Of a DNA stretch of 51,869 bases, positions 1 to 51,869 are shown one piece after another. The DNA comes from Blautia sp. BIOML-A1 (GTDB taxonomy: Bacteria; Bacillota; Clostridia; Lachnospirales; Lachnospiraceae). Under the pieces are notes generated by a model. It was not told the origin of the DNA. It made no database searches and was given only the letters and a program-made list of their open reading frames with translations. The DNA lies in the NCBI RefSeq assembly GCF_009883055.1, contig NZ_WWVR01000023.1:1-51869 (forward strand), given 5' to 3'. Numbering within the stretch: the stretch's first letter is position 1; every line of letters starts with the position of its first letter. Made by a program: the position numbers and the translations under genes.

Positions 1-9
1 CCATAAAAT

Positions 10-55
10 AAACCTCCAAACTGAGTAATTCTATCTTACATCAGTTTGAAGGTTT
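10..55 (-). terminator. ilvBN operon terminator
   Basis: An inverted repeat with arms of about 15 bases (AAACCTCCAAACTGA and TCAGTTTGAAGGTTT, one mismatch) lies just past the ilvN stop. On the minus strand the hairpin is followed by a T-rich tract (TTTATTTT), as expected for an intrinsic terminator. Confidence 0.7.
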
Positions 56-101
56 ACACAAACTTTGGGATACTCCCCCGCCTGTTAAAGTTTGCGTATA
101 C

Positions 102-611
102 TTATCGTTCCATCATACTGATGGATTCAATTCCGACGCTTCCGCCGCGAACGACTTCGATGTATTTGAATTCTTCCTTGATCAGTTTGACAACGGCATC
201 ATTCTTGGTTGCAGTCTGGACAAACTCAAGAAGCAGGCTGTCTTTGCCATAATCAATGACTCTGGCCTTGAAGGTTTCGGCGATCTGAAACAGTTCTACC
301 TTATCTGCAGCAGAGCATTTCTTGACTTTGATATAAAGAATTTCCTTCATACGGACAAAGATATCTGTGAAGTCAATGACCTTGATCACTTCGACCATGC
401 GGTTTAACTGCTTTTTGATCTGTTCAAAGGTTTCGTCATCACTGACAGTTGCTATCGTCATGCGGGAGATTGTAGGATCCTCTGTAGTTCCAACAGTGAG
501 ACTGTCCAGGTTATAGGATTTTCCGGAAAAGAGACCGGAGATTTTGGAGAGTACACCTACCTGGTTCTCTACATAGAGAGAAATCCATCTTGTTTTCATT
601 CCTTTATCCAT
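102..611 (-). CDS. ilvN: Acetolactate synthase, small (regulatory) subunit
   Basis: This is the regulatory subunit of acetohydroxyacid synthase, which gives the catalytic subunit full activity and valine feedback control in branched-chain amino acid synthesis. The 169-residue product matches the usual length. An N-terminal ACT domain (about residues 5-80) begins with WISLYVENQVGVLSKISGLF and contains SYNLDSLTVGTTEDPTISRM; a second ACT-like C-terminal domain follows and ends in the family-typical GGSVGIESI region. The start at 611 has AGGAGG eight bases upstream. It lies 12 bases after ilvB, so the two are cotranscribed and share the T-box leader. The identification is secure. Confidence 0.95.
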   Translation of the reverse strand: MDKGMKTRWISLYVENQVGVLSKISGLFSGKSYNLDSLTVGTTEDPTISRMTIATVSDDETFEQIKKQLNRMVEVIKVIDFTDIFVRMKEILYIKVKKCSAADKVELFQIAETFKARVIDYGKDSLLLEFVQTATKNDAVVKLIKEEFKYIEVVRGGSVGIESISMMER

Positions 612-623
612 TCTTGTTTCCTC

Positions 624-2342
624 CTAACAATCCATGATCATATCTGCGAGTGTTCCGCCTGGTTTGATCATAGGATAGACCATTTCTTCCGGATCAATAA
701 TAAACTCAATGATCGTAGGTCTTTTGGTGTTTTTCTTTGCCTCCTCAAAGGCTGCAGCGATCTCTTCGCGATTAGTAACCCGGATGCCCTTGGCTCCGTA
801 GCTTTCTGCAAGTTTAACGAAGTCTGGTGTGTATTCCGGATATTCCTCACCGTCTGTGCGGCGGGAGAGAGCACCGGCTCTTAAGTTGGTCATGGAGTAA
901 CGTTTTCCGTAGAATAATTTCTGCCACTGACGAACCATGCCGAGGTAAGTGTTGTTGAAGATGCAGCAGATGACCGGCAGTTCTTCCAGAACAGCAGTTG
1001 CAAGCTCCTGGATATTCATCTGGACTCCGCCGTCACCGGAGATAGAGATGACAGGAGTATCAGGATTTCCAATCTGTGCACCGATCGCACCCGGAAGACC
1101 ATATCCCATAGTTCCAAGTCCACCGGACATGATAAGCTGGCGGTTCTCGGTGATGTCAACAAACTGGGAGGTCAGCATCTGATGCTGTCCGACGTCTGTG
1201 ACGATGATCGCTTTGTCGAACTGTTTGTTGATCGCGTTAAAAATATCAAGAGGTCCCATGAGAGGACGATTTCTCATGGTAAGTGGATGCTCATTCTTCC
1301 ATGCTTCGATTTCGGTGAGCCATTTATGGGTTCCGCAGTCGGTAACGTACTCGGCCATTTTGGTGATGGCTTCTTTGGCGTCAGCAACGATCGGAACGTC
1401 CACATGGATATTTCTGGAAATAGAAGCAGTATCAATGTCAATATGGATGATCTGTGCATTTGGCGCAAATTCATGAAGCTTGCCTGTGATACGGTCGTTA
1501 AAACGGGTTCCGATAGAAAACAGGAGATCGCAGTTGCTGACAGCCATGTTCGCTGCATAGGAACCATGCATTCCAAGATTTCCGATGAACAGAGGATGTT
1601 TTGTGGAAATGGCTCCGCGTCCCATGACAGTTGTAACAACCGGAACCTGCGTCTTCTCGACTACGGAGGTGAAAATTTCGTTTGCATGGGCGATATTGAC
1701 ACCGCCGCCTGCCAGAAACAGTGGCTTCTTGGCCTTCTGGAGCATTTTGAGAGCCTTTTTGAGCTGTCCCATGTGAACACTGGTATTTGGTTTATAACCG
1801 CGGATATTTACGCTCTTAGGATATTCGGCACTTCCAAGCTCTGCCATAACATCCTTTGGAAGGTCGATGAGAACAGGTCCCGGACGGCCGGTTCTTGCAA
1901 TATAAAAAGCTTCCTTGATAATACGGCCGAGATCTTCACGGTTGCGGACAGTGACACCGTATTTTGTGATACTGCGGGTAATTCCAACGATGTCAACCTC
2001 CTGGAATGCATCGTTTCCGATCAGGTGTCTGGCAACCTGACCTGTGAAACATACAAGAGGAACACTGTCATAGTTGGCAGTAGCAAGTCCGGTGACAAGG
2101 TTGGTAGCACCAGGGCCGCTTGTTACAAGACATACACCGACCTTGCCTGTGGTTCTTGCATAGGCATCTGCCTCATGGACAAGGGCCTGCTCATGACGGG
2201 GAAGGATGATGTCAATCCCACTCTGTCTGTATAATTCGTCACTGATATCAATGGTGCATGCACCGGGATATCCAAATAAAGTATCAACATCTTCTTCTTT
2301 TAAAGCTTTTACCAAAAGCTTGTTTCCTGAAATCTGTCGCAA
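624..2342 (-). CDS. ilvB: Acetolactate synthase, large (catalytic) subunit
   Basis: This ThDP enzyme condenses two pyruvates, or pyruvate with 2-oxobutyrate, in the first common step to valine, leucine and isoleucine. Visible motifs are the N-terminal GYPGACTIDISDEL with the catalytic glutamate region RHEQALVHEADAYAR, a central TPP_enzyme_M domain, and the ThDP/Mg site SGDGGVQMNIQELATA...NNTYLGMVRQWQ. I place the start at the TTG at 2342: AAGGAGG lies seven bases upstream of it. Upstream ATG codons (2411, 2378) fall inside the T-box leader 3' region without such a site. That gives 572 residues, the normal family length. No ilvC, ilvD or leu genes are in the window. Confidence 0.95.
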   Translation of the reverse strand: MRQISGNKLLVKALKEEDVDTLFGYPGACTIDISDELYRQSGIDIILPRHEQALVHEADAYARTTGKVGVCLVTSGPGATNLVTGLATANYDSVPLVCFTGQVARHLIGNDAFQEVDIVGITRSITKYGVTVRNREDLGRIIKEAFYIARTGRPGPVLIDLPKDVMAELGSAEYPKSVNIRGYKPNTSVHMGQLKKALKMLQKAKKPLFLAGGGVNIAHANEIFTSVVEKTQVPVVTTVMGRGAISTKHPLFIGNLGMHGSYAANMAVSNCDLLFSIGTRFNDRITGKLHEFAPNAQIIHIDIDTASISRNIHVDVPIVADAKEAITKMAEYVTDCGTHKWLTEIEAWKNEHPLTMRNRPLMGPLDIFNAINKQFDKAIIVTDVGQHQMLTSQFVDITENRQLIMSGGLGTMGYGLPGAIGAQIGNPDTPVISISGDGGVQMNIQELATAVLEELPVICCIFNNTYLGMVRQWQKLFYGKRYSMTNLRAGALSRRTDGEEYPEYTPDFVKLAESYGAKGIRVTNREEIAAAFEEAKKNTKRPTIIEFIIDPEEMVYPMIKPGGTLADMIMDC

Positions 2343-2452
2343 ATATAAGTCCTCCTTCTGATAAATAAATTTTGGTACCATATTGCATCTGGCTGCATTC
2401 TCGCGGAGCACCTTTTACTTTACTGGAACATTACGGAGTAATTTTTCGTAAA

Positions 2453-2810
2453 GTAAAAAAAGTCCCAAGCATATAAATATGCTCAGGACGGATGATTCCG
2501 TGGTACCACCTGACTTCAGAGACTGTACTCTGCACTCTGTCAGTACATAAATTGTTACTGTTCACTTCATTCACAGTAGCTTGGTCGAAATGCATTCCAA
2601 TGAACAGTTACCATAAATTCTATACTGCTTTCCTGTAACGTGGAAACTACGTTGAAGCCTACTGTATGATCCGGCTTGGAGGTTCTCTGACCAGCACAAG
2701 ATCATGGTTCGGTTCACTGCTCAGGGACTACTTCCATAAGTTCGTCATGAAGGTTCGCACCGGCCACCTTCTCTCTGTGCATCCGAAAATTATGTACTAT
2801 TTCCCGTCAC
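2453..2810 (-). promoter_or_regulatory. T-box riboswitch leader of ilvB, probable Val (GUA) specifier
   Basis: Read on the minus strand, the leader holds the T-box core AGGTGGTACCACGG (2498-2511). A 13-bp terminator stem (2462-2489) and a T-run (2453-2461) follow. Stem I can be drawn by pairing GGGA/TCCC and CATAA/TTATG (5' strand 2790-2805, 3' strand near 2724-2740). That leaves a specifier loop with 5' side AATAGTA and 3' side GAAGTAG, resembling the known loop-E arrangement (AGUA opposite GAA). GTA at 2729-2731 is then the specifier, fitting valine control. The T-box assignment is firm; the specifier reading is by eye. Confidence 0.88.
2552..2613 (-). repeat. Dispersed palindromic repeat, copy D, inside the ilvB T-box leader
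   Basis: On the minus strand GTAACTGTTCA, TTGGAATGCATTT, CGACCAAG, then CTACTGTGAATGAAGTGA and ACAGTAACAATTT. The segments TTGGAATGCATTT and CGACCAAG...AACAATTT are shared with copies C and E. Confidence 0.65.
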
Positions 2811-2880
2811 TGCATTTAAAATTATTTGGAAACTGGTAACTATTCTGAGAAATTATCGAACAGCTACGAAATTTGTAATA

Positions 2881-2909
2881 ATTATACGGGAATTCTCTGT
2901 GTTTGTCAA
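2881..2909 (-). promoter_or_regulatory. SigA promoter of ilvBN
   Basis: The minus strand has a perfect TTGACA (2904-2909), a 17-base spacer and a perfect TATAAT (2881-2886). Transcription would start near 2874, just upstream of T-box stem I. Confidence 0.85.
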
Positions 2910-2918
2910 CGGAATAGC

Positions 2919-2947
2919 TTGGATTTTGTGCCCTTTTTTGGTAGAAT
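2919..2947 (+). promoter_or_regulatory. Promoter of the PflX-like gene
   Basis: TTGGAT (2919-2924), a 17-base spacer and TAGAAT (2942-2947) lie 47 bases upstream of the radical SAM start. This promoter is back to back with the ilvB promoter. Confidence 0.6.
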
Positions 2948-2994
2948 AGTAGTACTGTTCACAGATGATCTAAAAGTAAGAAAGAAGATAATTT

Positions 2995-3906
2995 ATGAGT
3001 GAGATAAAGGAACTACAGAAAAACTGCTGTCTGTGTCCGAGAAACTGCGGTATAGACCGGCTGGCCGGACAGAAGGGGTTCTGTGGAGTAACAGCAGAGA
3101 TCATGGTGGCGCGTGCTGCCCTTCATATGTGGGAAGAACCGTGTATTTCAGGAAAGGAAGGTTCCGGTGCGGTGTTTTTCTCAGGCTGTTCACTGGGATG
3201 TGTATTCTGTCAGAACAGGGCAATCTCAAGAGGACAGAGCGGCAAAATGATCACAGTGGAACGTCTGGCGGAAATTTTTCTGGATCTGCAGAGGCAGAAG
3301 GCGAATAATATTAATCTTGTGACGGCAGGACATTTCCTTGTGCAGGTGAGAGAGGCACTGATCCTGGCAAAGAAGCAGGGACTTACGATTCCTGTAGTAT
3401 ATAACAGCAGCGGATATGAGAAAGCAGAAATGCTTCAGCTTCTTGACGGACTTGTGGATATTTATCTTCCGGATTTTAAATACATGGAGTCGGATCTTGC
3501 CGGTAAATATTCGCATGCAAAGGATTATCCGGAAATTGCCAGAGAAGCACTGGCAGAAATGGTCCGGCAGGCAGGAACGCCGGAATTTGATGATCGTGGA
3601 ATGATGAAAAAGGGTGTGATCGTGCGGCATTTGCTGCTGCCGGGACATGTGAGAAATTCCAGAAAAGTGCTGGAATACCTGTATGAAACATACAAAGATC
3701 AGATATATATCAGTCTGATGAATCAGTATACACCGATGCCGGCAGTGCTGGAGGATCCACAGTTATCAAGGAAAGTTACGGCCAGAGAATACGATCGTCT
3801 GCTCGATCATGCCATCTCTCTTGGAGTAACAAATTGTTTTATCCAGGAAGGCGAGACAGCGAAGGAGAGTTTTATACCAGAATTTGATGGAGAGGGGATA
3901 GAATAA
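2995..3906 (+). CDS. PflX-like radical SAM protein
   Basis: This 303-residue protein belongs to the radical SAM group related to pyruvate formate-lyase activating enzyme (PflX/COG1313 type). The cluster motif CSLGCVFCQN (CxxxCxxC, about residues 65-74) should bind the 4Fe-4S cluster that cleaves SAM. An N-terminal cysteine-rich segment (CCLCPRNCGIDR...GFCG) is typical of this subgroup and could hold a second metal site. YLPDFKYMESDLAGKYS is another subgroup-typical stretch. It is one base upstream of rlmD and probably cotranscribed with it. The substrate is unknown; I would not call it an activase without a glycyl-radical partner, and none is nearby. Confidence 0.8.
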   Translation: MSEIKELQKNCCLCPRNCGIDRLAGQKGFCGVTAEIMVARAALHMWEEPCISGKEGSGAVFFSGCSLGCVFCQNRAISRGQSGKMITVERLAEIFLDLQRQKANNINLVTAGHFLVQVREALILAKKQGLTIPVVYNSSGYEKAEMLQLLDGLVDIYLPDFKYMESDLAGKYSHAKDYPEIAREALAEMVRQAGTPEFDDRGMMKKGVIVRHLLLPGHVRNSRKVLEYLYETYKDQIYISLMNQYTPMPAVLEDPQLSRKVTAREYDRLLDHAISLGVTNCFIQEGETAKESFIPEFDGEGIE

Positions 3907-3907
3907 A

Positions 3908-5248
3908 ATGAGAATAGAAAAAAACAATAAGAGAACTTTTAAGGAAAAATCTACAGGAAAACCGTGGACAGGTAAGTCAGAAACAAAGAAGTATGCGGAC
4001 AAAAAGAAACCGGAGTTTAAGAAAAATGTAACAAAAAAGACAGATCAGAAAAAGCCTGAGGGCAAGAAAAACGAGGGAAAGAAAGAGGAACGGAAGAGAA
4101 AATCACTTTGTCCGGTACATGGCAGATGTGGAGGTTGTCAGCTTCTGGATATTCCATATAAGGATCAGTTAAAACAGAAACAGACACAGGTGACAAAGCT
4201 TCTGAAGCCATACTGTCCTGTAGAGAAGATTGTCGGGATGGAAGATCCGTTTCATTACAGAAACAAAGTACATGCGGTTTTTGGACACAAAAAAGATGGT
4301 ACGGTAATCTCCGGCATTTATCAGGAGGGAACACATTTCATTGTTCCGGTGGATGAATGTCTGATCGAGGATCAGAGAGCAGATGCGATCATCAGGGATA
4401 TCCGCGGGCTTCTGAAATCCTTCAAGATCAAGACCTATAATGAAGATACAGGATATGGTCTGTTCCGTCATGTGCTGATCCGTACCGGATACCACAGTGG
4501 GCAGATCATGGTAGTACTTGTCCTTGGTTCACCGATCCTGCCGTCCAAGAACAATTTTGTCAAAGCACTGCGTAAGCTTCATCCGGAAATCACAACGATC
4601 GTGTTGAATGTAAACGGACAGAAAACAAGCATGATCCTGGGAGAGAAGGAGACAGTTCTTTATGGTAAGGGCTATATCGAGGACGAGCTTTGCGGAAAAA
4701 CCTTCCGTATTTCTTCCAAATCCTTCTATCAGGTGAATCCGGTCCAGACAGAGAAACTGTATGGGAAGGCAATCGAACTGGCAGGACTTACTGGCAAAGA
4801 GCGTGTGATCGATGCATATTGCGGCATCGGAACGATTGGACTGATCGCCAGCGACAAGGCAAAGGAAGTCATCAGCGTGGAACTGAATCCGGATGCTGTG
4901 CGGGATGCAATCGTAAATGCAAAACGAAATGGGATCAAAAATGTCCGTTTTTATCACAATGATGCAGGCATATTCATGCGTCAGATGGCAGAAGCGGGAG
5001 AACATGCCGATGTTGTGTTTATGGATCCGCCTCGAAGCGGAAGCGATGAGAAATTCCTTTCATCTGTGCTTACCTTAAAGCCGGAGAAGATTGTGTATGT
5101 CTCCTGCGAACCGACAACACTGGCACGGGATCTGAAATATCTCACAAAGCACGGATACAAAGCGGTACGTGCAGTGCCGTTTGATATGTTTCCGGCGACA
5201 GAGCATGTGGAGACCGTTTGTTTACTCTCGCGAAAAGCCTCAGTTTAA
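3908..5248 (+). CDS. rlmD: 23S rRNA (uracil-C5)-methyltransferase, RlmD/TrmA family
   Basis: This SAM-dependent enzyme is predicted to make 5-methyluridine in 23S rRNA. Residues 1 to about 58 are an unusual lysine-rich, low-complexity tail that stands where many homologues have a TRAM domain. An Fe-S cysteine cluster follows (CPVHGRCGGC, about 60-70). The C-terminal Rossmann methyltransferase domain has YCGIGTIGL (SAM binding), MDPPRSG and the catalytic VSCEPTTLARDL. The length, 446 residues, is usual for Firmicutes homologues. The start at 3908 follows a GGAGAGGGG stretch and leaves one base after the upstream gene. Members can target U747, U1939 or tRNA U54, so the exact position is not certain. 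Confidence 0.88.
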   Translation: MRIEKNNKRTFKEKSTGKPWTGKSETKKYADKKKPEFKKNVTKKTDQKKPEGKKNEGKKEERKRKSLCPVHGRCGGCQLLDIPYKDQLKQKQTQVTKLLKPYCPVEKIVGMEDPFHYRNKVHAVFGHKKDGTVISGIYQEGTHFIVPVDECLIEDQRADAIIRDIRGLLKSFKIKTYNEDTGYGLFRHVLIRTGYHSGQIMVVLVLGSPILPSKNNFVKALRKLHPEITTIVLNVNGQKTSMILGEKETVLYGKGYIEDELCGKTFRISSKSFYQVNPVQTEKLYGKAIELAGLTGKERVIDAYCGIGTIGLIASDKAKEVISVELNPDAVRDAIVNAKRNGIKNVRFYHNDAGIFMRQMAEAGEHADVVFMDPPRSGSDEKFLSSVLTLKPEKIVYVSCEPTTLARDLKYLTKHGYKAVRAVPFDMFPATEHVETVCLLSRKASV

Positions 5249-5336
5249 GCGGGTTTCCGGCGATTATCGCAGGATATGAACCTGTGTTTTTAGCGAAAAA
5301 TTATGAGAATATAGAATTTCTCCACAAGGGGTGTAA

Positions 5337-5404
5337 GTAAAATCCGCGGACAACTGCTTGTGCGCCGAAACTTTATCGGCATAAAGCGTGTCCGCGGATT
5401 TTAC
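5337..5404. repeat. 16-bp perfect inverted repeat at the left edge of the island
   Basis: The arms GTAAAATCCGCGGACA (5337-5352) and its exact reverse complement (5389-5404) are separated by 36 bases, which hold a smaller GCCGA/TCGGC hairpin. It sits 89 bases past rlmD and just upstream of the island promoter. It may act as the rlmD terminator, or may mark an insertion boundary. Confidence 0.6.
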
Positions 5405-5424
5405 CATTTGTACAAGATATTCCA

Positions 5425-5453
5425 TTGAAAGTGTTCCTCTAAAGGATTATAAT
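5425..5453 (+). promoter_or_regulatory. SigA promoter of the island operon
   Basis: TTGAAA (5425-5430), a 17-base spacer and a perfect TATAAT (5448-5453) lie upstream of the small HTH gene. Transcription should start near 5460, giving a short leader. Confidence 0.75.
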
Positions 5454-5486
5454 AAATATGTTGTCATTGTAATATGGAGGAAGTAT

Positions 5487-5687
5487 ATGGAACTTTTAAC
5501 AACAACCGAAATGGCAAAAAAGTGGGGGCTCTCCAGACGAAGAGTAACAACATACTGTACAAATGGGCGGATCGAAGGAGCGATTATGAAGGGAAATACA
5601 TGGCTAATACCTGATAATGCGATAAAGCCTGAAGATCCCAGGCGTACAAGAAAAAATAGTGATGAGATAGAGGAGGGCGCTAAATGA
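5487..5687 (+). CDS. Small HTH DNA-binding protein (excisionase/MerR-like)
   Basis: This 66-residue protein starts at 5487, with TGGAGG six bases upstream. Residues 6-45 form a MerR/excisionase-like winged helix: TTTEMAKKWGLSRRRVTTYC, then NGRIEGAIMKGNTWLIPDNA. The remainder is a basic tail (PRRTRKNSDE). Such small proteins act as local repressors or as excisionase-type DNA-bending factors. It is first in the island operon and overlaps the next start by four bases (ATGA), so it is a likely autoregulator. A longer frame opening at 5388 was rejected because it has no ribosome-binding site and covers the promoter. Confidence 0.8.
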   Translation: MELLTTTEMAKKWGLSRRRVTTYCTNGRIEGAIMKGNTWLIPDNAIKPEDPRRTRKNSDEIEEGAK

Positions 5688-6682
5688 GTTCATATACTGA
5701 GATTGATACAGCTTTATTAGATTTGGATTTTACAAATCCGCGTATACAAAATTATTTACAAAACTATCCGGAAGAAAGCAGATCAGGAGAATTACTTGCT
5801 ATGCTGCTAGGAACTGGAACTGACAGTTGTGCAAGTTTAAAGGAGTCTATCAAGGAGCATGGTGGAATCATTAATCCAATTATTGTAAATCACTTTCCGG
5901 ATGGCAGATACGTAGTTATCGAGGGTAACACTCGTCTGCAAATATATAGAGATTTTATTAGGGACAATGTGCCAGGAAATTGGAATAAAATCAGGGCTAT
6001 CATCTATGAGAATCTCGAAAATAATGAAATGCACTCAATTCGGTTACAGGCACATTTGGTTGGACCAAGAGATTGGGATGCTTATGCCAAGGCGAAATAT
6101 TTAACCTTTCTTTCGGACGAAGAGAAAATGCCTATGAAAGAACTTTTGGCGTATTGTGGTGGATCCTCAAAAGCATCAGAAATTCGCTACATGATTCAAG
6201 CATATAAAGATATGAGAGATATATATGCTCCACTATGTGAGGATGACACACAGTTCGATCAAAAGAAATTTTCCGGCTTTGTTGAATTACAAAAAAAGAA
6301 TGTTGTGGAAAGTCTTCAGCTACATGGATATGACAAAACTGATTTTGCACAATGGATGGTAGATGAAAAATTCTCTCGATTAGAAGACGTGAGACGATTA
6401 CCACAGATTCTGAATAGTAAAAGAGCAAGGCAGGCTTTTTTAAAGCATGACACGGCTGCGGCTAAGAAAATTTTAGAAGCTGAGGATATCACACCGGATT
6501 CTCTGAAAAATGTTACCTACGAGATGTTGGCCAATGAACTTTCAAAGAGAATGTTTGACATTACACATGTGGAGGTCCTTAAGCTAAAAACAGATGCTGA
6601 GTATGAGGAAAAATTAAACGCACTACGAAAAGTAGTTGAGACAGTGCAGAGCATAGTCTTAGATGAAATTGATGGTAACTGA
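5684..6682 (+). CDS. ParB/sulfiredoxin-fold protein 1 of the island
   Basis: The N-terminal part of this 332-residue protein is a ParB/Srx-like domain: LDFTNPRIQNYL near residue 10, then GGIINPIIVNHFPDGRYVVI followed by EGNTRLQIYRD near residues 60-97. ParB-fold proteins bind nucleotide (CTP or ATP); phage and defence versions can be nucleases or DNA-bound scaffolds. A middle region with GPRDWDAYAKAKYL and a GGSSKASEIRYMIQ helix pair resembles the KorB-type HTH placed after the ParB box in true ParBs. No parA gene or centromere-like repeat is nearby, so plasmid segregation is unlikely. It is translationally coupled to the HTH gene. Confidence 0.75.
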   Translation: MSSYTEIDTALLDLDFTNPRIQNYLQNYPEESRSGELLAMLLGTGTDSCASLKESIKEHGGIINPIIVNHFPDGRYVVIEGNTRLQIYRDFIRDNVPGNWNKIRAIIYENLENNEMHSIRLQAHLVGPRDWDAYAKAKYLTFLSDEEKMPMKELLAYCGGSSKASEIRYMIQAYKDMRDIYAPLCEDDTQFDQKKFSGFVELQKKNVVESLQLHGYDKTDFAQWMVDEKFSRLEDVRRLPQILNSKRARQAFLKHDTAAAKKILEAEDITPDSLKNVTYEMLANELSKRMFDITHVEVLKLKTDAEYEEKLNALRKVVETVQSIVLDEIDGN

Positions 6683-6683
6683 T

Positions 6684-7082
6684 ATGGGAGAATCAAATAA
6701 GCATAAGGTTTTAGTTGAATACGCCTTAAGATTTATTAAAGATAGCGTTGGGGAGGAGTTGAGTTATTTTATCGAAACCGATATTAATGATGGACGACCG
6801 CTTCCTCAATTGACAATGGAAGGATACAGACCAGACGTATTTTTTGAATACAACGGTGTTATGTTTATAGGAGAGGCAAAAACAAGTGATGACATTTTGA
6901 GAGAACATAGTATAAATCAATATTACTCATACTTGAAAAAATGTTCATTAAACCAGGGACATGCAACATTTGTTTTGGCAGTTCCTCTTGAAGACCGGGC
7001 CAGGGCAAATAATATTCTTGGAAAAATCAAGAAAGAAATACCTGGGGATTATGAAGTAAAAGCGATTGGAATGATTGTATAG
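6684..7082 (+). CDS. PD-(D/E)xK nuclease-fold protein
   Basis: Starting at ATG 6684 the product is 132 residues. Residues 49-66 read RPDVFFEYNGVMFIGEAK, which gives the D51...E64-x-K66 signature of the restriction-endonuclease fold, with a possible helix glutamate near residue 12. QYYSYLKKC afterwards suits the family's next helix. This suggests a metal-dependent DNA nuclease, perhaps VRR-NUC or Hjc-like. An in-frame ATG at 6663 would overlap the preceding gene by 20 bases; neither start has a clear ribosome-binding site, so translation probably depends on coupling. The helicase gene begins two bases after its stop. The substrate is unknown. Confidence 0.7.
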   Translation: MGESNKHKVLVEYALRFIKDSVGEELSYFIETDINDGRPLPQLTMEGYRPDVFFEYNGVMFIGEAKTSDDILREHSINQYYSYLKKCSLNQGHATFVLAVPLEDRARANNILGKIKKEIPGDYEVKAIGMIV

Positions 7083-7084
7083 TT

Positions 7085-8563
7085 ATGAAAAGTAACAAGT
7101 TAAAACGAGAGCCTAAATATATAGCCAAATTTAAGGCTTTTCCGTATCAGCAAGAAGCTGTAGATGCGGTGAAAGATTTAGAATATGCTGCGATTTTTCA
7201 TGAGCAGGGATTGGGTAAAACTAAAATTGCCATTGATGTGCTTTTATATTGGCTGTCAGAGTGTTCGATGGATACTGCTTTAATTGTTACCAAAAAACAG
7301 CTGGTTGCAAACTGGGTTAACGAGTTTAAAGACCATACTTCGATAAAACCTGCAGTGTTAAATACAGATAAAAATAATAACTACCGAATTTTTTGTGGAC
7401 CATACAGAGTGGTGTTGACAAATTTTGAGACTCTAGAAACAGAAAAACAACAATTCGAATTGTATTTGAAAGTTAGAAATGTCGGGATAATTATTGATGA
7501 GTCTGCAAAATTGAAGAATCCTAATTCAAAATTAACAAAGACCTATTTTGAGTTGGCTCCGTTGTTTCAGCGAAGAATTATAATGACAGGTACACCTGTA
7601 GCCAATAGACCATATGATATCTGGGCACAGATATATTTTTTGGACTTTGGAGAAAGTCTGGGGGCTGATTTTAACGAGTTTAAAAAGGAAACAGACCTTA
7701 GCAATAAACTTAGTAGAAATACTGATTTACAGGAAGAGTTTGAAGATAATATTTCCCAGATTTTTAATAGGATAAGTTCTTTTACAGTTCGCGAAACAAA
7801 AAATAGTGGAATCATTACACTGCCGGATAAAGTATATATACAGGAAGTTACAGAATTCAATCGTATGCAAGAGGAGTTGTACGAGCGGATAAGAACTGAA
7901 TTATATGCTGAAGTGGTAAGAGATGGTGAAAGATATATTGATGATTCCTCTGCAATTGTCAAGCGTCTACTTCGCTTAATACAGGTTACATCAAATCCCA
8001 AATTGGTAGACGAGGAATGCGAAGCATCTGCAAAGGAGCCTTTGTTGGATGAACTTATTCAAAAAATATTGGCAAATGGTGAAAAATGTATTGTATGGAG
8101 TAATTTTATTGAGAATATAGATTACTTCACTAAAAAGTATCAGGATTTAGGTGCTGTAAAAATACATGGGAAAATGAATATGTATGCTAGAAATCGTTCT
8201 GTCCAAAAATTTCATGATGATGATATTCGTATTCTCTTTGCAACTCCAGCATCTGCAAAAGAAGGTCTGACACTAACAATGGCTAATCATGTTATTTTCT
8301 ATGATAGAGGTTTCAGCCTAGATGATTATTTGCAGGCACAGGATAGAATACACCGCATTTCACAGAAAAAAACATGCTATGTTCATAATATTATTATTAA
8401 GGACAGTATAGATGAATGGGTTGACTTATTATTGAAAGCTAAGCAAAATGCAGCGGCATTATCACAGGGAGATATCAGCTTAGGAGATTATCAAGGCGTG
8501 GCTGATTATAGTTTTGGAGATATTGTAAAAAGCATTTTGGGATTTGAAGAAGTAGATGAATAA
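7085..8563 (+). CDS. SNF2-type superfamily 2 helicase/ATPase
   Basis: This 492-residue protein has a Q-motif-like FPYQQEAVDAV (about 19-29), Walker A EQGLGKT (40-46), motif II DESAK (138-142), motif III MTGTPVANRPYDIW and a C-terminal helicase domain ending in motif VI QAQDRIHRISQ (about 418-428). The RIHRISQ ending and HEQGLGKT are typical of SNF2/Rad54-like translocases, which move along duplex DNA rather than unwinding it. It lacks accessory domains, much as in compact phage or defence versions. It follows the PD-(D/E)xK gene by two bases, so the pair may act as a split restriction-like motor and nuclease. That functional pairing is inference. Confidence 0.88.
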   Translation: MKSNKLKREPKYIAKFKAFPYQQEAVDAVKDLEYAAIFHEQGLGKTKIAIDVLLYWLSECSMDTALIVTKKQLVANWVNEFKDHTSIKPAVLNTDKNNNYRIFCGPYRVVLTNFETLETEKQQFELYLKVRNVGIIIDESAKLKNPNSKLTKTYFELAPLFQRRIIMTGTPVANRPYDIWAQIYFLDFGESLGADFNEFKKETDLSNKLSRNTDLQEEFEDNISQIFNRISSFTVRETKNSGIITLPDKVYIQEVTEFNRMQEELYERIRTELYAEVVRDGERYIDDSSAIVKRLLRLIQVTSNPKLVDEECEASAKEPLLDELIQKILANGEKCIVWSNFIENIDYFTKKYQDLGAVKIHGKMNMYARNRSVQKFHDDDIRILFATPASAKEGLTLTMANHVIFYDRGFSLDDYLQAQDRIHRISQKKTCYVHNIIIKDSIDEWVDLLLKAKQNAAALSQGDISLGDYQGVADYSFGDIVKSILGFEEVDE

Positions 8564-8572
8564 GGTGGCAGT

Positions 8573-9577
8573 ATGGGAATAAGAGTTATTGGACAGAAAA
8601 AGTTTGAAGTTACCGAAACAGAATTATTACAACAAGATTTATTGTTTTACCTTGATAATCCTAGAGTATATTCGGTATTGCATGAAAATGGACACGATAA
8701 TCCGACTCAGACAGAAATTGAAGAGATAATGTGTTCACTGGACCATGTTAAGAGTTTGAAGTCACAAATCATGCAAAATGGTGGCCTTATTGAGCCGCTG
8801 ATAGTGGTCAAACGAAAAGATAGATATGTTGTGTTGGAGGGAAATAGCCGCCTGGCAGCATACAGAATTTTAGCAAAAAATGACCCGCTTAAATGGTCTA
8901 GAGTCTTGGTGCAGATATTACCAGAGGATATTTCTGACTCAGATATATTTACACTTCTCGGTACATTCCATTTAAATCCTAAAAAGGATTGGAGTAAATT
9001 TGAACAAGCCGCCTATATTTATAGACAAAAGAAGGAATTGGGATGTTCGGATTCCGCCTTGGGAAAACAAGTGGGTATTTCAGCGATAACTGTAAAAAAA
9101 TATTGTGAGATATATGGCTTGATGGTAGAGCATAATGATACTCATCAATCTCATTGGAATATGTATGAGCAGTATGTACAGAACAAAGGCATTAAACAAT
9201 ATCGAAACACTTATCCAGAGATGGATTCGTTTTTCGCAAAGCAGGTAAAGACAGGGGAAATTGTCAGAGCTCAGGACGTAAGAGATATACTGGGAAAAAT
9301 TGCTTCTGATGAGGGTAAAAGTTCAACGCATATAATGCAGGATTATATTAAAGGTGATATCGACTTAGAAGAGGCCCATGCACGTTTTGAGGCCACCGGA
9401 AGAAGCGGTGACAACTATGAAAAAGTAAAAAAATTTCAGAGATTAATTTCAGAAAAAGATTTTTGCGATGAGTTAAAAAAAGAGGCTGTTGGCAATAGTA
9501 AAGACATATTATTTTCATTGAGAAAAATTAATACAGCAGTAACTCAGTTAATGAAAGAAATTGATAAGAAAAAATAG
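8573..9577 (+). CDS. ParB/sulfiredoxin-fold protein 2 of the island
   Basis: This second ParB-like protein (334 residues) has the same layout as the one at 5684. It opens with DLLFYLDNPRVYSVL, then the box GGLIEPLIVVKRKDRYVVL followed by EGNSRLAAYRIL, then FHLNPKKDWSKFEQAAYIYR, and a clear HTH (SDSALGKQVGISAITVKKYC, about residues 160-180). The two appear to be diverged paralogues. GGTGG lies before the ATG, nine bases after the helicase stop. It closes the first transcription unit of the island. HTH plus ParB box suggests DNA loading or sliding; no centromere-like array was found. Confidence 0.75.
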   Translation: MGIRVIGQKKFEVTETELLQQDLLFYLDNPRVYSVLHENGHDNPTQTEIEEIMCSLDHVKSLKSQIMQNGGLIEPLIVVKRKDRYVVLEGNSRLAAYRILAKNDPLKWSRVLVQILPEDISDSDIFTLLGTFHLNPKKDWSKFEQAAYIYRQKKELGCSDSALGKQVGISAITVKKYCEIYGLMVEHNDTHQSHWNMYEQYVQNKGIKQYRNTYPEMDSFFAKQVKTGEIVRAQDVRDILGKIASDEGKSSTHIMQDYIKGDIDLEEAHARFEATGRSGDNYEKVKKFQRLISEKDFCDELKKEAVGNSKDILFSLRKINTAVTQLMKEIDKKK

Positions 9578-9592
9578 TAGAGAAGTCAGGGA

Positions 9593-9658
9593 TCGACAAA
9601 TCAAAAGAAAATGGTTATAATGAAACCGTTCTGGTGATAGCGCTCCAGGACGGTTTCA
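9593..9658 (+). promoter_or_regulatory. Internal island promoter with overlapping 14-bp inverted repeat
   Basis: TCGACA (9593-9598), 17 bases and TATAAT (9616-9621) form a good SigA promoter. Starting at the last base of the -10 box is an inverted repeat, TGAAACCGTTCTGG (9621-9634) with CCAGGACGGTTTCA (9645-9658), broken by one mismatch that would be a G-U pair in RNA. It covers the expected start site, so it could be an operator, or a 5' hairpin on the mRNA. No T-run follows, so it is not a simple terminator. Confidence 0.65.
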
Positions 9659-9678
9659 CTATGCGTAGGAGTTTAATC

Positions 9679-11697
9679 GTGGAAGATATATTGTTAATTG
9701 AACCGGCATACAAAAATAAATACCCACCAATCGGGCTAATGAAAATTGCGTATTTTCATCGTTATATCATGCACGATTATGTAAGATTCGCAAAGGGAAG
9801 ATTACCGGAGGGACTAGAAAATAAAAAATGGGATAGAGTATATGTAACTACTCTTTTTACCTTCGAGTGGGAAAATACAAAAAAAGCATTACAATATGCG
9901 CTGTCTGTAGTAAAACCAGGCGGAAAGGTTTTTACGGGAGGTATCCTGGCAACACTGCGGCCGGAGTGGATTGCAAAGGAATTTCCTACTGTAATAAATA
10001 ATACCGGACTTCTTAATCACGAAGGTACCCTTGGATTAAAAGGGGAGGAGTGTATCGACACACTTCCTTTGGATTACGGGATATTGGACGATATAAAGGA
10101 TGAGTATAAATATCCTGCGGAGGATGCATACTTTACATATATGACTAGGGGCTGTGGTATGAACTGTACTTTTTGTGCGGTTAAAACATTGGAACCTACA
10201 TATGAGCCATATGTATCTATTTCAGATAGTATTAAGAGAATTGATAAAGAGTTTGGACCAAAACGAGACCTTTTGTTGATGGATAATAATGTTTTGAGAT
10301 CTCCCAAATTTGATCAAATAATTGATGAGATAAAAGCATTAGGATTTGAAAAAGGTGCAACATTTGTAAATCCGAAAACAGGAAAAACTGTTGTAAGACA
10401 TGTTGATTTCAACCAGGGGTTAGATGCATTTTTACTTAATGAGCATAAAGCACAAAGGTTAGGAGAATTAGCAATAAAACCAGCACGTATCGCCTTTGAT
10501 CATATTGAAGATGAAGATGTATATGTGCGCGCGATTACATTGTGTGCAAGGGCAGGGATTGATCATATGTCCAATTACCTTTTATACAATGGAGAGGATT
10601 TCACTGGTAAAGGGCACTCTTATCATGCGGATACACCAGAGGACTTATTCTATCGCATGCACCTGACTATGGAGCTTGGCGAAAATTTAACCGAGGAGCT
10701 GGGAAGAAAAATTGCTATTTTTTCGTTCCCTATGAGATATATTCCGCTAGATAATGATCAAAGAGGATTTATTGGTGCTAATTGGAATGCAAAATATCTT
10801 CGAGCTCTACAGTGCATGTTGATACCAACACAGGGAAAAGGTATCCAGGGAAGATCCTTCTTTGAGGCAGATTTTGGTAAGACAGCCGAAGACTTCGTGA
10901 TGTATCTTGCAATGCCTGAAAGATTGTTAAATAAACGTGGTCATTTTGTAGAAAGAAAAGATGAGCCGAAATTTGAAAGAGAGATTCGGTATACACAGTG
11001 GTCTGAAAATAGACATCTTATCGACACCTGGATGAAGTATTATTCGATGTTCGAGAAGGATACAGTTCTGGAATATATTGGGTGTAATAGATTTAGCGTG
11101 GAAACGTTAGACAAAATTGAAAATGAAGAACTGAAAAAATTGTATTTTCTTTATCTTACGCCAAGTGCAACAATTCGAGTATTCTCGGATTGCACGGAGG
11201 ATACAAAAAGAATAATTAGCACATTTATTTTAGAAGAACTCCCGTTTATGTATTCTCGTATCGTTGAAACGATACTGAGTTCGAAACCGGGATACAAAGT
11301 AATCGCCGGTATACTTGAAAATTTTGGGGAAAAAGTATGTACAGATTTGTTGAAAAAAATCGATCTATTCAGCGGGCATGATAATGATAAATTAACGATG
11401 CTAATAAAGGCAAACAAATCCAAACGCTTAGTTGATTTTGATTTCTCATTATTACAGTTCATTCCATATTTTCACGTGAGTAATTTGCTTTCAAAACAAG
11501 AGGAGCAGATTATTATGAACAGCGCATACGAATTAAAAGAGGCGCCAATAAGAAAAATTCTATTATTACATTTGGATGAATTGAAAGATGTATTAATAAA
11601 GACAAATGGCGCTCAGCCTGGTGATACACAAATAATTTCTGTAATAGAAGAACAGATTAAAGAACTGTATCATCAGATAAGTATATTTGAATTATAG
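9679..11697 (+). CDS. Large radical SAM protein of the island
   Basis: I place the start at GTG 9679, with GTAGGAG seven bases upstream, giving 672 residues. The N-terminal 140 residues (DILLIEPAYKNKYPPIGLMK ... KPGGKVFTGGILATLRPEW) resemble the cobalamin-binding-like domain found before many radical SAM cores. The cluster motif is Cys159-Cys163-Cys166 in TRGCGMNCTFC. Later stretches (LLLMDNNVLRSPKF, DFNQGLDAFLLNE) fit the radical SAM barrel. A long C-terminal extension (about 400-672) is unrecognised. The substrate is unknown: base modification, backbone modification or a small molecule are all open. The next gene follows after 11 bases. Confidence 0.8.
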   Translation: MEDILLIEPAYKNKYPPIGLMKIAYFHRYIMHDYVRFAKGRLPEGLENKKWDRVYVTTLFTFEWENTKKALQYALSVVKPGGKVFTGGILATLRPEWIAKEFPTVINNTGLLNHEGTLGLKGEECIDTLPLDYGILDDIKDEYKYPAEDAYFTYMTRGCGMNCTFCAVKTLEPTYEPYVSISDSIKRIDKEFGPKRDLLLMDNNVLRSPKFDQIIDEIKALGFEKGATFVNPKTGKTVVRHVDFNQGLDAFLLNEHKAQRLGELAIKPARIAFDHIEDEDVYVRAITLCARAGIDHMSNYLLYNGEDFTGKGHSYHADTPEDLFYRMHLTMELGENLTEELGRKIAIFSFPMRYIPLDNDQRGFIGANWNAKYLRALQCMLIPTQGKGIQGRSFFEADFGKTAEDFVMYLAMPERLLNKRGHFVERKDEPKFEREIRYTQWSENRHLIDTWMKYYSMFEKDTVLEYIGCNRFSVETLDKIENEELKKLYFLYLTPSATIRVFSDCTEDTKRIISTFILEELPFMYSRIVETILSSKPGYKVIAGILENFGEKVCTDLLKKIDLFSGHDNDKLTMLIKANKSKRLVDFDFSLLQFIPYFHVSNLLSKQEEQIIMNSAYELKEAPIRKILLLHLDELKDVLIKTNGAQPGDTQIISVIEEQIKELYHQISIFEL

Positions 11698-11708
11698 GAG
11701 ACAGAATA

Positions 11709-13157
11709 GTGGAGCATCAGTTATTAATTGGAAAGTTCACACTAGAGTCCCTTACAAGCGGATTGTATGTATCTCCGTTGGACTTATATAGGGAGTATGT
11801 ACAAAACGCAGCCGATTCAATTGACGAGGCTCTTGAGCAGGGGATTCTAAAGAAAGGAGAAGAAAAGATCTCAATTACGGTTTCAGAATCTGAAAGGATA
11901 ATAAAGATTTCAGATAATGGAACTGGCGTTGGAGCAAATGATATTTACTCAAATCTTATAGATATAGGAAATTCCAAGAAAAGACATTCTAATAGTCGAG
12001 GCTTTAGGGGAATTGGAAGATTATCAGGATTAGGATATTGTCAGAAGTTGAAATTTTTGACATCTATCCATGGAGAAGAAAAGGCATCCTGTATTATATA
12101 TGATGCTGAAAAATTAAAGTACTTACTCTCTCCACAAGTGGACAGTCGTGATTCGATTGATCAAGTTTTATCAAGTGTTCTCACAATTGAAGAAATACCC
12201 GAGCGTATTAATAAGCATTACTTTTCAGTTGAGCTTTACGGAGTAGTCCCAGAAAGTGATTTGCTGAATGATTCCGAGGTGGTCCCGTATTTACAACAGA
12301 ATCTTCCGGTTCCGTTTTCTAGAGACTTTGTATGGGGCTCAATGATAAAACAAAAGTTGGTCCAGATGGAGGTTGAACTTGCGGAATATAATGTGGAGCT
12401 GAGAACAGACCGTACGGTAATAGATATTTGCAAACCGTACAAGAATAAAATACTTGCTGATAGGATAAGAAAAATAAATGATTCTATATCAGATATTAAC
12501 TTCGTGCCCTTTTATTCTGGCGAAAAAGTTACGGCTATGCTTTGGTATGCGGAGACAAACTTTTTAGGAACCGTTTTGGATAAAGATATAAAGGGAATTA
12601 GGATCAGGCAAGGAAATATTCTTATTGGTGACGAGAATACATTAAGGAAATGTTATAAAGAGGAACGATTTAATAGCTGGATGGTTGGAGAGTTGCTTGT
12701 CTTTAATGAAGATATCATTCCGAATACAAGACGAGATGACTATGAAAAAAATAGTGCCTATAAAGAACTGCTTAGTCAGTTCACGGAATGGGCTAATGAA
12801 ATGTCAAGGCAGATACGTCACCGATCTTACGAAAGAAGTTTAACTCAGAGCGATAAGAAATTTTTGGCTGATGAAAGTGTTACGGATGTAGATGGAGTGG
12901 ACATTTCTCTTGGGACAGAATTAGATAGTTATGATATGGATGATTCTGATTCGGTTGCCAATACAGATCTGCTCAGTAAGTTATCACTGCTTATGGATAT
13001 GGGAAAAAAGAAAACAAAATATAATGTTTTGAATCTTAATAGTAAGTTTACAGTCGACCAGAAGCAGACGCTAGAGCATGTTTTTGATGCATTGTATGCA
13101 AAATATACTAATGCCAAAGCTAATGATATTATCCAGACAATAATCGATTCGTTTTAA
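11709..13157 (+). CDS. GHKL (Hsp90-like) ATPase of the island
   Basis: This 482-residue protein starts with GTG 11709; TAGGAG overlaps the radical SAM stop codon. Its N-terminus is a GHKL ATPase: N box LYREYVQNAADSID (N33, D36), G1 DNGTGVG (69-75) and G2 RGFRGIGRLSGLG (97-109). The fold and lid match Hsp90 and MORC-like ATPases rather than a histidine kinase, since no H-box is present. The middle (about 200-370), with IRQGNILIGDE and NTRRDDYE, recalls the Hsp90 middle domain of bacterial HATPase_c_3 proteins. It ends the island. Such ATPases usually clamp on DNA or act as chaperone switches; its client here is unknown. Confidence 0.8.
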   Translation: MEHQLLIGKFTLESLTSGLYVSPLDLYREYVQNAADSIDEALEQGILKKGEEKISITVSESERIIKISDNGTGVGANDIYSNLIDIGNSKKRHSNSRGFRGIGRLSGLGYCQKLKFLTSIHGEEKASCIIYDAEKLKYLLSPQVDSRDSIDQVLSSVLTIEEIPERINKHYFSVELYGVVPESDLLNDSEVVPYLQQNLPVPFSRDFVWGSMIKQKLVQMEVELAEYNVELRTDRTVIDICKPYKNKILADRIRKINDSISDINFVPFYSGEKVTAMLWYAETNFLGTVLDKDIKGIRIRQGNILIGDENTLRKCYKEERFNSWMVGELLVFNEDIIPNTRRDDYEKNSAYKELLSQFTEWANEMSRQIRHRSYERSLTQSDKKFLADESVTDVDGVDISLGTELDSYDMDDSDSVANTDLLSKLSLLMDMGKKKTKYNVLNLNSKFTVDQKQTLEHVFDALYAKYTNAKANDIIQTIIDSF

Positions 13158-13270
13158 TGTGAACTTCCAGTAATTTTTCCACCTAAAGAAAAAAGAACGA
13201 AATAAAATCATAAAAAATCCCGGTTTTCTGCGGCTTTCCATTTCAGATAGCCGGGAAATATAGTACAATT

Positions 13271-13294
13271 ATTTTAGGCGGATAACCGCCTAAA
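13271..13294 (+). promoter_or_regulatory. Hairpin before the transposase ribosome-binding site
   Basis: TTTTAGGCGG and CCGCCTAAAA form a perfect 10-bp stem with a four-base loop directly before the GGAGG of the transposase gene. In RNA it could limit translation of read-through transcripts, as known for some insertion sequences. Confidence 0.5.
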
Positions 13295-13305
13295 AGGAGG
13301 GCGCT

Positions 13306-13822
13306 ATGTATCTGGATTTTTTAGTGAAAGTACCAACCGTAAAAGGCAAGATCACACGGAGAAAAAAGTCAAATGTTGTATATATAGAGTATGAGTATGA
13401 CCGGGTTTATGATCCATCCCGGAAGTATACTTTTCCCAAAAGAGTAACGATCGGAAAATTGTCAGATACGGATCCGGAACTCATGAAACCGAATCAAAAT
13501 TTCCTGAAATATTTTCCCGATGCAGAGCTTCCGGAAAGCAAAAACAGAACTTCCAGAAGCAGCTGTCTCAGGGTAGGAACATATTTTGTACTGCGTAAGA
13601 TCATAGAAGAATGCAGCTTGAACGATATCCTTGGAAAGTATTTTGGATCACGTGACATGGGGTTGTTTTTAGATCTGGCTGTTTATTCGATCATAGCAGA
13701 AAACAATGCAGCGCAGTACTATCCGGATTATACATACAACCATCCACTTTTTACGGAAAAGATGAAACAATACAGCGATTCAACCGTATCAGATTTCCTG
13801 AATTCAGTAACAGATGATCAAA
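13306..13822 (+). pseudogene. Truncated IS transposase (IS1634/IS4-like), N-terminal fragment
   Basis: The first 170 or so residues resemble the N-terminus of IS1634-type DDE transposases: KKSNVVYIEYEYDRVYDPSR, KRVTIGKLSD and GTYFVLRKIIEECSLNDIL. Full-length members are several hundred residues, and no DDE catalytic region is present. The frame stays open past the likely breakpoint (near 13822) and stops at 13845 after five junction residues (GCPMI), inside a histidine kinase sequence. It has a strong AGGAGG site and an upstream hairpin, so it may still be translated. It marks a deletion or insertion event at the right edge of the island. Confidence 0.8.
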
Positions 13823-13823
13823 G

Positions 13824-14969
13824 TACAGGATGTCCCATGATATGAGGACACCGATGAATGCAATCATAGGATTTACCGGTATTGCAATGAAAAACAATCC
13901 GTCAGACGAAGTGAAAAATTGTCTGGAAAAGATTGACGAAAGCTCAGAGCATTTACTGTCGCTGATCAATGATATATTAGATCTGACCCGCATCGAAAAT
14001 GGAAAAGTGAAATACAATCCGGTACCGGCGGATGTGAAAAACATTACAGATTCTGCATTGGATATTACAAAAGGCTTTCTTACGAACAGGGATATCAACT
14101 TTAAGATTCAGCGTGAAGAAGCAAAGATTCCAAATGTACTTGCGGATCCTGCACGCCTGCGTGATGTGCTGGTCAATATTCTGAGCAATGCCGTGAAATT
14201 CACTCCGGATGGAGGGACGATTACCTTTGAAGCCCGGTGTCAGGAAAAGGGCGGGGATGGATATATAAATATGCGTTACCGCATTTCGGATACTGGTATT
14301 GGCATGAGTGAGGAATTTACAAAAGAAGTTTTTGAGGAATTTGCACAGGAAGATTCCAATGTGAGAACGCAGTACCATGGAGTTGGACTGGGGATGGCTA
14401 TCGTAAAGAAGTATGTAGATATGATGGGTGGAACCATTTCCGTGCAGAGTAAAAAGCATGAGGGAACCACATTTACTGTGGATATTCCTTTGGAAATTAC
14501 AGATAAGGAATGTAATAAGTCAGACACAGGTTTTTCTGAAAAGGTAAATCTTACAGGTGTGAATGTCCTTCTTGCAGAGGATAATGAACTGAATGCAGAG
14601 ATTGCTGCCGTGCAGTTGGAAGAGTTCGGGATGAATGTAGAAAGAGCTGTGGATGGAAAGAATGCTGTTGAGATTTTCAGAAATCATCCGGAAGGCACAT
14701 TTGATGTAATCTTGATGGATATCATGATGCCTGAAATGAATGGTTATGAAGCAGCAAAAGCAATCAGGGCAATGAGTGACAGACCGGATGGAAAAAATAT
14801 TCCTATTATAGCAATGACAGCTAATTCATTTGCAGAAGATGTTCAGGCATCACTGGATGCAGGAATGAACGCACATTTGTCAAAGCCGATTGTGATTGAT
14901 GAAGTTATAAAAACGATTTTAAAATGGATCAGACTCGTGAAATGGAGGAAAAATTATGTCGAACAATAA
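13824..14969 (+). pseudogene. Hybrid histidine kinase, N-terminally truncated
   Basis: The sequence begins abruptly at the H-box (MSHDMRTPMNAIIGF from 13830). It continues through a full HATPase domain (N box NILSNAVKFTPDGG, G1 DTGIGMS, G2 GVGLGMAIVKKYV) and a receiver domain (LLAEDNELN, phospho-acceptor in DVILMDIMMPEMNGYEA, SKP near the end). All sensing and membrane parts are missing and replaced by the transposase fragment, which is in another frame. A 379-residue soluble kinase could be made from ATG 13830, but there is no good ribosome-binding site. I regard it as a remnant, although its catalytic residues are intact. Confidence 0.8.
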
Positions 14970-15525
14970 GGAAAACATGTCAAAGCTTGAAAGCTTTATG
15001 AAGGTTCTGACAGGACATTTTGATAATAAGGAACAGTATGCCAGGATGCAGAAAGCAGGAAAATTATATCCTTATGCGGAACATGTCAACACAGTCTGCA
15101 ATGACAAGATCAAGAATCTCCCCGCAGATTTTCAGGGAAAATTTCTTGTAGAAGAGAGTTATTACGAGACAGATGGGAAGAAGCATGCGTCTGCACATCT
15201 TTTCTTATTCACAGAAGAAGAGGAGGGGATTCTGCTTTCATCTTATGAGATACCGGAGGGAAATGCCAAGAATACCTTCACATATGCTTCGATGCAGCCG
15301 GTGGAATACAGTGAACTCAAAAAGTCGGCGAAATTTACACCGGCACTTTATCATGAAAAGGATGGCGCCTGGGAGGGCGGCAGCACAAGTCAGTTTACTC
15401 CGGTCATGAAATTTAAACTGTGGGAACGTTTTTCCGGGGAATGTCTGGAAGTATCCGAGAGCATGGAGGTAAACGGAAAGAGAACCTTTGGGTATGATGA
15501 TCCGATCATCTATAAGAGGGTATAA
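14956..15525 (+). CDS. CpcT/CpeT-like (DUF1001) family protein
   Basis: This 189-residue protein resembles the CpcT/CpeT chromophore-lyase-like family. It has an opening LTGHFDNKEQYARMQKAG, a central FLVEESYYETDGKKHASAHLF, MQPVEY in the middle and CLEVSESMEVNGKRTFGYDDP at the end, consistent with a lipocalin-like beta barrel. In cyanobacteria the family attaches bilins to phycobiliproteins; a gut Clostridium has no such partners, so the role here must differ and is unknown. The start overlaps the end of the kinase remnant by 14 bases, which suggests it was once cotranscribed with it. Family assignment is by pattern memory only. Confidence 0.55.
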   Translation: MSNNKENMSKLESFMKVLTGHFDNKEQYARMQKAGKLYPYAEHVNTVCNDKIKNLPADFQGKFLVEESYYETDGKKHASAHLFLFTEEEEGILLSSYEIPEGNAKNTFTYASMQPVEYSELKKSAKFTPALYHEKDGAWEGGSTSQFTPVMKFKLWERFSGECLEVSESMEVNGKRTFGYDDPIIYKRV

Positions 15526-15577
15526 ATATAAGAAGCAAGTATAAATATTAAACTGGATATTTATGCAGGGAAAAACC

Positions 15578-15606
15578 TTGTTCGAGAAGGAAAACTATAT
15601 TATAAT
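15578..15606 (+). promoter_or_regulatory. Promoter of the RelA/SpoT-domain gene
   Basis: TTGTTC (15578-15583), a 17-base spacer and TATAAT (15601-15606) lie upstream of the RelA/SpoT-domain gene. Confidence 0.6.
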
Positions 15607-15647
15607 GAGAGGAACATATTTTATCCGACAGGCAGTGTTTCAGGAAA

Positions 15648-16676
15648 ATGCTGTCTGATAAAAGAACAGGGGAGATGACGGTTTATATGATCACACTGAA
15701 TGATTATCTGTATTCGGGAGATACACTTTTGAGAATTTTGCATAATTACTCAGAAGATCTCAGAAAAGATGCAAGAAAAAACAAGAATGAAATTGATCTG
15801 GCACACTGTAATTTCCTGCTGCAGATCACAGAACTTCTGGAGCATAATGATTTCCTTACGGCACAGTCGCAGAAAATTCGTGAATTTTATAAATATATGG
15901 CCAGAGAGTATCCATTTCTGGCTTTTACATTTAAAGGAAGGATTAAATCACTGATCCGCGCAGAGGAGAAATTTAACGGATATATTGTAGAATATATTTA
16001 TGATTATCATATGGTGCATGGAACCTATCCGTCTGTCTCTGAAATCAGAAACCGTCTGAGCTGTTTCCGTGACCTGATCGCGTACAGGATTGTGATCGCT
16101 ATGCCAAAATGCCATCTGAAGAGTGGACAGGACAGAGAAAAAGAAGAAGAAAAATATCTTTATGAGATTGCGAATGCGCTTCCGGAATTTCTGGAGGAGA
16201 GAGGCTTTACAGTGGAACCGGCGAGAGGGGTTATGGAAAGTTCGTCGGAGTTTATGAAGGATGAGGTTCGTCCGTATTACCGTGACTATATTATGGGAAA
16301 AAGTCCGCAGGATTACCGGTCTTTGCATATCACATTTTATGATAACAGTTCCAGATGTTTTGTGGAGGTTCAGCTTCGTACAAAATCTATGGATGACGTG
16401 GCAGAAATTGGTCCGGCAAATCATCTGGGCTACGAAAAGGGACAGGATAAAGCAAGATCCCGGAGAGATGCGATCCCGGAGGGAGAGAGTGTGTATTTTG
16501 ATGAGGCATACGAGAGAGGAATGCGTCTTCAGAATCTGGAACTTTCGAAAGTGGACGTCAATATGTTCGCAGCGGTAAATAACAGTCTGATCAATGATGG
16601 ATGCGGATTGTTTCGGGGAAGACTGATTCTTCCGTATGAGCATTTATCCAGATTTCAGAATGATCTGATAGATTAA
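15648..16676 (+). CDS. RelA/SpoT-domain protein (possible (p)ppGpp synthetase)
   Basis: This 342-residue protein carries a RelA/SpoT nucleotidyltransferase domain in its centre (about residues 95-265): FKGRIKSLIRAEEKFN, FRDLIAYRIVIAMP, then DYRSLHITFYDN and FVEVQLRTKSMDDVAEIGPANHLGYE. These match the K/R-loop, the metal-binding DxxxxR segment and the YxSxH and EVQxRT stretches of alarmone synthetases. There is no HD hydrolase, TGS or ACT domain, so it would be a synthetase-only enzyme, with an N-terminal helical extension longer than in RelP/RelQ. In-frame ATGs at 15675 and 15687 are alternative starts; AGGGGAG at 15668-15674 favours 15687. Activity is inferred. Confidence 0.7.
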   Translation: MLSDKRTGEMTVYMITLNDYLYSGDTLLRILHNYSEDLRKDARKNKNEIDLAHCNFLLQITELLEHNDFLTAQSQKIREFYKYMAREYPFLAFTFKGRIKSLIRAEEKFNGYIVEYIYDYHMVHGTYPSVSEIRNRLSCFRDLIAYRIVIAMPKCHLKSGQDREKEEEKYLYEIANALPEFLEERGFTVEPARGVMESSSEFMKDEVRPYYRDYIMGKSPQDYRSLHITFYDNSSRCFVEVQLRTKSMDDVAEIGPANHLGYEKGQDKARSRRDAIPEGESVYFDEAYERGMRLQNLELSKVDVNMFAAVNNSLINDGCGLFRGRLILPYEHLSRFQNDLID

Positions 16677-16713
16677 CAAAATAGGAATAAAGGCAGATTG
16701 TAATGATAAAAAG

Positions 16714-16760
16714 AAAGCCCACCGCGGTGGATCTGTATGATCGCTGCGGCAGGCTTTTTT
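16714..16760. terminator. Bidirectional terminator between convergent genes
   Basis: The arms AAAGCCCACCGC and GCGGCAGGCTTT pair with one internal mismatch region. The hairpin is flanked by a T-run on each strand, and serves the RelA/SpoT-domain gene (plus) and the CBS protein (minus). Confidence 0.75.
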
Positions 16761-16778
16761 ACTTTATATACTTTGTAA

Positions 16779-18074
16779 TTAGGCTTCTTTATCTTCGTCT
16801 GCATCTGATTCATCAGCCACAGCTTCAGGAAGGTAGACATGTACCCGTTCAATACGGTTTTTGTCCAGCTTGTCAACGACGAGCCGGGTATGATTTTCGG
16901 TGATGACCTCATCACCATCTTCCGGGATGCGATCCAGGTGTTCGATGATCAGACCACCGAGGGAATCATAGTCCTCAGAGGTGAAGTCTGTATGCAGATG
17001 ATCATTGACGTCATCCAGGCTCATGGATCCCTCAACAATATATTCGCGGTCAGAAATTTTCTTGATAAGTTCGTTTTCGTTTTCGTCGTACTCATCGTGG
17101 ATCTCACCGACAATTTCCTCAAGAATGTCTTCCAGAGTGATAAGACCGGTCATCTCACCGTACTCGTCGAGAACAATGGCGATATTGAAGGTGGATTCTC
17201 TCATTTCTACCAGAAGATCGGAGATATCCTTGTATTCATAGGTGAAATGAGGCTTGCGAAGAAAGTTGCGGATATCAAAGGGATCATCCTGATTGTAAAG
17301 AAGAAGATCCTTCATATTGACGATTCCGACGATATTGTCCTGTGTGTCTTCATAGACAGGAAGACGGGTAAATCTGTCAGTGCGGAAAATATCGATCAGT
17401 TCCTCATAGGTGTTATTTACATTGGCAAACGTTACATTTACACGGGGAACCATAATATCCTTGGCATCTGCATCACCGAGATCGAAAACATTGTAGATCA
17501 TTTTCTTCTCGTCGGATTCGATGACACCATCCTCATGGCTTACATCAACGATGGTACGCAATTCTTCCTCCGTCATGACATTGTTGACATCGTCCGGATT
17601 TACACGAAGAATATACAGGAAAAATCTCGAGATCAGGTTGATCACAAAGATTACCGGCGTCATGACAGTCATCAGAAAATGAATTACTGTAATGTAGCGA
17701 AGAGTAATCTTCTCGGAATTGATCGTAGCATAGTTCTTAGGGGTGATCTCTCCAAATACCAGAATCGCAACAGTCAGTGCCAGTGTTGCAATGCTGACCA
17801 TATAACCGCCCAGATGATATGCGAGTGTAGTTGCAAGAGATGATGCATATACGTTTACGATATTATTGCCGATCAGAATAGCACTGAGCATCTTGGGTGT
17901 ATGGTTCTCCAGAATATCCAGAGCCAGGGCGGCACGCTTGTTGTCGTCATCTGACAGGGCACGAAGGCGGATTCTGTTTACAGACATCAGTGCAGTCTCT
18001 GTTGAGGAAAAGAATGCAGAAAGTGCCAGCAGAACAGCAAGTATGATAAATTGGTAAGTGTCACGTATGTCCAC
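16779..18074 (-). CDS. CorC/HlyC-type CNNM/CBS-domain membrane protein
   Basis: This 431-residue protein has the layout of the TlyC/CorC (hemolysin C) family. It has a CNNM/DUF21 membrane domain with three to four segments (residues 1 to about 160, with SAFFSSTETALMSVN and ILVFGEITPKNYA). A CBS pair follows (about 200-330, with DIMVPRVNV, RFTRLPVYEDTQDNIVGIVNMKDLL and IAIVLDEYGEMTGLITLEDILEEIVGEI), then a C-terminal CorC_HlyC domain (about 345-420). These proteins are linked to Mg2+/Co2+ efflux; haemolysis is not implied. It is a single gene ending at a bidirectional terminator, and no metal riboswitch was seen upstream. Confidence 0.9.
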   Translation of the reverse strand: MDIRDTYQFIILAVLLALSAFFSSTETALMSVNRIRLRALSDDDNKRAALALDILENHTPKMLSAILIGNNIVNVYASSLATTLAYHLGGYMVSIATLALTVAILVFGEITPKNYATINSEKITLRYITVIHFLMTVMTPVIFVINLISRFFLYILRVNPDDVNNVMTEEELRTIVDVSHEDGVIESDEKKMIYNVFDLGDADAKDIMVPRVNVTFANVNNTYEELIDIFRTDRFTRLPVYEDTQDNIVGIVNMKDLLLYNQDDPFDIRNFLRKPHFTYEYKDISDLLVEMRESTFNIAIVLDEYGEMTGLITLEDILEEIVGEIHDEYDENENELIKKISDREYIVEGSMSLDDVNDHLHTDFTSEDYDSLGGLIIEHLDRIPEDGDEVITENHTRLVVDKLDKNRIERVHVYLPEAVADESDADEDKEA

Positions 18075-18212
18075 TTTAAATGTTCACTCCTTTGGTGTTT
18101 TGATAAAATACATACCTTAATGGTAAAAATATGCAGTTTTCATTATATACTGTTTTTATGGCTTTGGCAAGTTCTTAAAAAAGAACCTGAAAGGATATAC
18201 TGGATTACTTAT

Positions 18213-18247
18213 AATATAAAAACTGCCCGACGGGATATCGGGCAGTT
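18213..18247 (-). terminator. purC terminator
   Basis: A 10-bp perfect stem (AACTGCCCGA / TCGGGCAGTT, 18221-18247) is followed on the minus strand by a T-run, just past the purC stop. Confidence 0.8.
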
Positions 18248-18260
18248 ATAAAAACATATA

Positions 18261-19151
18261 TTATGCAAGTTCTGTGCCTGTGAGCATCTTGTATGCCTGA
18301 AGATATTTGGCGATTGTCTTGTCAACGATCTCCTGAGGAAGTGTCCAGTCATTTCCCGGATTAGCCTTGAGCCAGTCGCGGGCGAACTGTTTGTCAAAAG
18401 ATGGCTGTCCATGTCCTGGTTCATAGCCTTCCAGAGGCCAGAAACGGGAGCTGTCAGGAGTGAGCATCTCATCACCGATCACCATGTTTCCATCTTCGTC
18501 AAGACCGAATTCAAACTTGGTGTCTGCAATGATGATTCCCTTGCTCAGTGCGTATTCTGCACATTTCTTATATAATGCGATAGTATTGTCACGAAGTTTT
18601 TCTGCGAGTTCACGTCCTTTTCCAGGGAAATATTTCTCCAGGTGATCGATACTCTGCTCGAAAGAAATATTTTCGTCATGATCGCCAATCTCTGCTTTGG
18701 TAGATGGTGTGTAGATCGGCTCCGGCAGTTTATCAGATTCTTTTAAACCTTCTGGAAGCTTGATGCCGCAGACAGTGCCGTTTTCTTTGTAGCTTTCCCA
18801 GCCGCTTCCTGTGATATATCCACGAACGATACATTCGATCGGAAGCATATTGAGCTTACGGCACATCATGGATTTACCGTCGTATTTCTCCTGCTGGAAA
18901 AATTCCGGCATATCCTTTACATCGACAGAAATCATATGGTTGGGCAGAATATCCTCTGTCATATCGAACCAGAATTTGGACATCTGTGTCAGTACGGTAC
19001 CTTTTTTGGTGACTTCGTTGTTGAGAATGACATCAAAGCAGCTGATACGGTCAGTAGCAACCATGATCAGGCTGTCGCCGTTGTCATAAATCTCACGTAC
19101 TTTACCTTCTTTAATTGGTTTTAATTCCTGCATCTTCTCATACCTCGTCAT
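18261..19151 (-). CDS. purC: SAICAR synthetase (phosphoribosylaminoimidazole-succinocarboxamide synthase)
   Basis: PurC joins aspartate to CAIR using ATP in de novo purine synthesis. The 296-residue product has the family's KEGKVREIYDNGDSLIMVATDRISCFD near the N-terminus, the signature PIECIVRGYITGSGWESYK, IIADTKFEFGLDEDG and the EMLTPDSSRFWP segment that helps form the active site. It is of the longer, eukaryote-like SAICAR synthase size class common in Clostridia. It is a single gene with its own terminator and a possible promoter upstream, separated from other pur genes. The identification is secure. Confidence 0.95.
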   Translation of the reverse strand: MTRYEKMQELKPIKEGKVREIYDNGDSLIMVATDRISCFDVILNNEVTKKGTVLTQMSKFWFDMTEDILPNHMISVDVKDMPEFFQQEKYDGKSMMCRKLNMLPIECIVRGYITGSGWESYKENGTVCGIKLPEGLKESDKLPEPIYTPSTKAEIGDHDENISFEQSIDHLEKYFPGKGRELAEKLRDNTIALYKKCAEYALSKGIIIADTKFEFGLDEDGNMVIGDEMLTPDSSRFWPLEGYEPGHGQPSFDKQFARDWLKANPGNDWTLPQEIVDKTIAKYLQAYKMLTGTELA

Positions 19152-19183
19152 TTGGTTTTTGATTGGAAATTTTACATGTAGTA

Positions 19184-19212
19184 AGGTATCATCTTTTGTA
19201 TGGGGATGTCAA
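19184..19212 (-). promoter_or_regulatory. Probable purC promoter
   Basis: The minus strand has a perfect TTGACA (19207-19212) about 17-18 bases upstream of a weak -10 (TACCTT, near 19184-19189), some 33 bases before purC. The -35 is good; the -10 is uncertain. Confidence 0.4.
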
Positions 19213-19285
19213 GAGTGATTTTGACGGGCATGTGAATAAATACAAAAAAATATACAGAGGACTGGTTGTTTTAAGATAATTCTGG

Positions 19286-19291
19286 TATAAT
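19286..19291 (+). promoter_or_regulatory. Probable -10 box of the dgkA promoter
   Basis: A perfect TATAAT with a weak -35 (GGTTGT, about 16 bases upstream) lies 45 bases before the dgkA-like gene. Confidence 0.45.
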
Positions 19292-19336
19292 ATCTTTAAC
19301 CACCAGAGGGAGAAAATCAGAAGGCAGGTGAGCGAA

Positions 19337-19717
19337 ATGGCAGGCAGAAAGAAGGAGCCTCTGTACAGAAGCTTTGGCTATGCATTTGAGGGGATTTTTA
19401 CCTGTATCAGAAACGAACGGAATATGAAGATACATGTCGCAGTTACGCTTCTTGTTATTATTGCAGGATTTATTCTGGGACTTTCGGTTACAGAATGGTG
19501 CATCTGTCTGGGACTATTCGGACTTGTGATGGCACTGGAACTGGTCAATACAGCGGTGGAGGCGGTGGTAGATCTTGTGACTGCGAAACGCCATCCGCTT
19601 GCGAAGATTGCCAAGGACACAGCTGCCGGAGCGGTTCTGATCGCTGCGATCATGGCTGCGGTCATCGGGCTTCTGATATTTGTACCGAAGGGACTTATGT
19701 TTCTGAGACAACTATAA
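19337..19717 (+). CDS. dgkA: Diacylglycerol/undecaprenol kinase family protein
   Basis: This small membrane kinase phosphorylates diacylglycerol or, in Gram-positives, usually undecaprenol, which recycles the wall carrier lipid. The 126-residue product shows the family's SFGYAFEGIFTCIRNERNMKIH at the N-terminus. Three membrane segments are visible, and the active-site helix reads ALELVNTAVEAVVDLVT followed by HPLAKIAKDTAAGAVL. ATG 19337 is chosen because AGGTGA lies five bases upstream; a GTG nine bases earlier sits too close to its Shine-Dalgarno. The substrate is inferred from Gram-positive relatives such as DgkA/UdpK of Bacillus. Confidence 0.88.
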   Translation: MAGRKKEPLYRSFGYAFEGIFTCIRNERNMKIHVAVTLLVIIAGFILGLSVTEWCICLGLFGLVMALELVNTAVEAVVDLVTAKRHPLAKIAKDTAAGAVLIAAIMAAVIGLLIFVPKGLMFLRQL

Positions 19718-19783
19718 GGCAGATTTGTTTTGCAGGGAGTCGTTCATAATGAATGACAGATCCAACGAAAGGAGCGACACATT

Positions 19784-20158
19784 ATGGAATTAGGAGACGG
19801 ACTTAAGAAACTTTTACTTGCAGGAGTAGGAACAGTTGCAGTGACAGCAGAGAAATCAAGAGAAATTCTGGATGAACTGGTTAAGAAGGGTGAACTCACT
19901 GTAGAGCAGGGCAAGGTTCTGAATCAGGAACTGAAGCACAACATCAAAGAAACGATCAAGACCAAGACTTCTTCTTCAGCGGAAGCTCCAAAGGAAGATA
20001 TCCGGGATACTCTTTCGAAACTTTCACCGGAGCAGCTTGCAGAGCTGAAAGAACAGATTCTCAAGATGGAAGCACCGAAGGCAGGAGAGGAAAAGAAAGA
20101 AGAAATCTCAGAGGATAAAGAACCGGCAGAAGAAACAGAGAAAGCACCGGAAGAATAA
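19784..20158 (+). CDS. Phasin-like coiled-coil protein
   Basis: This 124-residue protein begins with a conserved amphipathic segment (LGDGLKKLLLAGVGTVAVTA, EKSREILDELVKKGELTVEQ), typical of phasin-family or polyhydroxyalkanoate-granule-associated-like proteins. It ends in a Lys/Glu-rich disordered tail. No PHA synthase genes are in the window, so granule binding is doubtful. A strong GAAAGGAG precedes the ATG. The UbiB-type kinase gene begins 18 bases after the stop, so the two are probably cotranscribed and related in function. Confidence 0.65.
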   Translation: MELGDGLKKLLLAGVGTVAVTAEKSREILDELVKKGELTVEQGKVLNQELKHNIKETIKTKTSSSAEAPKEDIRDTLSKLSPEQLAELKEQILKMEAPKAGEEKKEEISEDKEPAEETEKAPEE

Positions 20159-20176
20159 AGAGAAACGGAGCAGCAA

Positions 20177-21775
20177 ATGAGCAGATCAGACAGAGAAACA
20201 GAACAAAAAAACGGATACGGAGACCGTCTGAAGGAAATCACAGCTGTTCTGAAGAAACATTCTATCACACGGGGAATCTCTCCGGAGAAACTTCGTCTTA
20301 TACTGGAAGATCTGGGCCCAACTTATATCAAGTTGGGCCAGCTTATGTCTCTCAGATCAGATATCCTGCCAAAGAGATACTGTGACGAACTGATGAAACT
20401 GTGTTCTGAAGTACCGCCGATGCCTTTTTCGGAAGTGATCGAGGTACTGGAGGAATCCATGGGATGTCCGTGGCAGGCTGAATTTCAGCAGATTCAGGAG
20501 AAACCGCTGGGCTCTGCTTCTATTGCACAGGTCCATCGTGCAACGCTGAAAACAGGCGAGGAAGTTGTCATCAAGGTACAGCGCAAGGGTATTTATGAGA
20601 CGATGGCCAGGGATATTGGTCTGATGCACAAAGCAGTGCGGCTGATGCCGCCGGTAAGTATCAAGGGTGCTGTGGATCTGAACATGGTTTTGAGCGAACT
20701 GTGGACAGTGACGCAGGAGGAGATGAATTTTCTTACAGAAGCTGCCAATATTTCAGAATTTGCCAAAAAGAACAAGGGCGTCGCTTTTGTAAAAGTACCG
20801 ATCCTGTACAGGGAATATACGACAACACATGTACTGGTCATGGAGTATATTGACGGCATTGCGATCAATGACAAAGAGAAGCTTCTTCAGAATGGATATG
20901 ATCTGAACGAGATCGGAAGTAAGTTCGTAGATAATTTTATCAGGCAGGTGATCGAGGATGGCTTTTTTCATGCGGATCCTCATCCCGGCAATGTACGGAT
21001 CCAGGGCGGCAGGATTGTCTGGATCGATATGGGAATGATGGGCAGGCTCACGGAGAGAGACCGGCAGCTGATCAGTCAGGCCGTGGAAGGCGTAGCGTTT
21101 AAGGATATCGGCAAAATCCAGGATGCAGTGCTGGCACTGGGAGAATTTAAGGGAAAACCGGATCACAGCAGACTTTATCAGGATATTCAGGAACTTATGG
21201 AGAAATATGGGACAGCGGATATCGGAAATATTGATCTGGCAGAGGTTATGGTGGACCTCATGGAAGTCATGAAAGAAAATAAGATCATGATGCCGCATGG
21301 ACTGACGATGCTGGCAAGAGGACTGACACATGTAGAAGGCGTTCTGGCGGATATCAGTCCGGAGATCAACATGGTTCAGATAGCAGCGGCACGCATCAAA
21401 GAAGAATTCCTAAGTGAGGGAAGCTGGAAAAAAGAAATCAAGGCAAACAGCAGGAATCTTTACCGTGCTTTTAAGAAGTCCATAGAGGTTCCGTCTCTTA
21501 CGGCGGACTTCCTTCAGGGCTGTATGAAGGGACAGACCAAGATCAATCTGGATCTTCATGTGGCAAATGATCTTTCAAGGCTGCTGCGAAGACTTGTGCG
21601 AAATATTGTAATGGGACTTTGGGTGATGGCGCTTCTGATCAGTTCCAGTATCATCTGTACGACAGATATGAAGCCGAAATTATGTGGAATCCCGGCTTTG
21701 GGAGCACTGGGATATGTCAGTGCATTTATTATTGTGATGTATGTGTTTATCAAACATTTTTTTTCAAATAAATGA
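20177..21775 (+). CDS. ubiB: UbiB/AarF/ABC1-type atypical kinase
   Basis: The 532-residue protein has the UbiB-family extension with KxGQ (GPTYIKLGQLMSLRSDILP, about residues 48-66). The alanine-rich loop LGSASIAQVHRA (about 110-121) stands where protein kinases have the glycine loop. The catalytic core has HADPHPGNV and IDMGMMG. Two C-terminal membrane segments follow (about 475-530). In respiring bacteria UbiB supports ubiquinone synthesis; no quinone pathway is visible here, and a lipid-related ATPase role is more likely in Clostridia. It follows the phasin-like gene. Confidence 0.88.
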   Translation: MSRSDRETEQKNGYGDRLKEITAVLKKHSITRGISPEKLRLILEDLGPTYIKLGQLMSLRSDILPKRYCDELMKLCSEVPPMPFSEVIEVLEESMGCPWQAEFQQIQEKPLGSASIAQVHRATLKTGEEVVIKVQRKGIYETMARDIGLMHKAVRLMPPVSIKGAVDLNMVLSELWTVTQEEMNFLTEAANISEFAKKNKGVAFVKVPILYREYTTTHVLVMEYIDGIAINDKEKLLQNGYDLNEIGSKFVDNFIRQVIEDGFFHADPHPGNVRIQGGRIVWIDMGMMGRLTERDRQLISQAVEGVAFKDIGKIQDAVLALGEFKGKPDHSRLYQDIQELMEKYGTADIGNIDLAEVMVDLMEVMKENKIMMPHGLTMLARGLTHVEGVLADISPEINMVQIAAARIKEEFLSEGSWKKEIKANSRNLYRAFKKSIEVPSLTADFLQGCMKGQTKINLDLHVANDLSRLLRRLVRNIVMGLWVMALLISSSIICTTDMKPKLCGIPALGALGYVSAFIIVMYVFIKHFFSNK

Positions 21776-21796
21776 TACTAAAGGAGGAACTTTAAA

Positions 21797-22210
21797 ATGA
21801 GTACAAAGGCAGAAAAGGCAATCGCATTTCATGACAAAGGATACAACTGTGCACAGGCAGTTGCATGTTCATTCTGTGAGGAATTCGGTATCGACCAGGA
21901 GGAAATGTTCAGGATTGCGGAAGGTTTCGGATTTGGAATGGGAATCATGGATATGTGCGGTGCACTGTCCGGAATGATGATGGTGATAGGTCTTGAAAAC
22001 AGTGTCGGTGATCCGGAGAAAGGAAAGCTGACCAAGGGAGATACCTATAAGAAAGTCAAAGCATATATCAATAAATTTGCAGAGCAGAATGGTTCTTATC
22101 TCTGTAAAGAACTTAAAGGGGTAGAAACCGGCAAAGTGCTTCGTGCCTGCCCGGACTGTATCCGTGATGCAGTTGCACTGACAGAGGAATATCTGGCTGC
22201 ACAGAAATAA
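21797..22210 (+). CDS. C_GCAxxG_C_C family (redox-type) protein
   Basis: This 137-residue protein has the family's spaced cysteines: GYNCAQAVACSF near residue 16, MDMCGALSGMMMVIG near 55 (the C-G-A-x-x-G core), and a C-terminal pair in CKELKG and ACPDCIRDAV. Such proteins are thought to bind redox cofactors or metal; the function is not established. AAAGGAGG lies before the start. It may be cotranscribed with the UbiB gene 21 bases upstream. Confidence 0.85.
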   Translation: MSTKAEKAIAFHDKGYNCAQAVACSFCEEFGIDQEEMFRIAEGFGFGMGIMDMCGALSGMMMVIGLENSVGDPEKGKLTKGDTYKKVKAYINKFAEQNGSYLCKELKGVETGKVLRACPDCIRDAVALTEEYLAAQK

Positions 22211-22273
22211 GAAAGAATATAACTATTCAGAAGTATGCCGACATATATAAGGCAAACTGCACTCCAGATCATA

Positions 22274-22338
22274 AAAGTCCTGCCGAAGCAGAGGAAGAGC
22301 TCAAAATCTTCTTCTGCCTCAGGCAGGACTTCTTTTTT
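22274..22338. terminator. Terminator between convergent transcription units
   Basis: A long hairpin (AAAGTCCTGCC / GGCAGGACTT plus an inner AGAGGAAGA/TCTTCTTCT pairing) ends in a T-run on the plus strand. It serves the Cys-rich protein gene and possibly the ABC operon on the other strand. Confidence 0.7.
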
Positions 22339-22341
22339 GCT

Positions 22342-24105
22342 TTATTCAGAAACTCTGACAAACTGACTGTTATAGAGATTCTGGTAGAATCCGCCTTTTG
22401 CCATCAGTTCTTCATGAGAACCCTGTTCGATGATGGCACCATCTTTCATGACAAGGATTTCATCTGCATTTCGGATGGTAGACAGACGGTGAGCAACGAT
22501 GAAGCTGGTACGTCCTTTCATCAGGTGTTCAAAAGCTTCCTGTACCATCAGCTCAGTTCGAGTATCAATGCTTGAGGTTGCTTCATCCAGAATCAGCATA
22601 GGCGGCAGACAGAGCATGACACGGGTGATGCAGAGAAGCTGTTTTTCACCCTGGCTTAAACTGTCTTCCTTGAGAATGGTATCCAGCTTGTCCGGAAGAC
22701 GCCGGATGAATTCCCAGCTGTGAGAGCGTTTTGCTGCCTCAATGATTTCCTCGTCGGATGCATCGGGTCTTCCGATGTTGATGTTGTCACGGACAGTGCC
22801 GTTTTTGATCCAGGTTTCCTGAAGGACCATACCAAAGCTACTTCTCAGAGAATGCCTTGAGATTTGGTCGATCGGGTGTCCGTCAATGGAGATACTTCCT
22901 TTGGTCACATCATAAAATCTCATCAGCAGATTGATAAAGGTAGTCTTGCCGCAGCCTGTAGGGCCAACGATTGCGATACGCTTTCCGGGTTCTGCATGCA
23001 GATGAAAGTTCTCGATCAGCTTTTTGTCAGGAACATAGCGGAAGCTGACATTGTCGATATTGACTTCGCCCTGGACGTTGGAAATAGTTTCCTCTGGATC
23101 CGGACTTTCCGGAGTTTCTTCCAGAAGTGCAAAGATCCTGGCTGCGCAGGCAAGGGCATTCTGAAGTTCCGTGATGACAGAACTGATGTCATTGAATGGC
23201 TTCATGTACTGGTTCGCATAGGAGAGAAGTACAGAAAGACCGCCGACCGTCAGAGTACCGCCCGGGATCATAAAAGCACCAGCCAGAGCTACACCGGCAT
23301 AGATCACATTGTTGACAAAGCGGGTGGACGGGTTGGTAAGGCTGCTGTAAAAAATAGCCTTCTGACTGCATTCTTTTAACTCCTGATTGATTTCGGCAAA
23401 ACGTGCAGAGGATTTATCCTCGTAACCGAATGCCTGAACGATCTTCTGATTTCCGATCATTTCTTCGATAAGAGCTGTCTGACGACCGCGCGCATCGCTC
23501 TGTTTCCGGAACATATGGAAAGAGCGGGAAGAAATAAATCTGGCTACAAAGAAGCTCAGCGGGGTCAGGACAATGACCAGCAGTGTGATCCAGAAGTTTT
23601 TGGAAAACATGAAGATCAGAGTGCCGATGATTGTTACAATACCGGAAAAGAGCTGTGTAAATCCGAGCAGGAGACCGTCTGAGAGAATGTCGGTATCTGC
23701 AATGACGCGGCTGATGATATCACCGGTACTGTGTCCATCCAGATAGGAGAGGGGAAGTACCTGGATATGGCGGATCGCTCTGGAACGGATATCCTGTACT
23801 GTGCGAAATGTCATACGGTTGTTGATGATATTCATGACCCACACAGCAAGACTGGACACGATGACCATCACAAGAATTCTGGAAAGATAATACCACATCA
23901 TCTCGAAGTTTACCGTATGTTCTGCGATGATCTGGTCGATTGCATCGCCGAACAGTACCGGGACATACAATTGAAGGACCACGGAAACAGAAGCCAGGAT
24001 GATGCTTGAGATCAAAAGCAGACGGTAGCGGCCGATAAAGTGCAGAACTTTAAAGAGAGTTTCGGCACTTCCTGCAGTTGATGTTTTTTTGTTGTTTGTA
24101 CTCAT
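22342..24105 (-). CDS. ABC exporter half-transporter (canonical nucleotide site)
   Basis: The product (587 residues) has an N-terminal six-helix exporter membrane domain (about 25-315) and a C-terminal ATPase: Walker A GPTGCGKTT, signature LSQGEKQLLCITR, Walker B LILDEATSSID with the catalytic glutamate, and the H-loop in VAHRLSTIRN. It is the second gene of an operon, overlapping the upstream half-transporter by four bases, so the pair forms a heterodimer. This half carries the consensus Walker B; its partner has Asp in place of Glu. Drug or lipid export is typical; the substrate is unknown. Confidence 0.92.
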   Translation of the reverse strand: MSTNNKKTSTAGSAETLFKVLHFIGRYRLLLISSIILASVSVVLQLYVPVLFGDAIDQIIAEHTVNFEMMWYYLSRILVMVIVSSLAVWVMNIINNRMTFRTVQDIRSRAIRHIQVLPLSYLDGHSTGDIISRVIADTDILSDGLLLGFTQLFSGIVTIIGTLIFMFSKNFWITLLVIVLTPLSFFVARFISSRSFHMFRKQSDARGRQTALIEEMIGNQKIVQAFGYEDKSSARFAEINQELKECSQKAIFYSSLTNPSTRFVNNVIYAGVALAGAFMIPGGTLTVGGLSVLLSYANQYMKPFNDISSVITELQNALACAARIFALLEETPESPDPEETISNVQGEVNIDNVSFRYVPDKKLIENFHLHAEPGKRIAIVGPTGCGKTTFINLLMRFYDVTKGSISIDGHPIDQISRHSLRSSFGMVLQETWIKNGTVRDNINIGRPDASDEEIIEAAKRSHSWEFIRRLPDKLDTILKEDSLSQGEKQLLCITRVMLCLPPMLILDEATSSIDTRTELMVQEAFEHLMKGRTSFIVAHRLSTIRNADEILVMKDGAIIEQGSHEELMAKGGFYQNLYNSQFVRVSE

Positions 24106-25883
24106 GCTAATGTTACCTCCGCAGCATTGCCGGAAACGGCAGTTTTTGAAGAATCATAGAGTGCCCGTTCTTCAGGGAATTGTGAGAAGTAGATTTCACG
24201 GTAAATCTCGCAGGAGCGGATCAGATTTTCGTGTACACCTTTTCCGGCCAGCTCGCCATCGTTCAGGACAAGAATGAGATCTGCCTGGCGGATACTGGCA
24301 GCACGCTGGGATACCAGAAAGGTGGTAACATTTCCGCTCAGCTGATGCAGAGATCTGCGAAGAGCTGCATCTGTGGCAAAGTCGAGTGCACTGGCACTGT
24401 CATCCAGGATCAGAAATTCAGGTTTTTTGACAACGGCGCGTGCAATGGTAAGACGCTGCTTCTGACCGCCGGAAAGATTGCGGCCGTTCTGTTCCAGTCT
24501 GAAATCAAGCTGTCCGTCTTTCCCCTCGACAATCTCACGTGCCTGGGCAGTTGTGAGTGCATCCCAGATTTCTGCATCTGTGGCATCATCACGGCCCCAT
24601 TTCATGTTTTCGCGGATCGTTCCTTTAAAAAGTGCTGCACGCTGTGGCACGACACCGATTTTCTGCCGCAGCGTCTGCTGACTGTAGCTGCGGATATCCT
24701 GTCCATCTATACGGACAGTACCCTGTGAGGCATCATAAAAACGTGCGATCAGATTGACAAGAGTAGACTTACCGCTTCCGGTACCGCCGATAATACCAAC
24801 GGTCTGCCCCTTTTGGACAGAAAAGCTGATATTGCTGAGGCTTGGTGCACTGGCACCAGCGTAGGCAAATGTAACATTCTCAAATGCAAGTGCAGTTGCA
24901 TCAGAAGACGGCGCAGCGGAGGTCTTTGGATAGCTCATAGAGGTTTTGACTTTGAGGATATCCGCCACACGGCCAGCACAGGCTGCGGATTTATTGAGGG
25001 TGATGATCAGAGAAGCCAGTTTGATGAGTTCCACGATCATTTGAGCCATGTAGTTATAAAGTGCTACGACCTCACCCTGCTGCATGTTTCCAATATTTAC
25101 CTGGAGTCCTGCACGGCTGATCAGGATGACAGTTGCGATATTGATCAGAACATAGGTCACTGGGTTGAGAAGTGCGGAAAGCTTTCCGACAAATTCATTT
25201 AACCGGGTGAGCTGTTCGTTGCTCTGGTCAAATTCCTGTACAGATTCCTTTTCACGACAGAAAGCACGGATGACACGCACACCGGTAAGATTCTCTCTGG
25301 TCAGTCGTGTGACGATATCCAGACGACTCTGTACTTTACGAAAAAGAGGGATGCTGAGATACATGATCACAAAAACGACCAGGAACAAAAATGGGATCGC
25401 AACGGCGAAGACCAGGGCACATCGTGTATTGATAGTGAATGCCATGACCATGGAGCCGAGTACGATAAACGGACTTCTGAGCAGAAGACGAAGTCCCATA
25501 TTTACACCGTTCTGTACCTGATTGATATCATCAGTCAGGCGGGTGATCAGAGTATCTGTTCCAAGAGTGTCAAGCTCTGTATAGGAAAGCTTCTGTACAT
25601 GATCATAGACGGCCTGCCTGAGTTCCGTTGCAAAGCCAACACTGGCTTTTGCTGCAAAGTACTGGGCTGTGATGCTGACGGTCAGACCGGCAGCCGCCAT
25701 CAGGACTAGGATAAAAAATCGCTGAATGATGTAAGGACGGTTGTTTCCCGTGATACCCACATCAATGATCTGGGCAATAACTACAGGAACAAGCAGGTCA
25801 AACACAACTTCCAGAAATTTGAAGAAAGGTGCAAGAATGCTTTCTTTTCTGTAATTTTTCAGATAGATTGCGAGAGATCGCAT
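24102..25883 (-). CDS. ABC exporter half-transporter (degenerate nucleotide site)
   Basis: The start is set at ATG 25883 (GGAGG eight bases upstream, sequence MRSLAIYLKNYRKESILAPF), giving 593 residues; the open frame runs much further upstream without support. It has a membrane domain (about 15-300) and an ATPase with Walker A GGTGSGKST and signature LSGGQKQRLTIAR. Its Walker B reads LILDDSASALD: Asp replaces the catalytic Glu, and the H-loop histidine is also missing (VSQRAASIRQ). These changes are usual for the non-hydrolysing side of a heterodimeric exporter. It is the first gene of a two-gene operon. Confidence 0.92.
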   Translation of the reverse strand: MRSLAIYLKNYRKESILAPFFKFLEVVFDLLVPVVIAQIIDVGITGNNRPYIIQRFFILVLMAAAGLTVSITAQYFAAKASVGFATELRQAVYDHVQKLSYTELDTLGTDTLITRLTDDINQVQNGVNMGLRLLLRSPFIVLGSMVMAFTINTRCALVFAVAIPFLFLVVFVIMYLSIPLFRKVQSRLDIVTRLTRENLTGVRVIRAFCREKESVQEFDQSNEQLTRLNEFVGKLSALLNPVTYVLINIATVILISRAGLQVNIGNMQQGEVVALYNYMAQMIVELIKLASLIITLNKSAACAGRVADILKVKTSMSYPKTSAAPSSDATALAFENVTFAYAGASAPSLSNISFSVQKGQTVGIIGGTGSGKSTLVNLIARFYDASQGTVRIDGQDIRSYSQQTLRQKIGVVPQRAALFKGTIRENMKWGRDDATDAEIWDALTTAQAREIVEGKDGQLDFRLEQNGRNLSGGQKQRLTIARAVVKKPEFLILDDSASALDFATDAALRRSLHQLSGNVTTFLVSQRAASIRQADLILVLNDGELAGKGVHENLIRSCEIYREIYFSQFPEERALYDSSKTAVSGNAAEVTLA

Positions 25884-25984
25884 TTTAAGTTTCCTCCGTT
25901 TTCTTAATGATTGACAATCCCTATTATAGTCCTGTATCATAAGGCTTGCAATGATAATGAAAAAGAATTTCAGGTAACGACCAA

Positions 25985-26010
25985 GTTGCTGTGAACGGAG
26001 TGACAGCAAC
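25985..26010 (+). repeat. Dispersed palindromic repeat, copy E
   Basis: GTTGCTGT and ACAGCAAC enclose GAACGGAGTG. The flanking CGACCAAG and AATTTT are shared with the copy in the ilvB leader. It lies 28 bases before the YkgJ-type gene. Confidence 0.6.
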
Positions 26011-26037
26011 AATTTTAGAGAGAAATGAGGTAAGAAT

Positions 26038-26709
26038 ATGCGGCGTGAGGTAACTCTGGAAGAGATTTCTGACGGAAGATTATATGATGCGAATGATATG
26101 GTAAAGGCAGACTGCCAGGACTGTAAAGGGTGCTGTGACTGTTGCAAAGGAATGGGAGATTCTGTGATCCTGGATCCTTACGATGTCTGTCGTCTGGCAA
26201 GGGGACTTGGCAGGAATCCGGCAGATCTGATTGGTACGGTTCTGGAGCTTGGCGTCTCAGACGGAAACATTCTTCCGCATCTGAGGATGCAGGGAAGAGA
26301 AGAGAGATGTGTGTTTCTGAACGAGGAAGGCAGATGTTCTGTACATGCGATCCGTCCCGGTTTTTGTCGGCTGTTTCCACTGGGAAGATATTATACGGAG
26401 GAGAATTTTAAATATATTATTCAGATCCATGAATGTGCAAAGAAAAACCGTTCCAAGATCAAGGTAAAGAAATGGATCGATACACCGGATCTGAAGCAGT
26501 ATGAGAAGTTTGTCTGGGACTGGCATCAGTTTCTTCTGGATGTGCAGGAGGTATTTTATCAGACAGAGGATACGGAACTGATCAAAAACCTGAATATGTA
26601 TGTGATCAGCCGTTTTTATACGAAACCGTATGAAGAAGCGCAGGATTTTTATGTGCAGTTTTATGAACGGCTGGAAGAAGCAAAAAACCTTCTGAGCCTT
26701 GGAGTATAA
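26038..26709 (+). CDS. YkgJ-family cysteine cluster protein
   Basis: This 223-residue protein has a cysteine-rich N-terminus (DCQDCKGCCDCCKG, about 24-37) and a second cluster in RCVFLNEEGRCSVHAIRPGF followed by CRLFPLGR (about 83-115). This matches the YkgJ/UPF0153 family, thought to bind zinc or an Fe-S cluster. The rest is helical and unassigned. It is a single gene; the minus-strand folBK terminator overlaps its 3' end. The biochemical role is unknown. Confidence 0.85.
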   Translation: MRREVTLEEISDGRLYDANDMVKADCQDCKGCCDCCKGMGDSVILDPYDVCRLARGLGRNPADLIGTVLELGVSDGNILPHLRMQGREERCVFLNEEGRCSVHAIRPGFCRLFPLGRYYTEENFKYIIQIHECAKKNRSKIKVKKWIDTPDLKQYEKFVWDWHQFLLDVQEVFYQTEDTELIKNLNMYVISRFYTKPYEEAQDFYVQFYERLEEAKNLLSLGV

Positions 26710-26726
26710 CTCCGGGTTCAGAAGGT
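26684..26726 (-). terminator. Terminator of the folE-folP-folBK operon
   Basis: On the minus strand, ACCTTCTGAACCC and GGCTCAGAAGGT form a stem with an inner GGAG/CTCC hairpin, followed by TTTTTT. It overlaps the last codons of the convergent YkgJ-type gene. Confidence 0.7.
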
Positions 26727-26739
26727 CTGAAGTCAGGTT

Positions 26740-27558
26740 TTATCTGGCAGAAAGTTCATCGAGAAGCTGATGGATCGTCTTGTTCAGTACCGGATGGCGG
26801 TAATATGGAGCAATCTCATCCATTGGCTTGAGAACAAAATCTCGATTCTGCATATCAATGTGTGGAACATGCAGATCTGGAGTATCGATGATCTCATTGT
26901 CATAAAACAGAATATCAAGATCGAGGGTACGCGGTCCCCAGTGGATCAGACGTTCACGGTTGGCTTCTGCTTCCAGTTCATGAAGTCTGTCAAGCAGTTC
27001 TTCAGGAGTCAGAAGAGTGCGGAGTCTTAAGACACCATTGAGAAACTCGTCCTGTTCTACGCCGCCGTAGGGTTCTGTGACCAGATACTCGGATACGGCT
27101 TCTACTTCACAGTCAGCGGTATCTCTAAGTCCCTGGATCCCGTTATCCAGAAATTTCTTTTTGTCACCCAGATTGGAGCCAAAAGCAATGTAAGCGGTGT
27201 GCCAGCTTCTGGTGATCTCGACAGCGACCGTATCCAGTGGAAGTCCTACAGGAGCCCATGGCTTTTCTACGCGCAGAGTGATCTTTTTAAGCAGAGGAAG
27301 TTCATGGAGCAGCATCTGACAGAGGTTTTCGGCGAGAGCCTCCAGAAGCTTGTAGGTATGCTCTTTGGCGAATTTTGTGATCATATGGCTGACTTCCCCG
27401 TAGTGAATAGATGCAGTCAGTTCGTCACTCAGACCGGCTTTGCGGGTATCTGTATAAAGAGTGGCAGATACAACAAACTTCTGTCCGAGTACATTTTCTT
27501 CCGGAAATACTCCGTGGTTTGCAAAAATCTCAAGATTTCTGATCTCAATCTTATCCAT
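26740..27558 (-). CDS. folBK: Bifunctional dihydroneopterin aldolase / HPPK
   Basis: The 272-residue protein fuses two folate steps. Residues 1 to about 118 are FolB (IEIRNLEIFANHGVFPEENVL; EHTYKLLEALAENLCQMLL), which makes 6-hydroxymethyl-dihydropterin. Residues about 120-272 are FolK (AYIAFGSNLGDKKKFLDNGI; WGPRTLDLDILFYDNE; VPHIDMQNRDFVLKPM), which adds pyrophosphate. The next enzyme, FolP, is encoded directly upstream, overlapping by one base (TAATG). The order along the operon is folE, HD protein, folP, folBK. FolB-FolK fusions are common in Clostridia. Confidence 0.95.
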   Translation of the reverse strand: MDKIEIRNLEIFANHGVFPEENVLGQKFVVSATLYTDTRKAGLSDELTASIHYGEVSHMITKFAKEHTYKLLEALAENLCQMLLHELPLLKKITLRVEKPWAPVGLPLDTVAVEITRSWHTAYIAFGSNLGDKKKFLDNGIQGLRDTADCEVEAVSEYLVTEPYGGVEQDEFLNGVLRLRTLLTPEELLDRLHELEAEANRERLIHWGPRTLDLDILFYDNEIIDTPDLHVPHIDMQNRDFVLKPMDEIAPYYRHPVLNKTIHQLLDELSAR

Positions 27559-28373
27559 TATTTTATATTCCTTCCAAGAATTGCTTCCGTCATCAGTACG
27601 GCACGTCTGTTTTCTTTGATATCATGTACACGTACAAAGGCACATCCCTTCATGACACCCATGACAGAAGTTGCCACAGTACCTTCCACGCGCTGATCGA
27701 CCGGAAGATCAAGGGTGAGGCCAATCATGGATTTACGGGAGGTTCCAAGAAGCACCGGGAAACCGAGGTGCTGGAAAAGTTCCAGATGATTCATGGTTTC
27801 AAGGTTCATCTCGTAGGTTTTGCCGAAGCCTACGCCCGGATCCAGGATGATGCGCTCATCTTTAATGCCGGCTCTTTTTGCGATATTTACACATTCCTGT
27901 GTTTCTGTAAGCATATCGATCAGGAAGTTATTGTATTGTGAAGTTTCCTTGTTGTGCATCAGGCAGCAGGCAACATCATGTTTAGCGATGACCCCTGCCA
28001 TTTCCGGGTCGTATTTGAGTCCCCAGACATCATTGACAAGATCAGCACCTGCCAAAATGGCAGCATCGGCGACACTTCCTTTATAAGTATCGACGGAAAT
28101 CGGTACATCAAAATGGCTGTGAAGTGCCTCAATGATCGGAACAACGCGGGCGGTTTCCTCTTCTGCACTGACCGGAGTATGACCAGGACGGGTAGATTCG
28201 CCGCCGACATCAAGGATGTCTGCACCGTCAGCAATCATGGCTTCTGCATGTTTCAGTGCATGATCCATGGAGTTCCATTTGCCGCCGTCGGAGAAGGAAT
28301 CCGGAGTTACATTAAGAATTCCCATAATATATGTTCTGTTTTTTACATCAAATTCACGATTTCCTATTTTCAT
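27558..28373 (-). CDS. folP: Dihydropteroate synthase
   Basis: FolP joins dihydropterin pyrophosphate to p-aminobenzoate and is the target of sulfonamides. The 271-residue protein has both family signatures: MGILNVTPDSFSDGGKW near residue 17 and ADILDVGGESTRPGHTPVS near 52. DPGVGFGKTYEMN, LLGTSRKSMIG and the C-terminal FVRVHDIKENRRA complete the TIM-barrel active site. Its second substrate would come from the pabABC operon about 1.7 kb upstream on the other strand. Confidence 0.96.
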   Translation of the reverse strand: MKIGNREFDVKNRTYIMGILNVTPDSFSDGGKWNSMDHALKHAEAMIADGADILDVGGESTRPGHTPVSAEEETARVVPIIEALHSHFDVPISVDTYKGSVADAAILAGADLVNDVWGLKYDPEMAGVIAKHDVACCLMHNKETSQYNNFLIDMLTETQECVNIAKRAGIKDERIILDPGVGFGKTYEMNLETMNHLELFQHLGFPVLLGTSRKSMIGLTLDLPVDQRVEGTVATSVMGVMKGCAFVRVHDIKENRRAVLMTEAILGRNIK

Positions 28374-28386
28374 GAAAGATTCTCCT

Positions 28387-28878
28387 TTAATATTGAATCG
28401 TCATATTTTTTTTCTGTGGAGACCAGTAGCATTGTGGCTCTGCCTCGCAGAGAAAACAATTTCTGGATTTTTTGTCGGCCTCATAGATGAGCTGACTCAG
28501 TATGGAAGTCTCCTTACCGGAAGAACGATGCTCCTCGATCGCAGAGAGAATGGATTCTTTTTCTTCGGAAGAAAAGTCAAGGTCAGAAAGAATCGTTTCT
28601 GCAATGCGGGCACCAGCTTCGTCATGGGGAGTTCCGGTGGTATATTGTTCTGCACGTCCGATGTCATGGAGAAGGGCAGTGCAGTAGATCAGTTCGCGGG
28701 AACAGTTTAATTTGCGTTCCAGTGCAAAGATGTAGGCAAGACGTGCTACATCCAGGAAATGCTCCGGTGTATGCCGGCAAAAAACACGGTCTGCCTCCAG
28801 CCGGGTCAGATCTTTCAGATTCTGCTGATAGAGAGGATGTTCCCAGACAGCCTGGACTCTCTTCATCTGCGAATCCAT
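28387..28878 (-). CDS. HD-domain phosphohydrolase in the folate operon
   Basis: The 163-residue protein is a compact HD domain: H in RHTPEHFLDVARLAYIFA, the HD pair in LLHDIGRAEQYTTG, HDEAGARIAE, and a later SQLIYEADKKS aspartate. HD proteins are metal-dependent phosphohydrolases. Lying between folE and folP (overlapping folE by one base, TGATG), it is a candidate for removing phosphates from dihydroneopterin triphosphate, a step with no other obvious gene here. That role is inference; nucleotide hydrolysis is the alternative. A C-terminal CFLCEAEPQC pair of cysteines is unusual. Confidence 0.85.
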   Translation of the reverse strand: MDSQMKRVQAVWEHPLYQQNLKDLTRLEADRVFCRHTPEHFLDVARLAYIFALERKLNCSRELIYCTALLHDIGRAEQYTTGTPHDEAGARIAETILSDLDFSSEEKESILSAIEEHRSSGKETSILSQLIYEADKKSRNCFLCEAEPQCYWSPQKKNMTIQY

Positions 28879-29435
28879 CAGTCCTTTACCATGGCAAGAA
28901 ACTGTTTCTGAAGCTCTATGTTATTTTTGAATTCGCCTCTGGTAATGACAGTCATGGTCTTGCTGCCAGGTTTTTTGATTCCACGCATAGTCATGCAGGT
29001 ATGCTCTGCCTCAAGCATGACCATGACACCTTTTGGCTGAAGAACACGTTCCAGAGCATCTGCGATCTGCACGGTCAGTCGCTCCTGGATCTGAGGTCTT
29101 CTTGCATAGACATCTACTGTACGTGCAAGCTTGCTGAGTCCGGTTACCTTGCCATCAGGAATATAGGCCACATGTGCCTTACCGTAAAATGGCATTAAAT
29201 GGTGCTCACACATGGAATAGAAAGTGATGTCTTTTTCGAGAACCATTTCATTGTTTTCTACCTGAAACTGTTTCAGCAGATGCTGATCAGCTTCTTCGTC
29301 GAGGCCGCCATAGATTTCTGTACACATACGTGCGATGCGGTCCGGTGTATCTTTAAGTCCCTCGCGTTCAGGATCCTCCCCGATTCCCTCGAGAAGAAGA
29401 CGGATGGCTTCTTTTACTTTTGCTTTGTCTACCAT
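28878..29435 (-). CDS. folE: GTP cyclohydrolase I
   Basis: FolE converts GTP to dihydroneopterin triphosphate, the first step of pterin and folate synthesis. The 185-residue product has the family motifs: [39 protein letters not shown] (zinc-binding Cys and His), [20 protein letters not shown], and [10 protein letters not shown] with the third zinc ligand. AAGGAGG lies 13 bases upstream of the ATG. It is first in the operon and preceded by a long leader with a THF riboswitch and a terminator, so end-product control is likely. Confidence 0.96.
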
Positions 29436-29527
29436 TAAAAAAACAACCTCCTTAAATATAAATAAAAATTTACGATACCATGGAGATTGTCTTTTTTTTG
29501 TCGAGGTAATACTGTGATTTATGAAAG

Positions 29528-29596
29528 CAAAAAGATATCTCCAATTGTGATAGAACGTATGTCGAAAAACGTATCCCTACACAATATGAGATATCT
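29528..29596 (-). terminator. Leader terminator of the folE operon (riboswitch expression platform)
   Basis: On the minus strand, arms AGATATCTCATATTGTG and CACAATTGGAGATATCT pair and are followed by TTTTT, about 100 bases before folE. A similar segment (AAGAAGATATATGACAATT, 29635-29653) right after the riboswitch could pair with the same 3' arm as an antiterminator. Confidence 0.65.
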
Positions 29597-29658
29597 TCTT
29601 AGCTGTTCAGTATTTCACAGAATACTGCCTGCTGAATTGTCATATATCTTCTTATTGT

Positions 29659-29755
29659 TGCAACGGGTGCGGACTCTATACCGTAAGACGTACTTTTCGT
29701 TTCAGCGACAACTCCCCATTCGCCGAACACTTGACGCATAAAGTCCTATTTTGCA
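29659..29755 (-). promoter_or_regulatory. Tetrahydrofolate (THF) riboswitch
   Basis: Read on the minus strand, a short P1 (TGCAA/TTGCA) encloses P2 (GGACTTTAT/ATAGAGTCC). The conserved core runs GCGTCAAGTG, GAATGGGGAGTTGTCGC, AACGAA and GCACCCG, closely matching my memory of the clostridial THF aptamer (GCGUUAAGUG, GAAUGGGAUGUCG, ACGAA, GCAUCCGC). It lies 224 bases before folE, the first folate gene, which fits its known role. A covariance-model search (Rfam RF01831) would confirm it. Confidence 0.8.
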
Positions 29756-29774
29756 TAGCATTCATTTCGAACCT

Positions 29775-29803
29775 AGTATAGCATATATATACGTGATATA
29801 AAA
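29775..29803 (-). promoter_or_regulatory. Possible folE operon promoter
   Basis: TATACT (29775-29780 on the minus strand) is a good -10 box, placed about 20 bases before the riboswitch. The -35 at 17-base spacing is only TTTTAT. Confidence 0.4.
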
Positions 29804-29893
29804 GATAAAATTTATCGAAAAAAGGTATCATTTTGCAGCAAATTGATAAAAAAATGACAATGAAAGAGTAAGACTTTTTTGCTGAGATAAATC

Positions 29894-29922
29894 TTGACGG
29901 AGAACTCCCTCTGTGGTAGCAT
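29894..29922 (+). promoter_or_regulatory. Promoter of the pabABC operon
   Basis: TTGACG (29894-29899), a 17-base spacer and TAGCAT (29917-29922). Transcription from here would read through a leader hairpin before pabA. Confidence 0.6.
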
Positions 29923-29957
29923 AAAGCTACTTTATAACTCACAGATTACGGACCGTC

Positions 29958-30008
29958 AGGGATAACGACTGTGTGCATTTCGTGTGCACAGCTGTTATCT
30001 CTTTTTTT
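29958..30008 (+). terminator. Leader terminator (putative attenuator) before pabA
   Basis: GATAACGACTGTGTGCA and TGTGCACAGCTGTTATC form a hairpin with a 5-base loop and a two-base internal mismatch, followed by CTTTTTTT. It sits between the pab promoter and pabA. The gene upstream is divergent, so this is not simply an upstream terminator. Confidence 0.65.
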
Positions 30009-30062
30009 ATTGTAATAGAAGATTACAGCGGTCTGTTCTCGGGAATACAGGAGGAAATAGAT

Positions 30063-30638
30063 ATGTATTTGATGATTGATAATTATGATTCGTTTGTATA
30101 TAATCTTAAAGCTTATTTTGAGGAACTTGGCCGGGAGATCGAGGTAAAGAGAAGTGACCGGATCACGATGGAAGATATTGAAAAGATGAATCCGGAGGGA
30201 ATCATTCTTTCGCCGGGACCGAAACGGCCGTGGGATGCAGAAGTCTGTGTTGAGACCGTCCGGAGATTTCAGGGAAGGATTCCAATCCTTGGAGTCTGCC
30301 TTGGACATCAGGTGCTGGGATTCTGCAGCGGTGCGTCAGTGCATAAGGGAGAGCGTCCGATGCATGGAAAGGTTACACCGATCCGCAATGATGGAACCGG
30401 AGTTTTCTGTGGACTTCCGGAGCGGTTTCTGGTGACGCGGTATCATTCCCTGATCGTGGATCGGGAAAGTGTTCCGGCAGACTGGAGGATAGATGCCGTG
30501 GCGGAAGACGGTGCTGTGATGGGGATTTCACACAAAGAAATGCCATTGTACGGCGTACAGTTCCATCCGGAAGCAGTGCTTACAGAGTATGGACATGAAA
30601 TACTGGAAAATTTCTGCCGGATCGCAGAGAGTATGTAA
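30063..30638 (+). CDS. pabA: Aminodeoxychorismate synthase, glutamine amidotransferase subunit
   Basis: PabA supplies ammonia from glutamine to PabB. The 191-residue class I amidotransferase opens with MYLMIDNYDSFVYNLKAYF, has the nucleophile in ILGVCLGHQVLGF and the His-Glu of the triad in GVQFHPEAVLTEYG. ATG 30063 has AGGAGG upstream; the frame extends further but into the leader hairpin. Next to pabB and pabC and divergent from folate genes, it is assigned to p-aminobenzoate rather than to tryptophan synthesis, though TrpG-type sequences look alike. Confidence 0.93.
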   Translation: MYLMIDNYDSFVYNLKAYFEELGREIEVKRSDRITMEDIEKMNPEGIILSPGPKRPWDAEVCVETVRRFQGRIPILGVCLGHQVLGFCSGASVHKGERPMHGKVTPIRNDGTGVFCGLPERFLVTRYHSLIVDRESVPADWRIDAVAEDGAVMGISHKEMPLYGVQFHPEAVLTEYGHEILENFCRIAESM

Positions 30639-30669
30639 GTAAGACAAAAAAATGCAGAAAGGAAAAATT

Positions 30670-32031
30670 ATGTATCATAAACAACGACAGATTAAAAAAT
30701 TAAATTCATACATACCGGCGGCGGAGGCATTTCGTGTATTCTCCGGTGAGAAAGACTGTGTGTTCCTGGATTCTTCACTGGTCAATGATCTGGGAAGATA
30801 TTCGATTATCGGTGCAGAACCATATCTGAAGCTGGTCAGGGATGGAGACAGCTTTCTGATCAACGGACAAGAAGAAACGCAGATCAGCTTTGAAGATTAT
30901 CTGAGAGAATACCTGAGAGACCATGTGGATCGGAATGAAAGTGAACTTCCACTGGTTTCCGGGGCAGTGGGATATTTTTCTTATGATTATGGGCGTAAAT
31001 TACAGGGAGTTCCATCCGGTGAAAAGGATCTCGTCAAAATTCCGGATGCGGTACTGACTTTTTATGATGTTTATATTATTGAAGACTGTCATAAAAAAGA
31101 AACTTATCTGGCTGCAAACGGAATCACAGAGGATGCTTCTGCAAAAATCCGGAAAATAGAACAGAAGCTTTGGCAGAAGCCAGAGAAGAAGGCAGAACAG
31201 AAGCTTCCTTATGATATCCTTGTCACTCCGAATTTCGAAAAAGAAGAATACAAAAAAGCGGTAGATGACATGATCCACTATATTATAGAAGGAGATATCT
31301 ATATCACAAATATGACACAGCAGCTTACGATAGAGAGTGAGAAGCCGCCTCTGGATGTTTTTTATGATCTTCGAAAGAACAATCCGTCTCCTTTCGGCGG
31401 ATACATGGATTATGGTGATTTTCAGATTGTCAGCGCCTCCCCGGAACGTTTCCTCAAGATGAAAAAGGGTCATGTCAATACGAGACCGATTAAAGGAACA
31501 CGGAAAAGAGGAGCAACTTCAGAAGAAGATCTTCTGATGCGGACAGAACTGGAGAATTCTGAAAAAGACAAGAGCGAACTTCTCATGATTGTGGATCTGG
31601 AGAGGAATGATCTGAACCGTGTATGCAAACCAGGCAGCGTAAAGGTGACCGAGCTGTTTACCGTAGAAGAATATGCAACAGTATTTCATCTGGTTTCAGA
31701 TATAGAAGGTACTTTGGAAGAGGACAAAAACTTTGTGGATCTTATGGAAGCAGCATTTCCGGGAGGTTCGATCACCGGTGCACCGAAATATCGTGCGATG
31801 GAAATTATAGATGAGCTTGAACATGGGAAAAGAAACCTGTATACTGGATCTATCGGATATCTTACTCTGGACGGTGACTGCGACTTTAACATTGTGATCC
31901 GTACAGCACTTCATAAAGACGGAAAATATTTCTTAGGTGCCGGGGGCGGTATTACGGCAGAATCCGATCTGGAGTTTGAGTATGAAGAGACACTTCAGAA
32001 AGCGAAGGCGATTCTCGAAGCATTGAAATAA
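30670..32031 (+). CDS. pabB: Aminodeoxychorismate synthase component I
   Basis: PabB aminates chorismate to 4-amino-4-deoxychorismate. ATG 30670 is chosen (GAAAGGA seven bases upstream), giving 453 residues. The N-terminal anthranilate-synthase-like domain precedes the chorismate-binding core: FEKEEYKKAVDDMIHYIIEG, SASPERFLKMKKGHVNTRPI, KGTRKRG, ELLMIVDLERNDLNRVC, and AAFPGGSITGAPKYRAMEII. The PIKGT segment carries the catalytic lysine typical of PabB (TrpE has PxAGT), which supports the PABA assignment. It is followed by pabC after 23 bases. Confidence 0.94.
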   Translation: MYHKQRQIKKLNSYIPAAEAFRVFSGEKDCVFLDSSLVNDLGRYSIIGAEPYLKLVRDGDSFLINGQEETQISFEDYLREYLRDHVDRNESELPLVSGAVGYFSYDYGRKLQGVPSGEKDLVKIPDAVLTFYDVYIIEDCHKKETYLAANGITEDASAKIRKIEQKLWQKPEKKAEQKLPYDILVTPNFEKEEYKKAVDDMIHYIIEGDIYITNMTQQLTIESEKPPLDVFYDLRKNNPSPFGGYMDYGDFQIVSASPERFLKMKKGHVNTRPIKGTRKRGATSEEDLLMRTELENSEKDKSELLMIVDLERNDLNRVCKPGSVKVTELFTVEEYATVFHLVSDIEGTLEEDKNFVDLMEAAFPGGSITGAPKYRAMEIIDELEHGKRNLYTGSIGYLTLDGDCDFNIVIRTALHKDGKYFLGAGGGITAESDLEFEYEETLQKAKAILEALK

Positions 32032-32042
32032 AATAGGAGGAA

Positions 32043-32056
32043 GGCGTATGGCGTAT
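32043..32056 (+). repeat. 7-bp tandem duplication at the pabC start
   Basis: GGCGTAT is repeated twice without a gap. The first copy creates an ATG (32048) seven bases after AGGAGG. That frame ends after eight codons (MAYGYQIG), whereas the true pabC ATG is in the second copy (32055). Confidence 0.85.
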
Positions 32057-32801
32057 GGATATCAAATTGGATGAGGGCTTTCAGTTTGGGCTGGGAGTAT
32101 TTGAGACAATCGCAGCGGAGGATGGAAGACTGCTCCTGCTGGACCGGCATTTACAGAGAATGGAGAAGGCGGCTCAGTTCTTTGATCTTGGTACTCTTTT
32201 GGAGAGAGGAGTCACCAAAAAGAGGATAAATGAATTTCTTGCAGAACAAAAAACAGAAGATATCCGCCATGGAGCAATCAAGATCATTCTCTCCAAAGAG
32301 AATCTTATTTTTCAGATGCGGGGAAATCCCTATACGGAAGAAGCTTATCTGCGGGGATTTGTTGCAGATATCAGTAAAGTAAGACGAAATGAAACTTCGC
32401 CGATGGTATATCATAAGACATTGAACTATGGAGACTGTATTCTGGAAAAGAGAGCAGCCACAGCGGCCGGTATTCAGGAACGTATTTTTATGAACACCAA
32501 AGGACAGCTCTGTGAGGGTACGGTCAGCAATATCTTTTTTGTCCGCAAGAATAAAATCTACACCCCACAGCTTCTCTGCGGACTTCTTCCGGGGATTTTA
32601 AGGGAGTATGTCCTTGAAATCTCTGATGTAGAAGAAACCGTGATCTATCCGGAGGAACTGATATATTATGATGAATGTTTTGTGACAAATTCCCTTATGG
32701 GGATTATGCCGGTACGCCAGATTGGAAGTATCTGTTTTCCACGCAGAACCATGGCGGACGAGGTACGAAGTTTATATGAAAATCAGAAAATGTCCCTGTA
32801 G
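32055..32801 (+). CDS. pabC: Aminodeoxychorismate lyase-like PLP fold-type IV enzyme
   Basis: PabC splits aminodeoxychorismate into p-aminobenzoate and pyruvate. The 248-residue protein shows FGLGVFETIAAEDGRLLLLD near the N-terminus, the PLP lysine in YHKTLNYGDCILEKR, and CEGTVSNIFFVRKNKIYTPQ with LLCGLLPGILREY, which are typical of class IV aminotransferase-type enzymes. The N-terminus is short compared with E. coli PabC. The AGGAGG is 14 bases from this ATG because of a 7-bp tandem duplication, so translation may be weakened. It ends at a terminator that begins within the last codons. Confidence 0.88.
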   Translation: MDIKLDEGFQFGLGVFETIAAEDGRLLLLDRHLQRMEKAAQFFDLGTLLERGVTKKRINEFLAEQKTEDIRHGAIKIILSKENLIFQMRGNPYTEEAYLRGFVADISKVRRNETSPMVYHKTLNYGDCILEKRAATAAGIQERIFMNTKGQLCEGTVSNIFFVRKNKIYTPQLLCGLLPGILREYVLEISDVEETVIYPEELIYYDECFVTNSLMGIMPVRQIGSICFPRRTMADEVRSLYENQKMSL

Positions 32802-32818
32802 ATCGGGGACATTTTTTT
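32791..32818 (+). terminator. pabABC terminator
   Basis: TGTCCC and GGGGACA form a short stem overlapping the pabC stop codon, followed by TTTTTTT. Confidence 0.8.
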
Positions 32819-32838
32819 GTGAGATGCCGGAAAATAAC

Positions 32839-32887
32839 TTGACATTAAAAAAGTATATTTGTATAATGGCGAAAGTTAGGAAACGAA
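32839..32887 (+). promoter_or_regulatory. Promoter and possible operator of the marR-ABC operon
   Basis: TTGACA (32839-32844), a 17-base spacer and TATAAT (32862-32867) form a consensus promoter. Just downstream, AGTTAGGAAACGAACT has AGTT/AACT half-sites around the expected start site, a plausible MarR operator. Confidence 0.7.
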
Positions 32888-32925
32888 CTAATTTACAATA
32901 TATCGCAGAAGGGAGGGAGGGTTCA

Positions 32926-33414
32926 ATGAAGGAAGCGGATGAAAAATTAAAAGAGATGCACATGGGCAGAATCATCCATATGTTGTCGCATCAGATGAAG
33001 CGGAACTGCAACAATGTGGATTCTGCAATCACCAATGATGATCTGACGGTCATGCAGAAGCATGTGCTGAAGTTTGTTCTTCTGGAATCTCTTCACAGAG
33101 ATCTTTACCAGAAGGACATAGAAGAAGAGTTTCAGATCAGGAAATCTACGGTGACAGGTATCCTGAAGCTCATGGAGAGTCATGGCTATATCAGGAGAGA
33201 AAGCGTAAAGAGGGATGCCAGACTGAAACGAATTGTCCCGACTGCGAAGGCAGAAGAGATACGGCCGAAGATTCTGGAGCAGATTCAGAAGACAGAGGCG
33301 AAATTGCTGGAAGGAATCCCACAGGAGAATGTAACAATCTGCAAGCAGATTTTGTGGCAGATGTTTCATAATATTTCAGAAATGAACGAGGAGGAAAACA
33401 AAAAAGATGAATAA
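32926..33414 (+). CDS. MarR-family transcriptional regulator
   Basis: The start at 32926 follows a GGGAGGGAGG stretch, giving 162 residues. The winged HTH is clear: LTVMQKHVLKFVLLES, YQKDIEEEFQIRKSTVTGIL, KLMESHGYIRRESVKRDARL, KRIVPTAKA, flanked by the dimerisation helices. It is first in an operon with two ABC exporter genes and overlaps the next start by eight bases, so it most likely represses its own operon until an exported toxin or drug binds it. The ligand is unknown. Confidence 0.92.
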   Translation: MKEADEKLKEMHMGRIIHMLSHQMKRNCNNVDSAITNDDLTVMQKHVLKFVLLESLHRDLYQKDIEEEFQIRKSTVTGILKLMESHGYIRRESVKRDARLKRIVPTAKAEEIRPKILEQIQKTEAKLLEGIPQENVTICKQILWQMFHNISEMNEEENKKDE

Positions 33415-35140
33415 GACACTTTTTAAATCCATCAGAGAATACAGGAAGCAGTCTCTTCTTGCTCCGATTCTTGTTATTCTTGAAGTATTGATGGAAGTAC
33501 TTATCCCTCTGGAGATGGCAAAGATCATCGATATCGGTATTGCGAACGGTGATCTGGGCTACATTGTACAGAGGGGGATTGTCCTGGTCGCAATGGCGAT
33601 GCTGGCGTTGTTTTTTGGTGTACAGGCCGGAAACATGGCGGCAGTTGCAGCGGCAGGATATGCGAAGAATCTTCGCCATGATATTTTTTATAAGGTGCAG
33701 GATTTTTCTTTCAAAAACATTGACCATTTTTCAACCTCCGGTCTGGTCACCCGAATGACAACCGACATCACAAACGTACAGATGGCATACATGATGAGTA
33801 TCCGCCTTCTGGCAAGAGCCCCGATCATGGTGCTTCTGTCCTGGGTCATGACACTTCTTATCAATGTAAAGATCGCTCTGCTGTTCCTGGTTGTAATTCC
33901 GGTTCTCGGAGGAACGCTGATCTATATTGCAAAAAAAGCACATCCTCATTTTATCAAGGTATTTGATGAGTATGATGAGCTGAACAATTCTGTCCAGGAA
34001 AACGTTAATGCAGCCCGTGTAGTCAAGGCATTTGTAAGGGAAGACTATGAGATCAAAAAATTTCATGGAGTTTCGGAATATGTGTATGCACTGTTTACAA
34101 AGGCTGAAAAAATCGTCGCATGGAACTCTCCGGTTATGCAGTTTATGATGTATACAGTGGTTCTTCTGATCGCAGCAATCGGTGGACGCAGTATTGTATT
34201 TGGAACCATGGAAACCGGAGAACTGACAAGTGTTATCGTTTACGCACTGCAGATTCTGATGTCTCTGTCCATGGTAACCTTTGTATTCGTCATGATTATG
34301 ATCGCGGAGGCCTCCACAGACCGTATTACAGAGGTTCTGAACGAAGTACCTGAAATGCAGGACAAAGCTGATGCCGTAAAAGAAGTCCCAAGTGGAGATA
34401 TTGTTTTTGACCATGTGAACTTCAGCTATGCCGGAAAGGATGGAAATCTTTCTCTGAAGGATATCAGTCTTCATATCAAGGCAGGACAGACGGTAGGAAT
34501 CATCGGAGGAACCGGAAGTGCCAAATCTACTCTGGTGCAGATGATCCCGCGACTCTATGATGTGACAGGTGGTTCTGTCAAAGTCGGCGGCATTGATGTA
34601 AGAAACTATAATCTTGAAGTGCTTCGTGACCAGGTTTCCATGGTGCTTCAGAAAAATGTCCTGTTTTCCGGATCTATTTATGAAAATATTCGCTGGGGTG
34701 ATGAACACGCTTCGGACGAAGAGGTGAGAAGAGTCTGCAGGCTCGCACAGGCAGATGGCTTTATCAGTGAATTTCCATCCGGATACAATACCATGATCGT
34801 TCAGGGCGGAAACAATGTCTCCGGTGGTCAGAAGCAGCGTCTGTGTATTGCACGTGCTCTTCTGAAGAAACCGAAGATCCTGATTCTGGATGACTCCACC
34901 AGTGCAGTGGATACCAGGACAGATGCTCTGATCCGTAAGGCTTTCCGGGAGGAAATTCCGGATACCACAAAGATTATCATTGCACAGAGAGTTTCATCTA
35001 TTGAAGATGCAGACCAGATCATTGTTCTTGACGGCGGAAGGATCTCCGGAGTGGGAACCTCAGAAGAACTGCTTAAGACCAATGATATTTACAGAGAAGT
35101 ATATGAATCCCAGGTGAAAGGAGGAGAAGAGGATGAGTGA
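33407..35140 (+). CDS. ABC exporter half-transporter (degenerate nucleotide site), MarR operon
   Basis: This 577-residue protein has an exporter membrane domain (about 1-300) and an ATPase domain. Walker A reads GGTGSAKST, with Ala where Gly is usual before the lysine. The signature is VSGGQKQRLCIAR. Walker B LILDDSTSAVD has Asp for the catalytic Glu, and the H-loop is IAQRVSSIED without histidine. These mark the non-hydrolysing half of a heterodimer. It is cotranscribed with the partner at 35133, overlapping by eight bases, and with the marR gene. Confidence 0.92.
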   Translation: MNKTLFKSIREYRKQSLLAPILVILEVLMEVLIPLEMAKIIDIGIANGDLGYIVQRGIVLVAMAMLALFFGVQAGNMAAVAAAGYAKNLRHDIFYKVQDFSFKNIDHFSTSGLVTRMTTDITNVQMAYMMSIRLLARAPIMVLLSWVMTLLINVKIALLFLVVIPVLGGTLIYIAKKAHPHFIKVFDEYDELNNSVQENVNAARVVKAFVREDYEIKKFHGVSEYVYALFTKAEKIVAWNSPVMQFMMYTVVLLIAAIGGRSIVFGTMETGELTSVIVYALQILMSLSMVTFVFVMIMIAEASTDRITEVLNEVPEMQDKADAVKEVPSGDIVFDHVNFSYAGKDGNLSLKDISLHIKAGQTVGIIGGTGSAKSTLVQMIPRLYDVTGGSVKVGGIDVRNYNLEVLRDQVSMVLQKNVLFSGSIYENIRWGDEHASDEEVRRVCRLAQADGFISEFPSGYNTMIVQGGNNVSGGQKQRLCIARALLKKPKILILDDSTSAVDTRTDALIRKAFREEIPDTTKIIIAQRVSSIEDADQIIVLDGGRISGVGTSEELLKTNDIYREVYESQVKGGEEDE

Positions 35141-37037
35141 GCAGAAAAAACCGGATATGAATCAGAAAAGCAAGCCGAAATTTAACAAAAAAACGGCAAA
35201 ACGTCTTCTGAAGTATGTGACAGAAACTTACAAACTCCAGTTTGTCATTGTTTTTGTCTGTATTCTTTTAAGTGCGATTGCAACCACAGCAGTTTCCCTC
35301 TCTCTGAGATATCTGCTGGATGACTTTATCCTTCCGCTGATCGGACAGAAGGAACCGAATTTTGCCGAACTTTATCAGGCACTTGCAGTTTTGGGGTGTA
35401 TTTTCCTGGCTGGTGTCATTGCGACCTTTATTTATACCCGAATGATGGTATTTATCGGTCAGGGTGTGTTAAAGAGAGTAAGAGATGATATGTTTGAGCA
35501 TATGCAGACTCTGCCGATTCGCTATTTTGACCAGAATACCAATGGTTCTGTTATGAGTCTGTATACAAATGATACGGATACCTTAAGACAGATGATCAGT
35601 CAGGCGATCCCACAGGCGTTGATGTCACTGTTTACCATCATTGTGACTTTTATCTCCATGCTGATCTTAAGCCCGCTTCTTACGGTTCTGGCGGTTCTGA
35701 TCATTTTTCTGATGCTGTTTGTGACAGGAAAAATCGGTGCCAGAAGCGGAAAGTATTTCGTGCGTCAGCAGATGTCACTGGCAGAGGTGACAGGCTTTGT
35801 GGAAGAGCGTATGAATGGACAGCGTGTTGTCAAGGTTTTTAATCATGAGAAGAAATCCGAAGAGGAATTTGACAAACTGAACGAAGCTCTTTTTGAAAGT
35901 GCGGCACAGGCAAATAAATATGGTAACATGATGGGACCGGTTATCGGAAACATCGGAAATCTGCAGTTCGTCCTGACCGCAGTACTTGGCGGAATCCTTT
36001 CTGTCACAGGAGTTGGCGGGATCACACTTGGAGTGATGGCTTCCTATCTGCAGTTCACCAAGAGCTTTACACAGCCGTTCATGCAGGTTGCACAGCAGTT
36101 TAACTCCATCGTCATGGCTCTTGCAGGTGCAGAGCGTATCTTCAATCTGATCGATGAGAAGCCGGAAGACGATGAGGGCTATGTGACTCTTGTCAATGCA
36201 AAAAAGGATGGCGATGGAAATATTACAGAGTGCAGAGAAAGAACCGGTATGTGGGCATGGAAGCATCCGCATTCGGCAGATGGTTCTGTATCTTATACTG
36301 AGCTTAAGGGTGATGTGAGATTCGAAGATGTTACCTTTGGTTATAACGAGGATAAAACAATTCTTCATGACATCAGCCTTTATGCAAAGCCGGGCCAGAA
36401 GCTTGCTTTTGTAGGTTCCACCGGAGCAGGAAAAACAACGATCACCAATCTGATCAACCGATTCTACGATATACAGGACGGTAAGATCCGTTACGATGGA
36501 ATTAATATCACAAAGATTAAAAAGGATGATTTAAGACATTCTCTGGGTATCGTTCTTCAGGATACGCATCTGTTTACGGGAACGATCAGGGATAACATCC
36601 GTTATGGAAAGCTTGATGCAACGGATGAGGAGATTTATGCGGCAGCAAAGCTTGCACATGCGGATCAGTTTATCCAGATGCTTCCAAAGGGATATGATAC
36701 GATGTTAAGTGGTGACGGTGAAGAACTGTCACAGGGTCAGAGACAGCTTCTTTCTATTGCAAGAGCAGCTGTTGCCGATCCGCCGGTGCTGATCCTGGAT
36801 GAGGCAACATCAAGTATCGATACCCGTACGGAGAGTATTGTCCAGAAGGGTATGGATAACCTGATGAAAGGCCGTACGGTATTTGTGATCGCACACAGAC
36901 TCTCTACGATTCGAAACAGCGATGCGATCATTGTACTGGATCACGGCAGGATCATCGAGAGAGGTGATCATAAGGATCTGATCAGACAGAAGGGCACCTA
37001 TTATCAGCTTTACACAGGTAAACTGGAACTTTCATAA
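35133..37037 (+). CDS. ABC exporter half-transporter (canonical nucleotide site), MarR operon
   Basis: This 634-residue partner has a basic N-terminal tail (about 1-30), the exporter membrane domain and an ATPase with Walker A GSTGAGKTT, signature LSQGQRQLLSIAR, Walker B LILDEATSSID and the H-loop IAHRLSTIRN. An insertion of about 40 residues between the membrane and ATPase domains (KDGDGNITECRERTG...) is characteristic of this clostridial exporter subgroup. Together with the upstream half it should make a MarR-controlled multidrug-type efflux pump. The substrate is unknown. Confidence 0.92.
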   Translation: MSEQKKPDMNQKSKPKFNKKTAKRLLKYVTETYKLQFVIVFVCILLSAIATTAVSLSLRYLLDDFILPLIGQKEPNFAELYQALAVLGCIFLAGVIATFIYTRMMVFIGQGVLKRVRDDMFEHMQTLPIRYFDQNTNGSVMSLYTNDTDTLRQMISQAIPQALMSLFTIIVTFISMLILSPLLTVLAVLIIFLMLFVTGKIGARSGKYFVRQQMSLAEVTGFVEERMNGQRVVKVFNHEKKSEEEFDKLNEALFESAAQANKYGNMMGPVIGNIGNLQFVLTAVLGGILSVTGVGGITLGVMASYLQFTKSFTQPFMQVAQQFNSIVMALAGAERIFNLIDEKPEDDEGYVTLVNAKKDGDGNITECRERTGMWAWKHPHSADGSVSYTELKGDVRFEDVTFGYNEDKTILHDISLYAKPGQKLAFVGSTGAGKTTITNLINRFYDIQDGKIRYDGINITKIKKDDLRHSLGIVLQDTHLFTGTIRDNIRYGKLDATDEEIYAAAKLAHADQFIQMLPKGYDTMLSGDGEELSQGQRQLLSIARAAVADPPVLILDEATSSIDTRTESIVQKGMDNLMKGRTVFVIAHRLSTIRNSDAIIVLDHGRIIERGDHKDLIRQKGTYYQLYTGKLELS

Positions 37038-37048
37038 GAGGAAACGAA

Positions 37049-37095
37049 GAAATGGCAGATGTTCTGGCAGCAGGGCGTAAGCCATTTCTTTTTTT
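37049..37095 (+). terminator. Terminator of the marR-ABC operon
   Basis: GAAATGGC and GCCATTTC pair, followed by a run of seven T. Confidence 0.75.
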
Positions 37096-37138
37096 GCTTT
37101 ATAGTACTCTATTCAGAGAAAAACTGCTTTCCATTGTG

Positions 37139-37166
37139 TTGACATTTGCGGGAAATATAATAAAAT
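37139..37166 (+). promoter_or_regulatory. Promoter of the PTS-lacI operon
   Basis: TTGACA (37139-37144), 16 bases and TAAAAT (37161-37166), 60 bases before the EIIBC start. Confidence 0.6.
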
Positions 37167-37226
37167 GAATGAAAACAATATACGCACAGGGCGGAATGTA
37201 AAAACAGAGGGAAAGAGGGGGTGACT

Positions 37227-38645
37227 ATGGCAGCAGACTACGCAAAGTGTGCGAAAGAAATCCTTGACACCGTGGGCGGCAGAGCCAATCTTGTAAGTGC
37301 AGCACACTGTGCAACAAGACTTCGTCTGGTGACAGTAGATAACAGCAGGATCGATATGAAGAAGCTGGAGAATATTGATGGAGTAAAGGGTGTTTTCAGC
37401 AACAACGGACAGCTACAGCTCATCATCGGAACCGGAACGGTAAATAAGGTATATGATGAGTTTATTGCTATCAGCGGGATGAGTGCAGCGACCGGGGAAG
37501 AAGTGAAGGCAGCAGCGGCAGCGAAGCAGCCGGTATTCAAGCGGATGGTCAAGGCACTTGGAGATGTCTTTGTACCGATCCTTCCGGCGATTGTAGCCTC
37601 CGGTCTTATGATGGGGCTGGTAGAGGCACTTGGCAGAGCAATGCCTGCTTTTGCGGGAAGTGACTGGTATGGGATCCTGGATTTGTTTTCAAACACAGCC
37701 TTTACTTTCCTTCCGATTCTGATCGCAGTGTCAGCAGCAAGGGTATTTGGCGGAAATATTTTTCTGGGTGCAGTTATCGGCATGATCATGATTCATCCGA
37801 ATCTTATCAATGCGTGGTCTGTAGCTTCTATGGACGCAGCGGATATTCCGGTATGGCATCTGCTTGGTCTTCCGATCAGGCAGGTTGGATATCAGGGACA
37901 TGTGATTCCTGTTATCATTGCAGTCTGGATCATGTGTAAGCTGGAAAACTGGCTGCACAGGCATGTTCCGGAGATGATCGACCTTTTTGTGACGCCGCTG
38001 TGCGCGGTACTGATCACCGGTTTTCTTACCATCGGACTGATCGGACCGGTATTTTCTGCGGCAGAAACTTATGTACTTGCGTTTGCATCCTGGATCATCA
38101 CCGTAGGACATGGAATCGGGGCTATGATCATGGGTGCGATTTATCCGCTCACAGTAGTATGCGGTATCCATCATATGTACAATGTCATAGAAGCAGGTCT
38201 GCTTGCCTCTGACGGACTGAATATCTGGATGCCGATCGCATCCGCAGCAAACTTTGCACAGGGTGCTGCCTGCCTCGCAGTCGGTCTTAAAGCAAGAAAT
38301 GCCAGGACAAAATCTGTTGCGGTTCCCTCTGCATTATCGGCAGCACTTGGAATTACAGAGCCGGCAATCTTTGGGGTGAATCTTCGTTTCATGAAACCGT
38401 TTGTATGCGGTATGATCGGCGGTGCGGCAGGAGCTTTGACAGGGACCATTTTCCATATCGGAGCAACTTCCTACGGAGTTACCGGAATCCCCGGATTCCT
38501 TACGACACTGGACTATTCCGTACAGTATGCACTCATGCTGGCAATCTCCTTTGCAGTTGCATTTGTACTGACCTGGCTTTGCTGGAAGGAATCCCCGGAG
38601 GATTCCAAGGAAACAACACAGAAAATTAATGGTAACAACAGATGA
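37227..38645 (+). CDS. PTS EIIBC component, glucose superfamily (sucrose-type)
   Basis: This 472-residue permease has an EIIB domain (residues 1 to about 90) with the phosphorylated cysteine in AAHCATRLRL, and an EIIC domain (about 105-460). EIIC has many membrane segments and the family stretches AVIGMIMIHPNLINAW, VCGIHHMYNVIEAGL and GITEPAIFGVNLRFMKPF. The latter fit sucrose/trehalose EIIBC proteins best. No EIIA or sugar-phosphate hydrolase gene is adjacent. ATG 37227 is favoured by GAGGGGG; a GTG six bases earlier is possible. A LacI-type regulator follows. Sugar identity is inferred. Confidence 0.82.
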   Translation: MAADYAKCAKEILDTVGGRANLVSAAHCATRLRLVTVDNSRIDMKKLENIDGVKGVFSNNGQLQLIIGTGTVNKVYDEFIAISGMSAATGEEVKAAAAAKQPVFKRMVKALGDVFVPILPAIVASGLMMGLVEALGRAMPAFAGSDWYGILDLFSNTAFTFLPILIAVSAARVFGGNIFLGAVIGMIMIHPNLINAWSVASMDAADIPVWHLLGLPIRQVGYQGHVIPVIIAVWIMCKLENWLHRHVPEMIDLFVTPLCAVLITGFLTIGLIGPVFSAAETYVLAFASWIITVGHGIGAMIMGAIYPLTVVCGIHHMYNVIEAGLLASDGLNIWMPIASAANFAQGAACLAVGLKARNARTKSVAVPSALSAALGITEPAIFGVNLRFMKPFVCGMIGGAAGALTGTIFHIGATSYGVTGIPGFLTTLDYSVQYALMLAISFAVAFVLTWLCWKESPEDSKETTQKINGNNR

Positions 38646-38676
38646 ATTGTGGTATACTACAGCAAAGGGGAAAAGC

Positions 38677-39657
38677 ATGAATATAAGTGAAATAGCAAAG
38701 TTAGCAGGTGTATCCAGCGCGGCAGTTTCCCGTTATTTTAATAACGGATATATTTCGGAAGAAAAGAAAGAAGCAATTCGCAAGGTTGTAGAACAGACAG
38801 GTTACCGGCCGTCGGTTCAGGCGCAGACACTCCGCACAAAAAAAACCAAAATGATCGGAGTGATCGTACCGAAGGTTGCTTCCACAAGCATAGGAAAAAT
38901 TGTCGAGGGAATACTTTCTGTATTGAATGAAAGTGGTTATCAGATGCTTCTTGCGGTGACGCAGAATAATCCAAAGAAAGAACTGGAGTATCTGGCTGCT
39001 TTTAATGACAAACAGGTGGATGGTGTGATCTTTGCGGCGACAATCCTGACAGCAGAGCATAAGCGTGCTCTTAAGAAGCTCTCGGTTCCCGTGATCCTGG
39101 TCGGGCAGCAGTATCCCGGTCATTGTTGCATATATCATGATGATTATCATGCTACCAGAGACCTGACAGGGGCAGTGGTTGCCATGGGCAGGAGAAATCC
39201 AGGATATATCGGTGCGATCATACAGGATAAGGCAGTCGGTACGGAGCGTTTTCGCGGTTATGAGGATGCGGTCAGTGAAGCCGGTATACCAGACTGTGCA
39301 CAGCAGATGGTTATTGCTGCCTTTACTTCTGATTCCGGATACGAGAAGACGGGAGAATTGCTGGAGAAATATCCGGATCTGGATGCTGTTATCTGTGCAA
39401 CGGATACTATGGCAGCAGGAGCGATACGCTATCTGAAAGAACATGGAAAGAGAGTGCCGGAGGATATTCTGGTTGCCGGACATGGGGATTCTGAAATTAC
39501 AAGAGTGATGATACCGCCGATCCCTACCGTTCATTTTTTCTATGAGAAGAGCGGAGAGATGGCAGTGGAGATGCTTATAGAAATGATGGGGCAGGGTGAA
39601 ACCGCAGTGAGGGAAGTGAAGCTTGGCTATCTTCTTGCACATATAAATAACAAATAG
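38677..39657 (+). CDS. LacI-family transcriptional regulator
   Basis: Starting at ATG 38677 (AAAGGGG upstream) the product has 326 residues. The N-terminal HTH (NISEIAKLAGVSSAAVSRYF, then NNGYISEEKKEAI) and hinge precede a periplasmic-binding-like core: MIGVIVPKVASTSIGKIVEG, VDGVIFAATIL, DLDAVICATDTMAAGAIRYL, VAGHGDSEITRVMIPPIPTV. It is 31 bases after the sucrose-type EIIBC gene and most likely controls it. The upstream part of the open frame has no ribosome-binding site and overlaps the EIIBC end. Confidence 0.92.
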   Translation: MNISEIAKLAGVSSAAVSRYFNNGYISEEKKEAIRKVVEQTGYRPSVQAQTLRTKKTKMIGVIVPKVASTSIGKIVEGILSVLNESGYQMLLAVTQNNPKKELEYLAAFNDKQVDGVIFAATILTAEHKRALKKLSVPVILVGQQYPGHCCIYHDDYHATRDLTGAVVAMGRRNPGYIGAIIQDKAVGTERFRGYEDAVSEAGIPDCAQQMVIAAFTSDSGYEKTGELLEKYPDLDAVICATDTMAAGAIRYLKEHGKRVPEDILVAGHGDSEITRVMIPPIPTVHFFYEKSGEMAVEMLIEMMGQGETAVREVKLGYLLAHINNK

Positions 39658-39672
39658 TAACTATTTAGAAGG

Positions 39673-39700
39673 GTGACTGTGAGGGTACTGAACAGTTATA
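39673..39700 (+). repeat. Dispersed palindromic repeat, copy A
   Basis: GTGACTGTGAGGGTACTGA followed by ACAGTTATA. It is a variant of the repeat also found near 41776 and 44585. Confidence 0.65.
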
Positions 39701-39727
39701 ACAAATAAAAGAAATGGGGTGCGTTTT

Positions 39728-41200
39728 TTGCTGAAGACATGGATTCCGGGAGAAACTCCCGAGAAAGAAGAACTGAAACAGCAGCTGGATGTGGCAAAAA
39801 AGAAGCTGTATGATCTCCAGATGAAGATCAAGGAGCACAAGATACCGGTACTGGTGCTTTTTGAGGGTTGGAGTGCAGCAGGTAAGGGCAGTATGATCGG
39901 CAAGGTCATCAAGAATATTGATCCCAGATTCTTTAAGGTGGCAACAATGTCAGTGCCATCTGAGGAGGAATTACGCAGACCATTTCTGTACCGCTATATG
40001 TGCCAGATCCCGGAACAGGGCAAATTTACTTTTCTGGATGCAGGCTGGATGGAGCAGACTACGCAGGAGGTTCTGAATAAGAAGCTGGAGGGCGAGGACT
40101 ATGAGAAACGGATCGAAAGTATCCGCCGGTTTGAACGTCAGCTTACGGACAACGGATATCTGGTGCTGAAATTCTTTATGCATATTGATAAAGAGGAACA
40201 GAAAGAGCGTATGGACAGGCTGTGCGCAAGTAAGGATACCCGGTGGAGAGTGTCGGATTTTGATAAATGGCAGCAGGAACATTATCACAAATGTGAAAAG
40301 GTTTATGACCGTTATCTTAAGGACACCAATGCATCAACTTCTCCATGGTATATCATAGATGCGAAGGACAAGAAATGGGCGGAGCTGCAGGTGATGGATA
40401 CGCTGGTCAGCAGTATTGAAGTTGCACTGCAGAACCAGAGCCATTCGGTTCCGATCCTCCAGAATGTTTTTCCGCTGGTGAAGATGCCGAAGCTAAAAGA
40501 TATCGAGCTTACCGGCAAGACAATCGATGACGAAGAATATGAGAAAGAACTTAAGAAGCTTCAGGATAAGCTGAGTGAACTTCATAATCGTCTGTATCGT
40601 GCGAGAATCCCGGTGATCATTACTTATGAAGGCTGGGATGCAGCTGGCAAGGGTGGAAATATCAAAAGAATCACAGGTGCACTTGATCCGAGAGGTTACG
40701 AGGTGCATCCGATCGCCAGTCCGGAACCGCATGAAAAAGCCCGTCATTATCTGTGGCGCTTCTGGACGAGACTTCCGAAGAATGGTCATATTGCAATTTT
40801 TGACCGTACCTGGTATGGACGTGTCATGGTGGAACGTCTGGAGGGCTTTTGCAGTGAAAATGACTGGAAACGTGCCTATAATGAAATGAATGAATTTGAG
40901 AAAGAACTGTCAGACTGGGGTGCGGTGATCATTAAATTCTGGGTTCAGATCGACAAGGATACACAGCTTGAGAGATTTAATGACCGTCAGAATAATCCGG
41001 AGAAACGCTGGAAGATCACAGACGAGGACTGGAGAAACCGTGAGAAATGGGATCAGTACGAGGACGCGGTCAATGAAATGCTCAAAAAAACAAGTACTGC
41101 CTACGCTCCATGGCATATCCTAGAATCAGTGGACAAAAAATATGCACGTATCAAAGCACTCAAGATCGTGATCAAAGAAATAGAAAAGGCCCTGAAATAA
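39728..41200 (+). CDS. pap: Two-domain PPK2 (polyphosphate:AMP phosphotransferase type)
   Basis: The protein consists of two PPK2 domains in tandem, the arrangement of class II PPK2/PAP enzymes that phosphorylate AMP with polyphosphate. Domain 1 (about 25-235) has FEGWSAAGKGS; domain 2 (about 275-490) has YEGWDAAGKGG and the lid IFDRTWYGRVMVERLEGF. In domain 1 the matching lid reads FLDAGWMEQTTQE, so the DRxWY motif is lost and only domain 2 looks fully catalytic. The start is uncertain: TTG 39728 is eight bases after GGGG, and GTG 39719 overlaps it; I prefer 39728 (490 residues). Confidence 0.88.
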   Translation: MLKTWIPGETPEKEELKQQLDVAKKKLYDLQMKIKEHKIPVLVLFEGWSAAGKGSMIGKVIKNIDPRFFKVATMSVPSEEELRRPFLYRYMCQIPEQGKFTFLDAGWMEQTTQEVLNKKLEGEDYEKRIESIRRFERQLTDNGYLVLKFFMHIDKEEQKERMDRLCASKDTRWRVSDFDKWQQEHYHKCEKVYDRYLKDTNASTSPWYIIDAKDKKWAELQVMDTLVSSIEVALQNQSHSVPILQNVFPLVKMPKLKDIELTGKTIDDEEYEKELKKLQDKLSELHNRLYRARIPVIITYEGWDAAGKGGNIKRITGALDPRGYEVHPIASPEPHEKARHYLWRFWTRLPKNGHIAIFDRTWYGRVMVERLEGFCSENDWKRAYNEMNEFEKELSDWGAVIIKFWVQIDKDTQLERFNDRQNNPEKRWKITDEDWRNREKWDQYEDAVNEMLKKTSTAYAPWHILESVDKKYARIKALKIVIKEIEKALK

Positions 41201-41212
41201 GGGCCTTTTTTT
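41184..41212. terminator. Bidirectional terminator between pap and nrdR
   Basis: AAGGCCCT and AGGGCCTT form a perfect short stem with T-runs on both strands. It overlaps the pap stop codon and lies at the nrdR stop. Confidence 0.8.
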
Positions 41213-41684
41213 ATGGTTCCATAAACTTCTTCAGTTCATCCATAAAGGTGCTTACATCCTTAAATTCACGATATACGGATGCAAAGCGGACATATGCAAC
41301 AGCATCGAGATCTTTGAGATGCTCCATGACAATCTCACCGATACGGGTGCTGGAGATTTCTTTATCTGCATTCTCAAAAATAGAACCCTCAATAGAGTCG
41401 ATCATGGACTCGATCGTTTCAATAGGAATCGGACGTTTATAGCACGCACGAAGAACACCGTCCTGGATCTTGGAGCGGTGATAAGCTTCTCTTGTCTGAT
41501 CCTTCTTAATGACACTTAAGGGAATGGTTTCAACCTTCTCGTAGGTGGTAAATCTCTTGCCGCAAGATTCACACATCCTTCTCCTGCGGATCGCATTCGT
41601 ATCTTCTACAGGCCGGGAATCAACGACCTTGGTATTATCCTGATTACAAAATGGACATCTCACGTAAGTATCCCTCTTTTCCAT
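41211..41684 (-). CDS. nrdR: Transcriptional repressor NrdR
   Basis: NrdR represses ribonucleotide reductase genes in response to ATP/dATP. The 157-residue product has the N-terminal zinc ribbon (RCPFCNQDNTKVVDSRP ... RRRRMCESCGKRFTTYE) and the ATP-cone (about 50-140: VIKKDQTREAYHRSKIQDGV, ACYKRPI, EIVMEHLKDLDAVAYVRFAS). The length is standard. It has a consensus promoter 12 bases upstream. No nrd genes are in the window. Confidence 0.96.
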   Translation of the reverse strand: MEKRDTYVRCPFCNQDNTKVVDSRPVEDTNAIRRRRMCESCGKRFTTYEKVETIPLSVIKKDQTREAYHRSKIQDGVLRACYKRPIPIETIESMIDSIEGSIFENADKEISSTRIGEIVMEHLKDLDAVAYVRFASVYREFKDVSTFMDELKKFMEP

Positions 41685-41695
41685 TTAATGGACTA

Positions 41696-41725
41696 ATTAT
41701 ACTGTATTTTTTCTGTCGATGTCAA
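41696..41725 (-). promoter_or_regulatory. nrdR promoter
   Basis: TTGACA (41720-41725 on the minus strand), an 18-base spacer and TATAAT (41696-41701). Confidence 0.75.
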
Positions 41726-41775
41726 TAAAAGACGGCACATATTTCACATATTTTCTGCATATATTTTGGAAAAAA

Positions 41776-41804
41776 CGTAATTGTGAGGGCACTGAGCAGT
41801 TACG
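41776..41804 (+). repeat. Dispersed palindromic repeat, copy B
   Basis: CGTAATTGTGAGGGCACTGA followed by GCAGTTACG. It is the same family as copies A and C, with a few substitutions. Confidence 0.65.
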
Positions 41805-41819
41805 GAAAAAGGTATATTT

Positions 41820-42083
41820 ATGCGTCTTTGTGAATTGAAACAGAAAGAAATCATAAATACCTGCACCTGCAAAAGCCTTGGCTGTCCGGTGGATCTGGAA
41901 TTCGATGAAAAAAGCGGGAAGATCACAGCACTGATCGTGCCGGGACCGGGCAAGTTCTGCTGCCTGTGGGGAAGAGACAGTGAATATATCATTCCCTGGA
42001 ATAGTGTCTGTCAGATCGGGGAAGATATTATCCTGGTAGAGATACGAGAAGAAAAAGCATTTCGAAAAGACCGCCTTTTGTAA
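41820..42083 (+). CDS. YlmC/YmxH-family sporulation-associated protein
   Basis: The 87-residue protein matches the small YlmC/YmxH PRC-barrel family of endospore formers: MRLCELKQKEIINTCTCKSL, GCPVDLEFDEKSGKITALIV, then a C-terminal YIIPWNSVCQIGEDIILVEI. The exact role in spores is unknown. It lies just upstream of sigG, its usual neighbour, which supports the assignment. Confidence 0.85.
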   Translation: MRLCELKQKEIINTCTCKSLGCPVDLEFDEKSGKITALIVPGPGKFCCLWGRDSEYIIPWNSVCQIGEDIILVEIREEKAFRKDRLL

Positions 42084-42124
42084 AAATGTCAAGGACTTAT
42101 ATTTTTTATATTTTCTGCAAAAAA

Positions 42125-42154
42125 GTATAATTCATATCCTCCCTGCGAATCATT
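42125..42154 (+). promoter_or_regulatory. Possible SigF/SigG-type promoter of sigG
   Basis: GTATA, 15 bases and GCGAATCATT resemble the forespore consensus (GywTA, then GgnrAnAnTw), about 25-30 bases before the gene's ribosome-binding site. One or two positions differ from consensus. Confidence 0.45.
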
Positions 42155-42186
42155 TTAGTACCAAATGAAATAAGGAGGATATTTCG

Positions 42187-42966
42187 ATGGCACTAAATAA
42201 AGTTGAGATCTGTGGAGTAAATACATCCAGTCTTCCGGTTCTGACCCCTGAGGAAAAAGAGGAGCTTTTTGAGAAGATAAAAGCAGGAGACAAGGAAGCC
42301 AGGGAGCGTTACATCAAAGGGAACCTGCGGCTTGTTTTAAGTGTGATCAAGCGCTTTGGAAACAGCAGCGAAAATGCAGATGATCTTTTTCAGATCGGAT
42401 GCATCGGACTTATGAAGGCCATTGATAATTTTGATACGACCTTAATGGTCAGATTTTCTACTTATGCAGTGCCGATGATCATGGGTGAGATCAGACGTTA
42501 TCTCAGGGATAACAGCAGTATCCGTGTCAGCCGTTCTCTCCGCGACATTGCGTACAAGGCGATTTATGCAAAAGAAAATTATATAAAAAAGAATCTGAAG
42601 GAACCGACGATCGCAGAGATTGCAGAAGAGATCGGGGTGGAAAAGAAAATGATCGTGTATGCCCTCGATGCGATCCAGAATCCGGTCAGTCTTTTTGAAC
42701 CGGTGTATGCGGAAGGAGGAGACACCCTGTATGTGATGGATCAGATCAGTGATAAAAAAAACAAAGAAGATTACTGGCTGGAAAATCTGTCTCTTCAGGA
42801 AGCAATGAACCGGCTTGGTGAAAGGGAAAGACATATTATAGACATGAGATTCTATGAAGGAAAAACGCAGATGGAAGTAGCACAGGAGATTGGAATCTCC
42901 CAGGCACAGGTCAGTCGACTGGAAAAAACAGCACTGCGGAATATGAGAAATTATCTTCGTTCGTAA
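42187..42966 (+). CDS. sigG: RNA polymerase sporulation sigma factor SigG
   Basis: The 259-residue sigma-70 factor begins with the SigG-specific NKVEICGVNTSSLPVLTPEE. Region 2 follows (NLRLVLSVIKRF, DDLFQIGCIGLMKAIDNFD, RFSTYAVPMIMGEIRRYLRD, NSSIRVSRSLRDIAYKA), then region 3 and a region 4 HTH (KTQMEVAQEIGISQAQVSRL). The opening peptide and RVSRSLRD identify it as SigG rather than SigF. AAGGAGG precedes the ATG. It directs late forespore genes, so the organism likely forms spores. Confidence 0.95.
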   Translation: MALNKVEICGVNTSSLPVLTPEEKEELFEKIKAGDKEARERYIKGNLRLVLSVIKRFGNSSENADDLFQIGCIGLMKAIDNFDTTLMVRFSTYAVPMIMGEIRRYLRDNSSIRVSRSLRDIAYKAIYAKENYIKKNLKEPTIAEIAEEIGVEKKMIVYALDAIQNPVSLFEPVYAEGGDTLYVMDQISDKKNKEDYWLENLSLQEAMNRLGERERHIIDMRFYEGKTQMEVAQEIGISQAQVSRLEKTALRNMRNYLRS

Positions 42967-42990
42967 CGGTACAGCATCTTCATTCAGAAA

Positions 42991-43022
42991 AAAACGCTCC
43001 GGCATAAAGACCGGAGCGTTTT
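42991..43022. terminator. Bidirectional terminator between sigG and gdhA
   Basis: AAAACGCTCCGG and CCGGAGCGTTTT form a perfect stem with an eight-base loop between convergent genes. Confidence 0.8.
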
Positions 43023-43054
43023 GTGATTCAGTATATAAGTGAGGAGGAAATCAA

Positions 43055-44425
<1,371 letters not shown>

Positions 44426-44461
44426 CTACGTCTTTGTCAGGCTTACAAATGCCCACGCACT

Positions 44462-44490
44462 ATTATACACGAAAGTGGTAAAGTTGAAAA
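44462..44490 (-). promoter_or_regulatory. gdhA promoter
   Basis: On the minus strand, a perfect TATAAT (44462-44467) has TTTTCA (44485-44490) at 17 bases. The -35 is weak. Confidence 0.5.
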
Positions 44491-44542
44491 GATAAATATT
44501 AATTTTTTTTATAATCTTACTAAATTTGCATGAATAATAGAG

Positions 44543-44613
44543 CAAAATGCCATCACCGAAGGTGATTTGGAATGCATTTTGGCTCGTAACTGTGAGGGTA
44601 CTGAACAGTTACG
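44543..44613 (+). repeat. Dispersed palindromic repeat, copy C (long form)
   Basis: Two adjacent hairpins: AAAATGC/GCATTTT enclosing TCACC/GGTGA, then CGTAACTGT/ACAGTTACG enclosing GAGGGTACTGA. TTGGAATGCATTT is shared with the copy in the ilvB T-box leader. This fills much of the roughly 300-base gap between gdhA and the aminotransferase gene. Confidence 0.7.
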
Positions 44614-44694
44614 AAATTTTTACATCTTGCGAAAATGCCCTGAATATGAGATTATAGTAAAAAATATGTAAATTCTCAGAGAGGAGTGAAAAAA

Positions 44695-45915
44695 TTGAGA
44701 ACATTTGACAAATCAGCCAAACTCGATAATGTACTGTATGATGTAAGAGGCCCGGTGGTGGACGAGGCGGCGAAGATGGAGGAAGAAGGCAAGGAGATTC
44801 TGAAACTGAATATCGGAAATCCATATCCTTTTGGTTTTTCTGCTCCTCAGGAAGTAATCCTGGACATGCTGAGCAATATCCGTACATCACAGGGATATTC
44901 TGATTCCAAGGGTATCTTTTCAGCGCGTAAGGCGATCATGCAGTATGCACAGCTTCGAGGTATTCCGAATGTGACCATGAATGATATTTATACAGGAAAC
45001 GGAGTCAGTGAGCTGATCAATCTGTGCATGCAGGCACTTCTGGATAACGGCGATGAGATTCTGATCCCGGCACCGGATTATCCGTTATGGACTGCAACGG
45101 CAACTCTGGCAGGAGGAAAGGTTGTACATTATATCTGCGATGAACAGTCTGACTGGTATCCGGATATCGAGGATATCAGAAGTAAGATCACAGACAGGAC
45201 TAAGGCAATCGTTATCATTAACCCGAACAATCCGACAGGAGCCGTCTATCCGAAAGAAGTTCTGGAGCAGATTGCACAGATTGCCCGAGAAAAAGAGCTG
45301 ATCATCTTTTCGGATGAGATTTATGACCGTCTGGTCATGGATGATTATAAGCATACATCTATCGCATCTCTTGCACCAGATGTATTCTGCGTGACGTTTT
45401 CCGGCCTTTCCAAATCCCACATGATTGCAGGCTTCCGTATCGGATGGATGATCTTAAGCGGTGCGAAGGATCGCGCAAAGGGATATATAGAGGGAATCAA
45501 GATGCTTTCATCTATGCGTCTCTGTTCCAATGTACCGGCGCAGGCAATCGTTCAGACAGCTCTTGGCGGTTACCAGAGTGTGACTGAGTATATAAAACCG
45601 GGCGGAAGGGTTTATGAACAGAGAGAATGTATCTACAATGCATTGAAGGATATTCCGGGAATCAGTGTTGTGAAGCCGCATGCGGCATTCTATATTTTCC
45701 CTAAGCTGGATATTGAGAAATTCAATATTACAGATGATGAGCAGTTTGCACTGGATTTCCTTCATGAGAAGCAGGTGCTTCTTGTGCCGGGAAAAGGCTT
45801 CAACTGGGGAGCACCGGATCATTTCCGCGTGGTTTATCTGCCGAATATCAGACAGCTTGAGACAGCATCACAGAAACTTCGGGAGTTTCTCAGTACATAT
45901 CGTCAGGGAAAATAA
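44695..45915 (+). CDS. alaA: Class I aminotransferase (alanine aminotransferase AlaA-like)
   Basis: This PLP enzyme (406 residues from TTG 44695, with GGAG eight bases upstream; a GTG at 44686 overlaps the site) looks like AlaA. Motifs are LKLNIGNPYPFGF, IYTGNGVSELINLCMQALLD, INPNNPTGAVY, SDEIYDRLVMDD, the PLP lysine in TFSGLSKSHMIAGFRIGW, and FRVVYLPN with the carboxylate-binding arginine. The AlaA type makes alanine from pyruvate and glutamate; substrate is inferred from overall likeness. It is a single gene facing away from gdhA, which supplies glutamate. Confidence 0.85.
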   Translation: MRTFDKSAKLDNVLYDVRGPVVDEAAKMEEEGKEILKLNIGNPYPFGFSAPQEVILDMLSNIRTSQGYSDSKGIFSARKAIMQYAQLRGIPNVTMNDIYTGNGVSELINLCMQALLDNGDEILIPAPDYPLWTATATLAGGKVVHYICDEQSDWYPDIEDIRSKITDRTKAIVIINPNNPTGAVYPKEVLEQIAQIAREKELIIFSDEIYDRLVMDDYKHTSIASLAPDVFCVTFSGLSKSHMIAGFRIGWMILSGAKDRAKGYIEGIKMLSSMRLCSNVPAQAIVQTALGGYQSVTEYIKPGGRVYEQRECIYNALKDIPGISVVKPHAAFYIFPKLDIEKFNITDDEQFALDFLHEKQVLLVPGKGFNWGAPDHFRVVYLPNIRQLETASQKLREFLSTYRQGK

Positions 45916-45932
45916 GCTCTGAATTTTTGGGA

Positions 45933-45961
45933 TAGACCAAAATCCGTTTTGATGGTATACT
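45933..45961 (+). promoter_or_regulatory. Citrate synthase promoter
   Basis: TAGACC (45933-45938), 17 bases and TATACT (45956-45961). A hairpin (TTGTTGAACTGC / GCAGTAACAA, near 45993-46035) lies in the leader. Confidence 0.5.
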
Positions 45962-46087
45962 ATATCTACTGCGTTATATAACTATGGCGGCAATTGGCGC
46001 TTGTTGAACTGCAGGAAAGAAAGCAGTAACAACATTTAGGAGGGAGAATGATCGAGAGAAATCAGAGGATTTGAAAGGAGAATATAT

Positions 46088-47449
46088 ATGTCAGGATTTA
46101 ATATGAAAGTAACTCCGGAGATCGAACGGCTCACAGAGGCGTGCAAGGATCATACTACCATGGATATTTCTCTGTATGGCAAGTATGATGTAAAGCGCGG
46201 CCTGCGTGATATCAATGGTAAGGGTGTCCTTGCCGGTCTGACGCAGGTTTCTAATGTGCAGGCTGTTAAGGTTGTAGATGGTAAGGAAGTTCCCTGTGCA
46301 GGAAGTCTGTATTACAGAGGCTACAATATCAAAGACCTTACGGCCGGTTTTGTAAAAGATAAGCGTTTTGGATTTGAGGAGACAACCTATCTTCTTCTGT
46401 TTGGCGCACTGCCGGATGAGAAGCAGCTTGAGGAATTCAAGGAGCTTCTGGCAAATCAGAGGTCACTGCCGCGAAATTTTGTCAGAGATGTTATTATGAA
46501 AGCACCGGGACGTGACATTATGAATGCCCTGTCAAGAAGTGTTCTGACTTTGTATTCTTATGATAATAATCCGGATGATATTTCGCTTCCGAATGTACTG
46601 CGTCAGTGCCTGAATCTGATCAGTATCTTCCCGCTGTTGTCAGTATATGGTTATCAGGCGTATAATCATTATGTAAGAGGCAAGAGTCTTTATATTCATA
46701 ATCCGAAGAAAGAACTTTCAACAGCTGAGAATATTCTTCGTATGCTCCGCCCGGACAAGAAGTACACAGATCTTGAGGCGAAGATCCTGGATCTTGCGCT
46801 TATCCTTCATATGGAGCACGGCGGTGGTAATAACTCTACTTTTACCACACATGTAGTATCATCATCAGGAACGGATACATATTCGGCGATCGCTGCTGCA
46901 CTGGGATCTCTTAAGGGACCGAAGCACGGTGGTGCCAACATCAAGGTAATCCAGATGTTCCAGGACATGAAGAAGGAAGTTAAGGACTGGGAAGATGAGG
47001 ATGAGGTAAGAGAATATCTTAAGCGTCTTCTGCACAAAGAGGTCTTTGATAAGAGAGGTCTGATCTATGGTATGGGACATGCGATCTACTCTGTTTCCGA
47101 CCCGAGAGCGGAAGTTCTGCGAAGCTTTGTAGAAAGTCTTGCCAAAGAAAAGGGACGTATGAAGGATTACAGACTGTACTCTATGGTGGAATGGATGGCG
47201 CCGCAGGTCATTGCAGAAGAACGTCGCATCTACAAGGGTGTCAGTGCCAATGTGGACTTTTACAGTGGTTTTGTTTACAGTATGCTGGATCTTCCGCTGG
47301 AACTGTATACACCAATGTTTGCAGTAGCCCGTATCGTAGGCTGGAGCGCACATCGTATGGAGGAGCTTATCAATACAGACAAGATCATTCGTCCTGCATA
47401 CAAGAATGTGCTTCCTGAGGCACAGTATGTGCCGCTCAAAGAAAGATAA
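46088..47449 (+). CDS. gltA: Citrate synthase
   Basis: The enzyme condenses acetyl-CoA and oxaloacetate. The 453-residue product has GSLYYRGYNIKDL, the active-site segments HMEHGGGNNSTFTTHVVSSS, GPKHGGANIKVIQMFQDM, LIYGMGHAIYSVSDPRAEVL, NVDFYSGFVYSMLDLPLELY and HRMEELI with catalytic His and Asp residues. AAAGGAG precedes the ATG. No aconitase or isocitrate dehydrogenase genes are nearby, so it may feed glutamate synthesis through an incomplete cycle, as in many Clostridia. Confidence 0.93.
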   Translation: MSGFNMKVTPEIERLTEACKDHTTMDISLYGKYDVKRGLRDINGKGVLAGLTQVSNVQAVKVVDGKEVPCAGSLYYRGYNIKDLTAGFVKDKRFGFEETTYLLLFGALPDEKQLEEFKELLANQRSLPRNFVRDVIMKAPGRDIMNALSRSVLTLYSYDNNPDDISLPNVLRQCLNLISIFPLLSVYGYQAYNHYVRGKSLYIHNPKKELSTAENILRMLRPDKKYTDLEAKILDLALILHMEHGGGNNSTFTTHVVSSSGTDTYSAIAAALGSLKGPKHGGANIKVIQMFQDMKKEVKDWEDEDEVREYLKRLLHKEVFDKRGLIYGMGHAIYSVSDPRAEVLRSFVESLAKEKGRMKDYRLYSMVEWMAPQVIAEERRIYKGVSANVDFYSGFVYSMLDLPLELYTPMFAVARIVGWSAHRMEELINTDKIIRPAYKNVLPEAQYVPLKER

Positions 47450-47463
47450 GACAGGAGATAAAA

Positions 47464-47967
47464 ATGTTTCGGTGTTTTTTTCCGGATGAATATGTAGATT
47501 CTACATACGTGATCGATTTTGACAGGCTGTATCAGGAAGGATACAGAGGTCTGATCTTTGACATTGATAATACACTTGTACCGCACGGGGCACCGGCAGA
47601 TGCACGCGCGATCGCGTTGTTTGAGCATCTTAAGGAGCTGGGATTTGGCTGCTGCCTTTTATCCAACAACCAGAGAAAGAGAGTTTCTTCCTTTAATGAT
47701 GCGGTTGGTGTGAATTATATTGAGAACGCACACAAGCCTTCTGTGCGTAACTATAACAAGGCAATGGAGATTCTGGGAACGGACACCGGAAATACCATTT
47801 TTATCGGAGATCAGCTTTTTACAGATGTATACGGTGCCAAAAGAGCAGGGATCCGCAACATCCTGGTAAAGCCGATCAATCCAAAAGAAGAAATCCAGAT
47901 CGTGCTTAAACGCTATCTGGAAAAAATAGTATTACACTTTTATAAGAAAGAGGAGGGGATTTCATGA
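47464..47967 (+). CDS. yqeG: YqeG-family HAD-IIIA phosphatase
   Basis: The 167-residue protein has the HAD nucleophile motif LIFDIDNTLVPHG (about 33-45), LLSNNQRKRVSSF (motif II, about 70), a lysine in AHKPSVRNYNKAME (motif III) and GDQLFTDVYGAKRAG (motif IV), with no cap domain, as in the YqeG/HAD-IIIA group. Relatives are possible phosphatidylglycerophosphate phosphatases; the substrate is not established here. It overlaps the shikimate kinase gene by four bases (ATGA). Confidence 0.9.
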   Translation: MFRCFFPDEYVDSTYVIDFDRLYQEGYRGLIFDIDNTLVPHGAPADARAIALFEHLKELGFGCCLLSNNQRKRVSSFNDAVGVNYIENAHKPSVRNYNKAMEILGTDTGNTIFIGDQLFTDVYGAKRAGIRNILVKPINPKEEIQIVLKRYLEKIVLHFYKKEEGIS

Positions 47968-48476
47968 ACCATGTGGTGATCATCGGGTTTATGGGTTCAG
48001 GTAAAACAAGAGTAGGAAAACAACTGTCCAAGGATCTGGGATTATCATTTGTTGATCTGGAGAGACTTATCACAAGAAAGATGAATATGTCTGCCAGAGA
48101 GATATTTCAGCGGTTTGGTGAACCGTATTACCGTGCACTGGAGACAGTGGCACTCAAACAGTTTATCCAGGACAGTGAGCGCAGGGTTATTTCTCTGGGA
48201 GCAGGGCTTCCGCTGCAGGAGCAGAATGAGAAATATCTGAAAGAAGTCGGTACGATCGTTTATCTCAAAGGTTCACTGGCAACTCTTAAGAAGCGTCTGG
48301 AAGGCTCCAGCAAGGATCCGATGCTGGATGGAGATGACCGTGATGAGAAGATCAAGAAGCTTCTGAAGCAGAGAGATCCGGTCTATGAGAAGTTTGCAGA
48401 CATTACGGTTGTTACCGGAGAAAAGCCGTTTGAGGAGCTTATTAAGGAAATCGAAGAGAAATTAGCTGCACAATAA
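47964..48476 (+). CDS. aroK: Shikimate kinase
   Basis: AroK phosphorylates shikimate in aromatic amino acid synthesis. The 170-residue product has the P-loop IIGFMGSGKTRVGKQL, the shikimate-binding FVDLE (Asp near residue 33) with RFGEPYYRALE, and the lid region DPMLDG...RDPVYEKFAD. The usual GGG stretch reads LGAGLPLQEQN here, an Ala in the middle glycine position. It overlaps yqeG by four bases and is the only aro gene in the window. It could supply chorismate for the pab genes, but it is not linked to them. Confidence 0.9.
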   Translation: MNHVVIIGFMGSGKTRVGKQLSKDLGLSFVDLERLITRKMNMSAREIFQRFGEPYYRALETVALKQFIQDSERRVISLGAGLPLQEQNEKYLKEVGTIVYLKGSLATLKKRLEGSSKDPMLDGDDRDEKIKKLLKQRDPVYEKFADITVVTGEKPFEELIKEIEEKLAAQ

Positions 48477-48485
48477 AAAAAGTAG

Positions 48486-48514
48486 TTGAAAAATCTTCAT
48501 GTGTATTATAAAAT
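48486..48514 (+). promoter_or_regulatory. efp promoter
   Basis: TTGAAA (48486-48491), 17 bases and TAAAAT (48509-48514). Confidence 0.55.
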
Positions 48515-48550
48515 AATTAGCAGTGACAACATAAGAAGGAGGATATTAAA

Positions 48551-49108
48551 ATGATTTCAGCAGGTGATTTCAAAAACGGTATCACACTTGAGATTGAAGG
48601 AAATGTATGTCAGATCGTTGAGTTCCAGCATGTAAAACCTGGAAAGGGCGCTGCATTCGTAAGAACCAAATATAAAAATATCATCACAGGAGCAGTTCTG
48701 GAAAGATCTTTCCGTCCTACAGAGAAATTCCCACAGGCACGTATCGATCGTGTAGATATGAGCTACCTGTACAATGACGGAGATCTTTACAACTTCATGA
48801 ACGTTGAGACCTATGATCAGGTTGCACTGACCAAAGATCAGGTAGGCGATTCTCTTAAATTCGTAAAAGAGAATGAAGTAGTTAAGATTTGTTCCTGGAA
48901 CGGCAATGTATATGCAATCGAGCCGCCTCTGTTCGTAGAACTTGAGGTTATTGATACTGAGCCGGGATTCGCTGGAAACACAGCACAGGGTGCTACCAAA
49001 CCGGCAACTGTTGAGACAGGTGCACAGGTTCAGGTTCCGCTGTTCGTAAACCAGGGTGACAAACTTAAAATCGATACAAGAACAGGTGAATATCTGTCTC
49101 GTGTATAA
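48551..49108 (+). CDS. efp: Translation elongation factor P
   Basis: EF-P rescues ribosomes stalled at polyproline. The 185-residue product has the usual three domains, with [18 protein letters not shown] at the start, the loop [15 protein letters not shown] whose lysine can be modified, and the C-terminal [26 protein letters not shown] ending (here [17 protein letters not shown]). AAGGAGG lies before the ATG, and a hairpin terminator follows. No EF-P-modifying enzyme gene (yaeJ/earP/ymfI type) is in the window. Confidence 0.96.
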
Positions 49109-49126
49109 TTTATAAGAAATGATAGG

Positions 49127-49156
49127 ATACCACCGGAGAGATTCGGTGGTATTTTT
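49127..49156 (+). terminator. efp terminator
   Basis: ATACCACCG and CGGTGGTAT form a perfect stem followed by TTTTT. Confidence 0.85.
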
Positions 49157-49208
49157 CATGTGAAAAACGCTCCGCGAGGATGCGTCCAGATATATCAGAG
49201 GAGAAAAT

Positions 49209-50216
49209 ATGGAATACAGAACATTAGGAAAAACAGGATTAAAGATTTCACGTATGGGATTTGGAGGGATTCCGATCCAGAAGATTGACGAGGAAGGTAC
49301 AAGAAAGCTGCTCCACGAGATGATGGAGAAGGGAGTCAACTATATTGATTCTGCGAGAGGATATACGGTCAGTGAACAGTATATCGGCTATGGCCTGGAG
49401 GGAATCCGTGACAAATTTGTACTTGCAACCAAATCCATGTCCCGGACAAAAGAAGCAATGGCAGCAGATATTGAGACAAGTCTTGGAAACTTCCGTACAG
49501 ACTATATTGATCTTTATCAGGTACACAATCCAAGTATGGAGCAGCTCGATCAGGTGATGGGAGAAGGCGGTGCACTGGAGGCTCTTATGGAGGCGAGGGC
49601 TGCCGACAAGATCGGACACATCGGACTGACTGCACATTCTACAGAGGTTTTTGAGCGTGCACTGGAACTGGACTGGGTGGAAACGATCATGTTCCCATAT
49701 AATATCGTTGAGCAGCAGGGAGCAGAACTGATTCACAAATGTGCAGAAAAGAACATCGGTTTTATTGTTATGAAACCGCTGGCGGGGGGCGCGATCGAGG
49801 ATGCATCCCTGGCTCTTCGTTATGTCTGTTCCAATCCGGATGTGACCGTAGTGATCCCGGGAATGGCAGAGATACACGAACTGGAGCAGAACCTGGCTGC
49901 ATGTTCCAATACAGAGCCGCTTACGCAGGAAGAATTAAAGGAAATGGATAAAGTCCGCGAACAGCTCGGCACCGATTTCTGCCGCCGCTGTAACTACTGT
50001 GCCCCGTGTACTGTCGGAATCAATATTCCAAATGTATTTCTGTTTGCCGGTTATCTTCAGAGATACGATTTGGCTGACTGGGCGAAGGATCGTTACAGTA
50101 CGCTCAAGGTGAAGGCTTCCGCCTGCATTGGCTGCGGAAAGTGTGAGCCAAGATGCCCGTATCATCTGCCGATTCGTGAAAAACTGAAGAAGTGCGCCAG
50201 GGACATGGGAGAATAA
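49209..50216 (+). CDS. Aldo/keto reductase with C-terminal 4Fe-4S domain
   Basis: The 335-residue protein has the AKR barrel (residues 1 to about 250): YRTLGKTGLKISRMGFGGIP, the catalytic-type GVNYIDSARGYTVSEQYIG with Tyr, and YQVHNPS. A C-terminal cysteine-rich region follows: CRRCNYCAPC near 260-270, then ACIGCGKCEPRCPYH (about 305-320) of ferredoxin type. The Fe-S tail suggests electron transfer to or from ferredoxin rather than plain NAD(P)H use. This clostridial AKR subgroup is common; its substrate is unknown. Confidence 0.9.
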   Translation: MEYRTLGKTGLKISRMGFGGIPIQKIDEEGTRKLLHEMMEKGVNYIDSARGYTVSEQYIGYGLEGIRDKFVLATKSMSRTKEAMAADIETSLGNFRTDYIDLYQVHNPSMEQLDQVMGEGGALEALMEARAADKIGHIGLTAHSTEVFERALELDWVETIMFPYNIVEQQGAELIHKCAEKNIGFIVMKPLAGGAIEDASLALRYVCSNPDVTVVIPGMAEIHELEQNLAACSNTEPLTQEELKEMDKVREQLGTDFCRRCNYCAPCTVGINIPNVFLFAGYLQRYDLADWAKDRYSTLKVKASACIGCGKCEPRCPYHLPIREKLKKCARDMGE

Positions 50217-50248
50217 AAATATTTGTAATCGTTTACAGTAATAAATAT

Positions 50249-50536
50249 TCAAGAATCTATATTTTTGGATGCGGGGAAAGAAAGAAGATTTATATTGCAT
50301 CTGCAGACTTTATGACAAGGAATACTGTCCACCGTGTCGAAGTAGCCACACCGATCTATGACCCGGAGATTGCACAGCGGCTGGAAGAGATGTTTATTAC
50401 AATGCTTAGTGACAATCAGAAGGCCAGAGAAGAAGATGAAGAGGGAAATTATCATCTGATATACAGACAGGAAGATACGCCGCTGAATTCTCAGAAATTT
50501 TTCTATGAGTCTGCGTACAACAATGCCCTGCAATGA
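50249..50536 (+). pseudogene. ppk1: Polyphosphate kinase 1, C-terminal remnant
   Basis: Residues SRIYIFGCGERKKIYIASAD, FMTRNTVHRVEVATPIYDPE and ITMLSDNQKARE closely match the end of PPK1. Only about 95 of 690 or so residues remain. The match starts just after the position of the catalytic histidine (EH before SRIY in the family; here KY). There is no suitable start or ribosome-binding site, and the frame opens inside the aldo/keto reductase gene. It is a decayed gene end, read in the same direction, followed by an intact terminator. A functional two-domain PPK2 is encoded about 9 kb away. Confidence 0.85.
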
Positions 50537-50576
50537 AAGATTGTGACCAAAAATTGACATTCTTTAACTGTTACAT

Positions 50577-50606
50577 AAAAAACTGCCATTATAATGGCAG
50601 TTTTTT
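50577..50606 (+). terminator. Terminator after the ppk1 remnant
   Basis: AAAAAACTGCCATTA and TAATGGCAGTTTTTT form a hairpin with a T-run. Confidence 0.8.
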
Positions 50607-50621
50607 GTGCTTTTTTTTGAC

Positions 50622-50651
50622 TTGTTATGTCGAAAAAGGATGTGATATAAT
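50622..50651 (+). promoter_or_regulatory. lrgAB promoter
   Basis: TTGTTA (50622-50627), 18 bases and TATAAT (50646-50651) lie upstream of a strong AGGAGG. Confidence 0.65.
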
Positions 50652-50685
50652 AATCGGCAGTTGAGTTTTTAGGAGGCGAAAAAAA

Positions 50686-51042
50686 GTGAAATATCTAAGA
50701 CAGTTTGGAATCATCCTTGCTGTGACCTGTGCGGGGGAAATCATGAAGTATTTTATCCCGCTTGCGATACCGGGCAGTATTTATGGATTGATTCTGATGT
50801 TTGTGCTTCTGCTTACAAGAGCGATCAAGGTAGAGCACGTGAAAGAAACCGGTGAATTTCTGATTGAGATCATGCCGCTTATGTTTATTCCGGCAGGTGC
50901 AGGACTTATTACTTCCTGGAGCCAGCTGCAGTCCTTTCTGGCGCCGCTTCTGGTGATCACGATCTTATCTACGTTTATCGTTATGATCGTTACAGGAAAG
51001 GTTACAGATTTCCTGATTTCCAGAAGAAGGGAGAAAAAGTAA
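50686..51042 (+). CDS. lrgA: CidA/LrgA-family holin-like membrane protein
   Basis: The 118-residue protein has four membrane segments and the LrgA-family stretches PLAIPGSIYGLILMFVLLLT and IMPLMFIPAGAGLITSW. LrgA works with LrgB; the pair is linked to control of autolysis and, in several Firmicutes, to pyruvate uptake. It starts with GTG 50686, with AGGAGG nine bases upstream. LrgB follows after one base. No LytSR regulator is in the window. Confidence 0.93.
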   Translation: MKYLRQFGIILAVTCAGEIMKYFIPLAIPGSIYGLILMFVLLLTRAIKVEHVKETGEFLIEIMPLMFIPAGAGLITSWSQLQSFLAPLLVITILSTFIVMIVTGKVTDFLISRRREKK

Positions 51043-51043
51043 G

Positions 51044-51736
51044 ATGGACAATTTAGTTATGAGTTCAGCAACAGTAGGAATTGTGATCAGTCTGCTGGCA
51101 TATGAGATCGGACTGGCAGCACAGCGTAAGTGGAAGCTGGCAGTATTAAATCCGCTCCTGATCTCGATTGTTTTAGTCATAGCATTTCTGCTGGTCTTTC
51201 ATGTAGACTATGAGAGTTACAATCTGAGTGCCAAGTATTTAAGTTATCTTCTGACACCGGCGACCGTATGTCTGGCAATCCCGCTGTATCTGCAGCTGGA
51301 TCTGCTGAAAAAAAATATCCTTGCGATCCTGGGAGGAGTTTTTTCGGGAGTGCTTGCAAGCCTTGGTTCCGTACTTGCCATGTCCGTGCTTTTTGGCCTG
51401 GATCACGCGGAATATGTGACTATGCTGCCGAAGTCCATCACAACAGCGATCGGTATGGGCGTTTCGGAGGAACTTGGTGGATATGTGACAATTTCTGTGG
51501 CAGTGATCATCATCACAGGAGTTCTTGGAAATATGTCAGCGGAATATATCTGCAAGCTGGTTCGTATTAAGAGCCCTATTTCGAGAGGACTTGCAATCGG
51601 TACAGCTTCTCATGCTGTAGGAACTGCAAGAGCAATGGAACTTGGAGAAGTGGAAGGTGCCATGAGCAGTCTGGCAATCGTTGTGTGCGGTCTCTGTACA
51701 GTTATCGGAGCTTCGATCTTTTCCTACATCTGGTAA
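51044..51736 (+). CDS. lrgB: LrgB-family membrane protein
   Basis: The 230-residue product has multiple membrane segments and the LrgB core TMLPKSITTAIGMGVSEELG, GVLGNMSAEYICK and RGLAIGTASHAVGTARAMEL. It is the partner of LrgA immediately upstream. Most likely a small-molecule transporter or autolysis-related complex; pyruvate is one proposed substrate in other Firmicutes. Confidence 0.93.
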   Translation: MDNLVMSSATVGIVISLLAYEIGLAAQRKWKLAVLNPLLISIVLVIAFLLVFHVDYESYNLSAKYLSYLLTPATVCLAIPLYLQLDLLKKNILAILGGVFSGVLASLGSVLAMSVLFGLDHAEYVTMLPKSITTAIGMGVSEELGGYVTISVAVIIITGVLGNMSAEYICKLVRIKSPISRGLAIGTASHAVGTARAMELGEVEGAMSSLAIVVCGLCTVIGASIFSYIW

Positions 51737-51797
51737 ATAAAATATAAAAATGACAAAATAACAAAAAGGGGCTGTCGGGAAATAGATAGTTCCAAAG

Positions 51798-51840
51798 CAG
51801 AGAGGGTATGGCTCACAACGAGTCATACCCTCTCTGAATT
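51798..51840 (+). terminator. lrgAB terminator
   Basis: CAGAGAGGGTATG and CATACCCTCTCTG form a 13-bp stem with a short T-tract (AATTTA), after lrgB. It may instead be part of a mobile element end (see findings). Confidence 0.6.
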
Positions 51841-51869
51841 TATCTGAAAAAAGAAAAAAAATGGCTAAC

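Follow-up and report, generated by a model that had tools for sequence, protein, structure and literature searches.

Genes and edges of the island

The window, i.e., the whole stretch of DNA analysed (51,869 nucleotides of Blautia sp. BIOML-A1), contains an island of seven tightly packed genes on one strand, as a sequence-only reading had claimed; a check of the open reading frames found all seven (Table 1). The island also proved to be more A+T-rich than its neighbours, with a G+C content of 36.2% compared to 44.4% for the rest of the window, and 62 windows of the same length outside the island range from 42.9 to 46.6%. The island itself is, therefore, confirmed.

Table 1. Features of the island and its edges (window coordinates).
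Feature	Position	Strand	Basis or remark
Inverted repeat, 16 bp, perfect	5337..5404		Between upstream uracil-methyltransferase gene and operon
HTH_17/excisionase-like DNA-binding protein, small	5487..5687	+	Pfam; GGAGG, ATG at 5487
ParB1, ParB-fold, conserved EGNTR box	5684..6682	+	Pfam, PHROG, alignment
Small PD-(D/E)xK nuclease, invariant D51, E64, K66	6684..7082	+	Alignments, AF2, Foldseek, VIA
SNF2-family DNA translocase, motifs intact (GLGKT, DE, motif VI)	7085..8563	+	Pfam, alignment
ParB2, second ParB-fold protein, conserved EGNSR box	8573..9577	+	PHROG, NCBIfam, alignment
Radical-SAM enzyme: N-terminal Rossmann (cobalamin-binding-like), CX3CX2C motif, helical C-terminus	9634..11697	+	
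GHKL (Hsp90/MutL-like) ATPase, partner of radical-SAM enzyme	11709..13157	+	Pfam, alignment, PDB profile
IS1634-type transposase fragment	13306..13845	+	NCBIfam; near right edge, outside system

The upstream neighbour of the island is an RNA-methyltransferase-type gene (uracil-methyltransferase, PF05958). Both edge features described earlier are real. The arms of the inverted repeat at the left (5337-5352 and 5389-5404) are spaced by 36 nt; a scan for its pattern with up to 3 mismatches gave 3 matches against 0.32 expected, and an operator, an attenuator or a mobile-element remnant are candidate roles. The insertion-sequence debris at the right scores E=5.3e-8, under the cut-off of its NCBIfam model. 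The genes were also said to have their own promoters, a claim with weak backing. Sigma-70-like sequences match best, each at 11/12, upstream of the HTH gene (5425-5453) and of the radical-SAM gene (9593-9621), yet the 26 matches in all do not exceed the number in shuffled sequence (31.9 +/- 6.4). An Rfam scan of positions 5100-13500 gave no match.

The best DNA match of the island is an IMG/VR contig, 99.8% identical over window positions 5203-13158. The match takes in the last 46 bp of the uracil-methyltransferase gene and begins directly after phage-type genes. On our reading, this contig is a prophage that integrated where the gene ends, with an over-called host flank, and the island, therefore, need not be phage cargo, an option that we set aside. 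Among 50,697 phage records, megablast found no match to the island.

The island proteins

Most domain calls were borne out by Pfam, i.e., HTH_17 (E=2.9e-6), SNF2 (E=4.4e-30) and HATPase_c_3 (E=9.7e-10), while ParB1 matches ParB_N (E=1.2e-5) at 25.7 bits, slightly below the cut-off of 26.3. ParB2 has no ParB match in Pfam and is recognised as ParB-like by phrog_4715 (E=4e-11) and, weakly, by NCBIfam TIGR00180 (E=0.0037). The small nuclease, with a most likely start at 6684, has no Pfam match, and its profile reaches Hjc among PDB sequences at a non-significant E=0.32. The PD-(D/E)xK assignment agrees with two alignments, of 7 and of 9 sequences, in which D, E and K are invariant, and with an AF2 model (pLDDT 92.6), whose PDB matches by Foldseek and VIA, each weak taken singly, are mostly to proteins that we take from general knowledge to be PD-(D/E)xK nucleases. 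The SNF2 motifs are invariant in 7 aligned sequences. To judge from these residues, nuclease and DNA translocase would both be catalytically intact, which fits restriction-modification logic.

The radical-SAM call was upheld, with a Pfam Radical_SAM match (E=7.9e-6) of 26.6 bits that falls short of the cut-off of 29.5 and with the three cysteines of the CX3CX2C motif (C174, C178, C181) conserved in 31/31 aligned proteins. The true start is probably residue 10 or 16 of the 9634 frame (9661 or 9679), because relatives begin there. The enzyme shares its predicted fold with radical-SAM enzymes of the cobalamin or methylthiotransferase type: MgmA, TsrM, OxsB, AprD4, MiaB and MtaB likewise combine an N-terminal Rossmann domain with a radical-SAM barrel. 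However, identity in these matches is only 11-15%, and the long helical C-terminus is the enzyme's own. The fold matches cover MgmA, TsrM and OxsB but also AprD4, and the cobalamin-binding domain PF02310 is matched at E=0.096 by the protein of the window and at 1.6e-6, under the cut-off, by its relative L073. The radical-SAM profile found one weak, irrelevant match among PDB sequences. In MiaB and RimO methylthiotransferases, three N-terminal cysteines hold an auxiliary [4Fe-4S] cluster. The 31 aligned radical-SAM proteins contain no further invariant cysteine (C304 follows with 24/31, C140 with 23/31) and, since a conserved N-terminal triad is thus lacking among them, MiaB-type chemistry is not favoured. 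In the adjacent GHKL ATPase the ATP-binding motifs are invariant in 12 aligned sequences, and its profile matches HtpG in the PDB (E=4.3e-10).

Conservation and exchange of cassettes

Neighbourhood comparison indicates that six of the seven island genes belong to a conserved system. The HTH gene is the one not shared: in 10 cassette-A loci (see below) tested for a counterpart the best match was only E=0.051, which places it outside the conserved set and rules it out as a core gene; its product is likely a local regulator. The claim of a seven-gene unit thus holds for six genes, and it is the radical-SAM gene, in most cases together with the GHKL gene, that forms the actual core. The homologues are not scattered independently, since gene order is kept across phyla. 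In all 16 distinct strong loci found via the SNF2 protein, which range from Clostridia to rhizobial plasmids, the radical-SAM gene lies beside SNF2.

The same radical-SAM family occurs beside three different cassettes, i.e., ParB1-nuclease-SNF2-ParB2 (cassette A), which in the window is joined to radical-SAM/GHKL, DISARM-related DrmA-DrmB-NERD helicase (cassette B) and NurA-HerA (cassette C). At least three arms can be exchanged for one another, the SNF2/ParB/nuclease part being one of them. Across the tree of radical-SAM proteins at least seven cassette changes are seen, and the closest neighbour of the window's radical-SAM protein has cassette B. These counts are approximate, because the tree does not include L019, L037 and L074 and has long branches (among them L038, L073 and L108). 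The 14 B loci represent fewer independent events since L012/L015/L020 and L016/L018 are close copies; at L006, L008 and L019 the contig ends within the locus.

The system is patchily distributed (11/391 and 13/397 genomes). The radical-SAM enzyme has 5914 relatives at E<=1e-3 among 7998 candidates scored, a number that includes distant radical-SAM proteins, and the cluster of the window's protein has 1704 member sequences. We examined 8 of 13 radical-SAM matches in plasmid records and 5 of 10 in phage records. Relatives occur on plasmids typed as conjugative and on viral contigs; L021, L023, L024, L036, L075, L076 and L078 all repeat the virus record of L001. Among 34 viral SNF2 loci, the 27 with <=29% identity were checked by script for radical-SAM/GHKL matches, and none was found. 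Distant phage relatives lie near DNA methyltransferases in 3 of the 5 contexts examined, a ParA-family gene is located near the module in L028, and alphaproteobacterial versions carry an extra DGQHR/DndB-family gene (PF14072, E=1.4e-9).

Pfam, PADLOC and NCBIfam reveal no DNA methyltransferase among the seven island proteins. An adenine DNA methyltransferase (D12) is present in 3/3 related DrmA-DrmB-NERD loci without a radical-SAM gene, that of L114 matching PD-Lambda-5_B (E=5.3e-20). Five of ten DrmA matches were examined, the other five (259-283 bits) being left out. Around the radical-SAM genes, from 9.5 kb before to 6 kb after, methyltransferase motifs were scanned for in open reading frames of at least 150 aa. 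Methylases were recorded at L015 and L041. Because an adenine methyltransferase is present in the three loci that have no radical-SAM gene, the radical-SAM enzyme seems, on gene content, to take the place of a DNA-modification enzyme.

Proposed function and comparison with known systems

We consider it probable that the island encodes a modular, restriction-modification-like defence in which modification falls to a radical-SAM enzyme. Assisted by the GHKL ATPase, this enzyme would chemically mark the cell's own DNA, possibly by attaching a methyl or some larger group to an unreactive base carbon; the ATPase may act as a dimerising clamp that binds or hands over DNA. The two ParB-fold proteins, joined in Alphaproteobacteria by the DGQHR/DndB-family protein, would recognise DNA or regulate access to it. 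The SNF2 translocase would act on incoming DNA that is unmarked, and the small nuclease would cut it. The restriction arm would be swappable among SNF2 with PD-(D/E)xK, DrmA-DrmB with NERD helicase, and HerA-NurA. What the sequences show directly is the domain content, the conservation of catalytic motifs and gene order, the swapping of cassettes and the adenine methyltransferase of related loci that have no radical-SAM gene; that the substrate is DNA, what chemistry acts on it, that self is marked and that the island defends the cell at all is what we infer.

Prokaryotic viperins produce a small molecule or modified nucleotide. A defence in which the radical-SAM enzyme likewise makes such a product, or modifies a protein of the system, and thereby switches the translocase-nuclease on or off is an unlikely but serious alternative. 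However, the predicted Rossmann-plus-barrel fold seems far from viperin, the methyltransferase of the related loci without a radical-SAM gene speaks for DNA modification, and no further gene of at least 60 aa that could encode the substrate is common to all operons. Still less likely, in our view, is counter-modification, in which radical-SAM and GHKL together change or strip base modifications of phages and thereby open hypermodified phage DNA to the nuclease arm; the methyltransferases near the distant phage relatives and the effector-like SNF2 and PD-(D/E)xK partners would suit this, although the protective type of the D12 enzymes in related operons points to self-marking. Maintenance of a mobile element, with ParB-like proteins and translocase serving partition or incompatibility of a carrier plasmid or prophage, had been the main alternative to defence, and the plasmid and viral occurrences, the ParB folds, the excisionase-like HTH protein and the ParA-family gene of L028 agree with it, but we regard it as very improbable because DrmA/DrmB is a known defence machine and the related loci without a radical-SAM gene contain a DNA methyltransferase; moreover, Pfam finds no ParA among the seven proteins, the island follows an RNA-methyltransferase-type gene, the radical-SAM gene is linked also to DISARM-type DrmA/DrmB and HerA-NurA, and presence is patchy.

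To our knowledge, nearly all known cases of self-marking immunity are methyltransferase-based, the exceptions being phosphorothioate and 7-deazaguanine. Each of these two opened a field. If the defence with a radical-SAM self-mark is real, it implies new chemistry and probably a new DNA base, with a simple rule of one modification module and several interchangeable restriction arms; an undiscovered modified base would then occur in gut Clostridia and on rhizobial plasmids, and the radical-SAM family is widespread. That this amounts to a new restriction-modification-like class, in which a portable, possibly cobalamin-dependent radical-SAM/GHKL self-marking module replaces the adenine methyltransferase and repeatedly swaps at least three unrelated restriction machines, we put forward tentatively, as a proposition about which we remain slightly more doubtful than convinced.

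The earlier statement that this gene combination could not be matched to a named system is supported. PADLOC is blank for the radical-SAM, GHKL and small nuclease proteins and rules out a direct match, giving only helicase-domain similarity for SNF2, partial ParB-domain similarity (PDC-M38A, PD-Lambda-5_A) and a weak HTH match to mad1 (E=1.3e-5); no NCBIfam family was matched over its cut-off by any of the seven proteins. A description was not found in the full-text literature accessible (including PMC10853773 and PMC12458937), which excludes supplements and most subscription papers.

DISARM is approached by cassette B, with a helicase/nuclease arm and a modification gene in one operon; at one locus, L003, PADLOC matches DrmA (E=3.7e-173) and DrmB (E=2.5e-66), the latter also found by Pfam (DUF1998/MZB). 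However, cassette B has a NERD-UvrD helicase, radical-SAM/GHKL replaces the methylase, and no phospholipase-D domain is among the Pfam matches of L003, whereas the seven proteins of the window's island match none of DrmA, DrmB and DrmC and include no DNA methyltransferase. With Type I/II restriction-modification and BREX the island would share a self mark and a translocase/nuclease directed against unmarked DNA, but it has a radical-SAM enzyme in place of the methyltransferase. Unusual DNA chemistry tied to a restriction arm, as proposed here, recalls Dpd and Dnd/Ssp; the SNF2 protein resembles DpdE (PADLOC E=1.8e-40) and a DndB-family gene is present in some relatives only, although none of the seven proteins resembles DpdA, DndA, DndC, DndD or DndE or matches SspB/C/D. 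The SNF2 helicase domain is also similar to ZorD of Zorya (PADLOC E=9.8e-45), but the island lacks ZorA/ZorB matches and encodes its nuclease as a small protein of its own; as far as we know, Zorya does not include radical SAM, GHKL or a pair of ParB proteins. PD-Lambda-5_A models are matched over their N-terminal part by ParB1 (best E=7.8e-7) and ParB2 (best E=3.6e-7), a partial similarity in an island that has neither a PD-Lambda-5_B protein nor a methyltransferase. Finally, cassette C proteins match HerA in the PDB (7f6d, E=1.2e-55) and, weakly, NurA (E=0.0024), but differ from HerA-NurA in being tied to GHKL and radical SAM, and the window itself carries cassette A.

The island and its edges

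The seven genes that the sequence-only reading had described as an A+T-rich island were present where it had placed them, on one strand and tightly packed: neighbouring genes overlap, or are separated, by no more than 11 bases, the exception being the 56 bases that precede the radical-SAM frame. G+C content is 36.2% inside the island vs 44.4% in the rest of the window, where 62 windows of the same length ranged from 42.9 to 46.6%. The perfect inverted repeat (16-bp arms) and the IS debris, an IS1634-type fragment, were likewise recovered. The claim that the genes have their own promoters is weak: shuffled sequence gave at least as many promoter matches. The two best matches nevertheless precede the first gene and the radical-SAM gene, which would fit two transcription units.

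An IMG/VR contig (L001) carries the same island, 99.8% identical, beside phage-type genes. Since the identity begins there directly after these genes and takes in the last 46 bp of the upstream uracil-methyltransferase gene (PF05958; presumably rlmD-like), the 3' end of this gene is suggested as a prophage attachment/integration site. The identity stops one base past the GHKL stop, which marks the island's right edge. In L118, a locus of genome G701, a radical-SAM fragment at the contig start adjoins the 3' end of another PF05958 gene, 45% to that of the window; this could represent a second insertion into a site of this type.

Coordinates of features in the window and in related loci
Locus	Position	Feature
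Window	5203-13158	Identity with L001
Window and L001	5203-5248 (window); about 5571 (L001)	Left end of identity
Window	13306-14969	IS1634-type fragment that continues, in overlapping frames, into a truncated hybrid sensor kinase (HisKA, HATPase, receiver); debris of recombination at the right edge
Window	49948-49963	Inverted-repeat arm copy with 3 mismatches, far from the island
L001	7453-8930	SNF2 gene read as two pieces near its 5' end (unsplit in the window); possibly a genuine break, possibly a sequencing error
L118	390-3040	Radical-SAM fragment and PF05958 gene
L003	1725-2999	FapA/bactofilin-like first gene with PcrA-tudor-like stretch (E=0.015), as in other cassette-B loci
L014	13586-15228	Predicted membrane protein and DndB-family (PF14072) protein beside radical-SAM gene
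L017	10-1685	As in L014
L025	15312-18795	PIN_8 gene and second GHKL; also in L026, L027, L070, L071, L072
L025	23689-25290	Patatin-like phospholipase and DncV-like nucleotidyltransferase
L029	8001-11827	Marinitoga phage radical-SAM region
L030	3785-7914	Phage radical-SAM relative near DNA methyltransferase
L083	2806-5206	As L030; gene annotated PAPS reductase or "reductase" also near
L085	2241-5930	As L083

A conserved gene set and its exchangeable cassettes

When loci were collected with the SNF2 protein as seed, the radical-SAM protein being left out of the seeding, 16 distinct strong loci were obtained, and in every one the stretch that contains SNF2 also contains ParB genes and a radical-SAM gene. 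The nuclease was detected in 15; in L070, where the ParBs have diverged, a gene of similar size, not detected as a nuclease, takes its place. GHKL was found in 13 and is absent from L037, L073 and L074. The strong loci come from three of 391 genomes of the class, from six distinct plasmids (seven records) and from seven viral contigs, those among 34 viral loci whose identity reached 47% or more; one of the seven (L036) is the window's near-identical twin. Cassette A (ParB1-nuclease-SNF2-ParB2) was present in six of eight plasmid records examined, from 13 with a radical-SAM match, and missing from L027 and L072. In four loci (L028, L038, L041 and L070) it runs opposite to the radical-SAM/GHKL pair, and the two are therefore separable modules. 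The slot is retained and the enzyme exchanged in L037 and L074: their radical-SAM proteins, 48% identical to each other, are another subfamily, which Pfam fails to recognise as radical-SAM (E=0.48 only for L037, none for L074), and that of L037 aligned with the family profile at 96% probability.

Seeding the genome collection with the radical-SAM alignment gave 19 loci, three with cassette A, 14 with the DISARM-related cassette B (DrmA-DrmB-NERD helicase; some cut by contig ends) and two with neither (L013 and L017, the latter with a transmembrane protein and a DndB-family gene). A FapA/bactofilin-like first gene clustered in nine of the 14; we know of no such part in DISARM. In the class sample 11 of 391 genomes had the radical-SAM gene at E<=1e-60, two with cassette A, seven with cassette C in NurA-HerA-GHKL-radical SAM operons (L105-L107, L109, L111-L113) and two with neither (L108, L110). 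The HerA and NurA of cassette C have no Pfam match; they were identified by PDB profiles (E=1.2e-55 and 0.0024, respectively) and by comparing profiles with two annotated proteins of Marinitoga camini virus 1 whose genes adjoin a radical-SAM gene, a HerA and a Rad50/Mre11-associated exonuclease that we read as NurA. In a Marinitoga phage (L029) the radical-SAM gene adjoins HerA and a NurA-like gene. In the family sample the gene occurred in 13 of 397 genomes (nine beside HerA, two beside DrmA, two at contig ends), and nine of ten HerA-positive genomes had it no more than a few kilobases away; in the tenth (G629) HerA/NurA are present as short pieces only.

In a tree built from 43 radical-SAM proteins (477 columns; 16 A, 14 B, 7 C, 6 neither), seven changes are needed for labels A, B and C; the window (A) is sister to L002 (B) with support 100/100, and L007 (A) is placed among B rows. 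All four labels need 12 changes vs 22.0 in shuffles, of which 0 of 200 were as low; swaps are therefore recurrent, with labels still clustered.

Alphaproteobacterial versions of cassette A have an inserted DGQHR/DndB-family gene, and a PIN-like gene paired with a second GHKL often lies near their radical-SAM/DGQHR/GHKL module; this pair could serve as an additional arm or effector. A CBASS-like pair lies about 10 kb from the rhizobial version in L025, which is consistent with a defence neighbourhood.

Methyltransferases in related loci and a proposed mechanism

Ten genomes of the family sample are DrmA-positive, two at >1800 bits, three at 944-960 bits and five at 259-283 bits; the loci of the first two groups were examined. 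DrmA adjoins the radical-SAM gene in both >1800-bit genomes; the three genomes at 944-960 bits, whose identity to cassette B is 34-37%, lack the gene. The mid-distance loci L114, L115 and L116 all (3/3) combine DrmA-DrmB-NERD with an additional UvrD-like gene and with a D12 N6-adenine DNA methyltransferase (PF02086, E=1e-56 to 4e-73), which in L116 directly follows the NERD helicase, in the proposed METHYLTRANSFERASE slot, the radical-SAM gene's place in cassette B, and which lies upstream of DrmA in L114 (one gene before) and L115 (three genes before). A response of DrmAB to the methylation status of DNA has been reported (PMC9142583).

A methylase motif scan of 37 radical-SAM loci gave candidates in four, none inside the operons: L006 has an N6/N4 methylase immediately downstream of GHKL, L041 an MT-A70-type methylase close to the radical-SAM gene, L015 a type I HsdM at a distance of about 5 kb, and L039 an ORF with no match in Pfam. 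The exclusion between radical-SAM gene and methylase is therefore not strict. Gene contexts were examined in five of ten matching phage records. In three of the five (an Oscillospiraceae phage, a Bacteroides phage and Dulem virus 39) a distant radical-SAM relative lies at most two genes from DNA methyltransferases, a hint of phage DNA modification not yet characterised; in the other two, the Marinitoga virus and vir215, no DNA methyltransferase lies that close.

In the simplest reading, which we consider rather probable, the radical-SAM and GHKL proteins would mark self DNA and the translocase-nuclease arm would attack DNA without the mark. Besides association, swapping and the methyltransferase of related loci, motif conservation and fold class are observed; we infer the substrate and the mark, the role in defence, and that the direction is one of marking as opposed to sensing or effector chemistry. 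It is unlikely that the radical-SAM chemistry acts on another substrate, still within a defence system, and less likely again that it serves counter-modification. Maintenance, the main alternative of the sequence-only reading, appears very improbable.

Comparison with named systems

A full-text literature search, supplements being outside its reach, found no description of the system. The main text of a 2025 survey of DrmA-type (YprA family) helicases (PMC12458937) contains no occurrence of GHKL, HSP90 or ParB, and "radical" once, as "radically". The view that the island matches no named system stands: its seven proteins differ from DISARM, Zorya, Dpd, Dnd and PD-Lambda-5 in the defining features of each.
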